Assembly: GCF_006861825.1 (NCBI RefSeq)
Contig: NZ_VDGI01000001.1
Span: forward strand, 78,172-142,171
DNA length: 64,000 bases
Origin: Psychrobacillus vulpis
Lineage (GTDB): Bacteria > Bacillota > Bacilli > Bacillales_A > Planococcaceae
Reading direction: 5' to 3'
A program made the position numbers and the translations under genes. Below the pieces are notes generated by a model. That model saw only the letters and a program-made list of their open reading frames with translations. It did no database searches and was not told where the DNA came from. This document shows positions 1 to 64,000 of this stretch, in pieces; positions within the stretch are counted from its first letter, which is position 1; each line of letters begins with the position of its first letter.

Positions 1-346
<346 letters not shown>

Positions 347-498
347 ATAGAGAACTTAAAAAGCTCATTTTGTTTTGCTGGCATCATCATTAAATGATGT
401 CAAAATTGTTTGCTATCGGACTAACCGAAGTTAGCCTATCAAGCTATATGTCTTAACGTTTTGCATGTTCAGTTTTCAATGTTCATAGTTATAAAGTA
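347..498 (-). other. Spacer between the tRNA cluster and 16S (pre-rRNA leader)
   Basis: No gene is seen here. On the minus strand the spacer has TTGAAAACTGAACA, a motif common in Bacillales rRNA leaders and spacers. It also has the hairpin GACATCATTT AATGATGATGCC and the repeat GGCTAACTTCGGTTAGTCC (about 421-440), which probably belong to the processing stalk in front of 16S. Confidence 0.5.
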
Positions 499-572
499 TG
501 GAGCGGGTGAAGGGAATCGAACCCTCATCATCAGCTTGGAAGGCTGAGGTTTTACCACTAAACTACACCCGC
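499..572 (-). tRNA. tRNA-Gly (UCC)
   Basis: Cloverleaf on the minus strand with acceptor GCGGGTG pairing with CACCCGC, T-loop GGTTCGATTCC, anticodon loop CTTCCAA (anticodon TCC) and encoded CCA. It is the last tRNA before the 16S gene. Confidence 0.95.
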
Positions 573-595
573 AATATAAGATTTAATTTGTTATT

Positions 596-672
<77 letters not shown>

Positions 673-683
673 GTAATGTGCTT

Positions 684-770
<87 letters not shown>

Positions 771-835
771 GTAGTTATTTTTTAGGACAAGTTTCATTGT
801 ACCCTCTTGTTTAGAGAAAGTCAATAACAAATTAA

Positions 836-908
836 TGAGCCATGAAGGACTCGAACCTTCGACCCTCTGATTAAAAGTCAGATGCTCTACCAACTGAGCT
901 AATGGCTC
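836..908 (-). tRNA. tRNA-Lys (UUU)
   Basis: Minus-strand cloverleaf with acceptor GAGCCAT/ATGGCTC and anticodon loop CTTTTAA (TTT). The 3' CCA is not encoded and must be added by the CCA enzyme. Confidence 0.95.
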
Positions 909-915
909 GTGAAAA

Positions 916-990
916 TGGCTGGGGTACCTGGATTCGAACCAGGGCATGACGGAATCAAAATCCGTTGCCTTACCGCTTGGCTATACCCCA
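916..990 (-). tRNA. tRNA-Gln (UUG)
   Basis: Minus-strand cloverleaf with acceptor TGGGGTA/TACCCCA, anticodon loop TTTTGAT (TTG) and encoded CCA. The U1-A72 end is typical of tRNA-Gln. Confidence 0.95.
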
Positions 991-993
991 ATA

Positions 994-1069
994 TGGCGGT
1001 CCCGACCGGGATCGAACCGGCGATCTCCTGCGTGACAGGCAGGCATGTTAACCGCTACACCACGGGACC
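994..1069 (-). tRNA. tRNA-Asp (GUC)
   Basis: Minus-strand cloverleaf with acceptor GGTCCCG/CGGGACC, anticodon loop CTGTCAC (GTC) and encoded CCA. Confidence 0.95.
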
Positions 1070-1094
1070 ATACAAATAATGTTTTTTTAGAAAA

Positions 1095-1166
1095 TGACCC
1101 CTACGGGATTCGAACCCGTGTTACCGCCGTGAAAGGGCGGTGTCTTAACCGCTTGACCAAGGGGCC
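1095..1166 (-). tRNA. tRNA-Glu (UUC)
   Basis: Minus-strand cloverleaf with acceptor GGCCCCT/AGGGGTC, anticodon loop CTTTCAC (TTC) and T-arm GGTTCGAATCC. CCA is not encoded. Confidence 0.95.
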
Positions 1167-1170
1167 ATGT

Positions 1171-1245
1171 TGGCTCCGAAGGTAGGACTCGAACCTACGA
1201 CCAACCGGTTAACAGCCGGTTGCTCTACCACTGAGCTACTTCGGA
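1171..1245 (-). tRNA. tRNA-Asn (GUU)
   Basis: Minus-strand cloverleaf with acceptor TCCGAAG/CTTCGGA, anticodon loop CTGTTAA (GTT) and encoded CCA. It is the first gene of the cluster after the promoter. Confidence 0.95.
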
Positions 1246-1280
1246 ATAATTTTTGTCGTTTGTTTTACTCGACTTTTATT

Positions 1281-1309
1281 ATTATAAAGAGCCTTTATAA
1301 AAACGTCAA
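1281..1309 (-). promoter_or_regulatory. Sigma-A promoter of the tRNA cluster
   Basis: TTGACG (1304-1309) and a perfect TATAAT (1281-1286) are separated by 17 bases on the minus strand, about 35 bases before tRNA-Asn. Such a strong promoter suits stable RNA. The -35 box directly abuts the stop codon of the SprT-like gene. Confidence 0.85.
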
Positions 1310-1795
1310 CTACTTTTTAGAACTTTTTTCGGGATTCTTTGAAAAGACTAAGATAAGATTCCCAAAACACTTGCCACATCTGTATTTAAGTGTATTTAAT
1401 TTAATTTTCCGATTATATAATAGCGAGCATTTTTCGCATTGATACGTGTAAATCTTATTGTTCTTACGCTTTTTAGGTTCTACAAGTGTTGAACAAAATC
1501 TTGGTGAGTTTGTTCTTTTTAGTAGCTCTCGGAAATCAGCGTCTCTATGTTTATATCCTTTTCCTTCTATATGTAAATGGTAATGACAAAGCTCATGTTT
1601 AACGACACCAATCAATTCATCCATGCCATGTTTTTCAAAAACAAGGGGATTTACTTCTATATGATGTGTTCGCAACATATACCTTCCTCCAGTAGTACGG
1701 AGACGACTATTGAAATAAGCTTCATGTTGAAAGTCTTTCCCAAAGACTTCTTTTGATACATTGCATACTAATTTGTAAAGTTTTTCATCTGACAT
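1310..1795 (-). CDS. SprT-like zinc protein, YdcK type
   Basis: This 161-residue protein has the SprT-family zinc-metalloprotease motif HELCHYHLH near the middle. It ends with a zinc-ribbon of two CxxC pairs (CEKC and CGKC) about 20 residues apart. Family members are putative metalloproteases, but the B. subtilis YdcK role is not established. The start is the ATG at 1795 (MSDEKLYKL), preceded by AGGAGAGAG at good distance; the longer upstream reading lacks such a site. It sits downstream of tex, as ydcK does next to ydcI in B. subtilis, and the tRNA promoter begins at its stop codon. The family assignment is firm and the activity is inferred. Confidence 0.85.
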   Translation of the reverse strand: MSDEKLYKLVCNVSKEVFGKDFQHEAYFNSRLRTTGGRYMLRTHHIEVNPLVFEKHGMDELIGVVKHELCHYHLHIEGKGYKHRDADFRELLKRTNSPRFCSTLVEPKKRKNNKIYTYQCEKCSLLYNRKIKLNTLKYRCGKCFGNLILVFSKNPEKSSKK

Positions 1796-1857
1796 ATTAC
1801 TCTCTCCTACTAAAAGAGAGATTGCCCAATGATTCATCATTGGACAACTCTAATTTC

Positions 1858-4026
1858 TTAAACTTGTTGTTCTGGCGGAAGCATAGTTAAAGATACTTTT
1901 CCTTTATTCGCATCATACTGTTCTACCCATACAGTTACGATATCTCCAAGTGACACTACATCAAGTGGATGTTTAACAAAACCCTTTTTTAACTTGGAAA
2001 TATGGACTAATCCGTCTTGTTTTACACCAACATCAACAAATGCACCAAAGTCTACAACATTTCGAACGGTTCCTTGAAGTTCCATTCCTTTTTGAAGGTC
2101 CTCCATTTTAAGAACATCCTTTTTCAAAATAGGTTGTGGGAACGCTTCTCGAGGATCCCGAGTTGGTTTAATCAAAGTATCCACTATATCTTTTAACGTG
2201 ATTTCTCCAATTTCTAAATCCTTACTTACTTCTATAATATTAATATTCGCCATAGCTTCTGCTGCCTCTTTTGAGCCAATCTGTGATTTCTTTAATCCTG
2301 CTATTTCTAAGATTTGTTCCGCTACTTTATAGCTCTCAGGATGAATACCAGTTGCATCAAACGGATTTTTTGCATCTGGTACTCTTAAAAATCCAATTGC
2401 TTGCTCGTACGTTTTCGCTCCGAGACGAGGGATTTTTTTTAGTTGCGCTCTTGAAGTGAATTTTCCTTGCTCGTTTCGTAGATTTACTACGTTTTCTGCA
2501 ACTGTTTTTGATAACCCTGAAACGTACTGTAATAGGGATGCAGACGCTGTGTTTACGTTCACACCAACTTGGTTAACAGCAGTTTCTACTATAAAAGAAA
2601 GTGATTCCGATAATCTTTTTTGCGAGACATCATGCTGATATTGGCCAACCCCTACTGCTTTGGGATCAATTTTCACTAGCTCTGCTAATGGATCTTGCAG
2701 TCTTCTTGCAATCGAAACAGCACTTCGCTGCTCCACTTGTAGATTAGGAAACTCATTTCTTGCAGTTTCAGATGCCGAATAAACACTAGCCCCTGCTTCA
2801 TTAACAATGACATATGCAACGTCACCGCTTACTTCTTTCAAACAATCTACTATAAATTGCTCTGTTTCCCTTGATGCAGTACCATTACCTATAGCAATTA
2901 ATGAAATCGGGTACTTTTCTATATAAGAAAGTACTCTCTTTTTTGACCCTTCTACATCCATTTTAGGTGCATGCGGATAAATCGCGGAAACTTCTAACAG
3001 CTTTCCAGTATCATCGACTATTGCCAATTTACATCCTGTCCGATACGCAGGATCTACACCAAGAATCACTTTCCCCTTTAAAGGTGGTTGCAATAGAAGG
3101 TTACGTAGGTTTTCTGAGAAAATATGAATTGCCTGTGCTTCTGCTTTTTCTGTAAGCTCTGTTCGAATTTCACGTTCTACAGAAGGCTGAATCAGACGTT
3201 TATAGGAGTCTTCAATTGCTAGTTCTACATGTTCCACAGCATCACTAGATGTATTTGTTGGAATCCATTGGACTTTCATAACGTTCGTTACTTTATCTGT
3301 TGGTACTTGTATACTTACTTTAAGTACTTCTTCTTTTTCACCACGGTTTAACGCTAGAATTCTATGAGGGACAATCTTTTTTACTGGCTCTTCATATTCA
3401 TAGTACATTTCAAAGACGTTTTTCTCATCTAATTCCGCCTTTTTTACAGACGATACAACTACTCCATCTGCACGGGATATAGACCTAACTTGTTCTCTTA
3501 TTTTTGCATCATCCGCAAATTGCTCCGCTAAAATATCTCTTGCCCCTTGTAGGGCATCTTCTATTGTTAACACTTCCAGCTCTTCATTCAAATAATCTTT
3601 CGCCAATATATGTATAGAATCTTTTGGGAAAGTAATTAATAAACTAGCTAGCGGCTCTAAACCTTTTTCTTTTGCAATGGTGGCTTTTGTTCTACGTTTT
3701 TGTTTGTATGGACGATATAGGTCTTCCACTCGTTGGAGAACAGTCGCATTATGGATAGATGCAGTCAGTTCTTCCGTCAGCTTTCCTTGTTCATCGATGA
3801 GCCGAATCACTTCTTCTTTTCGTTGTTCTAATTGCTGTATGTAATTATAACGGTCTTCTACTGCTTTTATTTGAACCTCATCTAAAGAACCTGTTTGTTC
3901 TTTTCTATATCGAGCGATAAAAGGAACTGTATTTCCTTCTTCTAATAGTTTAATTACTTGTTCAGCTTGCGTTGGCTTAACACCTGTTTCTTGAGAAACA
4001 AGTTGTAACATTTTCTTTGTTTCCAA
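1858..4026 (-). CDS. tex: Tex family S1 RNA-binding protein (YdcI)
   Basis: This is a full-length Tex protein of about 722 residues. It has an N-terminal helical region containing NTVPFIARYRKE, a YqgF/RNase-H-like domain (LGVDPAYRTGCKLAIVD near residue 325), helix-hairpin-helix repeats (LLQYVSGLSKTVAENVV) and a C-terminal S1 domain (GTVRNVVDFGAFVDVGV). Tex binds nucleic acid and affects transcription and stress tolerance in other bacteria. The likely start is TTG at 4026: AAAGGGTG lies 8 bases upstream, whereas the in-frame GTG at 4035 overlaps that site. It follows rsbX after a terminator and precedes the SprT-like gene, the B. subtilis order. Confidence 0.92.
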   Translation of the reverse strand: METKKMLQLVSQETGVKPTQAEQVIKLLEEGNTVPFIARYRKEQTGSLDEVQIKAVEDRYNYIQQLEQRKEEVIRLIDEQGKLTEELTASIHNATVLQRVEDLYRPYKQKRRTKATIAKEKGLEPLASLLITFPKDSIHILAKDYLNEELEVLTIEDALQGARDILAEQFADDAKIREQVRSISRADGVVVSSVKKAELDEKNVFEMYYEYEEPVKKIVPHRILALNRGEKEEVLKVSIQVPTDKVTNVMKVQWIPTNTSSDAVEHVELAIEDSYKRLIQPSVEREIRTELTEKAEAQAIHIFSENLRNLLLQPPLKGKVILGVDPAYRTGCKLAIVDDTGKLLEVSAIYPHAPKMDVEGSKKRVLSYIEKYPISLIAIGNGTASRETEQFIVDCLKEVSGDVAYVIVNEAGASVYSASETARNEFPNLQVEQRSAVSIARRLQDPLAELVKIDPKAVGVGQYQHDVSQKRLSESLSFIVETAVNQVGVNVNTASASLLQYVSGLSKTVAENVVNLRNEQGKFTSRAQLKKIPRLGAKTYEQAIGFLRVPDAKNPFDATGIHPESYKVAEQILEIAGLKKSQIGSKEAAEAMANINIIEVSKDLEIGEITLKDIVDTLIKPTRDPREAFPQPILKKDVLKMEDLQKGMELQGTVRNVVDFGAFVDVGVKQDGLVHISKLKKGFVKHPLDVVSLGDIVTVWVEQYDANKGKVSLTMLPPEQQV

Positions 4027-4069
4027 AACAAACACACCCTTTCCATTTAAACTCTATTTTAACACAAAA

Positions 4070-4096
4070 AAGCTTACTCCATTCTAGAGTAAGCTT
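4070..4096 (-). terminator. Terminator of the sigma-B operon
   Basis: On the minus strand the stem AAGCTTACTC / GAGTAAGCTT is followed by TTTTTTGTG. The hairpin overlaps the rsbX stop codon, so it closes the rsb-sigB operon before tex. Confidence 0.85.
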
Positions 4097-4677
4097 CCTG
4101 CTATAAATGTAGCATCATCACCATGTTCGATAATTTCAAGTACATTTTTATATAAATATCCTGCATTGCATGATTTTTTTAATATTGCTTTTGGACTTTT
4201 CATGTCTACACCGTCAGAGTGGAGTAAGAATAAATCATTTTTTTCATAAGAGAATGTTTGTGTGTGTATTTTTTGTTTCCTCCCAGATAGGTAGCCCATA
4301 ACTGGTAAAGGATAAGTCATTTTGTCTACTTTACTTTGATACATATAAAATTTGATATTTCCTACACAGCTATACGAAATCGTTCGATGGTAATAATCCA
4401 CTTTAATAATAGCAACTGCAGCTCCTCTTTTTTGTACCATAAGTTCGTTGCATCGCAATAGTAAACTATCTATCGATTCCTCTGGATATTTCCCTAATAT
4501 TTCAGGGATGATATCTGCAGACTCTTTAGCGTAAGGTCCGTTACCTAATCCGTCCGCAATTGCACAAAGTAAATAGTTATCATTTTTTTCTATAAAATAA
4601 GTGTCTCCAGACTCCGAGTTTCCACTCTTCGCTTCCTGATATACATACAGTTCAACCTTTTCATCTGAAAAATTCAT
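4084..4677 (-). CDS. rsbX: RsbX, PP2C-type serine phosphatase
   Basis: RsbX is a small (197-residue) PP2C phosphatase that dephosphorylates RsbS and RsbR and so resets the stressosome after stress. Visible motifs are the metal-binding stretch AIADGLGNG near residue 40, LLHSDGVDM near 150 and GDDATFI close to the end, all typical of PP2C/SpoIIE phosphatases. It is the last gene of the sigB operon, and its start overlaps the sigB stop codon (GTGATG at 4677-4680). An alternative GTG start one codon upstream is possible. Position and motifs make the assignment secure. Confidence 0.93.
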   Translation of the reverse strand: MNFSDEKVELYVYQEAKSGNSESGDTYFIEKNDNYLLCAIADGLGNGPYAKESADIIPEILGKYPEESIDSLLLRCNELMVQKRGAAVAIIKVDYYHRTISYSCVGNIKFYMYQSKVDKMTYPLPVMGYLSGRKQKIHTQTFSYEKNDLFLLHSDGVDMKSPKAILKKSCNAGYLYKNVLEIIEHGDDATFIAGSLL

Positions 4678-5462
4678 CACTTCTTTAATCCACCTGACAC
4701 TAATATTTCTTCTTGCAATTTTTTTATTGCTTTCCGTTGAATCCTTGAAACATGCATCTGAGAGATACCTAATCTATCTCCTGTTTCTTTTTGACTTAAC
4801 TGTTCCATGTATGTAAGCTGTATAATTTCTTTCTCTCTATCCGATAAAACATTCAAAGCATCGACTACAAGTAATCGTTGATCTGTTTTTTCGAACTCCT
4901 CATCCGCTTTTCCTATAACATCAAAGAGTGTTATCGTACTGCCATCTGAATCTGACTCTAGTGAATGATCCATTGATAACGCTTGATAACTTTTACCCAT
5001 TTCCATTGCCTCTAGAACGTCTTCCACTTCTACACTTAAATAATCTGCGATCTCCGGTACTAAAGGCGATCGCTGATATTCAACTGTTAACGTTTCGACT
5101 GCAGCTCTGATACGTGGACCAAGCTCTTTAATTCTTCGTGGAACATGGACTGCCCAAGTTTTATCACGTAGAAATCGTTTAATTTCACCAATGATTGTCG
5201 GAATAGCAAATACTTCAAAGTTTCTTCCAAATGACGGATCATATCTTCTAATAGCACCTAAAAGTCCTAACATCCCTACTTGTAAAATATCTTCATGATG
5301 GGACTTACCATTTGAATACTTTCGGCTAATTGACTCAACTAATCGAGTGTAATTTAATACGAGATTAGTTTGAGCTTCACTACTCTCTGTTTGTTGATAT
5401 TCTTCAATCCATTTTAATATTTGTTCCTTAGATTGCCTGTTAGGAAGAGATGTGTTCGACAT
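4677..5462 (-). CDS. sigB: RNA polymerase sigma factor SigB
   Basis: SigB is the general stress sigma factor. The 261-residue protein shows region 2 (GMLGLLGAIRRYDPSFGRNF, then EVFAIPTIIGEIKRFLRDKTW), region 3 (VPRRIKELGPRIR) and region 4 with a helix-turn-helix (LSQKETGDRLGISQMHVSRI). The ATG at 5462 has AGGTGG six bases upstream and is preferred over the ATG two codons earlier, which abuts that site. It overlaps rsbW upstream and rsbX downstream, consistent with translational coupling. Its own promoter-like sequence is seen before rsbV, suggesting autoregulation. Confidence 0.97.
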   Translation of the reverse strand: MSNTSLPNRQSKEQILKWIEEYQQTESSEAQTNLVLNYTRLVESISRKYSNGKSHHEDILQVGMLGLLGAIRRYDPSFGRNFEVFAIPTIIGEIKRFLRDKTWAVHVPRRIKELGPRIRAAVETLTVEYQRSPLVPEIADYLSVEVEDVLEAMEMGKSYQALSMDHSLESDSDGSTITLFDVIGKADEEFEKTDQRLLVVDALNVLSDREKEIIQLTYMEQLSQKETGDRLGISQMHVSRIQRKAIKKLQEEILVSGGLKK

Positions 5463-5910
5463 TTTCATCCACCTGCTCTAATCCGACATGCTTCGTCATA
5501 AATACAGTGACACCTTCTTGGTGGTGGACTTTAACTTCATCCATTAAAGTCTCGATTAAATATAAACCAAGTCCTCCCTCTCTTAAAAATGAGACTTCTT
5601 CCAAGTCTTGATAAGGTCCAACTTTTGCTTTTGTTTCTTCAAAGTTGAAACTTTTCCCATGGTCAGCCACCATAATTTCTATCTTTTCCTTATATAATGC
5701 GCATCCTATTACAATTTCGCCCTCTTCATCATCTGAATATGCATGTTGAACTGCATTTGTAATCGCTTCACTAGTGGCTATCTTCAAATCTTCAATATCA
5801 TCATACGTAAATCCAAGTCGATTCGCCAAACCAGAAATGGTTAAACGTGCTACACTCACATACTGTGGCTTTGCAGGAACACGAATTTCTACATAATCAA
5901 ACGGTTTCAT
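5440..5910 (-). CDS. rsbW: RsbW, anti-sigma-B factor and serine kinase
   Basis: RsbW (156 residues) is a GHKL-fold kinase that holds SigB inactive and phosphorylates RsbV. The ATP-binding boxes are visible: the N box ATSEAITNAVQHAY around residue 48-61, G1 VADHGKSF near 86 and G2 REGGLGLYLI near 116. The gene overlaps the start of sigB by about 20 bases and the end of rsbV by 14 bases, the coupled rsbV-rsbW-sigB arrangement known in B. subtilis. Confidence 0.96.
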   Translation of the reverse strand: MKPFDYVEIRVPAKPQYVSVARLTISGLANRLGFTYDDIEDLKIATSEAITNAVQHAYSDDEEGEIVIGCALYKEKIEIMVADHGKSFNFEETKAKVGPYQDLEEVSFLREGGLGLYLIETLMDEVKVHHQEGVTVFMTKHVGLEQVDENVEHISS

Positions 5911-6241
5911 CTATTTTCACCTCTTCACTCATTGCTTGAATATCCATAATCTCTCCTAAACCAGTAATATCAAACAAGCGTTTCAATCGAGATGAAAGAC
6001 CAGTTAATTTCATGTGACTGTTTGAAGCGATTACACTTTTATAAAATCCTACAAATACACCTAATCCTGTACTATCCATGTAAGACACGCCAACTAAGTC
6101 TAATTCAATTTGAAGATTCTCTCTCAATTGAATATCTGCTAGTTTCTCTCTTAAAATTGGTGCTGTAAAAGCATCTATTTCACCTTTCAAAACAGCTTTT
6201 ACCTGCAAGTTATCTTCTACTAATTCAACTGAAATATTCAT
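5897..6241 (-). CDS. rsbV: RsbV, anti-anti-sigma factor
   Basis: RsbV is a STAS-domain protein of 114 residues. In its unphosphorylated form it binds RsbW and frees SigB. The phosphorylation motif YMDSTGLGVFVG is present with the serine at about residue 57. The gene is preceded by a sigma-B-type promoter, and its 3' end overlaps rsbW. RsbU is expected to reactivate it by dephosphorylation. Confidence 0.95.
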   Translation of the reverse strand: MNISVELVEDNLQVKAVLKGEIDAFTAPILREKLADIQLRENLQIELDLVGVSYMDSTGLGVFVGFYKSVIASNSHMKLTGLSSRLKRLFDITGLGEIMDIQAMSEEVKIDETV

Positions 6242-6276
6242 TCTTTTAAACCCCCGTCTTCACTATATAGTACTCT

Positions 6277-6302
6277 ATACCACATAATATCTAGTGATAA
6301 AC
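6277..6302 (-). promoter_or_regulatory. Probable sigma-B promoter before rsbV
   Basis: On the minus strand GTTTAT (6297-6302) and TGGTAT (6277-6282) are 14 bases apart, close to the sigma-B consensus GTTTAA-N12-15-GGGTAT. It lies in the rsbU-rsbV gap, exactly where B. subtilis has the autoregulated PB promoter. Confidence 0.75.
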
Positions 6303-6309
6303 ATTTTCC

Positions 6310-7308
6310 TTACATTTTTTTGAAAATGACAAGAGTGAAATCATCCCGTTGTTCAAAGTCTTGTAGTTCTTCTAATTTATGAAAAACATATTCTACCATT
6401 GATTGTGCAGATTCTTCTTTTACGCTCTCAATAATCTCCATTACTTTTTTTTGCTCAATAAAACCTTCTTTTGATCGACATTCCGTTACTCCATCTGTCA
6501 TTATCACTATGAAGTCACCTTTTTCCAGAACGATTGAATGTTGCTCGTATTTAACATTAGGAATAACACCAAGTAATAGACCTTTTGCTTGAAGCTCTGT
6601 AAATTCATTATTCTTCGCACTATAAAAAAGAGGTGGTTCATGTCCAGCAGATGCGTAAGTAAACATGCTTTCCGTTGTTTCATACCTTCCGTAAAACATC
6701 GATATAAACATCGAATCACTCACACTTTTTTCTACAATTCTATTTACAACATCTAAAACAATGATAGGATCTGTTTTTGCCCCGGACAAACTATCCATAC
6801 CGTATTTAATCATCGACATGCAAAGCGCAGCTGGAATTCCCTTCCCTATAACGTCTGCTACCGCAATTCCTACGCTTGTCTCATCGCTTAGAAAATGAGC
6901 GTAATCACCGTTCATTTCTTTTACCGGTACTGATATCATTCCAATATCTAGCCCACTCATCTCTGGAACTTTGGTTTTAAGAAGTGTTTGCTGTACATTT
7001 GCCGCGAGTTCCATTTCCATCTTAATATTTTCTTGTTTTTTAATTAATGTTTGATGTTCTTTTAGTGCTAGACCATAACGAATCATTACTTCTATTAATA
7101 AATCAAAAGAATGCGAAACATCCTCCGGCAAATCAGGAATTATTTCCTCGAGAGATGCTTTATGTATACTTATTACTTCTTCTGGAGAAATGTTTTTTTG
7201 AATTAGTTGTTTACTAAAATTTTGTCCTTCGTACAAGTTATGTTCTGTTTGTCTCAACGTATATTGCTCAAGTATTTCTTTATATTGCCTTTTAAATTCT
7301 TGAGGCAT
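6310..7308 (-). CDS. rsbU: RsbU, PP2C phosphatase acting on RsbV-P
   Basis: RsbU has 332 residues. The N-terminal 85 or so form the RsbT-binding helical domain, followed by a linker coiled coil (about 90-115). The C-terminal SpoIIE/PP2C domain shows MNGDYAHFL near 132, GIAVADVIGKGIPAALCMSM, YASAGHEPP and VIMTDGVTECR. RsbT binding stimulates it to dephosphorylate RsbV. Its start follows rsbT by only 14 bases. All family motifs look intact. Confidence 0.95.
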   Translation of the reverse strand: MPQEFKRQYKEILEQYTLRQTEHNLYEGQNFSKQLIQKNISPEEVISIHKASLEEIIPDLPEDVSHSFDLLIEVMIRYGLALKEHQTLIKKQENIKMEMELAANVQQTLLKTKVPEMSGLDIGMISVPVKEMNGDYAHFLSDETSVGIAVADVIGKGIPAALCMSMIKYGMDSLSGAKTDPIIVLDVVNRIVEKSVSDSMFISMFYGRYETTESMFTYASAGHEPPLFYSAKNNEFTELQAKGLLLGVIPNVKYEQHSIVLEKGDFIVIMTDGVTECRSKEGFIEQKKVMEIIESVKEESAQSMVEYVFHKLEELQDFEQRDDFTLVIFKKM

Positions 7309-7322
7309 TACTCGATTACCTC

Positions 7323-7724
7323 CTATCTAAGCCACTTTGTCGCACTAATTGTAGTTCCTTCTCCCACAACTGTATCAATCTTAAATTCGTCCATTAGCCG
7401 CTTTACTCCAGGTAAACCAGCACCAAGTCCTCCAGATGTCGTGTAACCATCCTCCATTACCTTTCGAACATCTGGAATACCTGGTCCCTTATCGGATGCA
7501 ATGACTAATAATCCTTTAAGATTGCCTTCTGCAATTTGTTTTATCTCTATGTTCCCTTTTCCTGCATATAAATAAATATTACGAGCAAGTTCACTTATCG
7601 CTGTTGTGATCCTAGCTTGGTCAACTGTTCCGAAGCCTACCTCTTTTGCTTCATTTCTTCCAAGTTGTCTGGCAGCAACAATATCCCACTCCGTTATAAT
7701 ATCAACAGACGACCTTAAGTTCAT
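7323..7724 (-). CDS. rsbT: RsbT, switch-protein serine/threonine kinase
   Basis: RsbT (133 residues) is a GHKL-type kinase that phosphorylates RsbR and RsbS, leaves the stressosome and then activates RsbU. The ATP-lid boxes are visible: N box ISELARNIYLYAG around residue 43-55, G1 SDKGPGIPD near 79 and G2 GGLGAGLPG near 98. It sits six bases after rsbS in the conserved rsbR-S-T-U order. Confidence 0.95.
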   Translation of the reverse strand: MNLRSSVDIITEWDIVAARQLGRNEAKEVGFGTVDQARITTAISELARNIYLYAGKGNIEIKQIAEGNLKGLLVIASDKGPGIPDVRKVMEDGYTTSGGLGAGLPGVKRLMDEFKIDTVVGEGTTISATKWLR

Positions 7725-7730
7725 AATGGA

Positions 7731-8093
7731 TTAGCCCTCCAATTCTCGTTCTAATTTTTCTAATCCATTTTCTAAGTCTAAGGCAGTAACTACATTTTCT
7801 AACCTAATACCGAGTTCTATTAATGTAATAGCAACTGCTGGTTGAATTCCTGTAATTACTACTTTTGCTCCCATCAGACCTGACATACTTATAACATCGC
7901 CAAGTACTTTTGCTATAAACGAATCAATAAAATCGATTGGCGTTAAGTCCAATACCACTCCCCTAGCTGCAGTTGCATGCAGCTTGTCCAATAAATCTTC
8001 TTGAAATGCAAGGGCAGTTTGGTCATCTAACTCCCATTGGATAGAAACGATTAAACAATCTCTTAATTTTAAAATAGGGATTCTAGTCGTCAT
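7731..8093 (-). CDS. rsbS: RsbS, stressosome scaffold antagonist
   Basis: RsbS is a single STAS-domain protein of 120 residues that builds the stressosome with RsbR and sequesters RsbT. The phosphoacceptor serine is in [11 protein letters not shown] at about residue 58, matching the family. Its start overlaps the rsbR stop as ATGA, indicating translational coupling. Confidence 0.95.
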
Positions 8094-8920
8094 TTTGAGT
8101 TCACCTCTACAATTGCTCTATTTGTAAGGGCAAGTGCTTGCTCGACACCTCTTTGCAATGTACTTGTCGTTGTAAAATCAGTTAAGTTTATTCCTAGCGC
8201 TACAATCGTTTGTGCTATTTCCGGTCGAATGCCAACTAACATACATTTTGCACCGACCAATCGAACTGCATCTGCAGCTTGTATAATATGGTGCGCAACC
8301 ATTGTATCTACTACTGGCACTCCTGTTATATCAAGTAATACTACTTCTGCTCTATGCTTTACAACACCTTGCAATAAATTTTCCATGATTAACTTTGCTC
8401 GTTCCGTATCGATTGTACCTACTAACGGCATTACGGATATCTTTTCAAAGACTGGAATAAGCGATGCAGATAATTCTTGTAAAGCTATTTTTTGCAACTG
8501 TACTGTTTTTTCCCATACTTTAGTGTAAGCATCTACAATGCTATAGTTAAGCGGTGTTATCCAATTAGTATATAATTCCGCGAAGGATAACTTATCTCCT
8601 TTTTTAAAATAACCTACTTCTTCCATTCTTTCATAAATTACTTCCGTAAAATTAGAAAGTGCCTTCAAAACAAAGGATATCGACCAGCCATATCGAACAA
8701 TTTTCTCAGAAAAATCGTTTATTTTCATTTTATAAGTTTCTCGTTCTTCCGTTAGGCTTGATATCATTAACTCTCCAAATTCGTGAACAGTAATATCGAT
8801 CACTTGATCGGACATAATTTGAAAGAATCGATCATCTTTCTCATCTTCCATTTTTATTTTCCACTTTTCTAGAATTTCCTCCACATTGTCGCGAATGTAT
8901 GTTGCAATTTCTGTGTTCAT
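8090..8920 (-). CDS. rsbR: RsbR, stressosome sensor co-antagonist
   Basis: RsbR has 276 residues. The variable N-terminal half adopts a non-haem globin-like fold in the family and projects from the stressosome as the presumed sensor. A linker helix follows, then a C-terminal STAS domain (about 155-270) with [15 protein letters not shown] and [20 protein letters not shown], which hold the two RsbT-targeted threonine positions. Only one rsbR paralogue is seen in this window. It is the first gene of the sigB operon, and a stop codon directly upstream fixes the ATG start. Confidence 0.94.
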
Positions 8921-8967
8921 CTTTCAAATACACTCCCCATTAAAAGTTAGTATTTCTATTGTATCGA

Positions 8968-8995
8968 ATTATGAAATAACTTACATCTATTTCAA
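8968..8995 (-). promoter_or_regulatory. Probable sigma-A promoter of the rsbR-sigB operon
   Basis: On the minus strand TTGAAA (8990-8995) and CATAAT (8968-8973) are 16 bases apart, about 50 bases before rsbR. It lies after the terminator of the toxin gene, so the stress operon can be transcribed independently. Confidence 0.5.
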
Positions 8996-9009
8996 ATTAC
9001 AAAAAAAAA

Positions 9010-9042
9010 ACACAATGTGTATTTGTCGGTTACACATTGCGT
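9010..9042 (-). terminator. Terminator after the toxin gene ndoA
   Basis: The minus strand shows a 12-base stem (ACGCAATGTGTA / TACACATTGTGT, one G-T pair), a nine-base loop and then ten or more T. It separates ndoAI-ndoA from the rsb operon. Confidence 0.9.
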
Positions 9043-9055
9043 TTCTATCTATGTA

Positions 9056-9406
9056 TTAAAATTTCACAATTCCTAAGCTAATCCCTAATGCATGATCTAC
9101 TTCATCCATTACATCCTCATTAAGATGCGTAATCTTATCAGTTAGCCGTGATTTATCTATTGTTCGTAATTGTTCTAACAAGATAACAGAATCGCGTTCA
9201 AAATCATACTGTTTCGCATTGATTTCTACATGTGTTGGCAATTTTGCTTTTTGTATCTGTGCAGTAATTGCCGCAATGATGACAGTAGGACTAAATCGAT
9301 TTCCAATATCATTTTGAATCACCAAAACGGGTCTGGTTCCCCCTTGCTCAGACCCGATTACAGGTGATAAATCTGCGAAAAAAACGTCCCCACGTTTTAC
9401 GATCAA
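9056..9406 (-). CDS. ndoA: EndoA/MazF-type mRNA endoribonuclease toxin
   Basis: This is a 116-residue MazF/PemK-fold toxin with [29 protein letters not shown] at the N terminus. It carries the conserved [10 protein letters not shown] loop and the catalytic-region motif [16 protein letters not shown]. EndoA of B. subtilis cuts RNA at UACAU. The chosen start is TTG at 9406, eight bases after GGAGG; this gives MIVKRGDVF and exactly the usual 116-residue length. It begins five bases after the antitoxin stop. It lies between alr and rsbR, as in B. subtilis. Confidence 0.95.
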
Positions 9407-9410
9407 GTTT

Positions 9411-9692
9411 TCATCCTCCACTTACGAGTCGCTCTGTCGTATGTTGTGCTTCATATTCTGCATGTAAACATTCTGTACAAATAGATAAGTTTATATGAGA
9501 CATTTCAACATAACCTTTTATCATCGCTTCTCTTATAAGATTTGACTGGCCTTTCTTAAAATATTCATTTGCCTGGACACGTACGACATTTTCATTAGCA
9601 GTTAATGATTGTTTAACGGTTTTTACTCCTTCATTAACCATTTGCTTTGGAAGCCCAATAATAGCTTCCTTTTTCTTTTTATCACTTACCAC
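9411..9692 (-). CDS. ndoAI: EndoAI antitoxin, ribbon-helix-helix
   Basis: The 93-residue antitoxin of the EndoA pair has an N-terminal ribbon-helix-helix region ([18 protein letters not shown]) and a C-terminal toxin-binding tail ending [23 protein letters not shown] followed by six bases and a GTG at 9692 marks the start; an upstream TTG in frame would place the ribosome site inside the gene. The length then equals the B. subtilis protein. Unusually for the family, the C-terminal part holds two cysteines (CTEC). The pair probably autoregulates and shares a transcript with ndoA. Confidence 0.92.
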
Positions 9693-9822
9693 AGCAAACA
9701 CCTCCGACAAAACATTTCCCTAAATGACAATATACTTCATCTTACCATTACTGCTGGCGAAATAAAAGACAAAATAAGAAATGGTTTGACAAATTTATGC
9801 ATGTAGTATTGTTTTGTCGAAA

Positions 9823-10929
9823 TCATTTACTGTATATTCTTGGAATCCTATTAGAAAGCATACAACAAATTTCATACGGAATCGTTTGCAAGGCATCAGC
9901 CCATTCTTCGATTGTTATTTCCTCTGCCGCTTGTTTTCCTATAAGTACAGCTTTTTCTCCTAGTGGAACTTGTTCTTCTAGACGAATCATGCATTGATCC
10001 ATACAAATTTTCCCTACAATTTTTGCCCTTTTCCCGTTTACCAACACAGATTGATTATGCAGTTTACGCAATAGTCCATCTGCATAACCAATCGGAAGTG
10101 TTGCAATCCATTCATCTTCCACTGCAGTGTACATTGCCCCATAGCCCACGGAGGCACCTTTTTTAATTTTTTTTACATGCACCACTTCAGTTTCTAATGC
10201 AAGTGCTTGTTTTAATGGAAATGGAAGGTTTTCTCCGATAAAAGAAGAAGGGGCTATTCCGTACATGGAAATGCCAAAGCGCACAGCATCCCAAAACTGA
10301 TTAGGATCTCTAAGTAATGCAGCACTATTAGCCGTGTGCACAATATCTGGCTTAAATTTGAAAAGTGATAGTAAACGTTCAAATGTTTTAACTTGCTTAT
10401 TATAGTGCTCAGTATTTTCTTCATCTGCTGTCGAAAAATGTGTGAAAGCTCCCGTAATTTGAAGCCAGCTTCTTTGTTGAATAAAAGCAAGCGCCTCTGT
10501 CAATTCACCTTCTTCTACAAAACCGATTCTCCCCATTCCACTATCAATTTTCACATGAACTTTAAGAGGTCCAGTAAAATGACGAATAGAGTGAAGCCAT
10601 TCCAGAGAATAAGCTGTCAACGTAATGTTTTTTTCAGAGGCTTTTGATAAAAAGGAAGCCGGTACCGCACCGAGAACAAGAAGTTCAGCAGTGATTCCAG
10701 CATCTCTAATGCGGAGAGCTTCCTCAGGTGTTGCAACAGCAAGCTGTGTGGCACCAGCACTTAGTGCAGCATTTGCCACCTCAATATCGCCGTGCCCGTA
10801 TGCATTGGCTTTAACTACTGCAATTATCTTTGTATGTTTCGGTAGTGTTTGTTTCAGATGCTGAATATTAGTTTGAATAGCAGATAGATTGATGCGGATG
10901 AATGTTGGTCGGTAGTACGTTTGCGACAT
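9823..10929 (-). CDS. alr: Alanine racemase
   Basis: Alr converts L-alanine to D-alanine for peptidoglycan using PLP. The 368-residue protein has the PLP-lysine motif AVVKANAYGHG near residue 38, MGRIGF near 134 and the C-terminal-domain motif GYADG; the catalytic tyrosine is in SVGYGAMYTA near 260. The start is ATG at 10929 behind AGAGGGAAG; the longer reading adds 21 residues without a ribosome site. It lies between the ydcC-type lipoprotein gene and the EndoA pair. Confidence 0.96.
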   Translation of the reverse strand: MSQTYYRPTFIRINLSAIQTNIQHLKQTLPKHTKIIAVVKANAYGHGDIEVANAALSAGATQLAVATPEEALRIRDAGITAELLVLGAVPASFLSKASEKNITLTAYSLEWLHSIRHFTGPLKVHVKIDSGMGRIGFVEEGELTEALAFIQQRSWLQITGAFTHFSTADEENTEHYNKQVKTFERLLSLFKFKPDIVHTANSAALLRDPNQFWDAVRFGISMYGIAPSSFIGENLPFPLKQALALETEVVHVKKIKKGASVGYGAMYTAVEDEWIATLPIGYADGLLRKLHNQSVLVNGKRAKIVGKICMDQCMIRLEEQVPLGEKAVLIGKQAAEEITIEEWADALQTIPYEICCMLSNRIPRIYSK

Positions 10930-10999
10930 GAGACTTCCCTCTTTTTTCAACATTTTGTATTTATTATCCTCCTCATTAGAAGAGATAGTCAATACAAAA

Positions 11000-12019
11000 T
11001 CATTTTAATCCGCCTACAGCCATCGAAGCTGCTACTTCTATCATTTCTTCTTTACTTAGAGCAGAGGAAGCAAGGAAGAAGGACATTCCATCTTGTTCCC
11101 ATGAAATCGATTGATCGGTTACTGCGCCAATAGCAATCCCTAAATCTACAGGATCCCCTGGAGCAAATACAGGTATTGTAGAAGACGTACTCTTTTCACT
11201 GCGTTTTTGAATGATTGTAAATTCTTTCCCACCGCTGTACGTTAAAATTACTCGTTTTTCCCCATCTACATTTAGCTCTTGTTCATCTATCAAGTGCAAT
11301 TGATCCCATTGAACCATAGGATAATGTGTTTCAAATTCTGGATTGTCTATTTCAGCAGAAGCTTCAACTGTATTTTCCTCACCTTGTGCAGCTGGAGCTT
11401 GCTCAATTTTATATTCTGCTGCGGCGCGTGATTTACCAAGTGTCACCTTACTGAATTTAATATGGATTTGCTCTTCTTTGTTTTCATTTAATACAGATAC
11501 GTCTGTAGGCAGTAATGTCTTTTTATCGATATAAATTCTTTGTGTAGGAAGCATATTTTTGTGGTTATTGCTTGTTTTCGTTTCAAATACGTATTTGTTT
11601 CCTTCTTCTTTAAACGTTGATGATTTATCTTTTTTAATGTCTTGTGCAAGCGATCCAATTAGATAAGGTTGACCATTTTCAGTTGGCCACTTGCTTTGGA
11701 ATTTATACGTTTTGTTTAGGGCAGGTGTAACAACAAATACACCTTCTTTGTTGCGCACAATCATTTGTGTGTTTTCTTCATTCGTATCTGCAACTTTCAC
11801 ACGGTAAAAATCTGGTTTTGTGTGCCATACTTCCACTTGATAAACTCTCGGATCTTGACCTGTTAGAATACTCATTTCCGCAGTCAACTCATACCCTTTC
11901 GTATCTATCCATTTGTTGCTCAACTTTTTTAAAACATCTTCTTTAGATTGTGCTCCACATGCTGAGAGTAACAGTACCATCATTAATGCAAAAAAACATT
12001 TAGCCAGTCGGCTCTTCAA
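11000..12019 (-). CDS. LolA-like outer-membrane-lipoprotein-carrier-fold lipoprotein, YdcC/GerS-like
   Basis: This is a 339-residue secreted lipoprotein. A short basic N terminus and hydrophobic stretch end in the lipobox LLSAC (Cys 21). The rest is a LolA/LppX-like beta domain (DPRVYQVEVWHTKPDFYRVKVAD, then QRIYIDKKTLLPTDVSVLNE). B. subtilis YdcC occupies the same position between acpS and alr and is linked to sporulation. Translation starts at a TTG with AAAGGATGG five bases upstream. The precise role is not known. Confidence 0.85.
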   Translation of the reverse strand: MKSRLAKCFFALMMVLLLSACGAQSKEDVLKKLSNKWIDTKGYELTAEMSILTGQDPRVYQVEVWHTKPDFYRVKVADTNEENTQMIVRNKEGVFVVTPALNKTYKFQSKWPTENGQPYLIGSLAQDIKKDKSSTFKEEGNKYVFETKTSNNHKNMLPTQRIYIDKKTLLPTDVSVLNENKEEQIHIKFSKVTLGKSRAAAEYKIEQAPAAQGEENTVEASAEIDNPEFETHYPMVQWDQLHLIDEQELNVDGEKRVILTYSGGKEFTIIQKRSEKSTSSTIPVFAPGDPVDLGIAIGAVTDQSISWEQDGMSFFLASSALSKEEMIEVAASMAVGGLK

Positions 12020-12077
12020 TCAGTCCATCCTTTCTATTATCACTGCGTTCGTTCATTGTATGTAGGTGGACTACCTT

Positions 12078-12431
12078 TTATGATTGTAGAATTACTTGAG
12101 CAGCTGCATATTCTTTTGTATGAGTAATAGAAACAAATCCATTTACTTGCTCTCCTCTAAAATAAAGACTAGGCTTGCCACTATGTTCACGAATTATTTC
12201 AATGTCTTGAAAACTACAGTCTTTTCCAATACCAGTACCTCTAGCTTTTGAAAATGCTTCCTTAGCTGCAAAACGCCCTGCTAAAAATTCAATTTGCCGA
12301 TTCTCCGATAATATTTTCATTTGCTCTAATTCTTTTCCAGTTAATATTCTTTCTTCAAACTTCTTCGTTTTTGACTTGATATACTTTATTCTTTTCAGTT
12401 CAGTAATATCTAATCCTATTCCGGTAATCAT
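12078..12431 (-). CDS. acpS: Holo-[acyl-carrier-protein] synthase
   Basis: AcpS transfers phosphopantetheine from CoA to acyl carrier protein. The 117-residue protein has the two family signatures: GIGLDITE near the N terminus, whose Asp binds magnesium, and FAAKEAFSKARGTGIG near residue 57. The closing VSITHTKEYAAAQVI is also typical. It is divergent from the rhomboid gene, as in the B. subtilis ydcA-acpS region. Confidence 0.95.
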   Translation of the reverse strand: MITGIGLDITELKRIKYIKSKTKKFEERILTGKELEQMKILSENRQIEFLAGRFAAKEAFSKARGTGIGKDCSFQDIEIIREHSGKPSLYFRGEQVNGFVSITHTKEYAAAQVILQS

Positions 12432-12499
12432 AAATGTTTCTCCTTTCCAAATAGTACTTGTACAAGCTATACTATTAGTAGAAAATTTGAGGTGACGAT

Positions 12500-13126
12500 A
12501 TGTTTGTAAGAAGAGAAAATTTTAAACAATATATAAAATTCTACCCTATTGTATCTACATTACTTACACTAAATATTTTTATCTTTCTTCTAACGAGTAT
12601 TCCAATTGTAGGCACACAACTATACAATTTGGGAGTTGGGTTTAATCTACTCATTAGTGAAGGGGAATATTGGCGCTTAGTATCACCAATGTTTTTACAT
12701 GCTAATTTTACTCACCTTCTATTTAATATGTTCTCTTTGTATATATTTGGACCTGAGTTAGAACAATTAGCAGGTAAAGCTCGCTTTTTAACCATCTATC
12801 TATTAGCTGGCCTGATCGGAAATATCGCAACATATTTACTTCAAAATTGGGATTACCAAAGTGTTGGCGCTAGTGGTGCTATTTACGGTATTTTAGGAGC
12901 TTTTGGTGCTTTAGTTTATTATACAAAAAATTTCTTACCTCAATTGAAACAAATTATTATTCCAATTATTGTGATTGGTGTCATTATGACGTTCATCAAT
13001 CCGAATATTAACTTCACTGCACATCTCGCAGGTTTAGTTACAGGTTTTATCATTGGTATGATTTATTTCCATCCAAAGAGGATTGCAGCGTGGAAGAAGA
13101 AAAAGAAAAAATTTAAAGTAGTTTAA
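12500..13126 (+). CDS. Rhomboid-family intramembrane serine protease (YdcA-like)
   Basis: This is a six-helix rhomboid of 208 residues. The catalytic serine is in GASGAIYGILGAFGAL (about residue 124), and the catalytic histidine is in FTAHLAGLVTGFIIG near 175. The conserved loop motif MFLHANFTHLLFNMFSLYIFG is also present. Rhomboids cut transmembrane substrates; the natural target here is unknown. AGGTGACGAT precedes the ATG. The gene is divergent from acpS, matching the position of ydcA, and shares a two-way terminator with ydbT. Confidence 0.92.
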   Translation: MFVRRENFKQYIKFYPIVSTLLTLNIFIFLLTSIPIVGTQLYNLGVGFNLLISEGEYWRLVSPMFLHANFTHLLFNMFSLYIFGPELEQLAGKARFLTIYLLAGLIGNIATYLLQNWDYQSVGASGAIYGILGAFGALVYYTKNFLPQLKQIIIPIIVIGVIMTFINPNINFTAHLAGLVTGFIIGMIYFHPKRIAAWKKKKKKFKVV

Positions 13127-13161
13127 AAAAGAACAGCCTCTAATTCAGGGGCTGTTCTTTT
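13127..13161. terminator. Bidirectional terminator between the rhomboid gene and ydbT
   Basis: The stem AAAAGAACAGCC / GGCTGTTCTTTT carries A and T tracts on both sides, so it can end both converging genes. Confidence 0.88.
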
Positions 13162-14648
13162 TCTATTTGCATTTTCGTTGGCTTCATTGGTTCGTACCAA
13201 TTTAATATCTTTTCTGCATCTGCTTTATCTAAATGCGGGACAGTTGTTATGGCTCCTCCTACCCCGGATTTAATCGTTGTAATAATAGTTGAAACGTTTT
13301 TCTTCTTTTGAAAATAAGTAGCTCTTTCTGTCATCGACTGGATTCGTCTTTTCTCCATCCAAACAGTCACTTTGCTAAAAATACGATATCTCATAACTAA
13401 CTGCTGACCTTCCACCGCATACGCTGCAGTTCTATGTTGCCATATTCCAAATAAAAAGCTTAATGGAAACAAAAGGAGTGACAAAAGACCATACGGATAG
13501 AAAAAGTAAATAACTGCAGCAGCTATCGGAATAATCCATAGAAAATCTAATCGATAGAAAAACTTCCTAGATCTTTTCGGTACTTTTGTAAAGCTTGGTT
13601 CCAAATGAAGGTCCATGAAGATTTGTTCTAAAACTGGATTGATTTTTGACTTTTTTACTAAAGGTAGAATACGAATTTTCTCGTCTTTTTCCGCTAGGGA
13701 ACCACCAGCACTATCTACAATAACTGTCGCATAGCCAGTAAGCTGACGAAGTGGGTTTTCTACGACACGTACCCCTTGAATCCGTGAAAGAGGAAGTGTG
13801 ATTTTCTTCTTTTCTAGCAACCCTCTCGTAATAATGATTTCATTGTCTTCTACTCTAATCGTAAAATCATAATAATTAATGAGTGTGATTACTACAGATA
13901 CAATCCAAGCGACTAATAGGACGAGAAAAATTGCGAGTGCCACAATAAGTGCACCAAATCGAATGAATACAACAATTTCGTCATAAATAATATCGTAAGG
14001 AATAACATTGGAAAATTGCGATGCAAATACGGCAAGTCCCGAGAAGAATACCCCTACCCCACCTGATGTACTCGCTAAAACAAATAAGTCTTTCATAGAC
14101 ATTTTGAAAACTGGTCGTTTCTGCTCTTTTACTACTTCTTGTACTTCTACTTCGTTATCCATTTCGACTGGTTGTTTATTTTTCGCTCGAATCATTTCTT
14201 TTTTGATTTGATCGGCAGCTTCCTTTGTAATCGCCGTTAACTCAGCCTCTGCTTCTTTTGTTGGACCACCGCCTGCAGTTTCCACTTTTACCTTAACAAG
14301 TCCAAAAGGTCTGTGAAAAATACCTTCCGTATAATTCAAACTTTGTATACGCTCGAAAGGGATATATCGCTTCTTCTTGACGAAAAGCCCGTATTCAATT
14401 CGTAGCTCCTCTTCTTCAAACCAGTAGCTAAATCGCTTCCATTTAATAATTCCACTAACAAGTAGAAATACAAGCACTACTCCATAAATACCATATGTTA
14501 TATACGAGGACCAACCGCCGGAATCTGCACTTCCTCCAAATCCATTAACTACTACAACAACAATAAGCGGTAGAATCATTTCTTTTAAAACTTTTACAAA
14601 ATGAATAACTGCCGAGATTGGATGTAATTTGTATCTTTCATTAGACAT
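13140..14648 (-). CDS. Bacterial PH-domain (DUF304) membrane protein, YdbT-like
   Basis: This 502-residue membrane protein contains three bPH2 (DUF304) repeats, each of the type R(I/F)xRxQS: FERIQSLNYTEGIFHRPFGL near residue 90, LSRIQGVRVVENPLRQLTG near 300 and KRRIQSMTERATYFQKKK near 440. Paired hydrophobic helices separate them. It starts at 14648, overlapping the ydbS stop codon by 8 bases, so the two are translationally coupled. YdbS and YdbT of B. subtilis are linked to resistance against antimicrobial compounds from relatives; the mechanism is not known. Confidence 0.88.
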   Translation of the reverse strand: MSNERYKLHPISAVIHFVKVLKEMILPLIVVVVVNGFGGSADSGGWSSYITYGIYGVVLVFLLVSGIIKWKRFSYWFEEEELRIEYGLFVKKKRYIPFERIQSLNYTEGIFHRPFGLVKVKVETAGGGPTKEAEAELTAITKEAADQIKKEMIRAKNKQPVEMDNEVEVQEVVKEQKRPVFKMSMKDLFVLASTSGGVGVFFSGLAVFASQFSNVIPYDIIYDEIVVFIRFGALIVALAIFLVLLVAWIVSVVITLINYYDFTIRVEDNEIIITRGLLEKKKITLPLSRIQGVRVVENPLRQLTGYATVIVDSAGGSLAEKDEKIRILPLVKKSKINPVLEQIFMDLHLEPSFTKVPKRSRKFFYRLDFLWIIPIAAAVIYFFYPYGLLSLLLFPLSFLFGIWQHRTAAYAVEGQQLVMRYRIFSKVTVWMEKRRIQSMTERATYFQKKKNVSTIITTIKSGVGGAITTVPHLDKADAEKILNWYEPMKPTKMQIEKEQPLN

Positions 14649-15120
14649 CGTCTTCCGCCACCCTTGCAAGTACAGAGATTCTTTCTCGAAGCTCATCCGC
14701 TTCTGCCGTAATTAGGGCAGGAATTGTATGATTCGTTGCAGCTGTTGATATCGTTATAGATGCTAAATCATACTTTCTCAGTATTGGCCCTTGCTCCGTA
14801 TCTACATGTTGTACACGAACCATTGGTACTAGTGTACGTTTTACGACGAACAAGCCATGTTGCAACTCAATTTCTTGCTCTCTCACTTCATACCGCCAAC
14901 GGATCCATCTCACTTTAGGAAATAGATAAATTAATAAGTACGCTATTAATAACACTACTAAACTAATAACTATGTACAACCAGAAAAAATCACCAGTGAA
15001 ATAATTAATCACACCAGCACCGACTCCAACTAATAATGCAATAAGTGTTTGAAAAACCCCATATATTCTCCAAACTCGTAAGCCTTTTTCAGATATTCGA
15101 TTAATTGGCTCTGTTCTCAT
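14641..15120 (-). CDS. Bacterial PH-domain membrane protein, YdbS-like
   Basis: This is a 159-residue protein with two N-terminal transmembrane helices (about 20-65) and one bPH2/DUF304 domain (VREQEIELQHGLFVVKRTLV, then MVRVQHVDTEQGP). The ATG at 15120 follows AAGAGGTG by six bases and gives the same length as B. subtilis YdbS. It forms an overlapping pair with the YdbT-like gene. Confidence 0.88.
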   Translation of the reverse strand: MRTEPINRISEKGLRVWRIYGVFQTLIALLVGVGAGVINYFTGDFFWLYIVISLVVLLIAYLLIYLFPKVRWIRWRYEVREQEIELQHGLFVVKRTLVPMVRVQHVDTEQGPILRKYDLASITISTAATNHTIPALITAEADELRERISVLARVAEDDV

Positions 15121-15129
15121 ATTAAGCAC

Positions 15130-15444
15130 CTCTTCTCTCTGTAATTGTATACGATAAATATGACAAAATGTTTCAAAATATTTATTTTAAATATACATTT
15201 TTTGTATTCACAAGGAGAAAACGCATGCGCCCTTTAGGGAACTTAATCCCTTCATCCTCTCTAATGGAGGTTGAAGGGATTAGGACTACTAAACATCCGT
15301 ATCACATTCAAAGGGAAAAATAATTCGATTCAGAACAGTTCTAATTGACGCGATTAATATGTTAAGCTCCAGCAAAATGCTATCCGGTTATAAAAATTTC
15401 TATGTTAACAGAAATGATTTTATCCGGTCAGAGACATAAAAAAA
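15130..15444. other. Intergenic region between ydbS and cshA, with an inverted repeat and 20-bp repeats
   Basis: No gene is seen. It holds a ten-base inverted repeat (AATCCCTTCA / TGAAGGGATT, 15245-15281) without a clear T-tract. It also holds three units with a strict 20-base step starting at 15381, 15401 and 15421. Units one and three begin TATCCGGT; the middle one is diverged. Confidence 0.6.
15381..15430. repeat. Short tandem repeat, 20-bp period (TATCCGGT type)
   Basis: TATCCGGTTA at 15381, TATGTTAACA at 15401 and TATCCGGTCA at 15421 are spaced exactly 20 bases apart. The same TATCcGGTC motif occurs twice, 20 bases apart, at 29767. Confidence 0.6.
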
Positions 15445-15482
15445 GAGGATGAACCCAACAACAATGTGTTGGAATCATCCTC
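15445..15482 (-). terminator. Terminator of cshA
   Basis: On the minus strand GAGGATGA-TTCCAACA pairs with TGTTGGGTTCATCCTC and is followed by seven T. Confidence 0.9.
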
Positions 15483-15494
15483 AGAAAATGTTAA

Positions 15495-17006
15495 TTAGCT
15501 TTCACGACGTGGTGTGCGAGTTCTGCTACTACGTTGTGTAGAACCATCACGCGGTCCACTGCTGCGGCGTGAGCCACTGCGTTCATATCCACGACCTGAT
15601 GAAGAACTACGTCCGCCGCTACGGTTACCTTTATAACCACCGCTACGTCCGCCACCACCGCCGCCGCTGCTACGTTCTCTACGAGCTGGAAGTGGACGTT
15701 CTTCAGATATTGATACTGGAGTATCATCTGGTTCTTTAGTCATTGATTTTAATGCTGCAGCAATTACGTCTACTGCTTCGAATTTTTCAAGCATTTCTGC
15801 CGCTAATGTACGGTAATCGCCTAAATCATTTTTCCCCACAATTTCAGTTAATGATTCGATTGCTAGACGTTGTTGTCCAACTAACGCTTCATCTGAACTT
15901 GGTGGACGAAGTGGAGTCATACGTTTTTTCGTAGTGTCCTCTACTATACGTAAGTAACCCATTTCTCTTGGTGTTACAAAAGTTACAGCAATACCACTTT
16001 TTCCTGCACGGCCTGTACGACCAATACGGTGAACATAGCTTTCTGGATCTTGTGGAATATCGAAGTTATATACATGAGTTACACCAGAAATATCTAGACC
16101 ACGTGCAGCTACGTCAGTTGCAACAAGGATATCAATTTTATTTTCTTTAAATTGACGAAGAACAGACATACGTTTTGCTTGGCTTAAGTCACCGTGAATT
16201 CCTTCTGCTAAGTAACCACGGATACTTAGAGCATGAGCTAATTCATCTACACGACGTTTTGTACGACCAAAAACGATCGCAAGTTCTGGTTGGTGTACGT
16301 TTAAAATTCTAGATAAAACATCAAATTTTTCGCGTTCATGCGCTTTTACAAAGAACTGTTCAATGTTTTCAACAGTCATTTCTTTTGATTTGATTTTCAC
16401 TTCTTCTGGTTGCTTCATGAAGTTTTCAGCTATTTTACGGATTGGTCCTGGCATAGTTGCCGAGAACAGTAATGTTTGGCGCTCAGCAGGAACGCTTTCT
16501 AAAATAGTGTTAATATCTTCGATGAAGCCCATGTTAAGCATTTCATCTGCTTCGTCCAAAATAAGTGTTTCTACGTTCTCAAGTTTCAAAGTACGACGGT
16601 TAATATGATCTAAAATACGTCCTGGTGTACCTACGATTACTTGAGGTTTGTTTTTAAGAGCACGAATTTGACGGCCAATCTCTTGTCCACCATATACAGA
16701 TAAAAGGCGTACCTTTTTGTCATAACCAATTTTATAAATTTCTTCTGAAACTTGGATAGCAAGTTCACGTGTTGGAGCAATAATTAATGCTTGAACATTT
16801 GGATTTTTAGGATCTATTTTCTCAATCATTGGAATACCAAAAGCTGCAGTTTTACCAGTACCAGTTTGTGCTTGACCGATAATATCGCGGCCTTCTAAAG
16901 CAAACTTAATCGTACCTTCTTGAATAGGTGTTGCTTCTTCAAATCCCATACGTTTTACAGATTTTAGTGTAGAAGCGCTAATATTTAATTCTGAAAAATT
17001 TGTCAA
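15495..17006 (-). CDS. cshA: DEAD-box RNA helicase CshA
   Basis: This is a 503-residue ATP-dependent RNA helicase. Motifs in order: Q motif ([18 protein letters not shown]), Walker [26 protein letters not shown], then in domain 2 RGLDIS and [13 protein letters not shown]. The last 70 residues are Gly/Arg/Ser-rich with RGG-like repeats, as expected for RNA tethering. CshA works in ribosome assembly and RNA decay and supports growth in the cold. The start is TTG at 17006 with AAGGAGA nine bases upstream. It has an unusually long untranslated leader. Confidence 0.95.
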
Positions 17007-17232
17007 AATTGTTAATCTCCTTTTTATTCTGTTTTGACAAATGGTTACATTTTCAGATGAAATTGCGGCAAATTCGAGCCTATACGAGGAACGTTTCCGT
17101 TACTTAAAATTCTCTGTGGTTTTAGATCAGAGGGGTCTTATATAAAGGGAAAGCCCGGTCTTTTGCCGAGCGGTTCGTTAAAAAGGGTCATCATACCCAA
17201 CGATTTCAACAAACCGTTATGTTCAAAAAAAA
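17007..17232 (-). promoter_or_regulatory. Long 5' leader of cshA with hairpins
   Basis: About 220 bases separate the upstream terminator from the cshA start. On the minus strand GCTCGG-CAAAAGA-CCGGGC (about 17152-17172) is a stable hairpin, and CTCTG / CAGAG can form a second one (about 17113-17133). No coding region and no riboswitch class I recognise is present. A long structured leader suggests post-transcriptional control, perhaps by temperature; this is inference. Confidence 0.4.
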
Positions 17233-17234
17233 GT

Positions 17235-17257
17235 ACTCTTCATCCATGCTGAAGAGT
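17235..17257 (-). terminator. Terminator after the hydrolase/murF/ddl genes
   Basis: The minus-strand stem ACTCTTC / GAAGAGT is followed by ACTTTTTTTT. It ends the ddl-murF-hydrolase operon before cshA. Confidence 0.8.
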
Positions 17258-17368
17258 CTTTACACAAAATGTATCCATTGCTCTATACAGTCTATCACGC
17301 ATCGATATGAGTTGCAACGAATATGCAACTGTTGTAATTATTAGTTAATTGTTCACTTTCTTTTCCAG

Positions 17369-18061
17369 TTAGTCTTGCCTTAAAAATGAAAGTGTCTGAC
17401 TAAACCAATCCGAACAATCATCACTATAGCAAATATGATGCTTGCCGGTTTCTGAAAAAATCAGTTCTTTCTTTTTCGAGGTAATATGCTCAAATAAGAA
17501 CGGTGCAGTTGTAAATGGGACGATTCCATCTTTTTTCCCTTGTACAAGACATACCGGAATTGAGATTAATCCATAGTAAGGCTCCACCATTCTTACTAAT
17601 CGCATAAATTCGAATGCAGCATGAATGGGTGTGTCACGCAACTTTTGACTATACAATCGAAACAACGGATTTTCTTCTAATTTACCTGCCACTGCTTCTT
17701 TTGTTATTTCCCGAACATCGTGGATTAATTGGGTTGGATAAATGTACTTAGCTGCTGCACTTAAAAGTACTAGTTTGTCGATTTTATAGCGGAGAGCTAA
17801 GTATATGGCAATAATTCCACCCATCGAAAATCCAATTACAAACACCCGATCTACTTCTTTTTGAAGCTGTCTAAGCGTTTGTTCTGCTGCCATCATCCAA
17901 TTTTCTGCAGTTAATTTTTTGAGGGAAAGTATTTCCCCATGACCAGGAAGCGTAGGAACAGCAATTTTCCAGTCTGTATTTGTTTGCAAATAATCTACAA
18001 ATGGCTGCAGTTCATATGGTCCACCCGTAAATCCATGAATACAAAGTACACCTGTTTTCAT
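17369..18061 (-). CDS. Alpha/beta hydrolase, carboxylesterase-like
   Basis: This 230-residue alpha/beta hydrolase has an oxyanion motif (CIHGFTGGPYE) near the N terminus and the nucleophile elbow GFSMGG near residue 88. The catalytic Asp is likely in GKKDGIVPF and the His in GKHHICYSDD close to the end. It resembles monoacylglycerol-lipase or Est30-type carboxylesterases; the natural substrate is unknown. The ATG at 18061 has AAGGAGGACAGC before it. The gene begins about 20 bases after the murF stop, in the same operon. Confidence 0.85.
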   Translation of the reverse strand: MKTGVLCIHGFTGGPYELQPFVDYLQTNTDWKIAVPTLPGHGEILSLKKLTAENWMMAAEQTLRQLQKEVDRVFVIGFSMGGIIAIYLALRYKIDKLVLLSAAAKYIYPTQLIHDVREITKEAVAGKLEENPLFRLYSQKLRDTPIHAAFEFMRLVRMVEPYYGLISIPVCLVQGKKDGIVPFTTAPFLFEHITSKKKELIFSETGKHHICYSDDCSDWFSQTLSFLRQD

Positions 18062-18081
18062 GCTGTCCTCCTTCTCATCTG

Positions 18082-19464
18082 TCATACGTTTTGAAACTGT
18101 TCAATCACTCGTTCTAATTTCATACCACGTGAGCCTTTCACTAAAACAATCGCTTGCTCATCGATGTGTTTTTCTAAGAAAGCAGTAATTTTCTCAATGT
18201 CATTTTCAATCCAAATAATCTGATCCTCATGAAACTTCGAGACTAACTTTTTATATAGCCATTCCATTCTAGGTCCATATAAACAAACACCTGAAAATAC
18301 TCCATCAGGAATTGATGCGCTCATTTCTTCATGGTACTGCTTTTCGTTTTCGCCAAGCTCTAGCATATCTCCAAGTACAAGCCACTTAACAGGTTTAATC
18401 GATGATCTTTGCAAAAATGCGATAGCTGCTCTCATAGAAGTAGGAGCTGCATTATATGCATCATTTATAAAAATCGCTCCATTTGATGCTTCAATCACTT
18501 GCATACGCATATCTGTTAACACAATTTGCTTTAAAGCTACACGCATTTGAGTGGCTGTTAACCCTATCTCCTTACCAATTAATAAGGAAGCGAGCGTATT
18601 TTTTACTTGATGCTCTCCGAGAATTGGAATAGAAAGTTCTTCATTTAATTCCCCTTCTACTTGAAAAACACTTCCTTGCTCTGTGAACGTCACATCTATT
18701 ATTCGCAAATCATTGTTCTCGTTAACTCCGAAAGATTTGGATGTAATAGAGGGAACACCTTCCACAAACGGACGAAGGAGTGGTTCATCCCCGTCATAGA
18801 ATAACTGTCCTTGTTTGCTTAAGCCAGAAATTATTTCAAACTTTGCTTTAGCAATTCCTTCTCGAGAGCCCAAATCTTGCATATGTGCCTCACCAATATT
18901 TGTAATGACAGCATACGTTGGCTTTGCGAGATTGGAAAGGAATTCAATTTCTCCAAAGGAACTCATACCCATTTCAAGCACTGCAAACTCTGTATCTTCT
19001 TCTAACGAAAGAATTGTTAAAGGTAACCCTAACTCATTATTAAAATTACCTTCTGTTTTTTTCACTCGGTAGTAAGGTGAGAGCATGCCTGCAACTAAGT
19101 CTTTTGTAGAAGTTTTCCCATTGGAACCTGTAATGCCGATGAAAACAGTTTTTAGCTCTGCACGATACGATTCCGCCATCTGCTGAAGTGCTCTTTCCCC
19201 GTTCTCTACAAATAAAAGAGGAACATCCTTTGGTGGATTAGGTTCATCCTTTAACCAAAATGATGCTACAGCTCCTCGATTAAAAGCATCTTGCACAAAG
19301 CGATGCCCATTCACATTCTCCCCACGAAAAGGGATAAATATATCTCCGGGCTGCAATGTTCTCGTGTTAATGGATACTCCTGTTACAACGGGGTCCTTCT
19401 CACAAGAGCTTTCAATTTGAAGCCAACTTGCGATTTCAGATAGTTTCTTTTTCAACTTGATCAC
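18082..19464 (-). CDS. murF: UDP-MurNAc-tripeptide--D-alanyl-D-alanine ligase
   Basis: MurF adds D-Ala-D-Ala to the UDP-MurNAc-tripeptide. The 460-residue protein has the Mur-ligase ATP loop [13 protein letters not shown] near residue 110, [12 protein letters not shown], the EMGMSSFGE motif and the C-terminal [14 protein letters not shown]. It starts at a GTG overlapping the ddl stop codon, so the ligase that makes D-Ala-D-Ala and the one that uses it are coupled. Confidence 0.96.
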
Positions 19465-20567
19465 TCTCCGTCCTTCGAATGTTCAAGTTGTTGCTTCTCT
19501 TCGTATCGCTCTACAGCTAGTGTGATTAATTCTTCTATTAACTCAGAATAAGACAGTCCAGATTCCATCCAAAGCTTAGGATACATACTAATTGGCGTAA
19601 ATCCTGGCATAGTATTAACTTCATTGATGATTACTTCTTCCTCTTCTGTAACGAAAAAGTCCGCACGAACAAGCCCAGAACAATCCAAAACTTTAAAAGC
19701 ACGAATTGCAGCATCTTGCATCTTCTTTAATAAACCATCCGAAACTATAGCTGGGATAGCATAGTTTGTCGTTCCATCCTCGTATTTTGCTTCATAATCG
19801 TAAAAGTCCTTTGTTGGTAATACTTCTCCAGCAACCGAGCATCTTGGTTCATCGTTTCCAAGAACACTTATTTCTAATTCGCGAGCTACAATTCCTTGTT
19901 CCACAATAATTTTACGATCGTATTTAAAAGCAAGCTCAACTGCTTTCAAAAGTTCTTCTCTGTTTGTAGCTTTACTAATTCCTACACTTGATCCTAAGTT
20001 AGCTGGTTTAACGAATAAAGGCCATGTCAAACTTTCTTCCATTTGCTGAATGAGCGCAGCCTGATTATTATTCCACTCTTTTCGTATAAAATGCACGTAT
20101 GGAACTTGTTTTAATCCTGCTTGCGCAAAAAGTTGCTTCATCACTACTTTATCCATTCCAGCAGCAGATGCCAAAACACCATTTCCCACGTATGGTAAAT
20201 TTAGCACTTCAAGTAGACCTTGTACTGTTCCGTCTTCTCCATTTGGTCCGTGAAGTAATGGAAAAATAACGTCCAAACTAGAATTCCTTTTAGCTAATGC
20301 AACATCATTACTAGATCCTTCTACTGGTAAAAAGCTTGTAATACTATTTGGTTTACTTACACCTTCACCGAATTGAAGCTTTTCTACGGATTTAGCTGGT
20401 CCGATTAATGCATTTCCTTTTCTCCACTCACCTGTTTTTGTAATAAAGATTGGATATACTTCATATTTATCAAAATTAATCGCTTGTGATACAGCTCTCG
20501 CTGTCAATAACGACACTTCATGCTCTGCAGATTTCCCACCATATAATAAACCTAATTTTATTTTCAT
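19461..20567 (-). CDS. ddl: D-alanine--D-alanine ligase
   Basis: This ATP-grasp ligase of 368 residues shows the N-terminal [14 protein letters not shown], the [12 protein letters not shown] loop, [14 protein letters not shown] and the metal-binding [17 protein letters not shown]. The tyrosine-free omega loop [12 protein letters not shown] is of the D-Ala type rather than the D-lactate type. It heads the ddl-murF-hydrolase operon. A TTGACG-18-TCTAAT promoter lies about 55 bases upstream. Confidence 0.96.
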
Positions 20568-20623
20568 TTGTTAAATAACCTCCACTTTTCGGATATAACT
20601 AGTTTATCACGTAAGATCAAATA

Positions 20624-20653
20624 ATTAGATGAAAAATTTCGGATCGTCGTCAA
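20624..20653 (-). promoter_or_regulatory. Probable sigma-A promoter of ddl-murF
   Basis: TTGACG (20648-20653) and TCTAAT (20624-20629) are 18 bases apart on the minus strand, upstream of ddl. Confidence 0.5.
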
Positions 20654-20670
20654 AATGAAATGTAAACGTT

Positions 20671-20694
20671 GTATTTCAATTTATCTTGAAATAC
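20671..20694 (-). terminator. Weak hairpin after the SMR gene pair
   Basis: A perfect nine-base stem GTATTTCAA / TTGAAATAC lies between the SMR genes and ddl, but only a weak T-rich tail (AACGTTTACATTT) follows. It may be a terminator or an RNA-stability hairpin. Confidence 0.4.
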
Positions 20695-20713
20695 AGTTGT
20701 CAACATCTTGTAA

Positions 20714-21028
20714 TTAGCCAAATAGTTTAAGACCTACAACCCCAAAAATAATACAGCTTAAAAAGAACAGTTTTTTCCAACTTTTTTTCTCATGAAAAAA
20801 GTACATTCCTATTAGTACACTTCCCGCTGCTCCGATTCCCGTCCACACTGCATATCCAGTTCCAACAGCAATATCTTTTAAGGCTTGGGATAACAAGAAG
20901 AAACTAAGGCTAGCTGAAACTACCGTAAAAACTGTATACTTAATTTTTTTAAAACCGTCTGACAGCTTCATATTTACAACAAAAATCACTTCAAATATCC
21001 CAGCAATAATAAGCATCATCCAAGCCAT
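20714..21028 (-). CDS. SMR-family small multidrug/guanidinium transporter subunit 2
   Basis: This 104-residue protein has four transmembrane helices and the SMR signature. The membrane-embedded glutamate is at about residue 13 (IIAGIFEVIFVVNMKLS), and the G-x-AVWTGIGAAGSVLIGM motif is in helix 3. It begins at the last base of its partner's stop region (21028), so the two are co-translated. Paired SMR genes usually form heterodimeric exporters such as YkkCD or YvdRS. Confidence 0.88.
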   Translation of the reverse strand: MAWMMLIIAGIFEVIFVVNMKLSDGFKKIKYTVFTVVSASLSFFLLSQALKDIAVGTGYAVWTGIGAAGSVLIGMYFFHEKKSWKKLFFLSCIIFGVVGLKLFG

Positions 21029-21360
21029 TATTCTACCTCCTCTTCATCATCAACTAGTTTTAAACCTATGATTCCAAAGAGTAATATACATAAAAAGATA
21101 ATCTTTCCAAAACTAACCTCTTCGTTAAACCAAAAAATCCCAACAAGAACTGTTCCTGCTGCTCCTATCCCTGTAAAAATAGCATATGCGGTTCCAATCG
21201 GAATCGTCTTCATCGCTCTTGCAAAAAGAAAAAAACTAACGATTAAAAAAATGATTGTTACGATCGAAGGAAGTAATTCTGTAAATCCATGAGCTTCTTT
21301 CAAACCGATAGCCCATATTATTTCTGTTAAACCTGCAACGATTAAATATAACCACGCCAT
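21028..21360 (-). CDS. SMR-family small multidrug/guanidinium transporter subunit 1
   Basis: This is a 110-residue, four-helix SMR protein. The key glutamate is in VAGLTEIIWAIGLKEAHG, and the helix-3 motif is GTAYAIFTGIGAAGTVLVGI. The WxIGLKxxxG and GTAYA patterns lean towards the SugE/Gdx guanidinium-export branch rather than EmrE, by eye only. No guanidine riboswitch is recognisable upstream, where there is just the terminator of the preceding gene. Confidence 0.88.
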   Translation of the reverse strand: MAWLYLIVAGLTEIIWAIGLKEAHGFTELLPSIVTIIFLIVSFFLFARAMKTIPIGTAYAIFTGIGAAGTVLVGIFWFNEEVSFGKIIFLCILLFGIIGLKLVDDEEEVE

Positions 21361-21388
21361 TCTGATACCTCTCCTATCTACATAAATA

Positions 21389-21421
21389 AACGCTTATGCT
21401 TCTTTACGAAGCAAAAGCGTT
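21389..21421 (-). terminator. Terminator after the 246-residue unknown gene
   Basis: A 14-base stem AACGCTT(T)TGCTTC / GAAGCATAAGCGTT with one mismatch is followed by TATTTATG on the minus strand. It lies in the gap before the SMR pair. Confidence 0.75.
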
Positions 21422-21425
21422 CTAA

Positions 21426-22166
21426 TCAAATTTCAATTAGTAAATCTGCTGGCTTGTCCAAATGAAGATTTAAATCACCAAGTACTTCGTCTGGAAATAT
21501 ATTCTCAGGTAAGCTTCGAATTTCCAGTCCATAATTTGTTTTATCCAATTTAAATAAGGACATTAATACTCCATCTTCATAATAATCAGTATATGCTTCC
21601 ACTTTATCTGCCGATAATTCTGGTAATACCACATTATTTTTTTTGCGCCAAAAAGCAGTTGATTTAGCTTTCTCACTTATTAATTGATTAAATACACTAG
21701 CAATTAATTTATTTATATCCTCAACATCTCGAAAGTATACTTTCGTAATTTGCTGTCCTTCATCCGTTAAGTAAACAAATCTGTTTTGTAAATGATGATA
21801 AAAAGGCAAACGAAATGCTTCTTTTTTATGTGCTATATATAAAAGCTCAGCTTGCTCTTGTGGTGACAGCATGTTCAACCTCTTTTCATCTGAAAAGTCC
21901 AGTAAACATAGTGCTGTCGGGTGTTCAGCATAGTCCTTTAAAAACCGAGCATATTGATCTTGAACAACAAATTCTAACTGTGTATGAATGTTAAAAGATG
22001 CATCTTCATACCTATGTTTTAACAATAAAAGAGCAGACAAATCAGAGAAATACTTGATAAACTGTTGGATGGAAATCCCACTAAATAATACGAAATGCTC
22101 AATTTCATTTACATGTACATATAAATGAGTTAAATATTCTTCTACTTCTTTCTCTTTTTTCGCCAC
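21426..22166 (-). CDS. Hypothetical cytosolic protein, 246 residues
   Basis: I do not recognise this family. The protein is soluble and acidic, without transmembrane segments, signal peptide or obvious catalytic motif. The N-terminal 60 residues are helical (EEYLTHLYVHVNEIEHFVLF). The middle is rich in aromatic residues, and the C-terminal third looks like mixed alpha/beta (MSLFKLDKTNYGLEIRSLPE). The start is GTG at 22166, with AAGGAG eight bases upstream. It stands alone between the SMR pair and the divergent SEDS gene. Codon use is like that of its neighbours. Confidence 0.7.
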   Translation of the reverse strand: MAKKEKEVEEYLTHLYVHVNEIEHFVLFSGISIQQFIKYFSDLSALLLLKHRYEDASFNIHTQLEFVVQDQYARFLKDYAEHPTALCLLDFSDEKRLNMLSPQEQAELLYIAHKKEAFRLPFYHHLQNRFVYLTDEGQQITKVYFRDVEDINKLIASVFNQLISEKAKSTAFWRKKNNVVLPELSADKVEAYTDYYEDGVLMSLFKLDKTNYGLEIRSLPENIFPDEVLGDLNLHLDKPADLLIEI

Positions 22167-22276
22167 TGAACTCACTCCTTCATCGTCTGTTTTATATTAG
22201 CATAATATTACATGTGAAACATCTATATTTCTATCATCGTCTCTTTTACTAGCAAGCAAAATCCAATCATTTACGC

Positions 22277-22389
22277 TATAATAGGAAAAGTGTAAGAAGC
22301 CGCCTAGTTACGACGAGCTTGCGCAGGAGTAGACGGTGACTGAAGCTGGATTAGGAAAGTGAAATTTGAAAGAAATTTAGGTGACTATT
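22277..22389 (+). promoter_or_regulatory. Promoter and unusual leader of the SEDS gene
   Basis: A TATAAT box (22277-22282) lacks a good -35. It is followed by about 100 bases that are richer in G and C than the surroundings, including AAGCCGCCTAGTTACGACGA and GCGCAGGAGTAGACGG. The coding start has AGGTGACTATT before it. No known RNA class is recognised. Confidence 0.35.
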
Positions 22390-23574
22390 ATGGAAAACAA
22401 AAAAGGCTTTGCCGATCGATTCGATTGGACGCTCGCTTTTATTATATTATTATTTCTGATTGTTAGCGTACTTGCTATTTCCTCTGCAATAACAACCGGA
22501 CAATACGCTGGAACGAATTTTGCAGCTAAACAGGTTTTCTGGTATGCCGTTGGGACAATTATTATTGGGTTCGTTATGATTTTTGAACCAGAGCAATATA
22601 AAAAGATGTCTTGGATTATTTATGGTTTTGGTATACTTCTTCTTGCGATTCTATTTATCTTGCCAGGAAGCATGGAACTTGTGGCTCCTAGAAATAATGC
22701 GAAAAGCTGGTTTCATTTACCGATTGGGGATATACAGCCAGCAGAATTTATGAAGACCTTTTATATTTTGGCTCTTGCCCGTTTAATTACAAAGCATCAT
22801 GAAGTATATCTAATGAAGTCCATAAAGACAGATTTCATCTTGCTTGGAAAAATTGCCGTAACCTTAATCGTGCCACTAGCTTTTATTCTTAAACAGCCTG
22901 ACCTTGGTACTGCACTTGTATTCATTGCTATTACAGCAGCTTTAGTTATAGTAGCAGGCATCACATGGAAAATTATACTTCCGTTAGTTCTGGGTTCAGC
23001 TACAATAGGAGCCTCTCTTCTTTGGATGGCACTTTATATGCAAGAGTTTTTAGAAGATAAATTTGGTTTACAAGCATATCAATTTGCTCGGATTTATTCC
23101 TGGATAGATCCTTATGCATATGCTTCAGACGAAGGGATGCACTTAATTTCTTCATTAAACGCCATCGGTTCTGGAGAGATTTTTGGAAAAGGCTACGGTG
23201 GTCGGGTAGTTTATGTACCCGAAAATCATACGGACTTTATTTTCGCTGTTATTGGAGAAGAATACGGATTCATTGGTGCGAGTATCGTTATTAGTCTTTT
23301 CTTTTTACTCATTTTTCATTTGACGAAAATTACGCTTCAGTTGAAAGATGCTTATAGTACGTATGTATGTGCAGGGATTATAGCGATGATTACCTTCCAC
23401 GTGTTTGAAAATATCGGGATGACAATTCAATTGTTGCCAATTACCGGAATTCCTTTACCATTCATCAGCTATGGTGGTAGTTCGCTCATGGGTAATATGC
23501 TCGCAATTGGTTTAGTATTTAGTATGAAATTCCATCACAAAACGTATATGTTCGCCAAAAATGAAGATGACTAA
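22390..23574 (+). CDS. SEDS-family peptidoglycan glycosyltransferase, RodA/FtsW type
   Basis: This is an integral membrane protein of 394 residues with about ten helices. SEDS motifs are present: WFHLPIGDIQPAEFMKTFYI near residue 112, KQPDLGTALVF near 160 with the catalytic-loop Asp, a long extracytoplasmic loop with the sequence GKGYGGRVVYVPENHTDFIF, and GIPLPFISYGGSSL near the end. SEDS proteins polymerise glycan from lipid II. The PENHTDFIFA motif fits the RodA/FtsW/SpoVE group; the branch cannot be fixed by eye. It is monocistronic, followed by a strong two-way terminator. Confidence 0.9.
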   Translation: MENKKGFADRFDWTLAFIILLFLIVSVLAISSAITTGQYAGTNFAAKQVFWYAVGTIIIGFVMIFEPEQYKKMSWIIYGFGILLLAILFILPGSMELVAPRNNAKSWFHLPIGDIQPAEFMKTFYILALARLITKHHEVYLMKSIKTDFILLGKIAVTLIVPLAFILKQPDLGTALVFIAITAALVIVAGITWKIILPLVLGSATIGASLLWMALYMQEFLEDKFGLQAYQFARIYSWIDPYAYASDEGMHLISSLNAIGSGEIFGKGYGGRVVYVPENHTDFIFAVIGEEYGFIGASIVISLFFLLIFHLTKITLQLKDAYSTYVCAGIIAMITFHVFENIGMTIQLLPITGIPLPFISYGGSSLMGNMLAIGLVFSMKFHHKTYMFAKNEDD

Positions 23575-23580
23575 AAATAA

Positions 23581-23630
23581 AAAAGGTGGTTCAAAAAGTC
23601 GTAGGATACGGACTTTTCGAACCACTTTTT
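23581..23630. terminator. Bidirectional terminator after the SEDS gene
   Basis: A 20-base stem with one mismatch (AAAAGGTGGTTC... / ...GAACCACTTTTT) stands between the SEDS gene and a tiny minus-strand gene. It is flanked by T-tracts in both directions. Confidence 0.9.
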
Positions 23631-23768
23631 TTAGTTTTGCGCGTGTGGACTATGTGCTGGTGGCGCTAACGCTTTAAGCATGTCAAGTCTCGATTTTGTC
23701 ATTGTTACAGTAACACCAAGCTTTGAAAGATTACTCACAATTTTCTTTAAATCTACTTCCTTAGCCAT
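23631..23768 (-). CDS. Small hypothetical protein, 45 residues
   Basis: The minus-strand reading frame runs from ATG at 23768 to TAA at 23631, with a good ribosome site (GAGGTGG, five bases before the ATG). The product begins MAKEVDLKKIVSNLSKLGV and ends APPAHSPHAQN; it has a basic amphipathic N-terminal helix and a Pro/His tail. It stops exactly at the shared terminator, and its codon use is ordinary, so it looks real. The function is unknown and no family is recognised. Confidence 0.65.
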   Translation of the reverse strand: MAKEVDLKKIVSNLSKLGVTVTMTKSRLDMLKALAPPAHSPHAQN

Positions 23769-23945
23769 TCTATCCACCTCGCCCTTTCCAATTACTATTA
23801 CGATATATTTTAAAAAAAGTTTCTTTTTTTTTATTTTCTCTACATTATCATACCACTATTTAATTCGTTTGAATCTTTCTTTTTTGTTACATATTTTATT
23901 GTTTTGTAAACCAAGATAGATAATAACAAAAAGGAGTGAACCGAT

Positions 23946-24359
23946 TTGAATGTAAAAGATGTGATGAGTAAAGAAGTTGTTACATGCAGCCCGCAGGATT
24001 ATGTGAGTGAGGTAGCAGAGCAAATGCGCTCACTCGATATCGGTTGTCTGCCAGTCCTTAGCGACAAGAAGCTTGTAGGCATGATTACCGATCGAGATAT
24101 TGTCACTAGGTCAGTTGCCAAGGACACAAATAGTAAAGTAGAAGATGTTATGACAAAGTCCATTATTTCCGTTTCTCCTAATGATTCTACAGCTGAAGCT
24201 TCTGCCATCATGGCTAGAAACCAAGTGCGTAGACTTCCAGTCGTCGAGAATAATGAGCTAGTTGGTTTTGTAGCGCTAGCAGATTTGGCATTCCCCTTCC
24301 CGCATGTACAAGAAATTTCTAATGCTTTAGAAAGCATATCCGAACCTCGGTCTTATTAA
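23946..24359 (+). CDS. CBS-domain-pair protein, YhcV-like
   Basis: This 137-residue protein consists of two CBS domains. The first is VKDVMSKEVVTCSPQDYVSE to LVGMITDRDIVTRSVAK and the second VEDVMTKSIISVSPNDSTAE to LVGFVALADLA. CBS pairs (Bateman modules) bind adenosine nucleotides and usually sense energy state or regulate a partner. Stand-alone proteins like this one (B. subtilis YhcV, YlbB group) have no settled partner. Translation starts at a TTG with AAAGGAGTGA before it. Confidence 0.88.
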   Translation: MNVKDVMSKEVVTCSPQDYVSEVAEQMRSLDIGCLPVLSDKKLVGMITDRDIVTRSVAKDTNSKVEDVMTKSIISVSPNDSTAEASAIMARNQVRRLPVVENNELVGFVALADLAFPFPHVQEISNALESISEPRSY

Positions 24360-24363
24360 ACAT

Positions 24364-24403
24364 AAAAGCTATCCCAAAAAATATTTATTGGGGTAGCTTT
24401 TTT
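24364..24403 (+). terminator. Terminator of the CBS gene
   Basis: The stem AAAAGCTATCCC / GGGGTAGCTTTT is followed by TTTTTTG. Confidence 0.88.
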
Positions 24404-24493
24404 GTATTTATATTCGTTTGTATTACAACGTGTCAAACGTTCATTAAACGTGTAATATAGATAGTGGAAGAATGTAGAAAGCAGGGTTTATGC

Positions 24494-25657
24494 ATGAAAA
24501 AGACTATTTTGATATTAATGTCCATTCAGTTTTTAGTTTATCTTGGTTTTGGAATTATCATTCCGGTTCTACCAGAGGTTATTTTGCAAGAAAATTATCA
24601 CGAAATTCATGTAGGTGGATTATTAACCGTTTATTCGTTAGCTTCATTTTTCACTGCTCCACTTTGGGGTATGCTGTCGGATAGAATTGGAAGAAAAACG
24701 CTTATTTTAATTGGGTTAGTAGGTTTTAGTCTAAGTTTTTGGTTGTTTTCATTATTTTTTGATTCGTTATTTATGCTTTACTTATCCCGTGTAGTAGGTG
24801 GTTTATTTTCCGGTGCACTTTACACAGCTGTAACTGGGTTTGCAGCAGATTTATCAGATGAAGATAACCGAAACAAATATATGGGTTTCCTTGGAATGTC
24901 GATTGGTTTAGGGTTTATTTTTGGACCGGCAATCGGTGGCGTACTTGGGCATGTTAACTTATCGTTACCATTCACTGTGTCTGCCATTTTGTTACTCGTA
25001 ATTTTTGTTTATGCAATGATTATATTAAAAGAGCCAGAGCGTTCCGGTGAGGCAAATAAACGTGCTCTGCTTCCAAAAGGTGCAGCAAGTCTTTGGACGT
25101 ACCGCATAAAATACTTATTCCTTTTTTCATTCATGGTGACATTTTTACTTGCCGGTTTGGAAGCAACATTCCAATTGTTCCAAATCGAGAAAATTGAAAT
25201 CACCCCTCTACAAATCGGGTATCTGTTCATGTTTAGTGGGTTCGTTGATGCAGCCATTCAAGGCGGCGTTGTGCGACGCATTAAAAATGGTACTGAGACA
25301 AAATGGCTTTTGTATGCACAAATTTTCACAGCAATTGGTTTGTTTATGACCGTATTTACGAATAGTATTTTCTGGGCGGGGTTATCTCTCTGTGTGTTTA
25401 CAGCAGGTAATGCACTTGCAAGAACGACTATTGTTTCCCTTACTTCGAAAGAATCCGGTGGAAGATATGGAACAGCAGCTGGGATGGCATATTCCATGGA
25501 CAACTTGGGCCGAATTATTGGTCCCTTATTATTCGCATGGCTATTCACGATTCAACCAGGCAATATTTATGTAGTGTCCGGTGTTTTAGCAGTACTTTCT
25601 ATCGGGCTAATCTTTGCATTCCGCAAATCAACGAAGTCCTTGAAAAACATGGCGTAG
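24494..25657 (+). CDS. MFS transporter, multidrug-efflux type
   Basis: This is a 387-residue, 12-helix major facilitator protein. The loop 2-3 signature GMLSDRIGRKTLILIGL (about 60-76) and motif C (GFIFGPAIGGVLG) in helix 5 identify a drug-proton antiporter of the DHA1 group (Bmr/NorA/TetA-like). The ATG at 24494 is preferred because hydrophobic helix 1 follows directly; the site before it (GCAGGG) is weak. Its stop codon opens straight into a 21-base tandem repeat. Substrate unknown. Confidence 0.88.
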   Translation: MKKTILILMSIQFLVYLGFGIIIPVLPEVILQENYHEIHVGGLLTVYSLASFFTAPLWGMLSDRIGRKTLILIGLVGFSLSFWLFSLFFDSLFMLYLSRVVGGLFSGALYTAVTGFAADLSDEDNRNKYMGFLGMSIGLGFIFGPAIGGVLGHVNLSLPFTVSAILLLVIFVYAMIILKEPERSGEANKRALLPKGAASLWTYRIKYLFLFSFMVTFLLAGLEATFQLFQIEKIEITPLQIGYLFMFSGFVDAAIQGGVVRRIKNGTETKWLLYAQIFTAIGLFMTVFTNSIFWAGLSLCVFTAGNALARTTIVSLTSKESGGRYGTAAGMAYSMDNLGRIIGPLLFAWLFTIQPGNIYVVSGVLAVLSIGLIFAFRKSTKSLKNMA

Positions 25658-25815
25658 GATTGAGCGATTTTCGGGGAGATTGAGCGATTGTCCGGGGGGA
25701 TTGAGCGATTTCCCAGGGAGATTGAGCGATTATCCGGAAAGATTGAGCGATTAGCATAGATGATTGATCGATTTCCCGGGGGGATTGAGCGATTGTCCGG
25801 AAAGATTGAGCGATT
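25658..25815. repeat. Tandem repeat of eight 21-bp units (GATTGAGCGATT type)
   Basis: The units start at 25658, 25678, 25699, 25720, 25741, 25762, 25783 and 25804. Each begins GATTGAGCGATT (one unit GATTGATCGATT) and goes on with about nine variable bases such as TTCGGGGA, GTCCGGGGG or ATCCGGAAA. All steps are 21 bases except the first (20). The array begins on the first base after the MFS stop codon and ends just before the next terminator. Read on the minus strand it encodes heptads NRSIxxx in frame, but no ribosome site supports translation. Confidence 0.92.
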
Positions 25816-25834
25816 CACTGCAATATCCAAAACA

Positions 25835-25873
25835 AAAATGCCAAGGAGATAATTTGTTTCTCCTTGGCATTTT
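25835..25873 (-). terminator. Terminator of the MFS_3-type gene
   Basis: A perfect 15-base stem AAAATGCCAAGGAGA / TCTCCTTGGCATTTT is followed on the minus strand by TTTTTGTTTT. It directly precedes the 21-bp repeat array. Confidence 0.9.
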
Positions 25874-25874
25874 C

Positions 25875-27137
25875 CTATTCTAATTCAGGATGTGCTGTTC
25901 TAACAACGGATGGTCTTGCAAGTACTAACACAACTCCAACTAGTAAAAGACTAGAGACGATGAGAATGCTCTCTGCTGGTAAAACATCATATAAGAATCC
26001 GAAAAGTACCATTCCAAAAGGCATAAGAGCCATTGCGAAAGTTTCTAGTATCGAAAATACTCTACCTTTATAATCGTCATCAACCATTTTTTGCATCATC
26101 ACTTGCATTGGCGTATTCGTGAGGATTATTGATACACCATAACCGAACATTAGTAAAATGTAAAAACTAACGGTTACAACATAAGGCATACTAATTAACA
26201 AAGGTAATGCAACTGCTCCCATCAAAACTCCAAGAGCTACGATACCCCATTTAGATACTAATAAAGGATACTTTAGCTCTTTACGAAGGGATAAATAAAT
26301 TGACATTAGTAGCATACCTACAGCGAATGCCCCTTCTGTAAACCCAAAATGTTGAGCATTTATTTTCAATTTCTCGATTAATATAAATGAATAACCAACT
26401 TGGTGTGCACCGAACAGAAAATTGATAAAGAGTGCAATCACTATCAATATTTTCAAAATGGGCTGCTTCATTAAATAATTGAAACCTGCCTTCATGCTCT
26501 GAAGCATCGGTTCCTTCTCTTCCCCTTCTACTACTTCTTTTCGTTTAGCAAATAAGTTAAAATTCATTGTCGATTCTAAGATAACCGCTATGACAGATGC
26601 CACCATATATATAATAAGAAATACAGGCATAGTAACGGCTCCGTATAATAATCCACCAACTGCAGGACTTCCAATTGCTGCAAAAGAAATCGACATTTGG
26701 TTTAAAGACATCGCTTTTTGAATTCTTTCTTTGTTTACAAGTCCCGTGATGGAAGAACTAAACGTCACACTTGAAAATAAAGAAGTTAACGACAAAATTA
26801 CAGTAGTAGTATAAATAGCTATTAGTGATAAACCTATAGTAAAACTAACAATGAGTAATCCCCCTATCGCTATAGTAGTAGCGATTTGGGCAACAATGAC
26901 AATCATCTTTCGAGAATATTTATCCGCAGCATATCCCGCAAATGGTGCCATTATAGTTCTTGGTAAAATGTTACAAATTAAATTCATTGCAAAGCTTGAA
27001 GCAGATCCAGTTAACTGTAAAATATAAAAACTAATCGCAAATGCATACACTTGTGCTCCGAAGCTAGAAATTAACTTACTAATCGTAAATGTCCATAAAT
27101 GATACGTTGCCCTTTTAAGCTTTAACACTTCTTCCAT
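25875..27137 (-). CDS. MFS transporter, MFS_3/EntS-like family
   Basis: This is a 420-residue membrane protein with 10-12 helices. Characteristic are AFAISFYILQLTGSASSFAM in helix 1 and PFAGYAADKYSRKMIVI (loop 2-3), typical of the EntS/MefA macrolide-efflux-like branch. ATG follows AAAAGGGGAAATAGT. It is transcribed divergently from an XRE-TPR regulator. A TTGAAA-17-TATTAT promoter with a perfect 17-base palindrome just downstream of the -10 box lies in the shared gap, so it is probably repressed by that regulator. Substrate unknown. Confidence 0.87.
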   Translation of the reverse strand: MEEVLKLKRATYHLWTFTISKLISSFGAQVYAFAISFYILQLTGSASSFAMNLICNILPRTIMAPFAGYAADKYSRKMIVIVAQIATTIAIGGLLIVSFTIGLSLIAIYTTTVILSLTSLFSSVTFSSSITGLVNKERIQKAMSLNQMSISFAAIGSPAVGGLLYGAVTMPVFLIIYMVASVIAVILESTMNFNLFAKRKEVVEGEEKEPMLQSMKAGFNYLMKQPILKILIVIALFINFLFGAHQVGYSFILIEKLKINAQHFGFTEGAFAVGMLLMSIYLSLRKELKYPLLVSKWGIVALGVLMGAVALPLLISMPYVVTVSFYILLMFGYGVSIILTNTPMQVMMQKMVDDDYKGRVFSILETFAMALMPFGMVLFGFLYDVLPAESILIVSSLLLVGVVLVLARPSVVRTAHPELE

Positions 27138-27159
27138 TACTATTTCCCCTTTTAAAAAA

Positions 27160-27176
27160 GTTTAATTTAATTAAAC
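27160..27176. promoter_or_regulatory. Operator palindrome 1 (MFS side)
   Basis: GTTTAATT-T-AATTAAAC is a perfect 8+1+8 palindrome. It lies just downstream of the -10 box (27179-27184) of the minus-strand MFS promoter, a position that would block transcription. Confidence 0.7.
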
Positions 27177-27178
27177 AA

Positions 27179-27207
27179 ATAATAACATATTCTTCCTTTC
27201 ATTTCAA
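27179..27207 (-). promoter_or_regulatory. Sigma-A promoter of the MFS_3-type gene
   Basis: TTGAAA (27202-27207) and TATTAT (27179-27184) are 17 bases apart on the minus strand. Confidence 0.65.
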
Positions 27208-27213
27208 CGAAAA

Positions 27214-27230
27214 GTTTAATATAATTAAAC
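27214..27230. promoter_or_regulatory. Operator palindrome 2 (regulator side)
   Basis: GTTTAATA-T-AATTAAAC is near-identical to palindrome 1, with one mismatch. It overlaps a TATAAT box (27220-27225) in front of the regulator gene, suggesting autoregulation. Confidence 0.65.
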
Positions 27231-27251
27231 TAATAAAATGAGGTGACTAAT

Positions 27252-28475
27252 ATGCCCACACTTGGAGAACGTATTCGAAAACTAAGAAAACAGCAGAAAA
27301 TGACGCTCGAAACACTTGCTGGCACTGAGCTGACAAAAGGGATGCTCAGTTTAATCGAAAATAATAAAGCAAACCCATCGATGGAAAGCTTAAATTATAT
27401 AGCGGAACAATTAAACGTAGATGTTACAGAACTTTTAGAAGAAGTTAGCAGCCTTGAGTTACAAGAGGTTTTGGAAAAAGCAGAATTACTTTTTAACAAG
27501 AAGAATGATGATCTGGCCGATGAATATGAGCAGCTAATTAAATTAGTAGAACCATATGTCCCTAAGTTAACACAGGGTTATGAGGCTGCACGTCTATTGG
27601 AAATGTATAGTAAATGCTTATACCATACTAATAAAAATAACTGGGAGCCATTAATAAATCATGCAGCGACAATGTATGAGCAAATGAATTTAACTGCAAA
27701 ACGAGGAGACATAGGTATTTTCCGTTCTGCAAGGAGATTTATTGTCCATGACTATAAAGGAGCTCTATCTATCTTACTTGCAGAACGTGCAGAGCTAGAA
27801 ACAAACCCTTTATGGACTGACCCTCTTTCCCGGCTGGACTATGACTATTTGGAAGCAACCATGTATTTTGCAATTGGAGAATATGATAAGGCTATTATTG
27901 TAATGGAAAATGCAATTGAATATTCCAAAAAAAATAAGACGTTTTATCGAATTGATGACTTGTATCGATTAGCAGCCGCGCACGCTATGATGAATGAAAA
28001 CGAAGAAAAAAAAGATAACTATTTACAAAAGCTCAATGCATATAGTGAATTTGCAGATGATAAGGAATCACGAGTTTTTACTTACTTTGCAAATATCCAC
28101 TATTTAAATTCTTATAAACACTTGTATGAAGAAGCCGACGCTTTATTTAAAACCTTTATTGAAAAAGAGCAAGTGAGTAAACTTTTTTCTCCTTTTTTCA
28201 AGCTTGAAAAAGGGAAAATTTTATACGGTTTAGGACAATTCGAAGAAGCAATTGAAAAATTTGAAGAAGTTGTCATTCCTGAAATTCTTCATCATCCTAT
28301 TGATCTATCGATATTTTATGAAAAGGATGCATATGTTGCCTTATGTTACTTCGAGTTGAACCAACAAGAAAAAGCTATTGAAGCAGCTGCAAAAGCGGTA
28401 GAAAATATAAATCCAATGCCTCATACTCCATATAAAGGGTTTATTCAAGACACATATGAAAAAGTAAAAATATAA
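27252..28475 (+). CDS. XRE-family HTH regulator with TPR domain
   Basis: This 407-residue protein has an N-terminal XRE helix-turn-helix (LGERIRKLRKQQKMTLETLA, then KGMLSLIENNKANPSMESL; residues 4-60). It is followed by some 330 residues of TPR-like helical hairpins, for example LDYDYLEATMYFAIGEYDKAI and KLEKGKILYGLGQFEEAIEK. This layout resembles peptide-sensing RRNPP regulators, but no neighbouring propeptide gene is visible. The ATG at 27252 follows AGGTGACTAAT; the GTG three codons earlier overlaps that site. It is divergent from the MFS gene with twin operators between them. Confidence 0.85.
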   Translation: MPTLGERIRKLRKQQKMTLETLAGTELTKGMLSLIENNKANPSMESLNYIAEQLNVDVTELLEEVSSLELQEVLEKAELLFNKKNDDLADEYEQLIKLVEPYVPKLTQGYEAARLLEMYSKCLYHTNKNNWEPLINHAATMYEQMNLTAKRGDIGIFRSARRFIVHDYKGALSILLAERAELETNPLWTDPLSRLDYDYLEATMYFAIGEYDKAIIVMENAIEYSKKNKTFYRIDDLYRLAAAHAMMNENEEKKDNYLQKLNAYSEFADDKESRVFTYFANIHYLNSYKHLYEEADALFKTFIEKEQVSKLFSPFFKLEKGKILYGLGQFEEAIEKFEEVVIPEILHHPIDLSIFYEKDAYVALCYFELNQQEKAIEAAAKAVENINPMPHTPYKGFIQDTYEKVKI

Positions 28476-28595
28476 TTATATCCCTCACTTAACTGGAAAT
28501 ATTGTATAATTATTATAAAAATATACCAGTTAGGAAGAGTCAATGGTTTTGGGTAGTCTAAATGCCATTGTGAAAGAAGCTAGAGGTGATGTGAA

Positions 28596-29159
28596 ATGAG
28601 AGATGGATTTAAACAACTGATTATAGGATATCTTTTCGTACTAATAAAGATTCATATAGTAGTTGATATTTTACCAGATTTTATTGGCTACATTTTCATA
28701 TACAATGGTATCAAAAAAATTGCTACTACTTCTGCTCAATCATATGAAAAGCTAAAAATACTTTCTGCTATTATCGCTATTTTTTCTGTACCTAATTTTT
28801 TCTTAAGTGATCAAATGATTCAACAGAGTATATGGTGGGGGTATTATGTAATAGCACTTTCTTTACTAAAAGTGATTCTCGTCTATTTCTTGTTTGATAT
28901 ACTACGTGTGGTTGCAAGGTTACTGCCATCTGATGAGGCACTTCTTTCAACGAAACGCATGTATACATGGTATATGACAATCATACTTGGTTCATTGTTC
29001 TTCCAATCTATTTTGATGAATTTCCCAATTTTTATGATCCAATCAGTATCAATTTTTATCGTAATCCTCGTACTAATCATAGAGATTTCTTTTCTTGTCT
29101 ATCTTCGAAATATGCAAAAAAGATTTCCCGATAACAACTTATTCAATAGATATGCATAG
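28596..29159 (+). CDS. Hypothetical membrane protein, 187 residues
   Basis: This is a hydrophobic protein with about five transmembrane segments (roughly 8-35, 52-70, 78-103, 122-142 and 145-168) and a short basic tail (RNMQKRFPDNNLFNRYA). The N terminus contains VVDILPDFIGYIFIYNGIKK, a pattern I have not linked to a known family with certainty. TAGAGGTGATGTGAA precedes the ATG. It is followed by a strong terminator hairpin that also marks the edge of a repeat element. Confidence 0.7.
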   Translation: MRDGFKQLIIGYLFVLIKIHIVVDILPDFIGYIFIYNGIKKIATTSAQSYEKLKILSAIIAIFSVPNFFLSDQMIQQSIWWGYYVIALSLLKVILVYFLFDILRVVARLLPSDEALLSTKRMYTWYMTIILGSLFFQSILMNFPIFMIQSVSIFIVILVLIIEISFLVYLRNMQKRFPDNNLFNRYA

Positions 29160-29163
29160 GAAA

Positions 29164-29194
29164 AGGACCTGTTCTCGTATAGAGAACAGGTCCT
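29164..29194 (+). terminator. Terminator hairpin of the membrane-protein gene, copy 1
   Basis: The perfect stem AGGACCTGTTCTC / GAGAACAGGTCCT with a five-base loop starts four bases after the stop codon. No T-tract follows here; the T-tract is found only after the second copy at 29702-29732. Confidence 0.75.
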
Positions 29195-29701
29195 CAGCTT
29201 GTCGACAAATGCATTTTATGAATCAAAATGTATTAAGAGCATAGTGATTATTGTGCTTTTCCTGTAGCAATCGCTCCTGGCGGGCGCTTTCCGCGGGCTC
29301 GCACCAAGCCTCCTCGGCTTTGCCTGCGGGGTCTTGGACTGTCTCGCTGTCCCGCAGGAGTCGCCGCCTTCCGCTTATTTTTAACTTCAATAAACAGAAA
29401 AGTGGACAATTAAAGCCTTTTCACTTGATGAGATTGGATAGTCAATCCGTTATTTTTTATTCCGAGAAACATTGATTTGATCACAACATCTTCAGATTTC
29501 CACTTTCAACTTTTGAAAAATAGGCAGGGCCCGCCACGAAGACTCCTGTGGCAATAACTTGAGCTGAATACCCCGCAGGTGCACATGTTTTTGCAGTGAC
29601 GAGGAGGCTGAAGTCAAGCCCACTGAAAGCGAAGTGGCGGGCCCCGCTGATTCTCTTATATATCTCTATTCATTGTTAAAAAAGAATTTGTCTACAGTCT
29701 G
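29195..29701. repeat. Composite GC-rich intergenic repeat, family A copy 1
   Basis: This 500-base non-coding element has two GC-rich modules (about 29280-29376 and 29525-29645), each with the shared core CTTTCCGCGGGC / CCTCCTCG / TGCGGGGTCTTGG / CCCGCAGGAGTC or a variant. A conserved spacer of about 150 bases separates them. Its reverse complement recurs at 63586-64000 over the whole available length, starting with the same end CAGACTGTAGACAAATTC. Directly repeated 31-base terminator hairpins flank it. Open frames inside are not supported as genes. Confidence 0.85.
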
Positions 29702-29732
29702 AGGACCTGTTCTCGTATGGAGAACAGGTCCT
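29702..29732 (+). terminator. Terminator hairpin, copy 2 (with T-tract)
   Basis: The 31-base hairpin is identical to the one at 29164-29194 except one loop base, here followed by TTTT. It looks like the original 3' end of the terminator, separated from copy 1 by the inserted repeat. Confidence 0.75.
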
Positions 29733-29766
29733 TTTGGCTGTGTGGTTATAAAAACACATTATTTTC

Positions 29767-29805
29767 TATCTGGTCGTAAAACTATCTATCCGGTCACATT
29801 TTTAT
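29767..29805. repeat. Short tandem repeat, 20-bp period (TATCTGGTC / TATCCGGTC)
   Basis: TATCTGGTCG (29767) and TATCCGGTCA (29787) lie exactly 20 bases apart in the gap before the acyltransferase-aminotransferase gene. The motif matches the repeat at 15381. Confidence 0.55.
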
Positions 29806-29820
29806 ACGCCAGCATAATCT

Positions 29821-31383
29821 CTAGCGATCATGATACGTCCGATAATTATCTAGCCATGCAGTAAACTTGGACCAAGCATCCTCGAAATCTGGTTGAATGC
29901 AAGAGATTTGTAATAATCCTTTTTCCAATAAATAATCGCTTTTATAATGTAGATCAAAGCCAGACATACGCGCATCTTCTGCTAATTGGGGAAATTCTGT
30001 CTCTGTCCAAGTAAAAATCATTGGATAGTTTTTATTTGCAAACAATTCTATTTGATACTTTTTTACTTCTTCTTCGATAAACTTCATACGGTTATGTAAA
30101 AGTTTATATCTAGCCCCATCCTCATACGCCTTTAGTGCATTTTCTAAACTAAGTACAAATTGAGAAGGCATCGTAAATGGAATCATATGCTTAGCTGTCA
30201 ATCCAATGTCTAAATACGCAGGAATATTTTCGCTAGTCGTTATTTCTGTGTTAGAGAAGACAAATGCTAAACCACTCATTGTTCCGATTGCTTTACCACT
30301 GACTCCTGTAGCTAAATATACCCCATCCATTTGAAAAGGAAGAGCTCCAAAAGAACTCACACAATCTGCACATAACAACACATTATTTTTTTTACATATT
30401 TCCACTAACTCATTTAATTGATTTAACATACCAGTTGAGGTTTCACCATGTGTCATGAGTAGCCAACTATAGTTGCCAGTATTAAGCTCACTTTCAATCT
30501 CTGCTAAATCAAATGGCTTTCCCCACTCATAAGCTTGTACAGCATAAGAAAGTCCCCATCTATCTGCTTGTTTTTCAAGACGCTCTCCAAAAGCTCCGTT
30601 TGTAACGATTAATCCCTTTTCCCCTAATACATGTAACTGTGCAATCATCGCTTCATTCGCAAGTGTTCCACTTCCAACTAAAAGATGCACATATGCCGCT
30701 CCACTCATTCTTAAAAGCCCGTTTTTCACTCGCTCAAGCATTACTTTAAATTCATGTGAACGATGGGATATTGGTTTTTCTATAAATGCTTTTTGAATAA
30801 TTTCAGTTTGTTGAACTGGACCTGGATAAAATGAATATCTCTTTTGCTTAAAACGGGCAGCGACAGAATTATCAAATCGTTCTCTAGTCAGCACCATAGG
30901 AACAAAAAGTGCTTCTTCCGTTCCAACAGGATCTGCAAATGGTTCAAAACCTAGCTGATTATATAATTTTTGCTCTCGAATCGTTCCAGAAATAACCGCT
31001 GCCCCATATCCATTTTCATACGCATAATCAGATAATGCGCGTGCTAAATAATAGAATACTCGGCCGTTCCTATGAGCCTTTGCGACAGCCATTAGCCGAA
31101 CTTCACATAATTGTCCTTCGAGAGCATCCTTCGGAAGTAACTCCTCAACTTGTCCAAGCTTTTGATCTAGAGAAAAAGGGCGTGCTGCGCGAAACGCAAC
31201 CATCCCAGCAAGCTCTTGATCTTTTAACACAATTACGTAAACATTTTCATGATGAAACGCATCCACACGCATTCCACTTGGATCAGGTTCATGCTGCGGA
31301 ATTTCTTCTACAAATGTTTCGTAATTTAACTTTGCAATCGCTTCAAATTCTTTTTCAGTTCGTGCAATTTTACACCAATACAT
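29821..31383 (-). CDS. Fusion of GNAT/FeeM-like acyltransferase and class V aminotransferase
   Basis: This 520-residue protein has two enzymes in one chain. Residues 1-170 form a GNAT-type acyltransferase: FVEEIPQHEPDPSG is like N-acyl-amino-acid synthases, and CEVRLMAVAKAHRNGRVFYYL plus LYNQLGFEPF cover the acyl-CoA site. Residues 185-520 are a class V PLP aminotransferase related to serine/alanine-glyoxylate enzymes: YSFYPGPVQ, GSGTLANEAMIAQL, THGETSTGML, ADCVSSFGALPFQMD, and the PLP lysine in TGVSGKAIGTMSG. The ATG at 31383 lies nine bases after AGGAGG. It is the last gene of an operon with an ABC exporter. I infer synthesis and export of an acylated amino-acid product; nothing in sequence proves the substrate. 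Confidence 0.82.
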   Translation of the reverse strand: MYWCKIARTEKEFEAIAKLNYETFVEEIPQHEPDPSGMRVDAFHHENVYVIVLKDQELAGMVAFRAARPFSLDQKLGQVEELLPKDALEGQLCEVRLMAVAKAHRNGRVFYYLARALSDYAYENGYGAAVISGTIREQKLYNQLGFEPFADPVGTEEALFVPMVLTRERFDNSVAARFKQKRYSFYPGPVQQTEIIQKAFIEKPISHRSHEFKVMLERVKNGLLRMSGAAYVHLLVGSGTLANEAMIAQLHVLGEKGLIVTNGAFGERLEKQADRWGLSYAVQAYEWGKPFDLAEIESELNTGNYSWLLMTHGETSTGMLNQLNELVEICKKNNVLLCADCVSSFGALPFQMDGVYLATGVSGKAIGTMSGLAFVFSNTEITTSENIPAYLDIGLTAKHMIPFTMPSQFVLSLENALKAYEDGARYKLLHNRMKFIEEEVKKYQIELFANKNYPMIFTWTETEFPQLAEDARMSGFDLHYKSDYLLEKGLLQISCIQPDFEDAWSKFTAWLDNYRTYHDR

Positions 31384-31398
31384 TTTTATCATCCTCCT

Positions 31399-32508
31399 TT
31401 ATTCACTAGAATGATAACGCTCCGTTCTTTTTTCTAGTAAAGTAATTCCCACCGCTAATAGTAAGACAGCTAAAAAGAACATCATACTTAAATACGTTAT
31501 TACTCCAGTTAAGGTTTCCCCATATATGGTAACTCTCTTAAAAGATTCCATTCCGTAATAAATTGGTGATAGCCATTTCATCGCAAGCAAGCCTTCCGAT
31601 TGTACAATTTCTAGCGGCCAATATGCCCCACCAATCATTGCAAAAGCTACAGCGAGTAACGAAATAATAACACTACTTTGACTAACTGTTTTTACAAGAG
31701 AGATGATAAAAAGGGAGAATGCCATCACAAGTAATACATAGAAACTGGAAATAACTACAACTTTCCACAATCCCCCGTACATATTCGTGCCAATAATAAA
31801 TCTAAACACTAAAATGACTAACAGCATCTGAAAAAGCCCAATTATATAACTGAAGGATAAATGACCGAAATACAGTTGAAATCTACTAATGGAAGCTAGT
31901 TTCAATCTATTCCATACTCCAGTTCTCTTATCCTCTAAAATAAATTGTACGTTGATGGAAATTGTATAAAAAACAAAATAAAGCATGAATCCAAACAAAC
32001 TCTGCAGTGCTCCATCATATCTAAAAACTTGCGATTCATCCATAGACGATTCTTTTAATAGAAATGCTTTTTCCTCGTTCATGCCTTTTTCGACTTGCTC
32101 CCACTTACTGGCACCAGCTTCGGCGATCACTTGCCCACGAAAAGCAAGTTCATTATATGTTGATTCTATTTCAAGCGATAACTTTCTTACTATATCTGAA
32201 TCTATATCTGCTAGAACAGAATACGTCTTTTCATTGAGTAATATTCCGATTGAATCTCTCTTTTCCTTTATTACTTCCTGTAGCTCTTCTTCTGTCATAA
32301 CAGTTATTGTATAGTCTTCTTTCCTTTGTAAACTTTCCAAAACTTCTTGACTGATGCTCGTATGATCCGTAGCAACCAGTAACGGGATGCTACTACCAAC
32401 ACCACCACTTAATACAAAAGCAAAAATAACTGTCATAACAGTCATTGAAATCAGAACGAGAGGTTTTCTTTTTAGATTTTGGAGTCTAGCAAGCCATATT
32501 CCCTTCAT
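31399..32508 (-). CDS. ABC-2 type exporter permease (LnrN-like)
   Basis: This 369-residue permease has one N-terminal helix (about 15-37), a 150-residue extracytoplasmic domain, and five C-terminal helices with the ABC-2 motifs (LEDKRTGVWNRLKLASISRF and IGGAYWPLEIV). The ATG at 32508 overlaps the upstream permease stop as ATGA and follows GGGGGAAC. It forms a heteromeric exporter with the preceding permease and ATPase, in the manner of the linearmycin-resistance system LnrLMN. Confidence 0.88.
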   Translation of the reverse strand: MKGIWLARLQNLKRKPLVLISMTVMTVIFAFVLSGGVGSSIPLLVATDHTSISQEVLESLQRKEDYTITVMTEEELQEVIKEKRDSIGILLNEKTYSVLADIDSDIVRKLSLEIESTYNELAFRGQVIAEAGASKWEQVEKGMNEEKAFLLKESSMDESQVFRYDGALQSLFGFMLYFVFYTISINVQFILEDKRTGVWNRLKLASISRFQLYFGHLSFSYIIGLFQMLLVILVFRFIIGTNMYGGLWKVVVISSFYVLLVMAFSLFIISLVKTVSQSSVIISLLAVAFAMIGGAYWPLEIVQSEGLLAMKWLSPIYYGMESFKRVTIYGETLTGVITYLSMMFFLAVLLLAVGITLLEKRTERYHSSE

Positions 32509-33779
32509 GATGTTCCCCCTCTTTTCGGAAATAAAACGATCGACAACAACACACAAAGAATAAACCATACAAACAGAGCAGATATATAAGACCAAATTAC
32601 TTCTAATTGTTGACCTTTTTGAATAGATAAAATCGCTGTCATTGTAGCCCCATTTGGTGTGAAATTTCCGATATTCGCAAGTAAACTAGAGACATCTCCA
32701 ATATTAAAAAACGAGCCTCCTAGAAATGCAAAAATAGAAACTACAAATCCACTAAATATATTTGCCGCCCCTTCAGATTTCGTACGAAGTTGTAGCGTCG
32801 TTAATAAAGAGGAAAGCCCCCCAATAAAGAAACTGTAGCCTAATACAATAACAAGCATTCCTTCTGCTCCAATCCAGTCAATTCCTAATACGAGTTTACC
32901 GAAAATTAGAATGATGGCTTGTTGCATTACGGCCACAATTGTACCTGTAATAAAAATAGAAACTGTATATAAAGTGGATGAAACACCTGCTAAAATAAGT
33001 CGATCATATACTTTCCACTGTACTTCCTGTAATGCGAATCCCGATAGAAATGTTGGAATATAGAGTGCAAACATGACAAGCATTCCAACTGTGTAATAAA
33101 TTGAAGCAGGGATTTTTCTCTCTCTTTCTTGTAATTCCTGTTCTATCTTTTTAACATTCTCAGTGTTTTGCATTATTTCATTCGGTGAAATTCCTGCTTT
33201 CGAAAAAACAAGTGACTTCGTGAAACCATTTTGCCACTCTTGAATTACCGATTGGATAATAGAAGCTCTTATTTCATTTTCTTGACTTAAAAATACATCT
33301 ATATCAGGTGTTTGATTTACACCAAAATAAGCCGACTTTATATAATTTAAACGAAAATTAGATGGAATCATCAAAATACCATCAATGTTTTTGTCTTTAC
33401 GAAGGTTATTTAAATCAGTTGCCTTTTTCTTTTCAACCGAAATATATTTTCCCACTTCTTTAGAGGCTAAAATGGAGTTTTCTAAAATATGAATAGGATC
33501 ATTCATTTTCACTTGAGTAAGTAAGGCATCCAATGCAGATCCACTAACTCCTTGTTCCTCTATGAAACTTTTAATAGATTCTTCTTCCTGCTCCCAGTTT
33601 GATTCATCCAAAATAACGAGCCTTGCTTGAATTGCTGACTCTCCACCATTATCCATTACACCAGCAAGAGCAGTTGAAAGAATAGTGATTAAAACTAATG
33701 GCATAACTAGTAAGATGATGAGAGGTTGTTTGTTACGCAATAACATTTTCATTTGCTTTCCAATTAAGCTTAATAGCAT
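32505..33779 (-). CDS. ABC-2 type exporter permease (LnrM-like)
   Basis: This 424-residue permease has an N-terminal helix (about 17-37), a long extracytoplasmic region (about 40-225) and then six hydrophobic segments including LQEVQWKVYDRLILAGVSST and GGSFFNIGDVSSLLANIGNF. It begins 12 bases after the ATPase gene and overlaps the next permease by four bases. Unlike its partner it has an extended acidic outer domain, which may bind the exported molecule; this is inference. Confidence 0.88.
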   Translation of the reverse strand: MLLSLIGKQMKMLLRNKQPLIILLVMPLVLITILSTALAGVMDNGGESAIQARLVILDESNWEQEEESIKSFIEEQGVSGSALDALLTQVKMNDPIHILENSILASKEVGKYISVEKKKATDLNNLRKDKNIDGILMIPSNFRLNYIKSAYFGVNQTPDIDVFLSQENEIRASIIQSVIQEWQNGFTKSLVFSKAGISPNEIMQNTENVKKIEQELQERERKIPASIYYTVGMLVMFALYIPTFLSGFALQEVQWKVYDRLILAGVSSTLYTVSIFITGTIVAVMQQAIILIFGKLVLGIDWIGAEGMLVIVLGYSFFIGGLSSLLTTLQLRTKSEGAANIFSGFVVSIFAFLGGSFFNIGDVSSLLANIGNFTPNGATMTAILSIQKGQQLEVIWSYISALFVWFILCVLLSIVLFPKRGGTS

Positions 33780-33791
33780 TACAATTCCTCC

Positions 33792-34721
33792 CTAGTCTCT
33801 TAAAGCTCTGCCTGTTAAATGTAAAAATACATCTTCAAGGGAAGGAATTTTCACAATTGCAGATGTGATGGTCACAGCATTATCAGCAGCTATCGCAAAA
33901 ATAGTCGCTAATGGCTCTTCCTTTTTAGGCATGGAGATTAATAGAATATCTTCTTCTTTACGAACGCTTGCCATCGGAAATTGCTTTTGTAGTGCTTCTT
34001 CGAAAGCGGAAGATAATAGATGTGCTTTTAATTCGATTGTTTGATTGTCTGAAACAAGTAATTTTAACTCCTCTTTTGTTCCGTAGGCGATAATTTCACC
34101 TTGATCCATAATATAAATTTTGTCACAAAGAAGCTCAACTTCTTCCATATAGTGACTTGTGTATAGCAATGTCATCCCTTCTTCGACGAGTTGTTTTACA
34201 GTATCTAAAATATAGGCTCTTGATTGTGGATCAATTCCTACTGTTGGTTCATCCATGATTAATATGGATGGTTTATGTAATAGAGCGGCTCCAATATTCA
34301 AACGGCGTTTCATCCCACCGGAGAATGTTTTCACAATATCATTTTTTCGATCTGACAGCCCAATCTTTAACAATATTTCTTCCGTCCGTTCTATTAATAA
34401 TCGACCTTTCAATCCATAGATGCGACCAAAAAAAGCTAAGTTTTCCTTAGCTGTTAACTCTGGATATAATGCAATTTCTTGTGGTACTATACCAAGTGTT
34501 TTACGAAGAGCTTCCGGATTTTTATTGATAGATACTTTGTTCCAAAAAACCTCTCCACTTGTGGGCATTACTAAGGAAGAAAGCATTGAAATAGTTGTTG
34601 ATTTTCCTGCGCCATTTGGTCCAAGCAAACCAACAGATTCTCCCTTTTCTAACTGCATATTAATATTACAAACTACTTCTTTTGTTTTAAACTTTTTCTG
34701 AAGATTGATTGCTTGTAGCAT
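33792..34721 (-). CDS. ABC exporter ATP-binding protein (LnrL-like)
   Basis: This 309-residue ATPase has Walker A GPNGAGKST (about 35-43), Q-loop GIVPQEIALYPELTA, signature SGGMKRRLNIG, Walker B ILIMDEPTVGID and switch TSHYMEEVE. The C-terminal 80 residues are a DUF4162-like tail common to drug and bacteriocin exporters. It is the first gene of the operon. A TATAAT box and a seven-base-arm palindrome lie just upstream. Confidence 0.92.
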   Translation of the reverse strand: MLQAINLQKKFKTKEVVCNINMQLEKGESVGLLGPNGAGKSTTISMLSSLVMPTSGEVFWNKVSINKNPEALRKTLGIVPQEIALYPELTAKENLAFFGRIYGLKGRLLIERTEEILLKIGLSDRKNDIVKTFSGGMKRRLNIGAALLHKPSILIMDEPTVGIDPQSRAYILDTVKQLVEEGMTLLYTSHYMEEVELLCDKIYIMDQGEIIAYGTKEELKLLVSDNQTIELKAHLLSSAFEEALQKQFPMASVRKEEDILLISMPKKEEPLATIFAIAADNAVTITSAIVKIPSLEDVFLHLTGRALRD

Positions 34722-34754
34722 TTCTCCATCTCCTTGATATACATATTTAGTTAA

Positions 34755-34787
34755 ATTATAACAAACTAATTTCTATATTCTAGAAAT
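34755..34787 (-). promoter_or_regulatory. Promoter region of the ABC-exporter operon with a palindrome
   Basis: TATAAT is at 34755-34760 on the minus strand. The palindrome ATTTCTA-GAATA-TAGAAAT (34769-34787) covers the place of the -35 box, which is itself poor. This suggests control by a DNA-binding protein at that site. Confidence 0.5.
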
Positions 34788-34951
34788 GATCATTCTTAAA
34801 TTTATGTAAAGGAAGAAGAAATTATTTACAAGCTTAGAAAAGGACAAGTGCTCTTTAAGTCACCTCTCTTAACAGTTGACGACTGCTTTGAACTGCACAT
34901 CCTCCACACTAATATATGAAAAATTTTAGGAGTGAGGGGAAGTGATCACGT
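34788..34951. other. Intergenic sequence upstream of the ABC-exporter operon
   Basis: No gene, hairpin or repeat that I can support is seen between the palindrome and the start of the repeat array. Confidence 0.5.
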
Positions 34952-35054
34952 TCATTTTGTATGCTTTGGACATTATGGCATAAGAACTCTAGAGTAAAAA
35001 GCGCTAGACTCCTCGGAAAAACGGAACGTCCAAAACCACTTACGACCGTAGCGA

Positions 35055-35530
35055 AAGTACTGATAAGTCTCTATTATTCGACTTTGCCAAATGGATTGTC
35101 CAATAGTCCAATAAATAAGAAAATCGTTGAAACGGCTCCCTTTCCGAAGGGCACTGAAAAAGTGTTATTCTAATAAATTCCATTAAATAGTCGTTAAGAG
35201 AGTTTATCGCTTTGGCATTCGCTTTCCGCGGGCGAGCAACGAGCCTCCTCCTTCGCTCCGCTTCGTGCTGGGTCTCGTCTGTCTCGCTTTCCCGCAGGAG
35301 TCTCATGCGTCGCGCTAAATTCTCTTAAATAAATTCAGCAAATAGTTCCTACAAAATAATAATTCGAGTTTTTCAGTGCCCTCCCTTACCGCGGGCGTTG
35401 CCTTAGTCTCCTCGCTTCGCTGCGGGGCCTTCGACTAACGCTATTCCCGCAGGAGTGTCGCCTTTTCAACGATTTTCTAGAAATGAAAAAGTATTTACTT
35501 AGAAAATAGACAGTATTTCAGTGCCTACAA
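35055..35530. mobile_element. Family B MITE-like element, copy 1 (itself interrupted)
   Basis: The element is flanked by the 8-base direct repeat CGTAGCGA (35047-35054 and 35531-35538). Ends are AGTACTGATAAG and TATTTCAGTGCC, imperfect inverted repeats. Inner arms GAAAATCGTTGAAA and TTCAACGATTTTC surround the GC-rich core. A second element (35147-35382) is inserted in its left core. It carries no transposase. Confidence 0.72.
35147..35382. mobile_element. Family D MITE-like element nested in family B
   Basis: Perfect 13-base terminal inverted repeats GGGCACTGAAAAA (35149-35161) and TTTTTCAGTGCCC (35369-35381) enclose about 235 bases with its own GC core (CTTTCCGCGGGC ... CCCGCAGGAGTC). The host text is duplicated at the edges: CCCTTTCCG before (35138-35146) and CCCTTACCG after (35383-35391). 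The uninterrupted sequence is seen at 35775. Confidence 0.75.
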
Positions 35531-35708
35531 CGTAGCGACGAGAAGACTTGGAATTTCGCCCGCGGAAGGCGAGTAGCTTTTTCCGGACTCAATTAGTCTT
35601 AATTCTATTTTATTAGAATAGAGACTGAACTAATCGCGCACATTTTGGATGTATTTGAACATATCGAGTAGCAATTCTAGAGGAAAAAGCTGCGAGACTC
35701 CTTCGGAA

Positions 35709-35922
35709 AAACGGAGCATTTTGCCAAATGAGGTAGTCTAATATTCCAGTAAATAAGAAAATCGTTGAAATGGCTCCCTTTCCGCGGGCGTTGCCTCAGT
35801 CTCCTTGCTTTGCCGCGGGGCCTTCGACTAACGCTATTCCCGCAGGAGTGTCGCCTTCTTCAACGATTTTCTAGAAATGAAAAAGTATTTACTTAGAAAA
35901 TAGACAGTTTTTCAGCGCCTAC
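35709..35922. mobile_element. Family B MITE-like element, copy 2 (left end truncated)
   Basis: It shares AATAAGAAAATCGTTGAAA, the GC core and GATTTTCTAGAAATGAAAAA with the other B copies, and ends in TTTTTCAGCGCC. The terminal GGTACTG of the left end is missing. It interrupts the second family C unit at the same place as copy 1. Confidence 0.68.
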
Positions 35923-36211
35923 AACATAGCAACGAGGAAGCATGGAATTTTGCCAAAGCGAGTGGCTTTTTCCAGACTCAATTAGTCTTAATTCTATTTT
36001 ATAAGAATAAAGACTGAACTAATCACACTCATTTTGGATGTATTTGAACATCTCGAATAGCAACTCTAGAGGAAAAAGCTGCGAGACTCCTGCGGAAAAA
36101 CGAAGCGTCCAAGACCCCGCACGAGCCTAGCGAGGAGGAGGCTTGGCGTTTCGTCCGCGGAAAGCGAGTGGCTTTTTCCGGACTCAATTGTCATCATTCT
36201 ATTTTATAAAA

Positions 36212-36256
36212 AAACTGTAGGCAAACTCTCGATTTTATCGAGTTTGCCTACAGTTT
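36212..36256 (-). terminator. Terminator of the cystine transporter gene
   Basis: A perfect 17-base stem AAACTGTAGGCAAACTC / GAGTTTGCCTACAGTTT is followed on the minus strand by TTTTTTTAT. A smaller hairpin (TGTCCT / AGGACA) lies between it and the stop codon. Confidence 0.85.
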
Positions 36257-36294
36257 GAAATGTCCTGTAAAGGACAGCTTTTTTATTTATATTA

Positions 36295-37686
36295 TTAAGC
36301 TTCTACTGTTTGTGTTTCAAGTGGAGCATTGTACATATCTTTGTCCAGTTCCCCTGTGATCTTTGCAGTAGCAACACCAGCAGTCATTGAACCACTTACA
36401 TTTACTGCTGTACGCCCCATATCGATTAATGGTTCAACTGAAACTAGTAAACCAGCTAAAGCTACTGGTAGATTTAAAGCTGAAAGTACTAGAATTGCGG
36501 CAAATGTTGCTCCACCACCAACTCCTGCAACTCCAAAAGAGCTAATCGCTACGATAGCAACGACAGTTAGGATAAACAATGGATCTAACGGATTGATACC
36601 TTGAGAAGGGGCAATCATAAACGCCAACATTGCAGGATATATACCAGCACATCCATTTTGTCCGATTGATAAACCAAACGAACCAGAGAAGTTTGCAATT
36701 CCTTCCGAAACGCCTAACTTGTTAGTTTGCGTATTAATATTAATAGGTAGAGTACCTGCGCTTGAACGAGACGTAAAAGCAAATAATAATGGCTCTGCCG
36801 CTTTTTTCACGTATGTGAAAGGGTTTAGCCCAGAAAGAGTAATGATTAATAAATGAATTGCGAACATAACTGCTAAAGCAACATATGATGCTAGAACAAA
36901 TTTCCCTAAGTTATAAATTGCTGCAAAATCGGATGTTGCTACAGTTCTTGCCATAATTGCTAAAATTCCGTATGGAGTTAGACGTAGAACAATTTTCACT
37001 ACGCTCATAATTAGCGCATAAATCGCGTCAATTCCTGTTTTAATCGTTGCTGCTACTTCTACATCTTTACGAGCAACTGCTAGATAAGCAAAACCTAAAA
37101 ATGCAGCAAAGATAACGACTGCTATCGTAGATGTTGAACGTGCTCCTGTGAAATCTAAAAATGGATTCGCAGGAAGCAAATCTAGTAATTGCTGTGGAAG
37201 TGTTTTATCCGCCACTTCCGCTGAACGTCCTTCGATATATTCTGCACGAGCCGATTCTGCATCTCCTTGAACAATTTGGTCAGAGTTCAAATCAAAAATT
37301 GCAGCTGAACCAATTCCTACAACTGCAGCAATCGCAGTTGTACCAATTAAAATACTTAATATAATTGCAGCCATCTTACCAAAATTTTTACCAATTTTTA
37401 ATTTCGTAAATGCTCCTAAAATAGAAATGAATACTAACGGCATTACGATCATTTGAAGAAGCTTCACATAACCAGAACCAATTAAGTTATACCACTCAAT
37501 CGATTCGTTTAAAACTTCCGAAGTTACGCCATAAATAAAATTTAACGCTAAACCTAAAACAATCCCTAATCCCAATGCTGTAAACACTCGTTTTGAGAAT
37601 GAAATATGTTTCTTTTGCATTATGATTAATACTCCAACGAACAACAATAATGCTGCAACATTGAGAATGATAAATAATATATCCAT
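36295..37686 (-). CDS. tcyP: L-cystine sodium symporter, TcyP type
   Basis: This is a 463-residue member of the dicarboxylate/amino acid:cation symporter family with about eight helices. Family motifs are MIVMPLVFISILGAF, a serine-rich re-entrant loop (FTSRSSAGTLPININTQ), NGCAGIYPAML and the last-helix VEPLIDMGRTAVNVSGSM. The overall sequence resembles B. subtilis TcyP (YhcL), a high-affinity cystine importer. It is divergent from the cardiolipin synthase gene. A TTGACC-17-TATCAT promoter is present. Confidence 0.9.
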   Translation of the reverse strand: MDILFIILNVAALLLFVGVLIIMQKKHISFSKRVFTALGLGIVLGLALNFIYGVTSEVLNESIEWYNLIGSGYVKLLQMIVMPLVFISILGAFTKLKIGKNFGKMAAIILSILIGTTAIAAVVGIGSAAIFDLNSDQIVQGDAESARAEYIEGRSAEVADKTLPQQLLDLLPANPFLDFTGARSTSTIAVVIFAAFLGFAYLAVARKDVEVAATIKTGIDAIYALIMSVVKIVLRLTPYGILAIMARTVATSDFAAIYNLGKFVLASYVALAVMFAIHLLIITLSGLNPFTYVKKAAEPLLFAFTSRSSAGTLPININTQTNKLGVSEGIANFSGSFGLSIGQNGCAGIYPAMLAFMIAPSQGINPLDPLFILTVVAIVAISSFGVAGVGGGATFAAILVLSALNLPVALAGLLVSVEPLIDMGRTAVNVSGSMTAGVATAKITGELDKDMYNAPLETQTVEA

Positions 37687-37716
37687 TTAAATACCCCCAT
37701 TTTTAATACTTTTCAT

Positions 37717-37745
37717 ATGATATTACTTTTATTCCTATAGGTCAA
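37717..37745 (-). promoter_or_regulatory. Sigma-A promoter of tcyP
   Basis: TTGACC (37740-37745) and TATCAT (37717-37722) are 17 bases apart on the minus strand. Confidence 0.6.
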
Positions 37746-37849
37746 GTAGGTTTTATTACTTTTACTTGTAAACACACGTATCTTCTTTATTTTCCTCAAA
37801 TCCGCTATACTAGAGATAAATCCCAATAGATACAATTGGAGGTGTCAAT

Positions 37850-39304
37850 TTGGCAGCGAGTTTATTAAGTTTAATGATTTCTGGCACTCTCATACTAAAT
37901 ATTTTCCTTGCAATCGCATTAATATTTTTAGAGCGTAGAGATGCTTCTTCTACATGGGCCTGGCTTCTGATCCTATTCTTTATACCAATTCTGGGGTTCG
38001 GTATTTATTTGCTATTTGGGAGAAAATTACGTAGAAAACACTTATTCCGGTGGGAAGGTAAAAATAAGATCGGGATTGATAAATTAATCGAATATCAAAT
38101 GGAAGCAATTGAAGATGATTCTTTCGATTTTCGTCTAGATGATGCAAGTCAATACAAAGAATTGATTATCATGCATCTACACAATAATCAGGCTGTGTTA
38201 ACACAAGATAATAAAGTGGACATTTTCAATGATGGGCGAGAAAAATTTGATGCACTTTTACATGATTTAGAATATGCGAAAGACCATATTCATATTCAAT
38301 ATTATATTTTTCGCCTAGATCATCTTGGACAGCAAATATATCAAATCCTTTTAGAAAAAGCGAAACAAGGTGTGAAAGTTCGTATTCTTTACGATGATAT
38401 GGGATCTCGTTCTTTAAGAAAAAGACATTTTAAAGAGCTTATTGAGCTAGGTGGACGTGTGGAAGCATTTTTCCCAGCAATTTTACCACTAATTAATCCA
38501 CGAATGAATTATCGGAATCACCGAAAAATTGTCGTCATTGATGGTCGTATAGGTTATATTGGGGGATTCAATGTAGGCGATGAATATTTAGGGTTAAATA
38601 AACGATTCGGGTATTGGCGGGATACACATTTACGTATTGAAGGAAGCGCAGTACATCCACTACAAACTCGATTTATACTAGATTGGAATCAGGCTTCTGT
38701 CGAGCACGACATTGAATATTCTGATCGCTTTTTCCCTGCAATTCCTTTAAAAGGTTCTGTTGGTCTACAAATTGTCTCTGGCGGACCTGAATCGGAATGG
38801 GAGCAAATAAAAAACGGATATTTAAAGTTAATAATGATGGCGAAGAAATACATTTATATTCAAACTCCTTACTTTATCCCAGATGCAAGTTTTATGGATA
38901 CTCTTCGCATTGCTTGTTTATCTGGAATTGATGTGCGCATAATGATTCCAAACAAGCCTGATCATATTTTTGTTTATTGGGCTACTTATTCTTATGTAGG
39001 CGAATTAATAAAAGCCGGGGCTAAAGTCTACATTTACGAAAATGGATTTTTGCATACGAAAATGATTGTGATTGATGATGAGGCATCTACGGTCGGCACT
39101 GCTAACATTGATATTCGCAGTTTTAAACTTAACTTTGAAGTAAATGCTTTTATCTATGATCGCGAAACTTCACATATACTAGCAGAACACTTCGAAAAAG
39201 ACATGCAACTATCAACTCAACTAACATGGGAATTATATGAGGAAAGAAGTCGAATGATTAAATTCAAAGAATCTTTAGCACGTCTCCTTTCACCAATTCT
39301 TTAA
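37850..39304 (+). CDS. cls: Cardiolipin synthase
   Basis: This 484-residue phospholipase-D-type synthase has two N-terminal transmembrane helices (about 3-25 and 34-55). Two HKD motifs follow: NHRKIVVIDGRIGYIGGFNVGDEY near residue 224 and HTKMIVIDDEASTVGTANID near 400. It joins two phosphatidylglycerol molecules into cardiolipin. GGAGGTG followed by TTG at 37850 is the start. The gene converges on the VanY-type gene, and a repeat element now splits the terminator between them. Confidence 0.95.
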   Translation: MAASLLSLMISGTLILNIFLAIALIFLERRDASSTWAWLLILFFIPILGFGIYLLFGRKLRRKHLFRWEGKNKIGIDKLIEYQMEAIEDDSFDFRLDDASQYKELIIMHLHNNQAVLTQDNKVDIFNDGREKFDALLHDLEYAKDHIHIQYYIFRLDHLGQQIYQILLEKAKQGVKVRILYDDMGSRSLRKRHFKELIELGGRVEAFFPAILPLINPRMNYRNHRKIVVIDGRIGYIGGFNVGDEYLGLNKRFGYWRDTHLRIEGSAVHPLQTRFILDWNQASVEHDIEYSDRFFPAIPLKGSVGLQIVSGGPESEWEQIKNGYLKLIMMAKKYIYIQTPYFIPDASFMDTLRIACLSGIDVRIMIPNKPDHIFVYWATYSYVGELIKAGAKVYIYENGFLHTKMIVIDDEASTVGTANIDIRSFKLNFEVNAFIYDRETSHILAEHFEKDMQLSTQLTWELYEERSRMIKFKESLARLLSPIL

Positions 39305-39331
39305 GAAAAGTCTAGACATTATATAACTAAA

Positions 39332-39362
39332 AAAGTCAGCTTTCATAATGAAAGCTGACTTT
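39332..39362 (+). terminator. Terminator of cls
   Basis: A perfect 15-base stem AAAGTCAGCTTTCAT / ATGAAAGCTGACTTT with a one-base loop. Its right arm is repeated at 39849-39863, on the far side of a repeat element. Confidence 0.8.
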
Positions 39363-39847
39363 AGACTGTAGGAAAACTCGATAAATTCGAGTTTGCCTAT
39401 AGTCTTTTTTCTTATAGAAGAGAAGGAAGGCTAATCGAGTCTGGAAAAAGCCACTCGCTTTCCGCGGACGAATCGCCAAGCATCCTCCTCGCTACGCTGA
39501 GGGTACTGAAAAAGTCCCTATAATCGACGTTGCTAGACGGAGTTGTATAATAACCCAACAGATAAGAAAATCGTTGAAACGGCTCCCTTTCCGCAGGCGT
39601 TGCCTTAGCCTCCTCGCTTCGCTGCGGGGTCTTCGGCTAAAGCTATTACTGCAGGAGTGTCGCCTTTTTCAACGATTTTCTAGAAATGAAAAAGTATTTA
39701 TCTAAAAAAAATAGACAGTTTTTTAGTGACCATGCTCTACGCTCGTGCAGGGTCTTGGACACTCCGTTTTTCCGCAGGTTCTCGTTGCTATGTCCTCTAC
39801 GTGTTGAATCTAGGAGTTGATATGCGATGATGTCCAAAAACATACAA
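39363..39847. repeat. Composite repeat (family C, inverted, carrying a family B insertion)
   Basis: This non-coding element lies inside the cls/vanY terminator. It starts with the hairpin AGACTGTAGG...CCTATAGTCTTTTTT. It contains a C module in the opposite orientation to those at 34952-36200 (GGAAAAAGCCACTCGCTTTC and, after the insertion, GGGTCTTGGAC). The 16-base direct repeat AATGAAAGCTGACTTT flanks it (39347-39362 and 39848-39863). Confidence 0.8.
39499..39736. mobile_element. Family B MITE-like element, copy 4 (most complete)
   Basis: About 238 bases with ends GGTACTGAAAAAG (39502) and TTTTTTAGTGACC (to 39731), flanked by CTACGCT on both sides (39492-39498 and 39737-39743). Arms GAAAATCGTTGAAA and TTCAACGATTTTC are complete. 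Relative to its host module C it is inverted compared with copies 1 and 2. Confidence 0.75.
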
Positions 39848-39863
39848 AATGAAAGCTGACTTT

Positions 39864-40706
39864 TTACATTTCAAAATATTCTTCTAGTGTAGTTCCTGCT
39901 TTATACACTTCCGTTGCTAGCTGCTCTCCAACATAGCGGAAATGCCAAGGTTCATACATGTAACCTGTTATTTTCTCTTTTCCATTTGGATAACGCATAA
40001 TGAATCCGTATTTATGTGCGTTTGCAGCAACCCATTTTCCAGCTTCCGTCTCCCCAAAGCTTTCTCTTGCGAAATGTTGCTCAAAATGCTGCTCTCCAAT
40101 ATCAAATGCAAGACCAGTTTGATGCTCTGAATATCCTGGACGAGCACTGTAGCGATCTGCTTCTTCTTGACCATCATTGCTGACATACTTATTGTACAAT
40201 TGCGTTTGGTAATCAAAAGAGCGATATGTACTAAAAGCAACTAGATTATAACCGGAAAGCTTTGCTTCTGCTGCCATTTCTTCATATGCTGCTCGTGCTT
40301 CTTTACTTTCACCAGGTGCGTAAGTAGAAGGGAGCGGGTACGTTTTACTCGCTATCAGAACTCCTTCAACATATTTAGGCTCTTCTGGTAATGTTTCATG
40401 ACCAACATATCCCTTTGCACCAGACAAATCTATTTCAGGTTCTTCGACAACCGGTTCTTCTTCAGCAGCTGGCTGTTCTTTTTCATCATTTTCTTCCATT
40501 GCAGGCTCGTCTACCTTTTCCTCAGTAGTAGGTTTTCCCTTATCATTTGAAAGTCCTAATGCTGCAATACTTTTATCTATATTCCAATCATTTAACCCAA
40601 TCCAAGTAACAATTAATGCTATTATTGCAGCTGCTATACACCCTGAAACGATATATGGCCACTTCTTTTGATTTTTCTTTTTTAAAAAACTCTGTCTTGA
40701 TTGCAT
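39864..40706 (-). CDS. D-alanyl-D-alanine carboxypeptidase, VanY/LdcB family
   Basis: This membrane-anchored peptidase has 280 residues. It has a basic N terminus, one transmembrane helix (about 20-42), a Pro/Glu-rich linker (EEKVDEPAMEENDEKEQPAA) and a C-terminal VanY domain. The zinc and catalytic motifs are RPGYSEHQTGLAFDIG and EPWHFRYVG. It trims D-Ala or L,D bonds of peptidoglycan stems outside the membrane. The ATG at 40706 follows AAGGAAG. Its native terminator was apparently disrupted by the adjoining repeat. Confidence 0.9.
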   Translation of the reverse strand: MQSRQSFLKKKNQKKWPYIVSGCIAAAIIALIVTWIGLNDWNIDKSIAALGLSNDKGKPTTEEKVDEPAMEENDEKEQPAAEEEPVVEEPEIDLSGAKGYVGHETLPEEPKYVEGVLIASKTYPLPSTYAPGESKEARAAYEEMAAEAKLSGYNLVAFSTYRSFDYQTQLYNKYVSNDGQEEADRYSARPGYSEHQTGLAFDIGEQHFEQHFARESFGETEAGKWVAANAHKYGFIMRYPNGKEKITGYMYEPWHFRYVGEQLATEVYKAGTTLEEYFEM

Positions 40707-40826
40707 GGTCTTCCTTCTTTCCAATAACGATACTTAATAGTTTAACATTTTTTCATGATAAATTCCGCAAAACTTAACCAATTCCATTATTATGTAATTT
40801 TGAAAATATAAGAAACTAAAGGTAAA

Positions 40827-40858
40827 AAACGCGTTACCCTTTTACAGGTAAAGCGTTT
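40827..40858 (-). terminator. Terminator of the 84-residue membrane-protein gene
   Basis: The minus-strand stem AAACGCTTTACC / GGGTAACGCGTTT is followed by TTTACC; the T-run is TTTTTT. Confidence 0.75.
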
Positions 40859-40859
40859 C

Positions 40860-41114
40860 TTAAAATAGGATTAACCCTAATACGACAAAGAATAACACCG
40901 CAAAAACAATTGCCATAGCTCGCATCCATTTTGCCTCACGAATGAATCCTTTCTCTTTAAAACTAATCGCACGATACCCATTACTTAAAGCAAATATCGC
41001 AGTCATAAAAAGCACAGCCATATTTAAGTTTCCTAAAATAATGAATACTAATGAAGTAATACTCACAGCTGTAATTAATAAACCAAAAATCCAATTTCTC
41101 TTCACGTTCGACAC
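40860..41114 (-). CDS. Small membrane protein, 84 residues
   Basis: This small protein has three predicted helices (about 9-28, 30-47 and 64-83) and a short charged loop (SFKEKGFIREAKWMR). The pattern resembles YtpI-like small membrane proteins, but I cannot assign a family firmly. It follows yidC with its own terminator. Function unknown. Confidence 0.7.
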   Translation of the reverse strand: MSNVKRNWIFGLLITAVSITSLVFIILGNLNMAVLFMTAIFALSNGYRAISFKEKGFIREAKWMRAMAIVFAVLFFVVLGLILF

Positions 41115-41126
41115 CTCTCAAGAAAA

Positions 41127-41152
41127 AAACGAAGCTAAAAGAAGCTTCGTTT
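41127..41152 (-). terminator. Terminator of the YidC gene
   Basis: The minus-strand stem AAACGAAGCT / AGCTTCGTT is followed by TTTTTTTC. Confidence 0.8.
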
Positions 41153-41156
41153 CATT

Positions 41157-41939
41157 TTATACTGATTCTTCTGCTTTTTCGGGATGATTTGAGTAGAATT
41201 TACGCCCTAAATATGTTTGGAATATTAAAATTATCCCACCAATAGTCCAGTATAATGGCAATGCTGCCATAGAACTAAAGGAAATAAACATAATCATAAT
41301 AGGTGAAATATAAATCATCATTTTCATTTGTTGCTTTTGTTGCTCAGGTACTGTCCATAAAGATACTTTTGCTTGAAGGAAATAAACTGCTCCTGCAATA
41401 AGCGTCATCACAATATCGGGAGAACCTAGGTTGAACCATAGAAATGGATGTGCCTTAATCTCGTCTGAATGTGAAATGGCAAAGTACAATCCCATAACAA
41501 TTGGCATTTGAATAAGCATAGGTAAACAGCCCATATTTAACGGATTTACTCCGTGTTTACGATACAAACCCATCATTTCTTGTTGTAATTGAGCTTGTTC
41601 TTCTTTTGATTTTGTTTCTTTTAATTTCTTTTGGATTTCGTCCATTTCAGGCTTCAGTTTGTCCATTTTTACTTTCATGCCTTGTTGGTGCTTATAATTT
41701 TTAAGCATCAAAGGCATCAGAGCAAATCGAATGAGAACAGTAATTGCAATAATAGCTAGACCGTAACTCCCATTAAACATTTCACCAAAGAAATGAATTA
41801 AAAATTCAAAAGGTCGTACAAAAATATTATAAAAGGTACCTTCTTTATTCTCTACCCCTGCACATCCACTCAATAATACAGTCGCGAACACAAGAATAGA
41901 AAGCAAACTAATTTTCTTTTTCAATTCATTCACCTTCAA
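41157..41939 (-). CDS. yidC: Membrane protein insertase YidC/OxaA (lipoprotein type)
   Basis: This is a 260-residue YidC of the short Gram-positive type. The signal peptide ends in the lipobox LLSGC (Cys about 26), followed by five helices. The hydrophilic-groove arginine is in ITVLIRFALMPLML. A coiled cytoplasmic loop (KLKPEMDEIQKKLKETKSKE) and GCLPMLIQMPIVMGLYFAI are typical. It inserts membrane proteins together with or beside SecYEG. It is unlinked to rnpA here, so it is probably the second paralogue (YqjG/MisCB-like). No MifM-like sensor gene is visible upstream. Confidence 0.93.
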   Translation of the reverse strand: MKVNELKKKISLLSILVFATVLLSGCAGVENKEGTFYNIFVRPFEFLIHFFGEMFNGSYGLAIIAITVLIRFALMPLMLKNYKHQQGMKVKMDKLKPEMDEIQKKLKETKSKEEQAQLQQEMMGLYRKHGVNPLNMGCLPMLIQMPIVMGLYFAISHSDEIKAHPFLWFNLGSPDIVMTLIAGAVYFLQAKVSLWTVPEQQKQQMKMMIYISPIMIMFISFSSMAALPLYWTIGGIILIFQTYLGRKFYSNHPEKAEESV

Positions 41940-42004
41940 TTATCAAACTATATCGAGTATACCTTACTATGAAGCTATTTATCAAATATAACCTAAAGGA
42001 AACT

Positions 42005-42796
42005 TTAAATGGTTTTGTTTTCTTTTGGAAAATTATATTTGAAATTGGCATACTCCTGATGGTCTCGGAATTGTTTTGGTGTTAAACCTGTGTATTTTTT
42101 GAATATTCTTGTGAAATAACTTTGGTTGCAGAAGTGAAAAGAATCAGAGATGTCCGCTATACCTTTGTTCGTATGTCTTAAGAAATACTGACACTCTTCG
42201 ATCTTTCGAATGTTCAAATATTCCACTAATGTAACGCCAGTATGTTCTCGGAAAATACGTGATAAATGGCTTGTACTAATACGAAAATGCTTTGCTATAT
42301 CTTCAACTGTCAAATCTGTTTCGATTTGATCATTGATGAATAGTATCACTTTATTTACAGTTTGGTGGCCAAAGGAGGGTTTTTTTCTTTCTGTAATAAC
42401 CATTACAAAAAATTCTACTAGTTCATCCGCATATTGCAGAAATTGTGCATCGCTCATTTTTAGCTCTATCACCTCAACACTGGAGACACTAAAAGCAGAC
42501 ACTTTATCTGCAGGTACTTGACATTCATATAGTTTTCTCGCCATTACTGCAGATAATTGTATGTAGTAATATTTAACTGCTAAAATCATATGTTTACCAG
42601 CACGTGTAATAATTTTTTCAATAATTTCTCTTAAAGTTTTTTTGGCATTTTCTATTTCAAATGCATACATATCGAGAAATAATTTATTTTCTAATTCATA
42701 TAATTGGTCCAGTCCTCCGACTAAATCCATTGAGTTTAACTCTTTAATGTAGTATTTCGAAAAGTGTTCTAAAAATGTTTTATCTGTGCGCTGCAT
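42005..42796 (-). CDS. AraC-family transcriptional regulator
   Basis: This 263-residue protein has a C-terminal AraC DNA-binding domain with two helix-turn-helices. The first is LTVEDIAKHFRISTSHLSRIFREHTGV and the second GIADISDSFHFCNQSYFTRIFKKYTGLTPKQFRD. The N-terminal 150 residues are helical and unlike a cupin sensor; I do not recognise their ligand. The ATG at 42796 with GAGGTC upstream is chosen over an upstream frame that lacks a site. It is divergent from an MFS gene, which it may control. Confidence 0.88.
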   Translation of the reverse strand: MQRTDKTFLEHFSKYYIKELNSMDLVGGLDQLYELENKLFLDMYAFEIENAKKTLREIIEKIITRAGKHMILAVKYYYIQLSAVMARKLYECQVPADKVSAFSVSSVEVIELKMSDAQFLQYADELVEFFVMVITERKKPSFGHQTVNKVILFINDQIETDLTVEDIAKHFRISTSHLSRIFREHTGVTLVEYLNIRKIEECQYFLRHTNKGIADISDSFHFCNQSYFTRIFKKYTGLTPKQFRDHQEYANFKYNFPKENKTI

Positions 42797-43123
42797 AAAG
42801 ACCTCATCTTCCTCTTTTAAGTAATTCATATTATTATATTTTTTAGGCATACAGAACTATATTATAACATTATCTTGTAAATAAAAAATATTTTAGTTCT
42901 ACTATATTCCTATTATTCTGTTCTTACTCTACTTCACAATAGAACGTATATTCCTCTAAAAAAACATACATCAATATCTATTATTTCGACAGTAGGTATT
43001 ATATTTGAAATCCAACAATCGAATTTGAGGCAACACCCATCCTTATGAAATGAAGATTCATTCCTCTAAATGCCTATAATGAAACTGCACAAAATAATAA
43101 ATAAGTGCTAAACTGGAGGAAAA
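42797..43123. other. Divergent intergenic region between the AraC and MFS genes
   Basis: No gene is seen. It is AT-rich, with a TATAAT (43076-43081) before the MFS gene but only a weak -35. No clear operator palindrome was found. Confidence 0.5.
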
Positions 43124-44287
43124 GTGAAATCTAAGAAACGGGGAGTACAGTTGCGCTTTTTTGTTTATATTATTATCTTTTTTTCGTTTTTCGATTTATT
43201 CGCGCAGTTGCCTATCATGAGCCCTTTTGCAGAGTCTCTAGGCGCGACACCCTTTTTGACTGGTTTAGTTGTTGGTATGTATTCATTTTCTAACACTATT
43301 GGGAACATTATCTCAGGATTTTTAACGGATAAAAAAGGGCCCTTTTATGTATTAATATTTGGACTTTTTGCTACTAGCTTGTCTCTATTCTTATACCAAG
43401 GTGCAACAGATGCACTGGGACTCTTATTAATACGTTTTATCCATGGATTAGTTGCTGGATTTATCGTACCAGCAGCCTTTACTTATTCAGCCAATCAAAC
43501 TGCACAAGAAAAACGAGGTAAAGGAGTCGCATTATCGGGTGCATTTGTAGGACTAGCTGCTATTACTGGTCCTGCGATGAGTGGAATAGTGGCTAGTATA
43601 AAAAGTGAAGTATTTGTATTAAATGTTAATGGTGCTATTTTACTCATATTAAGCGTTGCCGCTATTTTCATGTTAAGATCTGTTGCTGTAAAAAAAGACG
43701 TAGAACAAAACCAAAAGACTACTCCTGTAACAGTTCAAGACATTTTCCAAAAGAGTGGATTGGTTAAGGCATTCACTGGTGCATTCTTTTTAATGTTTTC
43801 CCAAGGAGTATTAGCTTATATGCTTCCTCTAAAGGTTCTTCACCTTGGATTTGATTCAAAAATAAGCGGTTTATTACTGAGTACTTTTGGGTTTGTTGCA
43901 ATATTAGTGTTTGTGTTACCTATCAATCGAATTTTTGACCGTGTAAAGCCTATTAAAACGCTTGCTTTTGGAATGAGTCTAATGGGATTAAGTATGTTGT
44001 TACTTGGGCAAACAGAGACGTTGCAATGGATGTATGGTTGGATGTGTTTATATGGAATAGGATTTGCTTTTTTATTTCCTTCTATCAATTCATTACTTAT
44101 CGACTCTACTGATGCAACCTATCGTGGGAAAGCATATGGTTATTTTTATGCATTCTTTTCTATTGGTGTTGTCATCGGTTCAAGCGTTACAGGTTTACTA
44201 GAGCTTACTGCAAATGGAGGATTTATTTTAACAGGTATCATATTAATAATAGCATCAGCCCTTTCCATTTTCAGTAGAACTAATTAA
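43124..44287 (+). CDS. MFS transporter
   Basis: This is a 387-residue, 12-helix major facilitator protein. It has a loop 2-3 motif (GFLTDKKGPFYVLIF), FIHGLVAGFIVPAAFTYSAN in helix 4 and motif C-like GLAAITGPAMSGIVAS in helix 5, which fits the DHA1-type efflux group. It starts at a GTG with GGAGG five bases upstream. It is divergent from the AraC-type regulator, so a regulator-pump pair is likely. Substrate unknown. Confidence 0.85.
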   Translation: MKSKKRGVQLRFFVYIIIFFSFFDLFAQLPIMSPFAESLGATPFLTGLVVGMYSFSNTIGNIISGFLTDKKGPFYVLIFGLFATSLSLFLYQGATDALGLLLIRFIHGLVAGFIVPAAFTYSANQTAQEKRGKGVALSGAFVGLAAITGPAMSGIVASIKSEVFVLNVNGAILLILSVAAIFMLRSVAVKKDVEQNQKTTPVTVQDIFQKSGLVKAFTGAFFLMFSQGVLAYMLPLKVLHLGFDSKISGLLLSTFGFVAILVFVLPINRIFDRVKPIKTLAFGMSLMGLSMLLLGQTETLQWMYGWMCLYGIGFAFLFPSINSLLIDSTDATYRGKAYGYFYAFFSIGVVIGSSVTGLLELTANGGFILTGIILIIASALSIFSRTN

Positions 44288-44324
44288 AAATACGGCCGCT
44301 CTCATGAAGAGTCGCCGTATTTTT
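44286..44324. terminator. Bidirectional terminator after the MFS gene
   Basis: The stem AAAAATACGGC / GCCGTATTTTT encloses a loop that can also pair (CTC/GAG). It lies between two converging genes. Confidence 0.82.
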
Positions 44325-44332
44325 AATATTTG

Positions 44333-44638
44333 TTACTCTACATTATGTGCTATAGGTTTTCTGTTTTTTTCTTGTACTTCTTCGTTATAATATTGAACGC
44401 TTGTCATCGCACCTTCTGCTACCATCTTATTATCTGGGATATCATGTGGATCTGGATGACCAACTGTCGTGAAATCTGAACGATCGTGCTTTTGTGAATC
44501 CAAATAAGAATTTACTTTTGTCTTCGTATTATTAAATGCTACCATTGCTTTCTCACGATTTTCTTTTTTTCTAAAATATGCGTAAGCTCCTGCAGCAAGT
44601 CCTGCTAATAATAGAGATTTATTTTTGCTTTTAGCCAT
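44333..44638 (-). CDS. Small YtxH-like protein, 101 residues
   Basis: The N terminus is one transmembrane segment followed by basic residues (KSLLLAGLAAGAYAYFRKKE), similar to YtxH-type stress proteins. The remainder is hydrophilic and probably disordered (VGHPDPHDIPDNKMV). TGGGAGGTAATTTAT precedes the ATG. A possible sigma-B promoter lies upstream, which would suit a general stress protein. No enzyme motif is present and the function is unknown. Confidence 0.7.
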   Translation of the reverse strand: MAKSKNKSLLLAGLAAGAYAYFRKKENREKAMVAFNNTKTKVNSYLDSQKHDRSDFTTVGHPDPHDIPDNKMVAEGAMTSVQYYNEEVQEKNRKPIAHNVE

Positions 44639-44682
44639 ATAAATTACCTCCCAGTGATAGAAATTTTATATCTATACCTTAC

Positions 44683-44706
44683 ATACCCTATAATTTTTAA
44701 AATAAC
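44683..44706 (-). promoter_or_regulatory. Possible sigma-B promoter of the YtxH-like gene
   Basis: GGGTAT (44683-44688) is a perfect -10 type box, with GTTATT (44701-44706) 12 bases upstream on the minus strand. The -35 half is only partly like GTTTAA. Confidence 0.35.
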
Positions 44707-44711
44707 ACCTT

Positions 44712-45161
44712 TTATTTTACTTTCTTACGAATCATATCTACATGGGGAATTCCATCTTCATCGTACTCCTCTGAATTTTTTATAAATCCTATAGATCCAT
44801 AAAAATCTTGTAGATGGCTTTGTGCACTTAACTTAATTGTATCCACATTCCACGCATTTTCTGCCTCATCTATTGCTCGATGCATGAGTTTTCTTGCCAT
44901 TCCAGTTCCACGTGCTTTTTGTTTTATAATTACCCTTCCTATTGAACATTTATCGTATTTGTCTCCATCAGGAATTAGTCGACAATACGCAACAACTTCA
45001 TCCTCTTCTATATACATTAAATGCAATGACTTTTCATCATATGAATCTAACTCTGGATAAGCACAATTTTGTTCTACGACAAAAACATCCACGCGTAGCT
45101 TCAGCACCTCATATAAACGACGTACATCGAATTCATCAAACTTTAGTAATTTCCAGGTCAT
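44712..45161 (-). CDS. GNAT acetyltransferase, ElaA family
   Basis: This 149-residue protein has the ElaA-type opening LRVDVFVVEQNCAYPELDSYD. Its acetyl-CoA loop is GRVIIKQKARGTGMARKLMHRA, followed by IKLSAQSHLQDFYGSIGF. The substrate of ElaA proteins is not established. The ATG at 45161, eight bases after GAGGGAG, is chosen; an open frame upstream reaches into the promoter of the divergent GNAT gene and is not supported. Confidence 0.88.
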   Translation of the reverse strand: MTWKLLKFDEFDVRRLYEVLKLRVDVFVVEQNCAYPELDSYDEKSLHLMYIEEDEVVAYCRLIPDGDKYDKCSIGRVIIKQKARGTGMARKLMHRAIDEAENAWNVDTIKLSAQSHLQDFYGSIGFIKNSEEYDEDGIPHVDMIRKKVK

Positions 45162-45299
45162 TTGGACTCCCTCTTTTCTATACAAAAAGACAGTTTTTCT
45201 TTCTGTATTTATAAAACGTTTTCTTTTATTATCACACAAGAGTAGAAGATTGATATAATTTTTGATATGATAGCAAAAAGAATTTAGAGGTGATTTCAA

Positions 45300-45785
45300 A
45301 TGATTAGGGCGATGACGTTTAAAGATATTGCAACTGTTCAACAAATCGCAAAGATCAGTTGGAACAATACATATAAGCATATTATTCCCGACGATATTCA
45401 AGCTCTTTTTTTAAAAAAGGCTTACTCGAGCACAATGCTTGCTAAACGAATAGAAAAAACTATTTTTTTAATAGCAGAATATGAAGGCCAACCCGTTGGA
45501 TTTGCTAATTTTACATATGTAGATGCAGATGGAGATGCAGAATTGACTGCAATCTATGTGTTACCAGAATATCAACAAATTGGATACGGTAGAAAACTAC
45601 TTCAAGCAGGACTAAAGGAAATGCCACAAGGAAAGCAGTTATTTGTCTATGTGGAAAGTAAAAATGAACAAGCGCGTATTTTCTATGAGCGCTTTGGATT
45701 TGAGTGTTTAGAAGAATTTGATGAATTTTTCGAAGGTCATCCTTTATCTACTGCGAAATATGTATATTTAATAAAGACAGTCTGA
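45300..45785 (+). CDS. GNAT acetyltransferase, PaiA-like
   Basis: This 161-residue N-acetyltransferase opens with the RAMTFKDIATVQQIAKISWNNTY pattern seen in PaiA-type and related polyamine/amino-group acetyltransferases. The acetyl-CoA motif is AIYVLPEYQQIGYGRKLLQA near residue 83, followed by VESKNEQARIFYERFGFE. AGAGGTGATTTCAA precedes the ATG. It is divergent from the ElaA gene. The substrate is not known. Confidence 0.86.
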   Translation: MIRAMTFKDIATVQQIAKISWNNTYKHIIPDDIQALFLKKAYSSTMLAKRIEKTIFLIAEYEGQPVGFANFTYVDADGDAELTAIYVLPEYQQIGYGRKLLQAGLKEMPQGKQLFVYVESKNEQARIFYERFGFECLEEFDEFFEGHPLSTAKYVYLIKTV

Positions 45786-45815
45786 AGTGATACCTCGAAA
45801 TTTGACTTTGTTTAC

Positions 45816-45854
45816 AAAGAAACACCGACCTATTAAATAGGCCGGTGTTTCTTT
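45816..45854. terminator. Bidirectional terminator after the PaiA-like gene
   Basis: A near-perfect 18-base stem AAAGAAACACCG.CCTAT / ATAGG.CGGTGTTTCTTT. Confidence 0.88.
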
Positions 45855-45924
45855 AAATTATGTTGGTTCAAACAAAAGTTTGTCGCAAGGAATTTGCATC
45901 ACTTTCAATTGTGAAGTATTAGTT

Positions 45925-46398
45925 TTAGTACATTTTCTCTGTAGAATAGTAATCTTCTTGCTCCGACAATTGAACTGGCGGCTTACGAACAAAACACATG
46001 ATTGCAGCAACATATAATAGAATCGATGTTAACGAAATAACACCAGCTAATAAACCAGCTAAAATAAACATAATTCCCGCAAGTTTTGGATTTTTATTTT
46101 TCGTTACAGAAACAATTCCAACTATGTTTAAAATTAAACTAATGACAAGTGCTATAACGAATCCCCATCCTAGTACGCTAAACAAATTAATAAATGTATC
46201 AACACCTTGCGTAATTATTTCTACATCTTGGCCTGATAACGTTGGATCATTTATGATTTCTTGTTCAAATTCAGATTTCAGCATATCATCTTGAATAGCT
46301 GCATTTCCTCCGATAACTAATAATGAAAACAGTATAATGGCAATAGTTGTAAAAATTGCACTTATAACTCCTAAAACTATTTCACCTGTACGAGACAT
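45925..46398 (-). CDS. DUF4064-type membrane protein, 157 residues
   Basis: It has four predicted helices (about 5-28, 70-94, 103-121 and 123-137) and starts with RTGEIVLGVISAIFTTIAI, the usual DUF4064 opening. An acidic outer loop (FEQEIINDPTLSGQDVEIITQ) lies between helices 1 and 2. ATG follows AGGAGGGAAATATAGT. The function of the family is unknown. Confidence 0.8.
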   Translation of the reverse strand: MSRTGEIVLGVISAIFTTIAIILFSLLVIGGNAAIQDDMLKSEFEQEIINDPTLSGQDVEIITQGVDTFINLFSVLGWGFVIALVISLILNIVGIVSVTKNKNPKLAGIMFILAGLLAGVISLTSILLYVAAIMCFVRKPPVQLSEQEDYYSTEKMY

Positions 46399-46508
46399 AC
46401 TATATTTCCCTCCTATGTTTAAAATTATATTCCATATTACTTGTACGTATTTTTGACATAAAAGTTTCGACTATTTTCAATCTTCCCTGCATAAGTTGAG
46501 ATAAACCT

Positions 46509-46534
46509 GTTTATAATCACACAAATAAGGGTAT
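46509..46534 (+). promoter_or_regulatory. Sigma-B-type promoter of a small gene
   Basis: GTTTAT (46509-46514) and a perfect GGGTAT (46529-46534) are 14 bases apart. It lies 38 bases before the start of the 32-residue gene, with a good fit to the sigma-B consensus. Confidence 0.65.
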
Positions 46535-46571
46535 TAATATACTAACACACATTATAGAAAGGAAGATTAGG

Positions 46572-46670
46572 ATGGAGAAAAATCTAATTTTTAGTCAATC
46601 TGATTTCTTTTATACATTGGCAGGTGCATCGGCATTAACAGGTATTTTAGTTTTATTTACGCATATTTAA
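46572..46670 (+). CDS. Small membrane protein, 32 residues, probable sigma-B target
   Basis: The frame runs from ATG at 46572 to TAA at 46668-46670 with GAAAGGAAG eight bases upstream. The product starts MEKNLIFSQSDFFY and ends in a single hydrophobic helix (TLAGASALTGILVLFTHI). It has its own sigma-B-like promoter and a strong terminator 13 bases after the stop, so it has the layout of a complete transcription unit. No family is recognised. Confidence 0.65.
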   Translation: MEKNLIFSQSDFFYTLAGASALTGILVLFTHI

Positions 46671-46682
46671 TATTAGAAATTT

Positions 46683-46720
46683 AAAAGGCAATCCTCTCTA
46701 AAAGAAGTGGATTGCCTTTT
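46683..46720. terminator. Bidirectional terminator
   Basis: A perfect 12-base stem AAAAGGCAATCC / GGATTGCCTTTT stands between the 32-residue gene and the NATD1-type gene. Confidence 0.9.
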
Positions 46721-46724
46721 ATTA

Positions 46725-47006
46725 TTATGCTTTTACATCATCATATTCACTAGATTTGTTAAATGCAGCAACAACGTATGAGCATACCGGCTCAATCTTC
46801 AATTCATTTTGTCGAGCATATACTGCGGCAGTATCAAGTAGTTTTTTAGCTACTCCTTGCCCCCGCAACGCATCCGAAACGTACGTGTGGTCCATAACCA
46901 TTACGTCTCCAAGTAATGTCCAAGTAATTTCTCCTAACGTCTCACCGTCTTGAATATATTGATAAGCAAATTCGTCATTGCCTAGCTCTTTGTATTGAAA
47001 ATCCAT
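46725..47006 (-). CDS. GNAT-like N-acetyltransferase domain protein (NATD1/YjdJ type)
   Basis: This is a compact 93-residue single-domain protein. It contains TYVSDALRGQGVAKKLLDTAAVYARQNELKIEPVCSYVVAAF, the short acetyl-CoA loop and strand pattern of the NATD1/YjdJ group. The substrate is unknown. ATG follows AAAGGAGTGGTAAACA. It is the last gene downstream of mhqO and may be co-transcribed with it. Confidence 0.85.
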   Translation of the reverse strand: MDFQYKELGNDEFAYQYIQDGETLGEITWTLLGDVMVMDHTYVSDALRGQGVAKKLLDTAAVYARQNELKIEPVCSYVVAAFNKSSEYDDVKA

Positions 47007-47039
47007 TGTTTACCACTCCTTTTTTGAATTTTAACATAT

Positions 47040-48008
47040 TTAATTGTTAATTGACAACGGGCGCAATCCTGCTTCAATTTGAGCTCGTTTAGGTTCTAAA
47101 AACGGCGGTAATGCTAAAGACTCCCCTAAAGATTCCATAGGCTCATCTGAATCAAAACCTGGCTCATCTGTTGCTAATTCATATAAAATTCCATTTGGCT
47201 CTCTAAAATAAATAGATTTAAAATAATAGCGATCCACTAAACCAGAAGTGACAAAGCCCTGAGCTCGTAATAACTCTTCCCATCTAGGATAATCTTCCAT
47301 AGTGGGAATACGAAATGCAACATGATGTACGCTTCCACGCCCCGGTCTTTCTATAGGTAAATCAGTTCGTGTTTCAATATGCACTTCACCTGCTGGACCT
47401 CCTGCGCCTATAGTATAAACTAAAATATCGGACATATTAGGAATATCAGAAGGATACGTGCCAGCAAGAGTAAAGCCTAATATATCCGTAAGCACTCTTT
47501 CAGTAGGAGCAGCATTTCGCACAGTAAGTTTAACAGGTCCTAATCCAACTATGGCGTTTTCTGCAGTAATTTCTTCTTTCACCCATGGCTCCCCGTAAGA
47601 TATTCCTTTTCCATCATCGACGACTAGCATTAATCGTGAGCCTTCAAAGTCTTCAAAATATAGTGTTTTTCTTGCAAACCTTTCTTTAATTTCATCATGA
47701 GGTACTCCAAATTTCGTAAATCTCTCTTTCCAAAATTCAAGTGCCTTTTCACTTTTGACACGAAACCCTGTATTACTAATACTTGATACTCCAGGATATG
47801 TTCTTCCTGCTCGAGGAATGTCAAAGTAAGTCATATCGGTACCTGGTGTACCTTTTGCGTCTGCATAAAATAAATGATAGGAAGAAGTACTATCCTGATT
47901 AACGCTTTTTTTCACTAATCGCATTCCTAATATCCGTGTAAAAAAATCATGGTTTTTATCTGCATCCGCTGTTATAGCAGATACATGATGTATTCCAGTA
48001 AGTTTCAT
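47040..48008 (-). CDS. mhqO: Ring-cleaving dioxygenase, MhqO/YdfO type
   Basis: This is a 322-residue VOC-fold (glyoxalase/dioxygenase) protein with two paired domains. It starts KLTGIHHVSAITADADKNHDF and has LGMRLVKKSVNQDS, VHHVAFRIPTMEDYPRWE near residue 215 and FREPNGILYELATDEPGF; metal ligands are the His and Glu residues in these motifs. MhqO degrades quinone-type electrophiles. The ATG at 48008 follows GGAGG. An MhqR-type operator just upstream supports the assignment; mhqR itself is not in this window. Confidence 0.9.
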   Translation of the reverse strand: MKLTGIHHVSAITADADKNHDFFTRILGMRLVKKSVNQDSTSSYHLFYADAKGTPGTDMTYFDIPRAGRTYPGVSSISNTGFRVKSEKALEFWKERFTKFGVPHDEIKERFARKTLYFEDFEGSRLMLVVDDGKGISYGEPWVKEEITAENAIVGLGPVKLTVRNAAPTERVLTDILGFTLAGTYPSDIPNMSDILVYTIGAGGPAGEVHIETRTDLPIERPGRGSVHHVAFRIPTMEDYPRWEELLRAQGFVTSGLVDRYYFKSIYFREPNGILYELATDEPGFDSDEPMESLGESLALPPFLEPKRAQIEAGLRPLSINN

Positions 48009-48030
48009 CGTTTTTTCCTCCAGTACACAA

Positions 48031-48048
48031 TATCTTGAATTCGAGATA
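48031..48048. promoter_or_regulatory. MhqR-type operator
   Basis: TATCTTGAATTCGAGATA is an 18-base near-palindrome with one mismatched pair, starting 22 bases upstream of mhqO. It closely matches the published B. subtilis MhqR box (TATCTCGAAtTCGAGATA). Confidence 0.75.
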
Positions 48049-48105
48049 TTTTTCATTATAATAACAAATAATTTTAGTATGTGCAAACCTCAGGTCGGAT
48101 AGGCA

Positions 48106-48158
48106 TTGTCCAACTTTGGATGATGTTTGTCCAACTCTAGACTATTATTGTCCAATTG
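48106..48158. repeat. Short tandem repeat, 21-bp period (TTGTCCAACT type)
   Basis: TTGTCCAACT starts at 48106 and 48127, and TTGTCCAATT at 48148, giving two exact 21-base steps. The sequence between the motifs differs. Confidence 0.65.
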
Positions 48159-48180
48159 TTTTCTTTTTAAAATAAAAAGA

Positions 48181-48212
48181 CACCCGGATTGTCTCATTAG
48201 ATAATCCGGGTG
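48181..48212 (-). terminator. Terminator of the DUF1002 gene
   Basis: The minus-strand stem CACCCGGATT / AATCCGGGTG is followed by TCTTTTTATTTT. Confidence 0.88.
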
Positions 48213-48218
48213 CAATGA

Positions 48219-49136
48219 TTAGTTAAAAATAGAACGAATGGAATCAACTAAATCTCTGAAGAAGTTTTTGACACCTTCCCAAAACCCTTCGTTGTCTACT
48301 ATTTTGCCTATTTTATCTTCAATTGTTTTGCTAAGATCATTTAATTGATCAGACCATTTGCTAAAATCAATATCCAACTGGCGAATTCGATCCATTAGAT
48401 CAATTAATAATTGGCGATCTTTTTCTGATAGCTCGATTTTTAGATTAGCAAGTTGCTCTGAAACAATTTTCTCTACCTCTTCTCGTGAAACAGGATTTTG
48501 TTCCGCAATTTGCATTTTAATCTCCGTTAATAATTCACTAACTTTTGCTTCATCGATACCCGCTTCTTTCGAAAGGATAGTTGCTACGGATAATTCATCA
48601 TTTGCTACATCTGTTCGCTCAGGGTCTAACTCTCCACCAGTTACTTCATATGCTTTGTAAATACCTACTAGTGCAGAGTGACCTGTTACTGGCTTAGGAG
48701 CAGCAATCTCCACTACTGCATCTTGAATGCCGGCAGTTAGCATTGCATTTGCGTACATTTCTGTTGTAACTTGTGTAATATTATCTGGAGTTACAATATT
48801 AATGACAAGACCTTTACCAGCATCTTTTCTCGTAATTTTGGCTGAAGAAAACATTCTTGCTGAAGCATCTCCGTCTTTTAAATACTTCGCCAAGTCTTTC
48901 CCTGTTACTTCAATTTCTTGAATGTCAGAGCTATCTGTTATTTTTAAGCTTTCTTTTACACTATTCTTTTCAGATTCGCTTAGGTTTCCACCATACACTA
49001 CTATAGGTGCACCAAATTTTTCATTAATAGGCTCGGTTTCGGTACTTCCGTCTGAGTCCGCATATGTGATGGAAGGTGTAATAAAAACTCCAAGCACTAA
49101 AATAGCTGCTATAAATGGTTGTAACAATCTTTTCAT
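48219..49136 (-). CDS. DUF1002 secreted protein, YpuA-like
   Basis: This exported protein has 305 residues. A signal peptide (KRLLQPFIAAILVLGVFI, cut near ITYA-DS) is followed by a DUF1002 domain: PIVVYGGNLSESEKNSVKES, then ITPDNITQVTTEMYANAMLTAG and SALVGIYKAYE. A helical C-terminal part (KLSEKDRQLLIDLMDRIRQL region) may form a coiled coil. B. subtilis YpuA is similar, and its role in the envelope is not defined. The ATG at 49136 with GAGGGGG upstream is used. Confidence 0.85.
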   Translation of the reverse strand: MKRLLQPFIAAILVLGVFITPSITYADSDGSTETEPINEKFGAPIVVYGGNLSESEKNSVKESLKITDSSDIQEIEVTGKDLAKYLKDGDASARMFSSAKITRKDAGKGLVINIVTPDNITQVTTEMYANAMLTAGIQDAVVEIAAPKPVTGHSALVGIYKAYEVTGGELDPERTDVANDELSVATILSKEAGIDEAKVSELLTEIKMQIAEQNPVSREEVEKIVSEQLANLKIELSEKDRQLLIDLMDRIRQLDIDFSKWSDQLNDLSKTIEDKIGKIVDNEGFWEGVKNFFRDLVDSIRSIFN

Positions 49137-49229
49137 ACAAAATACCCCCTCTTTCCTATCCATTCTCCCATTAGTACGAAAATAGGAGTAAAAAGTTCCG
49201 ATAAATCGATTCTTTTCACTCCAAAATAT

Positions 49230-50090
49230 TTACATTTTCAATTCTGTCCAGCCATCGTTTTGAACAATTTTTCCATCTTTCATTAATTTACCTAGAGCTC
49301 GTTTAAAAGCAGCCTTACTCATAGTGAACATTTCTTGGATTTCTTCCGGTGACGACTTATCTGTAAATGGCATTTTTCCACCTACATCTTTTATATAGCG
49401 GAAAATAGATTCTGCATCATCACCTAAGCGCTCATGTCTTCGAGGAAGAAGTGAACCATTTAATGACCCATCTTCCTTCACATCGATAATTCGTACAGTT
49501 AAGTCTTCCCCAAGTCTTGGTTCTTCCTTACGCTCTGACTCATGCACAAAAATACGATAATTTTCTGGCACACTTAGTAAAAACGTTCCAATTGGAAGTA
49601 GTCTATATGGTCTTGCTTGCACATTTTGGTTGAACAAAGTTGTTGGTGCGTCTATATATAATTCTTCTACACGATCTTCTGTCGCTAACCGACCAAACAA
49701 TTCTCCATCTTTATCGGTACGAAGGGTCATATATAAGTGATCTCCATTTGCTGGCCAAAGTTCTTTAATTTTCGGTAAATCTTCTGCTTTTACTTGAACT
49801 TCTTTCGATGTCCCAATATCGACAAAAGCTCCCTCTTTGTCTGAAACTTTAATCACTCTTGCCCAGCCATACGTACCTTTTTGTATAATAGGAAGCTGGG
49901 TAGTTGCAGATAAATTCCCTCTACGATCTACGAATAAAAAGACTTTTATAGAGTCATCTACTTTTAAATCTTCTGGTGCTTCTGAAGCGTTCAATGGAAT
50001 CTCCAATTCGTTATGAGAAAGTATCCACTTTGACCCCTCTTGTGCTTTCACTAGTAATGTAACTATTTCTCCTGATGCTAATTCTGTCAA
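49230..50090 (-). CDS. cvfB: S1-domain RNA-binding protein CvfB (YitL)
   Basis: This 286-residue protein has three tandem S1-like domains (for example GTYGWARVIKVSDKEGAFVDIG near residue 70) and a C-terminal winged helix (FTDKSSPEEIQEMFTMSKAAFKRALGKLMKDGKI). CvfB binds RNA and affects virulence gene expression in Staphylococcus. The start is TTG at 50090, eight bases after AGAAGGAGAT; the earlier TTG at 50114 would put that site inside the gene. Confidence 0.9.
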   Translation of the reverse strand: MTELASGEIVTLLVKAQEGSKWILSHNELEIPLNASEAPEDLKVDDSIKVFLFVDRRGNLSATTQLPIIQKGTYGWARVIKVSDKEGAFVDIGTSKEVQVKAEDLPKIKELWPANGDHLYMTLRTDKDGELFGRLATEDRVEELYIDAPTTLFNQNVQARPYRLLPIGTFLLSVPENYRIFVHESERKEEPRLGEDLTVRIIDVKEDGSLNGSLLPRRHERLGDDAESIFRYIKDVGGKMPFTDKSSPEEIQEMFTMSKAAFKRALGKLMKDGKIVQNDGWTELKM

Positions 50091-50182
50091 ATGTATCGAT
50101 CTCCTTCTGCCCAATTTCTATTTTGTTTAATTATGTTCACTATTTATCCTATAACCGCTATTTCAACAGCTTAAACAAACAG

Positions 50183-50602
50183 TTACTCATTTACATCTTG
50201 TCTCAATTCAAGAAGTTTTGATTGAAGAGAAGGATTTTCTTCTAGGAACAATACTAAATCTGCGATACGGTCAATAGAATTCCAGCTTAAATGATGTTCT
50301 ATCCCTTCTACATCATTATAAATATTCTCTTCCTCTACCCCAATTAGTCTTAAGAAGTCTTCTAACAAATCATGTCTTTTAACTAACTTCTTCCCTAGTT
50401 TTAACCCTTTAGGGGTGAGGGATAATCCTCGATATTTTTCATATATTAAGAAGCCATCTTTGTCCAATTTTTGTACCATTTTTGTAACGGAAGATGGCAA
50501 TACTGATAGAGCATCTGCAATGTCAGACACACGAGCATATCCTTTTTGCTCGATTAACATATATATTTGTTCAATATGGTCTTCCATGCTTGGTGTTGGC
50601 AT
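50183..50602 (-). CDS. mntR: Manganese transport regulator MntR
   Basis: This 139-residue DtxR-family repressor has a winged helix in residues 1-70 ([24 protein letters not shown]) and the dimer/metal domain after that. Metal ligands expected in MntR are visible: Asp in MEDHIEQIY, Glu and His in EGIEHHLSW, and Glu/His of the [10 protein letters not shown] helix. It senses Mn(II) and controls its import. No Mn transporter is adjacent. A TTGTGG-17-TAAAAT promoter is suggested before it. Confidence 0.93.
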
Positions 50603-50694
50603 ACATATCTTCCTTTCATAACTACTTCGTTTATTTTACTACATCCTGCTCCCTACCACAAATATAGATATATTAGCCTATTCCAAAACAAAAA

Positions 50695-50724
50695 AACCTT
50701 ATCTAAGAAGAAGTCGATAAGGTT
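50695..50724 (-). terminator. Orphan terminator upstream of mntR
   Basis: The minus-strand stem AACCTTATC / GATAAGGTT is followed by TTTTTTG. No minus-strand gene ends just before it; it faces transcripts that would run antisense through the lmo0937-type gene. Confidence 0.7.
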
Positions 50725-50752
50725 CTCATCATTCTTAAAAAATCAATGTAAT

Positions 50753-50778
50753 GTTTAACACTGTTTACGAAAGGGTAA
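50753..50778 (+). promoter_or_regulatory. Sigma-B promoter of the lmo0937-type gene
   Basis: A perfect GTTTAA (50753-50758) and GGGTAA (50773-50778) are 14 bases apart. It is the best sigma-B match in the window, 41 bases before the start codon. Confidence 0.75.
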
Positions 50779-50819
50779 AATTTGATACAACAAGCTCTAG
50801 ATGAAAGGATGAGTTTTGA

Positions 50820-50975
50820 TTGGGTAAAATATTATGGACTATTATCATTATATTAATCGTACTTTGGTTACTCGGTTTAGTATTAAAAATCGGTGGAGGA
50901 CTTATTCACGCGTTATTAATTATTGCCGGTATTATTTTTGTTATTCAACTAGTTACAGGAAAAAGATCACTGTAG
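50820..50975 (+). CDS. lmo0937-family small membrane protein, 51 residues
   Basis: The frame starts at TTG 50820 with AAAGGATGA nine bases upstream and stops at TAG 50973-50975. The product is two short hydrophobic helices joined by a glycine stretch (WTIIIILIVLWLLGL, then IGGGLIHALLIIAGIIFVI) and a basic end (GKRSL). This pattern is that of the lmo0937-type small membrane proteins of Firmicutes. Its promoter is sigma-B-like, consistent with a stress role. A two-way terminator follows. Confidence 0.82.
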   Translation: MGKILWTIIIILIVLWLLGLVLKIGGGLIHALLIIAGIIFVIQLVTGKRSL

Positions 50976-50983
50976 AAAAACAA

Positions 50984-51013
50984 AGGAAGCTGCCAACTAC
51001 ATGACAGCTTCCT
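50984..51013. terminator. Bidirectional terminator
   Basis: The stem AGGAAGCTG / CAGCTTCCT has a T-run on each strand and serves the lmo0937-type gene and the converging double-GNAT gene. Confidence 0.85.
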
Positions 51014-51016
51014 CTT

Positions 51017-52126
51017 TTAATTTTTTGTTTTTGCATAAATGCATGTATCACGTAAATTTTTCCCGTCAGCCGATAAAGAATCGTGATGAAGAGTTCCTTC
51101 CAAAATATAACCTAGTCTTTCTGCCACAGAACGGCTACGTACATTTTCACTATCACAGCGGATTTCTACTCTGTTTGCGTATAATTCCTCAAAGGCAAAT
51201 TGTGTAATACGTTCACAAGCCTCTGTCATTAACCCTTTGCCTTCAAATTTACTGTCTATCCAGTAACCAATTTCAAATTTCCTAACATTCCAATCTATAC
51301 GATGCAATCCAGAGGAACCTACAAATTCACCAGTATCTTTTAGAAATAAATGAAGTCTTAAATCTTTTCGAGTGATAAAATCTGCAATAGATTGTCGCAA
51401 ATTAGTAGTCGTTTCTTCTAATGTTTGCTTCTTCTGAGCAAAAGGCATCCAATCTTTCAATGCATCATGTGACTGAATAATTGATTTCCAAACTTCTTGA
51501 GCGTCCTCTATTTTTGGTGCTCGAATAACAAGACGTTCAGTATAAAATTCCTCAGCAAATGACTGATCTTCATCATTTTTTGCTTTTTTATTGAAATCAT
51601 CATCCCAGTTAACTGGTGTTGCGGTTCCTTTTAAGAAGTCATCCCTTGTCATGCCATACGTAACCGCATCATAGTAAGAACTTTCTTTCGGAGAAAACCA
51701 AGCTTGACGAAGCTGGGCTTCCTTTACAAAGCCTGCGCGTTCAAATGTTTTTCGCATTGCAAAATTATCCTGTCTTGTATGACCTTCTAATCGGATTTTT
51801 ACTTCCGGTAATTCGAAAACATACGCTGCAACCATTTTCAGAGCTTTAGGACCATACCCTCTTCCTCGCGCTTCATCTGCAATTCGTAAATCAAATAAAG
51901 GAATTTCATCTTGTAAATCGTAAATCTTTACGATTCCGACTTTACTATTCTCTTCATTTTCAACCCAAAATGTCTTTACTTCATCGGATTGATATCCGCC
52001 CTCTTCGATTGTCTTTTCTATTAATTCCCTAGCTGGATGAGAATTCCCATGGTACGGCCATGTATTTGTCGTCATAAAATGGATAAGCAGTTCTTGCTCT
52101 TCCATCGTCCATTCAGTAAGCTTCAT
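51017..52126 (-). CDS. Tandem double GNAT acetyltransferase (369 residues)
   Basis: Two GNAT domains lie in one chain. Residues 1-165 contain DEARGRGYGPKALKMVAAYVF and NFAMRKTFERAGFVKEAQLR. Residues 190-369 are RimJ/RimL-like: FYTERLVIRAPKIEDAQEVW, FVGSSGLHRIDW, GYWIDSKFEGKGLMTEACERI and NVRSRSVAERLGYILEG. Both halves keep an acetyl-CoA loop, so both may be active. ATG follows GGAGGG. Substrates are unknown; the C half resembles ribosomal-protein N-acetyltransferases. Confidence 0.85.
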   Translation of the reverse strand: MKLTEWTMEEQELLIHFMTTNTWPYHGNSHPARELIEKTIEEGGYQSDEVKTFWVENEENSKVGIVKIYDLQDEIPLFDLRIADEARGRGYGPKALKMVAAYVFELPEVKIRLEGHTRQDNFAMRKTFERAGFVKEAQLRQAWFSPKESSYYDAVTYGMTRDDFLKGTATPVNWDDDFNKKAKNDEDQSFAEEFYTERLVIRAPKIEDAQEVWKSIIQSHDALKDWMPFAQKKQTLEETTTNLRQSIADFITRKDLRLHLFLKDTGEFVGSSGLHRIDWNVRKFEIGYWIDSKFEGKGLMTEACERITQFAFEELYANRVEIRCDSENVRSRSVAERLGYILEGTLHHDSLSADGKNLRDTCIYAKTKN

Positions 52127-52161
52127 TTTATTCCCTCCAAACATACTACTTATTTCTCATA

Positions 52162-52340
52162 TCAAATACGCCTCGGCGTAATTGTGCCCATATCAAGTAA
52201 GGAAGTTAGCCTAAGAACGTCGCGTCCTTGCGACAATGGCTAACTGACCTGCATCATGCAGGCCTCAGCTTGCTCGATAAATCCCCCTAAAAATCTGTGG
52301 CATCCCCCGGAGGCTTTAAATTTATTCAGCTGGGGTTTTC
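52162..52340. repeat. Intergenic repeat family E, copy 1
   Basis: It starts TCAAATACGCCTCGGCGTAA and ends GGAGGCTTTAAATTTATTCA. The same framework recurs at 58378-58466 with a shorter centre. This copy holds an extra centre with the hairpin GTTAGCC / GGCTAAC around CGTCGCGTCCTTGCGACA, followed by CTGCATCATGCAG. Its edge runs into the 3' end of cadA and provides the stop codon. Confidence 0.65.
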
Positions 52341-54439
52341 CCCTTGCTGAATGAATTTAATAGGCGTAATGAATTCAGCACTACTAGTAATGTCGCTCCC
52401 ATATCTGCAAAAATGGCAATCCATAATGTTAACCAACCTGGGATGATTAGTAATAGTGCAACGATTTTTAACCCTAATGCAAACATAATATTTTCTTTAA
52501 TAATATGCAATGCTTTTCGACTTAATCGTATAGTATAAGGTAGTTTTTCTAGATCATCTGCCATCAATGCAACATCTGCTGTCTCTAGTGCTGCATCTGT
52601 TCCTGCACCACCCATAGCAATCCCAACTGTGGAAGCAGCTAGTGCAGGTGCATCATTTACTCCGTCACCAACCATTGCTACTGCTTTATACTTTTCTTTT
52701 AATGCCTTAATGGCTGTTAATTTTTGCTCTGGCATTAGTCCCGCTTCGACATCTGTCATACCAAGTTTAGCTGCTATAGCATTCGCAGTTCGTGCATCGT
52801 CTCCAGTGAGCATCACAGTATGCTTGATACCAGCCGATTTTAAATCCATCAATACTTTATTGCTTGTGGAACGAATTGGATCTGCAACTGCAATAAAGCC
52901 TTTATAGATACCATCTTCTACAGCAAGTATTACTGTGTTTCCTTCTGATTGTAAATGCTCTACACGTTCGATTACTTCTGCTGGGACAGTGCTAATCGAA
53001 AGTATCCATGAAACGCTACCTACGGACCACTTTTTACTTTCAATTATTCCTTCTGCCCCTTTACCAGTTACAGATTGGAATTCATCGACTTCTACAGCGT
53101 GAATATGTTCTCTCGATCCGTAATTGACGATTGCTTGTGCAAGTGGATGCTGAGAATATGTTTCAATCGACATTACCTTTTGAATGAAGTCGTTTGTTGA
53201 TTCAGACTCCACATATGTCACTTCCGGATACCCTTTTGTTAATGTTCCAGTTTTATCAAATGCAATTGCTTGTAAACGCCCAATTTCCTCTAAGTGTATG
53301 CCACCTTTAATAAGTACCCCTTGCTTCGCAGCATTCCCAATAGCTGTCACAATTGCTACTGGAGTAGATACTACTAATGCACAAGGACAACCTACTACTA
53401 ATACCGCAAGGCCTTGGTAAATCCATGTTTGCCATTCAGCTCCAAGTAAAGGAGGAACAATAGCTACTAGGAAAGCAATTGCAATAATCACAGGAGTGTA
53501 ATACTTGGCAAATTTATCTACAAATTTTTGCGACGGTGCTTTTTCTGCTTGCGCCTCTTCTACCAAATGTATAATCTTTGCGATCGTTGTATCTTCTACT
53601 CTTTTTGTTACTTGTACTTCTAACGAACCTTCCTCATTCAATGTACCTGCAAATACTTCGTCACCAGACGTTTTGAAAACAGGTACTGCCTCTCCAGTAA
53701 TGGATGCTTGGTTTACGGAAGAGCTTCCTTTCAACACAATCCCATCCATTGCGATTTTTTGACCAGGCTTTACAATAAGCACGTCATTTATTTGAATAAA
53801 TTCTGTATCTACTTCTATTAATTGTCCACCTCGACGAATCGTTGCAGTTGGTGGAGCGATATCCATTAATTGACTTATTGATTGACGAGCTTTGTTCATC
53901 GAGTAAGCTTCTAATGCTTCACTTACCGCGAATAGAAAAACAACGACGGCTCCTTCACGCCATTCACCTATAATTGCTGCTCCAATAATCGCAATCGTCA
54001 TGAGTGTTTTCATATCAAAATAAAAGCGAGATAAATTCATCAATCCACTTTTGAACATATCGTAACCACCGACAACAATGGAGATAACGAACAAGCCAAT
54101 CGCAACTGGATGTGTTTCTTCATATACAAAAGATGCGATAATCCCAAATAGTAAAAAAATGAATGATATGGCTGTTACTACATTTTCTTTTCTTTTGTAA
54201 AATGGTATTTTCTCTTCTTTTCGTCGTTTCACAGGTGCCACTTTTATACCATCAAATGCCCCCGCTCTTTCAATATCTTCAATTGATACATCGCCAACAA
54301 CAGAAACTTTAGATGCTCCAAAATTCACAATTGCATCCTCGACTGCAGGAATATTTTTTATATTTTTTTCAAATTTCATTGCACAGTTGGCACACGATAA
54401 ATTTTCAAGACGATATTCTTTTTTAACTGTGTTCTCCAT
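52322..54439 (-). CDS. cadA: Cadmium/zinc-exporting P1B-type ATPase
   Basis: This 705-residue heavy-metal ATPase has an N-terminal HMA domain with metal site CANC (about 15-18), eight helices with the CPC ion motif in GCPCALVVSTPVA, phosphorylation site DKTGTLTKG, HP motif SQHPLAQAI, TGDDARTA and GDGVNDAPAL. The type (CPC plus CadC partner) indicates Cd/Zn/Pb export. The ATG at 54439 lies inside the cadC 3' end (17-base overlap) behind AAGGTGACGAA, so translation is coupled to its regulator. Confidence 0.94.
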   Translation of the reverse strand: MENTVKKEYRLENLSCANCAMKFEKNIKNIPAVEDAIVNFGASKVSVVGDVSIEDIERAGAFDGIKVAPVKRRKEEKIPFYKRKENVVTAISFIFLLFGIIASFVYEETHPVAIGLFVISIVVGGYDMFKSGLMNLSRFYFDMKTLMTIAIIGAAIIGEWREGAVVVFLFAVSEALEAYSMNKARQSISQLMDIAPPTATIRRGGQLIEVDTEFIQINDVLIVKPGQKIAMDGIVLKGSSSVNQASITGEAVPVFKTSGDEVFAGTLNEEGSLEVQVTKRVEDTTIAKIIHLVEEAQAEKAPSQKFVDKFAKYYTPVIIAIAFLVAIVPPLLGAEWQTWIYQGLAVLVVGCPCALVVSTPVAIVTAIGNAAKQGVLIKGGIHLEEIGRLQAIAFDKTGTLTKGYPEVTYVESESTNDFIQKVMSIETYSQHPLAQAIVNYGSREHIHAVEVDEFQSVTGKGAEGIIESKKWSVGSVSWILSISTVPAEVIERVEHLQSEGNTVILAVEDGIYKGFIAVADPIRSTSNKVLMDLKSAGIKHTVMLTGDDARTANAIAAKLGMTDVEAGLMPEQKLTAIKALKEKYKAVAMVGDGVNDAPALAASTVGIAMGGAGTDAALETADVALMADDLEKLPYTIRLSRKALHIIKENIMFALGLKIVALLLIIPGWLTLWIAIFADMGATLLVVLNSLRLLNSFSKGKTPAE

Positions 54440-54797
54440 TTTCGTCACCTTCTTCTATCACATGTTCATATGCGATTTTTACTAACTCGTTGACATGATG
54501 ATCTGCTAATGAATAAAAAACTAATTTCCCCTTACGACGAGATTTCGCAAGAGATAAATCTCGTAAAAAACGTAAATGATGAGATGCTGTTGCTGTCGAG
54601 GAACCAATAATCTCGCTCACATCACATACACAAAGCTCTTCTTCTATTGTTAGTGCAAATGCTATTTTTAATCTTGTTTCATCCGCTAATGCTTTAAAAA
54701 CTTGCGCAACTTTCGTAACTTCAGGCAATCGCTCTTTTACAGAAAGCACCACATCTTCGTGTACTTTCGTTACTTCACATATATCTTTTGTTTGCAC
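54423..54797 (-). CDS. cadC: ArsR-family metal sensor, CadC type
   Basis: This 124-residue winged-helix repressor has ELCVCDVSEIIGSSTATASHHLRFL, where the CVC pair and the N-terminal Cys (MQTKDICEVTKV) are the CadC metal-site ligands. The C-terminal DHHVNELVKIAYEHVIEE helix carries the second, zinc-type site. It is first in the cadC-cadA operon, with two CadC-type palindromes upstream. It represses until Cd, Pb or Zn binds. Confidence 0.93.
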   Translation of the reverse strand: MQTKDICEVTKVHEDVVLSVKERLPEVTKVAQVFKALADETRLKIAFALTIEEELCVCDVSEIIGSSTATASHHLRFLRDLSLAKSRRKGKLVFYSLADHHVNELVKIAYEHVIEEGDENGEHS

Positions 54798-54810
54798 TTT
54801 CTCACCTCAT

Positions 54811-54826
54811 TCAAATGGGCATTTGA
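54811..54826. promoter_or_regulatory. Secondary CadC-type palindrome
   Basis: TCAAATG-GG-CATTTGA, a 7+2+7 palindrome 14 bases upstream of cadC. Confidence 0.5.
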
Positions 54827-54869
54827 TTGTTAATTTCATTATATGCTTAGAATTTTCAAAATGCAAAGA

Positions 54870-54891
54870 CATTCAAATAAATATTTGAATG
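54870..54891. promoter_or_regulatory. CadC operator
   Basis: CATTCAAATA-AA-TATTTGAATG is a perfect 10+2+10 palindrome. It closely matches the operator of the staphylococcal cad operon. Confidence 0.8.
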
Positions 54892-54931
54892 TTATCATTC
54901 AGTCTCAGTATCATTCGATTATCATATAAAA

Positions 54932-54958
54932 GCGACCACTCCTTCTAAAAATGGTCGC
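54932..54958 (-). terminator. Terminator of the penicillin-acylase-type gene
   Basis: The minus-strand stem GCGACCA / TGGTCGC is followed by TTTTATATG. Confidence 0.75.
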
Positions 54959-54968
54959 AGTTTAATGA

Positions 54969-57323
54969 TTATTCAGCTTTTAGAATGAGTGTACTACCAC
55001 TTTCACTTCCATCAATGACTGTTATATGATACTTTCCATTTGCCCAGTCCATAACTTGGTCCTGATACCATCTTGACTGCATATGACCACTTTGACCAGG
55101 TCCCACAATATGATACGCCTGTTTTAAATCTGATAGATCTGCGACAAAGCGCCAAGACGCACCATGATCTACATTTCCATTCTCATCAAATGCAGCTGCT
55201 TGGACTGTAATATTCGAACCGCCGATTGGAACAGACTTTGGATTTAACAAATAAGCAAGAATCGGTGATGCTCCTGAAAGGGGATGATCAAATGTAAGTT
55301 GATGATAGTCTCCCCAATTCCATTTTTCTTCATTGCCTCCATACTCATGTTTTATATCTGTCACTGCTTTTACAAACGAATCATACACCCATTTATCTAT
55401 TCCACCGTACTCTTCTAGCCAAACACTTTGTTCTTTTTCATATCCCTTTCTTAAAAACTGATCGGTTATGTTCCCTTTCCCTGGCAGCATTCCATACACG
55501 TCTTCTGGCATTTCACTTTGTAATAAAGTCTTTGGTAGTTCTTTCATCCACTTATGGAATACAAGCGGAGCTGCCTGATCCTTATCATCTACCTGATTCC
55601 ATTTGGTCAATAAAGTAACAATTTTTTCATACTCTCCATTTACATCTAGCTTTTCTATTGAACTAAGCATCTGTTTCAAAAACTCTCTTGCGTATAAGTT
55701 AGTTTGATCCATTTGTAAATCCATCATGTCTTCTTTCGTAAAGTCTGATTTGCTCTCCAGAATTTCTGCAATTCGGTCATACCGATAGGATTGTGCCCAA
55801 AAATCCGTAATATGGTATGAATATGAATCATCAATCACTTCATTGTTCGCGGTCGCAATGAATCCTTCCGTGGGATTCACTACTGTAGGCAATTCATCAT
55901 AGGGAACGTATCCATTCCAACCGTATTCGTCAGAATCTCCTGGGACCGGTAATTGGCCCTCCCCAGACTTACGAATTGGTATTCGACCGTTCGCTTTATA
56001 TGCAATCGTTCCATCCTTTGAAGCAAACACAAAGTTTTGCGCAGGTGCATGAAAATCTTCTAATGCGGTTTCAAATTCATCCCAGTTGGACGACTTATTC
56101 ATTTTCAAGATGGCTTGTAGTTCGAGGGTGGGCTCCAGTGCAGTCCACTGCATTGAAAATAATGCTGAAGCCTTCTCTTCTTTAAATAGAATATCTGAAA
56201 TGATTGGCCCGTGACGTGTTACAACAACCTCAAATGGGACGTCCTCTTCTCCTTTTACTTTAATCGGTATATTTCGCACTTCCGCTTGCTCCCATTTACC
56301 TTCATATAAGAACTGCGTGCGATCTTCTGGGCTTGGTGTTTCAATATACAAATCTTGCACATCAGGTCCAACGTTTGTTACACCCCATGCCACGTTCTCG
56401 TTATGGCCTAAAATAATTCCCGGAACTCCAGCAAAAATAACACCACTTACATTTTGTTCTGGGGAATTTAAATGCATTTGATACCAAATAGATGGGGTAC
56501 TTAACACTAGATGGGGGTCATCTGCGAGTATCGGCATCCCACTTGCAGTTCTATCTCCACTTACAACCCAATTATTGCTACCATTAAACTCATTCGGAAG
56601 CACGGATGCATCAAAGTAACCACTTACATTCACAGGATTAGCCCTATTTGCTTCAATAATAGAATGAGCATCTTTCGGATATGTGATAAATAATTCCTTA
56701 GCCTTTTCTTCTCCTAGCTTATTTATCGCCCAGTGCCTAAATGCTAATGTAGACCAGTTTCCTCCAAGATCGTATGCCATGAATTTTCCAATCGATAATG
56801 AGTCGATTGGAGTCCATTCTTCCGGCTCGTATCCAAGTAGCTTAAATTCATAACTTAGTTTCTTTTCTTTTTTGGCAAAATTAATAAATTCATTTACGCC
56901 TTCTGCATACCATTTCAGCACATTTTTTGCCTCTGCCTCATACCCTTCATAGGACTGCTCAGCAGCATCTCTCAAGCTAAAAGTGAGGAAAAATTTATCC
57001 GTATTTATCGCAGCTTCTCCCACCACTTCTGACAATTGACCACTAGCTTGTCTTCTCGCTAAGTCCATTTGAAATAGCCTATCCTGTGCTTGTATGAATC
57101 CTTGTGCACGGTATAAATCAGCATCAGTTTTAGCATGTATATGTGGAACTCCGTTATCATCCCGCACGACCTTGACTTCCTCTTCTAGTGCAGCTAATGT
57201 AAGCATACCTTCAACTATTGGAATTGAATTAGATAAGTACATATTCAATCCAACAACTGCTACAACACATATTGTAAGAATGCACCCCAATATCCACACA
57301 ACTATTTTCCATCGTTTTTTCAA
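54969..57323 (-). CDS. Penicillin-acylase-family (Ntn) hydrolase, membrane-anchored
   Basis: This 784-residue Ntn hydrolase has an N-terminal helix (about 7-28), serving as signal anchor. The alpha region starts VKVVRDDNGVPHIHAKTDADLYRAQGF. Autocatalytic cleavage is expected before the Ser in EFNGSNNWVVSG near residue 250, followed by LADDPHL. Relatives hydrolyse penicillin V/G, cephalosporins or N-acyl-homoserine lactones; the substrate cannot be told from sequence. TTG at 57323, seven bases after AAAGGAG, is the likely start. It stands alone between murB and cadC. Confidence 0.9.
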   Translation of the reverse strand: MKKRWKIVVWILGCILTICVVAVVGLNMYLSNSIPIVEGMLTLAALEEEVKVVRDDNGVPHIHAKTDADLYRAQGFIQAQDRLFQMDLARRQASGQLSEVVGEAAINTDKFFLTFSLRDAAEQSYEGYEAEAKNVLKWYAEGVNEFINFAKKEKKLSYEFKLLGYEPEEWTPIDSLSIGKFMAYDLGGNWSTLAFRHWAINKLGEEKAKELFITYPKDAHSIIEANRANPVNVSGYFDASVLPNEFNGSNNWVVSGDRTASGMPILADDPHLVLSTPSIWYQMHLNSPEQNVSGVIFAGVPGIILGHNENVAWGVTNVGPDVQDLYIETPSPEDRTQFLYEGKWEQAEVRNIPIKVKGEEDVPFEVVVTRHGPIISDILFKEEKASALFSMQWTALEPTLELQAILKMNKSSNWDEFETALEDFHAPAQNFVFASKDGTIAYKANGRIPIRKSGEGQLPVPGDSDEYGWNGYVPYDELPTVVNPTEGFIATANNEVIDDSYSYHITDFWAQSYRYDRIAEILESKSDFTKEDMMDLQMDQTNLYAREFLKQMLSSIEKLDVNGEYEKIVTLLTKWNQVDDKDQAAPLVFHKWMKELPKTLLQSEMPEDVYGMLPGKGNITDQFLRKGYEKEQSVWLEEYGGIDKWVYDSFVKAVTDIKHEYGGNEEKWNWGDYHQLTFDHPLSGASPILAYLLNPKSVPIGGSNITVQAAAFDENGNVDHGASWRFVADLSDLKQAYHIVGPGQSGHMQSRWYQDQVMDWANGKYHITVIDGSESGSTLILKAE

Positions 57324-57396
57324 TGTCACACTCCTTTCTATTTCCCTACTTCAGTTCTCTATCTGAGTGACTCTACACCAGGATTACTGCAAAAAA

Positions 57397-57428
57397 AGAC
57401 CTATGAATATCAATATATTCATAGGTCT
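57397..57428 (-). terminator. Terminator of murB
   Basis: The minus-strand stem AGACCTATGAATAT / ATATTCATAGGTCT is followed by TTTTTTTGC. Confidence 0.88.
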
Positions 57429-57437
57429 ACGTTTGTA

Positions 57438-58355
57438 TTATTTTTTATTCTCACCAACAATTTTTACTTCTAGCTCTAGTTCAATACCAAAGTTTTCTTT
57501 CACTGCTTCCTTAACCATTTCAATTGTACTAATATAGTCAGTAGCAGTTGCATTATCTTTATTCACTATAAATCCTGCATGCTTCGTAGAAACTTCCGCT
57601 CCACCAAAACCTTTTCCTTGCATGCCACTGTCCTGAATAAGTTTCCCCGCAAAATGGCCAGGGGGGCGTTTGAACACACTTCCTGCAGAAGGATATTCTA
57701 ACGGTTGCTTTGATTCACGTTGAAAAGTTAAGTCCGCGATTTTCGCATTAATTTCTGCTGGGTCTCCAAGATGTAATTCAAATTCTGCTGATAAAACGTA
57801 GTAACCTTCTTTGGAGATAATGCTTTTTCGATAACCTAATTCTAACTTTTCTTTCGAAAGAATAAGTTTTTCTCCGCTTGGCGTAAGTACAGTGCATTGA
57901 ACAATGACATCTTGCACCTCTCCACCATATGCTCCAGCATTCATTGCCATTGCGCCACCGATAGATCCAGGAATTCCACAAGCAAATTCTAAGCCAGTAA
58001 GAGACTCCTTTGCCACTGCTCTCGAAACATCTATTATATCTGCTCCACTTTCTGCAATTACCTGATTTCCATTTATCGTAACTTTATTTAAGTTTTCTAA
58101 ACGAAGTACGATACCACGAACGCCACCATCTCGAACGACCATATTGGAGCCGTTTCCTAGGAGTAATAAAGGAATATCATTGTTATACGCATATTGGACA
58201 ACGAATGCAGTTTGATCTTCCGTTTCTGGTGTTACAAACAAATCTGCAACTCCACCCATGCGTGTCATTGTATGCAAATTTAGTGATTCATCTATTTTTA
58301 CATTTTTAGTATCTAACTGTGTAACCAAATCTTGAAACCATTTTTGTTTACTCAA
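57438..58355 (-). CDS. murB: UDP-N-acetylenolpyruvoylglucosamine reductase
   Basis: MurB reduces UDP-GlcNAc-enolpyruvate to UDP-MurNAc with FAD and NADPH. The 305-residue protein has the FAD-binding LLLLGNGSNMVVRDGG (about 60-75), GIPGSIGGAMAMNAGAYGGE near 127 and the catalytic serine region PSAGSVFKRPPG typical of type II MurB. It starts at a TTG after AAAGGA. It is not in a mur cluster here. Confidence 0.95.
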   Translation of the reverse strand: MSKQKWFQDLVTQLDTKNVKIDESLNLHTMTRMGGVADLFVTPETEDQTAFVVQYAYNNDIPLLLLGNGSNMVVRDGGVRGIVLRLENLNKVTINGNQVIAESGADIIDVSRAVAKESLTGLEFACGIPGSIGGAMAMNAGAYGGEVQDVIVQCTVLTPSGEKLILSKEKLELGYRKSIISKEGYYVLSAEFELHLGDPAEINAKIADLTFQRESKQPLEYPSAGSVFKRPPGHFAGKLIQDSGMQGKGFGGAEVSTKHAGFIVNKDNATATDYISTIEMVKEAVKENFGIELELEVKIVGENKK

Positions 58356-58377
58356 AAAGAGACAATCCTTTCTTCAA

Positions 58378-58466
58378 TCAAATACGCCTCGGCATAATAG
58401 TAATGTGACATCTACCTGAGGCTTTAACCTTATTCAACTGACATTTGTACACATTACTGAATAAGG
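58378..58466. repeat. Intergenic repeat family E, copy 2 (short)
   Basis: It begins TCAAATACGCCTCGGCATAA and ends GAGGCTTTAACCTTATTCAA, followed by ATTACTGAATAAGG. It has the same ends as 52162-52340 but lacks the long centre. Confidence 0.62.
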
Positions 58467-58524
58467 AGAACCTTTCACCCTTACATAGTATGCGTTCTCA
58501 CACCTATTTTTTCAAGCAAAATTG

Positions 58525-58839
58525 TTATAACCATTCTTTAGACCAAGATTCGATCCCACCAACTACATCTTTTAGAGCAAGACCTTTGTCAGTTAAATTG
58601 TATTCGACACGAACTGGGACTTCGGAAAAGACAGTTCTTTCTACTAATCCTTCTTTTTCAAGCTCTTTTAAACGTTCGGAAAGTAATCGACCACTTATAG
58701 GAAGAGAAGACTCAATCTCATTAAATCTTTTTGACCCATCAATTAATTGATAAATAATTAAAGTAGTCCATCTTTTCCCAAGCAATTCCATTGCCTTCGC
58801 TAAACGTGGACATAATAACGCTTCTTTCATCTGATTCAC
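58525..58839 (-). CDS. HxlR-family winged-helix regulator
   Basis: This 104-residue regulator opens with LCPRLAKAMELLGKRWTTLIIYQL, which carries the conserved N-terminal Cys used for redox sensing in YodB/HypR-type proteins. The wing and recognition region follow (GRLLSERLKELEKEGLVERTVFSEVPVRVEYNLTDKG). ATG follows AGAGGTGAATCAG. It is divergent from yceI with two palindromes between them, which it probably binds. Confidence 0.88.
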   Translation of the reverse strand: MNQMKEALLCPRLAKAMELLGKRWTTLIIYQLIDGSKRFNEIESSLPISGRLLSERLKELEKEGLVERTVFSEVPVRVEYNLTDKGLALKDVVGGIESWSKEWL

Positions 58840-58886
58840 CTCTATTACGTACTATTATATCCTTATATTATTTTTTTGTAAAACAA

Positions 58887-58903
58887 AAGTAATTTAATTA
58901 CTT
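58887..58903. promoter_or_regulatory. Palindrome near the HxlR gene
   Basis: AAGTAATT-T-AATTACTT is a perfect 8+1+8 palindrome about 48 bases upstream of the HxlR start. It resembles TTACTA/TAGTAA-type sites of YodB-like regulators. Confidence 0.55.
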
Positions 58904-58929
58904 GACGTAAGTATACTATTATTTTAAAG

Positions 58930-58950
58930 TAAGTTACATAAAGTAACTTA
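58930..58950. promoter_or_regulatory. Second palindrome in the HxlR-yceI gap
   Basis: TAAGTTAC-ATAAA-GTAACTTA is a perfect 8+5+8 inverted repeat. Its arms share the GTAA/TTAC core with the site at 58887. Confidence 0.55.
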
Positions 58951-58951
58951 T

Positions 58952-58976
58952 GTTTGCATACTTTATAAATGGGTAA
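58952..58976 (+). promoter_or_regulatory. Possible sigma-B promoter of yceI
   Basis: GTTTGC (58952-58957) and GGGTAA (58971-58976) are 13 bases apart. The fit is moderate, and a separate sigma-A promoter lies closer to the gene. Confidence 0.4.
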
Positions 58977-59021
58977 AGAATTATGCTTAGTTTATTTTCA
59001 TTTATTTTGAAATAAAATATC

Positions 59022-59050
59022 TTGATTTCAAGAGAAATGTGTTTTATACT
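59022..59050 (+). promoter_or_regulatory. Sigma-A promoter of yceI
   Basis: TTGATT and TATACT are 17 bases apart, about 38 bases upstream of the yceI start codon. Confidence 0.65.
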
Positions 59051-59087
59051 AAAAAAAAATAACAAACATTTTAGGAGGAAATTAAAA

Positions 59088-59615
59088 ATGACAAAATTTA
59101 ATCTTGACGCTGCACATTCTAGTATCGATTTTTCTGTAAAACACATGATGGTTTCAAAAGTAAAGGGTTCTTTCACTAACTTCACTGCTGAGCTAGAAGG
59201 TAATGCAGAAGATTTACACGGTGCAACTATTAGCTTTGAAATTGATGTAAAATCTATAAATACAAACAATGAAGATCGTGATAACCATTTACGTTCAGCT
59301 GACTTCTTTGACACGGAAAGCTTCCCAAGCATCAAATTCGTAGCAACGGACATCAAAAAAACAGATGATGGCGAATACGATGTAACAGGCGATATGACTA
59401 TTAAAGATGTAACAAAACCTGTAACTTTTGAAGTAGAATACGGCGGTAAAGGTACTAATCCATGGGGTCAAGAAGTAGTAGCATTCTCTGCGGATACTAA
59501 ACTAAATCGTAAAGAGTTTGGTCTAGTTTGGAACCAAGCTCTTGAAACTGGTGGCGTACTAGTTGGAGAAGATATTAAAATCTCTGTTGAACTTGAATTA
59601 AACCCAGCTCAATAA
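59088..59615 (+). CDS. YceI-family protein
   Basis: This 175-residue lipocalin-like beta-barrel opens with FNLDAAHSSIDFSVKHMMVSKVKGSF. It has IDVKSINTNNEDRDNHLRSADFF and ends with GVLVGEDIKISVELEL, all typical of YceI proteins that bind isoprenoid lipids. No signal peptide is present, so it is probably cytosolic. ATG follows AGGAGGAAATTAAAA; upstream in-frame codons lie in the promoter. Its divergent HxlR neighbour likely controls it. Confidence 0.9.
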   Translation: MTKFNLDAAHSSIDFSVKHMMVSKVKGSFTNFTAELEGNAEDLHGATISFEIDVKSINTNNEDRDNHLRSADFFDTESFPSIKFVATDIKKTDDGEYDVTGDMTIKDVTKPVTFEVEYGGKGTNPWGQEVVAFSADTKLNRKEFGLVWNQALETGGVLVGEDIKISVELELNPAQ

Positions 59616-59628
59616 TCTTTATAAGACT

Positions 59629-59661
59629 AAGCTACTTTGGTATACCCAAAGTAGCTTTTTT
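59629..59661 (+). terminator. Terminator of yceI
   Basis: The stem AAGCTACTTTGG / CCAAAGTAGCTT is followed by TTTTTTG. Confidence 0.88.
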
Positions 59662-59883
59662 GTATGAAATTACGACTTCCCCAACTTTCTTCTAATAAAA
59701 CAATTTTATTTGCAAAAAACTCAAGCTCCAAAATCCACCAAACTCTATTCTTTAATAAAATAAAACACTTACATTTCCATTTAAAAAAAATTAAATACTC
59801 TGAAATATATTATATACTTCATATCTATTAAATTATGTGATATTGTATAGAGAATTCAATATTGTCTGAAAGGAGAGACTATT

Positions 59884-61071
59884 ATGTCTCAAATGCTCGC
59901 TTTAGTTATCGTTATTGCAATTCTATTCATCGGAGACCTTGTCTCCACTCGCACAAAAGCATGGATTCCTTCTGTTTTTGTTTCTGCAGTTCTTTTTCTT
60001 ATTGGTTATTGGACTTTCTTTCCAAAAGATATAGTTTCCGTTGCAGGTGTACCACCTGTTGTTGCAACGATGATGATTTACTTACTTATTACGAATATGG
60101 GTACTTTGCTTTCTATACAACAATTAAAAGAACAGTGGAAAACTATTGTCATTTCCCTTGCAGGAATTTTTGGAATTATCGCTGCTCTTTTTGGAATTGG
60201 AACTTTTATATTTGGCGTTGAAACTGTAATTGTTGCCATTCCACCTCTAGTAGGAGGAATCGTATCTGCCTTAATCATGTCTGAAGGAGCTGCAAATGCT
60301 GGGCTCACAACTTTATCTGTATTTGCAATTGTTATTTATGTTATGCAAGGTTTTGCTGGCTATCCACTTACATCGATTGTTCTTAAAAAAGAAGGGAAAA
60401 TGCTACTTGAAAGGTTTCACAAAGGGGAATTAGCTGCGACAGGACAAGCAAGCTCTTCATCAGAGGAATCGAAAGAAGAACCGAAATTGTTCCGTAAACT
60501 TCCTAAAAAGTACAATACCGATTATTTTAAATTTTTCCGACTAGCCTTCGTAGGTTTTCTTGCGTATCTAGTTTCTACATTATTGGCTCCAATTTTAACT
60601 GTTAGTCCGTACGTTCTTTGTTTATTGTTCGGTATTATTGCTGCAAGCGTTGGCTTTTTAGAACGTCATGCATTACAAAAAGCAAATGGTTTCGGCTTAT
60701 GTATTATGGTTCTTATGCTCTTCGTATTTGATGGTTTAAAAGCGGCGACACCATCTATGATTGTTCAAATTATTTACCCTCTTGTTGGAACAATTGTATT
60801 AGGAGTTATCGGAATGTATATTTTCTCATTTATCATAGGGAAGGTTTTAAAGGTCAGCAAAAATATGGCTTTCGCTATTTCTCTAACTGCATTATATGGT
60901 TTCCCTGCTGACTACATTATTACAAATGAAGTGATTAATTCATTGACACAAGATGAAAAGGAGCGAAAAGTTCTTACTGATCATATGCTTCCACCTATGC
61001 TCGTCGGAGGATTTATCAGTGTAACGATTGTTTCTGTTATTCTTGCTGGTATTTTCGTAGGATTCTTGTAA
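59884..61071 (+). CDS. Putative membrane transporter, 395 residues
   Basis: This protein has about ten transmembrane helices in two halves, joined by a hydrophilic loop (GQASSSSEESKEEPKLFRKL, about 190-210). The glycine-rich region PPLVGGIVSALIMSEGAANAGL is repeated in spirit near the end (YGFPADYIITNEV). This resembles GltS-like or other ion-coupled organic-anion carriers, but I cannot name the family with certainty. ATG follows GAAAGGAGAGACTATT. It is followed directly by two M20 hydrolases, so it may import their N-acyl or carbamoyl amino-acid substrate. Confidence 0.75.
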   Translation: MSQMLALVIVIAILFIGDLVSTRTKAWIPSVFVSAVLFLIGYWTFFPKDIVSVAGVPPVVATMMIYLLITNMGTLLSIQQLKEQWKTIVISLAGIFGIIAALFGIGTFIFGVETVIVAIPPLVGGIVSALIMSEGAANAGLTTLSVFAIVIYVMQGFAGYPLTSIVLKKEGKMLLERFHKGELAATGQASSSSEESKEEPKLFRKLPKKYNTDYFKFFRLAFVGFLAYLVSTLLAPILTVSPYVLCLLFGIIAASVGFLERHALQKANGFGLCIMVLMLFVFDGLKAATPSMIVQIIYPLVGTIVLGVIGMYIFSFIIGKVLKVSKNMAFAISLTALYGFPADYIITNEVINSLTQDEKERKVLTDHMLPPMLVGGFISVTIVSVILAGIFVGFL

Positions 61072-61137
61072 AAAAGCTAGTCACTTAATAGATAAACAAG
61101 TTTATTCCTTTTGTCTTATAAGATTAGGAGAGATAGT

Positions 61138-62373
61138 ATGTATGCAAATCACAAAAGAATTGAAAAGCATATCGAATTATTAAGCCAATTTACATCTACA
61201 CCTGGAGTAGGGGTAACGAGACTTACATATTCTAAAGAAGATTTAAGTGCTAGAAATTACATCAAAGAGAGAATGTTAGAATACGGATTAACAGTAACAG
61301 AAGATGGACTTGGTAATATTTTCGGAAAGTTAGAAGGTACTATCCTAGATGCCCCGTCTGTAATAATTGGTTCTCATTTTGACTCCGTTCCTAATGGTGG
61401 TGCATATGATGGAACTGCAGGTGTTGTAGTAGGTTTGGAGATTGCTGCTCTATTTCAAGAGAATAATTGTAAACCAGCTTACCCTCTTGAAATTATCGCT
61501 CTTGTTGAAGAGGAAGGCTCTCGATTTGGCGGGGGCTTGTTAGGCTCGAGAGGAATGATGGGTTTACTTACAAATGAAGAATTCCATACACTTGCTGATA
61601 AGGATGGAATACTTGCAAAAGATGCCATGGCTCAGATCGGACTAGATTTTACAAAAGAAAAGCTCCGTCATCCAAAATCAATTAAAGCTTTTCTAGAGCT
61701 TCATATAGAGCAAGGTCCAATTTTAGAAGAAAAATCTATCCCTGTAGGTGTAGTGGAAGCCATCGTTGGATTGACACAGCTTGAAGTTACAGTGCGTGGC
61801 CAAGCGGGACATGCTGGCACAACACCAATGGGTCATCGCTCCGATGCACTTGTTACTGCTGCAGAAATCATCTCTGCCATTCCTCAAATTGCCGTTGAGG
61901 AGGGTAATGGGACGGTTATCACAACTGGGCAGTTAAATGTATTCCCAAACGGTGCAAATGTCATTCCTGACAAAGTAGTTTTCTCCGTAGATATACGTTC
62001 TGGTATGGAAGTACATGTACAAAATGTTATTCGAAAAGTAAAGGAATTAGTTTCTTCCAAAAATGAAAATCGCATCTACACTTCAACAGAACAATTACTT
62101 TACATCTCTCCAAAAGAAATGGATAACAATATTCGAACCATTTTAAAAGAAAAGAGTGAGAAACTAGACATCCCCTACTGCTCTATTAATAGCGGTGCAG
62201 GTCATGATGCTATGGTATTATCCGATTTTACTGCTTGTGGAATGGTATTCATTCCAAGTAAAAATGGACTTAGTCACTGCCCAGAAGAATGGTCAGATGC
62301 TCGACATATTGCGGATGGCACGGACATTTTGTTTCAGACAGCATTACAATTAACGGAGGGAAATGGAATATGA
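61138..62373 (+). CDS. M20-family N-carbamoyl-L-amino acid hydrolase / allantoate amidohydrolase-like
   Basis: This is a 411-residue binuclear zinc amidohydrolase. Metal ligands are seen in GSHFDSVPNGGAYDGTAGV (His and Asp, about residue 78), LVEEEGSRFGGGLLGSRGM (Glu pair), ELHIEQGPILEE (His) and GAGHDAMVL (His). The dimerisation domain has VRGQAGHAGTTPMGHRSDA. This pattern is that of hydantoinase/carbamoylase, not peptidase T. ATG at 61138 follows TTAGGAGAGATAGT. Its stop codon overlaps the next start (ATGA). Confidence 0.9.
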   Translation: MYANHKRIEKHIELLSQFTSTPGVGVTRLTYSKEDLSARNYIKERMLEYGLTVTEDGLGNIFGKLEGTILDAPSVIIGSHFDSVPNGGAYDGTAGVVVGLEIAALFQENNCKPAYPLEIIALVEEEGSRFGGGLLGSRGMMGLLTNEEFHTLADKDGILAKDAMAQIGLDFTKEKLRHPKSIKAFLELHIEQGPILEEKSIPVGVVEAIVGLTQLEVTVRGQAGHAGTTPMGHRSDALVTAAEIISAIPQIAVEEGNGTVITTGQLNVFPNGANVIPDKVVFSVDIRSGMEVHVQNVIRKVKELVSSKNENRIYTSTEQLLYISPKEMDNNIRTILKEKSEKLDIPYCSINSGAGHDAMVLSDFTACGMVFIPSKNGLSHCPEEWSDARHIADGTDILFQTALQLTEGNGI

Positions 62374-63545
62374 TTAACCAAAAAATAAAAAAATCTATTA
62401 CAAATAATAGTGAAGAATTAACTGCACTGCGTCGAAAATTGCATAGTGAACCAGAGTTATCTTTTGAAGAATTCAAAACAACTGCTTTTGTTTGTGAATA
62501 TCTAGATAAGCTTGGAATTTCCTACCGCAAAACAGAGCCAACAGGAGTTATCGCTGAGATTATAGCAGTGCCTGGCGGTAAAACGGTAGCTCTCCGTGGA
62601 GATATGGATGCACTAGCAGTCGAGCAACTCAATAAACATGTACCATATGCATCTAAAATAGATGGCAAAATGCATGCATGCGGTCACGACGCGCATACAT
62701 CTATGCTTCTTATCGCTGCAAAAGCATTATTTGAAGTAAAAGAAGAACTCCCAGGTAATGTTCGCTTCCTCTTCCAACCTGCAGAAGAAATTGCACTAGG
62801 AGCCCAATCCATGGTAGATCAAGGTGCCATGGATGGAGTAGACAACGTATTCGGTATTCACATTTGGTCACAAATGCCGACACATAAAGTTTCCTGTACT
62901 CCAGGACCATCGTTTGCGGCTGCCGATATTTTCAAAGTGAAATTTAAAGGAAAAGGTGGACATGGTGCTATTCCAGAAGCTTGTATTGATGCGGCAATCG
63001 TTGCTTCTTCATTTGTCATGAATGTTCAAACAGTTGTTTCTAGAACGATTGATCCACAAAGTCCTGCTGTCCTTACTGTTGGAAAAATGGTTGTCGGAAC
63101 AAGATTTAATGTCATTGCAGAAAATGCAGAAATCGAAGGAACGGTTCGTACTTTCAATCCTGATACGAGAGATCATATCGAAAAAAGCATTACACAATAC
63201 GCTGAGAGTGTTGCTGCAATTTATGGAGCTACAGCTGAAGTGGAATATATTCGCGGAACAGATACAGTTGATAATGATGAAGAAAGCGCAAAACTCGTTC
63301 AACAAGTTGCTGCCGAAGCATTCGGTTCAGATGTTCTATTTAACGAAAAACCAACAATGGGCGCAGAGGACTTCTCTGCTTTCCTAGCGAAAGCACCGGG
63401 TAGCTTTGCATTAGTAGGTAGTGGCAATGCTGAAAAAGATACAGAGTGGTCTCATCATCATGGAAATTTTGATATTGATGAAGATGCGCTTGCTACGGGA
63501 GCCGAGCTTTATGCACAATATGCATGGGCATATTTGAATAAATAA
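62370..63545 (+). CDS. M20-family amidohydrolase (N-acyl-amino-acid hydrolase / HipO-like)
   Basis: This 391-residue amidohydrolase has LRRKLHSEPELSFEE near the N terminus and RGDMDALAVEQ. The metal-binding set is MHACGHDAHTSMLL, FQPAEEIALGA and MGAEDFSAFLAKAPG, as in hippurate/aminoacylase and AbgB/YxeP-type enzymes. The ATG overlaps the previous stop codon and has GGAGGG upstream. Together with the preceding hydrolase and transporter it forms an uptake-deacylation operon. The substrate is unknown. Confidence 0.9.
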   Translation: MINQKIKKSITNNSEELTALRRKLHSEPELSFEEFKTTAFVCEYLDKLGISYRKTEPTGVIAEIIAVPGGKTVALRGDMDALAVEQLNKHVPYASKIDGKMHACGHDAHTSMLLIAAKALFEVKEELPGNVRFLFQPAEEIALGAQSMVDQGAMDGVDNVFGIHIWSQMPTHKVSCTPGPSFAAADIFKVKFKGKGGHGAIPEACIDAAIVASSFVMNVQTVVSRTIDPQSPAVLTVGKMVVGTRFNVIAENAEIEGTVRTFNPDTRDHIEKSITQYAESVAAIYGATAEVEYIRGTDTVDNDEESAKLVQQVAAEAFGSDVLFNEKPTMGAEDFSAFLAKAPGSFALVGSGNAEKDTEWSHHHGNFDIDEDALATGAELYAQYAWAYLNK

Positions 63546-63557
63546 ATTCAGACTGTT

Positions 63558-63585
63558 AGCTACTCCGAAATTGTTCGGGGTAGCT
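63558..63585 (+). terminator. Terminator hairpin after the hydrolase operon
   Basis: The stem AGCTACTCCGAA / TTCGGGGTAGCT lacks a T-tract; instead the end of repeat family A (CAGACTGTAGAC) follows immediately. Confidence 0.7.
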
Positions 63586-64000
63586 CAGACTGTAGACAAA
63601 TTCTTTTTACAATGAGTAGAGATGTATAAGAGAATCAGCAGGGCCCGCCACTTCGCTTTCCGCGGGCTTGGCTTCAGCCTCCTCGTCACTGCAAAGACAC
63701 TGGCCAAATAAAGTTCGGCCAGTGTCTTTCCTGCGGGGTCTTCAGCTCAAGCTATTCCCACAGGAGTCTCCGTGGCGAGCCCTGCCTATCGAAAGTTGAA
63801 AGTGGAAAGTGTAAATCTGAAGATGCTGTGATCAATTAATATTCTCGGAATATCTGATAAAAATAACGGATTGACTATCCCGTATCATCAAGTGAAAAGG
63901 CTTTAATTGTCCACTTTTCTGTTTATTGAAGTTAAAAATAAGCGGAAGGCGGCGACTCCTGCGGGACAGCGAGACAGTCCAAGACCCCGCAGGCAAAGCC
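63586..64000. repeat. Composite GC-rich repeat, family A copy 2 (runs off the right edge)
   Basis: This is the reverse complement of 29280-29701 over its full visible length. It has the same end (AGACTGTAGACAAATTCTTT), the same first GC module (GGGCCCGCCACTTCGCTTTC), the same spacer (GTGAAAAGGCTTTAATTGTC) and the start of the second module. In the first module it carries a perfect 12-base hairpin (AAGACACTGGCC / GGCCAGTGTCTT, about 63697-63731) that copy 1 lacks. No gene is supported. Confidence 0.85.

What the first reader, a model, noticed from the sequence alone, without database searches (positions are those of the whole stretch)
35047..39743. MITE-like family B inserted at the same site of a host repeat in both orientations
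Copies at 35055-35530, 35709-35922 and 39499-39736 share arms, a GC-rich core and GGTACTGAAAAAG/TTTTTCAGTGCC-type ends. Copy 1 is flanked by CGTAGCGA twice and copy 4 by CTACGCT twice. Each interrupts the same place of module C. The host module is inverted in copy 4 while B keeps its orientation, so at least two independent insertions are needed. This argues for a mobile, site-preferring, non-autonomous element family.
Basis: seen in the sequence. Interest (0 to 1): 0.75.

Follow-up and report, generated by a model that had tools for sequence, protein, structure and literature searches.

The report
Hairpin-loop-targeting mini-transposons and their parent IS
The repeats are short, gene-less mobile elements that carry the ends of an IS1182-family insertion sequence and sit in GC-rich DNA hairpins, including hairpins inside each other, while the parent kind of insertion sequence often sits in the loop of a terminator-like hairpin and duplicates 8-10 bases there.

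Summary
Observation confirmed; interpretation supported and extended. B copies 1 and 4 are TIR-bounded elements in the apex of the same GC-rich hairpin repeat (module C, inverted at copy 4); copy 2 is left-truncated, probably a tandem duplicate of copy 1; copy 1 contains a second element, D. The genome (nearest named relatives: Psychrobacillus) holds 384 TIR matches against 5 for the reversed control. Of 93 paired elements in the fetched part, 37 have an exact 8-9 bp duplication (control 3.4%). E and D occupy one 8-mer of B in both orientations, which segmental duplication alone cannot give. The TIRs are those of an IS1182-family IS with an intact transposase gene in the genome. Of 73 IS copies, 64 have exact 8-10 bp duplications; in 33 of 60 nonredundant sites a strong hairpin is centred on it (control 2.0%). 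Hairpin targeting is published for IS1272 of this IS family, but with hairpin deletion and no duplication; loop duplication was only a hypothetical branch of that model. Mobilisation in trans and structure recognition are inferred. New variant of a known kind.

The parts
35053..35528 (+). Element B, copy 1, interrupted by element D; degenerate ends GAAAGTACTGATAAG ... TATTTCAGTGCCTAC
35045..35052 (+). left target duplication of copy 1, ACCGTAGC (in the apex of module C)
35529..35536 (+). right target duplication of copy 1, AACGTAGC (7 of 8)
35147..35383 (+). Element D (237 bp) nested in B copy 1; ends AAGGGCACTGAAAAAG ... GTTTTTCAGTGCCCTC
   Evidence: 57 matches in the genome, of which 43 rows (this copy included) cover most of it at 89-95% identity (only 40 of 302 candidate places were scored)
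35139..35146 (+). left target duplication of D, CCTTTCCG, at the edge of an internal loop of the B hairpin
35384..35391 (+). right target duplication of D, CCTTACCG (7 of 8)
35719..35922 (+). Element B, copy 2, left end missing; probably a tandem duplicate of copy 1
36074..36190 (+). Module C without insertion (empty site; apex GAGCCTAGCGAGG at 36123-36135)
35000..35052 (+). left half of the module C interrupted by copy 1 (outer limit approximate)
35529..35600 (+). right half of the module C interrupted by copy 1 (outer limit approximate)
39433..39498 (-). half of the inverted module C interrupted by copy 4; ends in CTACGCT (39492-39498)
39499..39733 (+). Element B, copy 4; ends GAGGGTACTGAAAAAG ... 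TTTTTTAGTGACCAT (right end degenerate)
39737..39778 (-). other half of the inverted module C, beginning with CTACGCT (39737-39743)

Best explanation
B, D and E are MITEs of an IS1182-family insertion sequence. Shown: ends shared with the IS, with its polarity (one end AAAAAG, the other AAAAAC), 8-9 bp target duplications, no long ORF, an intact transposase gene in the genome, recurrent targets in GC-rich hairpins, both orientations. Inferred: the IS1182 transposase mobilises them in trans; it prefers hairpins (extruded cruciforms or single-stranded stem-loops) and joins the two strands on opposite sides of the loop, so that the 8-10 nt loop is duplicated and the two arms end up on either side of the element. 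Because the MITEs, and some of the ISs, carry a large GC-rich hairpin, an insertion brings a new landing pad, which gives the nested clusters seen here; short internal repeats then amplify some of them in tandem.
For: TIR count 384 against 5. Of 93 elements 37 have an exact 8- or 9-bp duplication (control 3.4%) and 56 one with at most one mismatch over 8, 9 or 10 bp (control 5.3%). 78 of 93 have one IRL-type and one IRR-type end; longest closed ATG ORF 53 aa in the 81 elements of 150-245 bp. Transposase NF033551 367.3 bits, cut-off 270, behind the same TIR. Among elements with 7 or 8 of 8 bases duplicated: E in the B internal loop 6 same, 5 opposite; D there 7 and 2; D in the B apex 9 and 1. 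IS copies: exact duplications of 8, 9, 10 bp in 33, 27, 4 of 73; hairpin centred on it in 33 of 60 nonredundant sites, 2.0% with shuffled flanks. Of the 33, 30 have TTTT within 24 bases after or AAAA within 24 before (51% in shuffled flanks) and 19 have both (10% shuffled). Uninterrupted terminators at two such sites in relatives. Distinct gene pairs around MITEs: 29 convergent, 33 tandem, 3 divergent.
Against: 37 of 93 MITEs have no duplication even with one mismatch allowed, by decay, recombination or wrong pairing. 27 of 60 IS sites have no strong hairpin centred on the duplication; in 9 of these a strong hairpin lies elsewhere. The broader folding test is much weaker: 5 or more enclosing pairs in 46 of 59 sites against 41% and 45% of controls. 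The commonest MITE target (21 of the 46 sites read) is at the edge of an internal loop of the B hairpin, not at an apex. MITE targets are themselves repeats, so structure and sequence preference cannot be separated there. Five of 73 IS copies have no convincing duplication. No transposition was observed.
Confidence: 0.88

Rival explanations
1. The copies spread by segmental duplication and recombination only; the apparent target duplications are ancestral repeats of module C.
For: Copies 1 and 2 look like tandem duplicates; tandem arrays with steps of about 180-195 bp exist, e.g. G000:C9:64204-65116.
Against: The same 8-mer of B filled by E and D in both orientations; exact 8-9 bp duplications in 37 of 93 elements against 3.4% in control; the same ends and duplications on ISs at unrelated sites, two of which are uninterrupted in relatives.
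Confidence: 0.04
2. The transposase reads a short sequence motif rather than hairpin structure.
For: MITE targets share 8-mers; oriented by the transposase, IS sites show a C-rich left and a G-rich right arm, so some sequence or strand preference exists.
Against: Within the duplication no position of the 8-bp or 9-bp sets exceeds 0.45 bit, while hairpin axis and centre of the duplication coincide in 33 of 60 sites.
Confidence: 0.15
3. Insertion follows features of transcription termination (paused polymerase, RNA hairpin, supercoiling) rather than the DNA hairpin itself.
For: 30 of 33 centred hairpins have an A or T run as terminators do (51% shuffled); MITE loci avoid divergent gene pairs, 3 against 29 convergent.
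Against: MITE targets are GC-rich hairpins of unknown transcription; E inserts in both orientations relative to B about equally.
Confidence: 0.25
4. The repeats are REP/BIME-like palindromes moved by a RAYT (Y1 transposase).
For: GC-rich intergenic palindromes in high copy; one Y1_Tnp match in the genome.
Against: 8-9 bp target duplications and ends shared with a DDE-type IS; that Y1 elements leave no target duplication is recalled, not from a call.
Confidence: 0.02

Closest known systems
IS1272 / TnSha1 (IS1182 family, staphylococci), PMC5678879 and PMC4923244 (abstract, passages and one section seen)
   Same: Same transposase family; the targets are stem-loops without primary sequence consensus, several of them transcription terminators, in both orientations; duplication of the left-end sequence occurs (25 bp there; 193 bp in L115 here).
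   Different: IS1272 and TnSha1 delete part or all of the hairpin and make no target duplication (three older IS1272 copies had non-inverted-repeat targets); here the arms stay and the loop is duplicated (8-10 bp), an outcome that PMC5678879 draws only as hypothetical pathway c. The word MITE does not occur in PMC5678879.
REP-targeting ISs such as IS1397, ISKpn1, ISPpu9 (PMC1525189, passages seen)
   Same: An IS specific for a repeated intergenic palindrome.
   Different: Other IS families (IS3, IS110 and others named there); the word IS1182 does not occur in that text; the target is a host REP, not terminators in general nor a hairpin carried by the element itself.
Bacterial MITEs in general (recalled)
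   Same: Short, TIR-bounded, non-coding, high copy, with the ends of a resident IS.
   Different: B and D carry a large hairpin, and that of B is itself a recurrent target of D, E and B elements, giving nesting.

Membership tests
MITE of an IS1182-family IS | terminal inverted repeats shared with an autonomous IS of the genome | tested here: met
   the right end of the resident intact copy lies beyond its contig
MITE of an IS1182-family IS | target site duplication | tested here: met
   37 of 93 exact 8-9 bp, control 3.4%; 56 of 93 with at most one mismatch, control 5.3%; 37 of 93 without
MITE of an IS1182-family IS | no transposase gene, small size | tested here: met
   81 of 93 are 150-245 bp, longest closed ATG ORF 53 aa; the 12 longer ones were not tested for ORFs
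MITE of an IS1182-family IS | mobilisation in trans by the IS transposase | not testable with these tools
   needs an experiment
IS1182 family (the parent IS) | transposase above the family cut-off | tested here: met
   NF033551 367.3 bits, cut-off 270; PF05598, PF01609, PF13751 over cut-off
IS1182 family (the parent IS) | both ends of one intact copy in this genome | tested here: inconclusive
   the intact ORF runs to a contig end; a partial copy, 98% identical, with a right end is on another contig
IS1272-type stem-loop replacement | no target duplication, hairpin deleted | tested here: not met
   64 of 73 IS copies have exact 8-10 bp duplications
IS1272-type stem-loop targeting | target is an inverted repeat without sequence consensus | tested here: met
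   33 of 60 nonredundant sites with a strong centred hairpin, 27 of 60 not; at most 0.45 bit per position inside the duplication
REP/BIME with RAYT | no target duplication, Y1 transposase | tested here: not met
   duplications present; one Y1_Tnp match in the genome, whose surroundings were not examined

The most novel reading that the evidence does not exclude
A branch of the IS1182 family integrates by recognising an extruded DNA stem-loop and joining its ends on the two flanks of the loop, so that the loop itself is the duplicated target (8-10 nt). Its MITEs have turned this into self-propagating target supply: they carry hairpins that are landing sites of the same system, and the large GC-rich hairpin families in intergenic regions of Psychrobacillus and other genera of its family belong to it (the D core is 98.8% identical over 84 bp to the leader hairpin of an IS in another genus).
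Probability: 0.5. Interest if true: 0.75.

Novelty: new variant of a known kind. Interest (0 to 1): 0.6.

Why it matters
It gives a large natural data set (64 exact duplications, 33 centred hairpins) for an open question, how structure-targeting DDE transposases choose and cut hairpins, and shows an outcome, loop duplication, that was drawn as a possibility beside the stem-loop replacement of IS1272. It also offers a mechanism for how nested GC-rich intergenic hairpins build up, and predicts that terminators are hot spots for such elements.

Tried and rejected
Rfam gave only weak S. aureus tsr24 matches on the minus strand and one weak sR33 match, below the gathering scores; not used. Expected-pairs folding gave a weaker contrast than the axis test and is reported as such. 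A contiguous-stem score in a fixed window (32 of 65 against 3.6% and 4.4%) misses imperfect stems and was replaced by a whole-site search. My first duplication count used a fixed 8-base register (46 of 93 with 7 or 8 of 8, control 4.5%); it missed exact 9-bp duplications and was replaced. Terminator-like A/T runs first had no control; the shuffled rate, 51%, was added. The gene-context count (28/31/3 of 62) could count a gene pair twice and was redone per distinct pair. The idea that the B core is a separate mobile hairpin was checked in other species; several copies keep the left TIR, so it was not adopted, but not excluded. Leader lengths counted are unreliable (the start-codon pattern matched too early in some) and are not used. 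The orthologous gaps of nine Psychrobacillus relatives show no blastn piece of module C or B (some loci are cut by contig ends), but are too diverged for a base-exact empty site, so two unique IS sites were used for that. A RAYT origin was set aside. Structure prediction was not run.
Full report
1. What is in the window. Three B copies lie in two intergenic blocks: 35053-35528 and 35719-35922, between an SDF-type symporter gene (36295-37686, minus) and an ABC transporter ATPase gene (33792-34721, minus), and 39499-39733 between convergent PLD (37850-39304, plus) and VanY-type genes (39864-40724, minus). Module C, the host repeat, folds as a large GC-rich hairpin; it is direct in the first block and inverted in the second, while B keeps its direction. 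An uninterrupted module C stands at about 36074-36190. Copy 1 shows ACCGTAGC/AACGTAGC and copy 4 CTACGCT/CTACGCT at the junctions. Copy 2 lacks the left end and shares with copy 1 the right end CCTAC and 91% identical surroundings, so it is probably a tandem duplicate. Copy 1 is split by element D (35147-35383) with CCTTTCCG/CCTTACCG. The simplest history has three insertions: B in copy 1, B in copy 4, D in copy 1.

2. Genome scale. The window is G000:C1:78172-142171 of a 4.02-Mb draft in 76 contigs. B gives 93 matches at E <= 1e-3 and D 57; both searches scored only 40 of their candidate places (243 and 302), so these are lower bounds. The TIR GGGCACTGAAAAA with up to one mismatch occurs 384 times (188 + 196), its reversed control 5 times. 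In 61 relatives 23 genomes have a B match, many of them the GC-rich core only. From the fetched loci (around copies, not a census) I paired TIRs with no other TIR between them and removed duplicates: 93 elements, 12 of 160-169 bp, 64 of 220-249 bp, 17 of other sizes up to 1148 bp. Best match by family: D 53, B 27, E 12, one unassigned. 37 of 93 have an exact duplication at the ends (31 of 8 bp, 6 of 9 bp; 3.4% in shuffled pairs) and 56 of 93 one with at most one mismatch over 8, 9 or 10 bp (5.3%); the shuffled rates are raised by the recurrent targets. In the fixed 8-base register 46 of 93 reach 7 of 8: 8 of 27 B, 27 of 53 D, 11 of 12 E.

3. Targets of the MITEs. Reading the 46 sites listed: 21 are CCTTTCCG or its complement or a close variant, at the edge of an internal loop of the B hairpin; 12 are the apex of the B hairpin (CTCGCTTC type); 10 are the apex of module C or another GC-rich hairpin; one (L072) is half of such a hairpin; 2 (L077, L097) are none of these. 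Relative orientation by match to the consensus (duplications of 7-8 of 8 only): E in the B internal loop 6 same and 5 opposite, D there 7 and 2, D in the B apex 9 and 1, B in B one and one.

4. The parent IS. PF05598 hits in this genome (7 places) lie behind or beside the same TIR. One ORF of 492 aa is intact (L065:1500-2978) and is an IS1182-family transposase (NF033551, 367.3 bits, cut-off 270). Its contig ends 6 bases after the stop codon; a partial copy, 98% identical, with a right end lies on another contig, and both contig ends lie in the B internal-loop target. The other matches in this genome are partial. Relatives G010, G011, G013 and G023 carry ISs with both ends GAGGGCACTGAAAAAG / GTTTTTCAGTGCCCTC or close variants; one G013 copy (L129) sits in a GC-rich hairpin of the module C kind with AGCGTAGC (complement GCTACGCT) duplicated, the target seen in the window. 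The MITEs keep the polarity of the IS ends: 78 of 93 have one AAAAAG and one AAAAAC end, and the B left arm matches an IS left end over 39 columns at 87% (L254).

5. How the IS inserts. Of 250 genomes of the family, 42 have the transposase at E <= 1e-120, in 12 of 19 genera. I examined 76 loci: 11 of the 30 (those with a near-complete transposase in Psychrobacillus-genus or family genomes), the 25 new ones, and 40 that I picked from the remaining matches listed, mostly extra copies in multi-copy genomes, before seeing their flanks. 73 had both ends; dropped were L111 (contig end), L112 (contig edge) and L253 (no TIR found). Exact duplications directly at the ends: 8 bp 33, 9 bp 27, 10 bp 4, 7 bp 1, 6 bp 1, none 7; of the nine below 8 bp, L123, L247, L265, L277 and L279 reach 7 or 8 of 8 with a shift or mismatch and L114, L134, L245 and L246 do not. 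Of 60 nonredundant sites, 42 have a hairpin of score 8 or more somewhere in the joined site and in 33 its axis lies within 2.5 bases of the centre of the duplication; with shuffled flanks the joint rate is 2.0%. At score 12 or more it is 21 of 22, and none of 300 shuffled controls reached that score. Of the 33, 30 have TTTT within 24 bases after or AAAA within 24 bases before the duplication, 51% in shuffled flanks; 19 have both, 10% in shuffled flanks. The broader folding measure agrees but is much weaker: 46 of 59 against 41% and 45%. No position inside the 8- or 9-bp duplications exceeds 0.45 bit, but oriented by the transposase the left arm is C-rich and the right arm G-rich, a sign of orientation preference. 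At two sites an uninterrupted terminator is seen in relatives: 12 of 32 genomes of one genus give a single match across the junction (5 aligned) and 3 of 68 of another (2 aligned). The other genomes gave split, partial or no matches and were not examined, and the loops differ between species, so these show the hairpin without the IS but not a base-exact empty site.

6. The hairpin cargo. Most of the IS leaders that I read (the output was cut) have a strong hairpin behind the left end, usually with a T run; L297 is an exception. ISs fall mainly into lengths of 1.65-1.70 kb and 1.85-1.89 kb, and several of the longer ones also hold a GC-rich hairpin in the leader. In G193 (L255, L277-L280) this is 98.8% identical over 84 bp to the D core, 81% to module C and 75% to the B core. 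So the hairpins of MITEs, module C and IS leaders are related or exchange sequence; which gave rise to which is not settled.

7. Gene context. Of the 93 elements, both neighbouring ORFs could be called mechanically for 77 (16 not); they lie between 65 distinct gene pairs: 33 tandem, 29 convergent, 3 divergent. Of 75 loci checked with one element each, none had it inside an ORF over 150 aa. Convergent and divergent gaps alternate along a chromosome, so equal numbers are expected; the skew fits insertion at gene ends.

8. Literature. I saw the abstract, passages and section 22 of PMC5678879 and passages of PMC4923244 and PMC1525189; all other papers only as search listings with the start of their abstracts. 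IS1272 and TnSha1 target stem-loops, several of them terminators, delete them wholly or in part and leave no duplication; PMC5678879 draws duplication of the loop as pathway c of its model and cites a review (not read) that some IS1182 members target palindromes. Searches of the held open-access library for IS1182 with hairpin, MITE, palindromic or target duplication, for terminators as IS targets, and for Bacillus MITEs with hairpins listed nothing whose title or abstract start describes loop duplication or IS1182 MITEs; the full texts of those listings were not read.

9. Verdict. An ordinary kind of object (MITEs and their IS) with an unusual integration outcome and an unusual self-nesting ecology. 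Mobilisation in trans and recognition of a hairpin as such remain inferred.

Noticed in passing
39335-39359 and 39849-39864: A terminator-like hairpin GTCAGCTTTCATAATGAAAGCTGAC stands at one side of the second block and its 3' half (ATGAAAGCTGACTTTT) again at the other side, as if the whole module C block had entered a terminator and duplicated one arm.
   Followed up: partly
   Followed up: no
63731-63770: A 40-base stretch 85% identical to the B core, far from the other copies.
   Followed up: no
G000:C9:64204-65116, C12:66347-67622, C13:33-1499, C44:77905-78890: Clusters and tandem arrays of B, in C9 with steps of about 180-195 bp; the step is about the distance between the left TIR and an internal ATGAAAAAGT, suggesting slippage at that short repeat.
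   Followed up: partly
L115:1174-1500: The IS in G023 has a 193-bp tandem duplication of its left end together with the target flank, recalling the larger IRL-duplicated IS1272 form in PMC5678879.
   Followed up: partly
L169, gap after the PLD gene: Psychrobacillus insolitus has a different GC-rich hairpin in the gap orthologous to window 39304-39864, so such hairpins seem to enter the same gap independently.
   Followed up: no
L115 tail and L164 gap: Repeats bounded by GAGGCTGGGACA ... TGTCCCAGCCTC, in one case inside the IS tail: another inverted-repeat family in the same niche.
   Followed up: no
window 35380-35460, 35762-35897, 39567-39713, minus strand: Sub-threshold Rfam matches of the B cores to S. 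aureus tsr24 (best E 0.00013, 32.7 bits, gathering 50).
   Followed up: no
G003 (same genus): Twelve B-core matches listed (12 of 113 candidates scored), several with the same left TIR, but no transposase match at E <= 1e-20: the family may have lost its parent IS there.
   Followed up: partly
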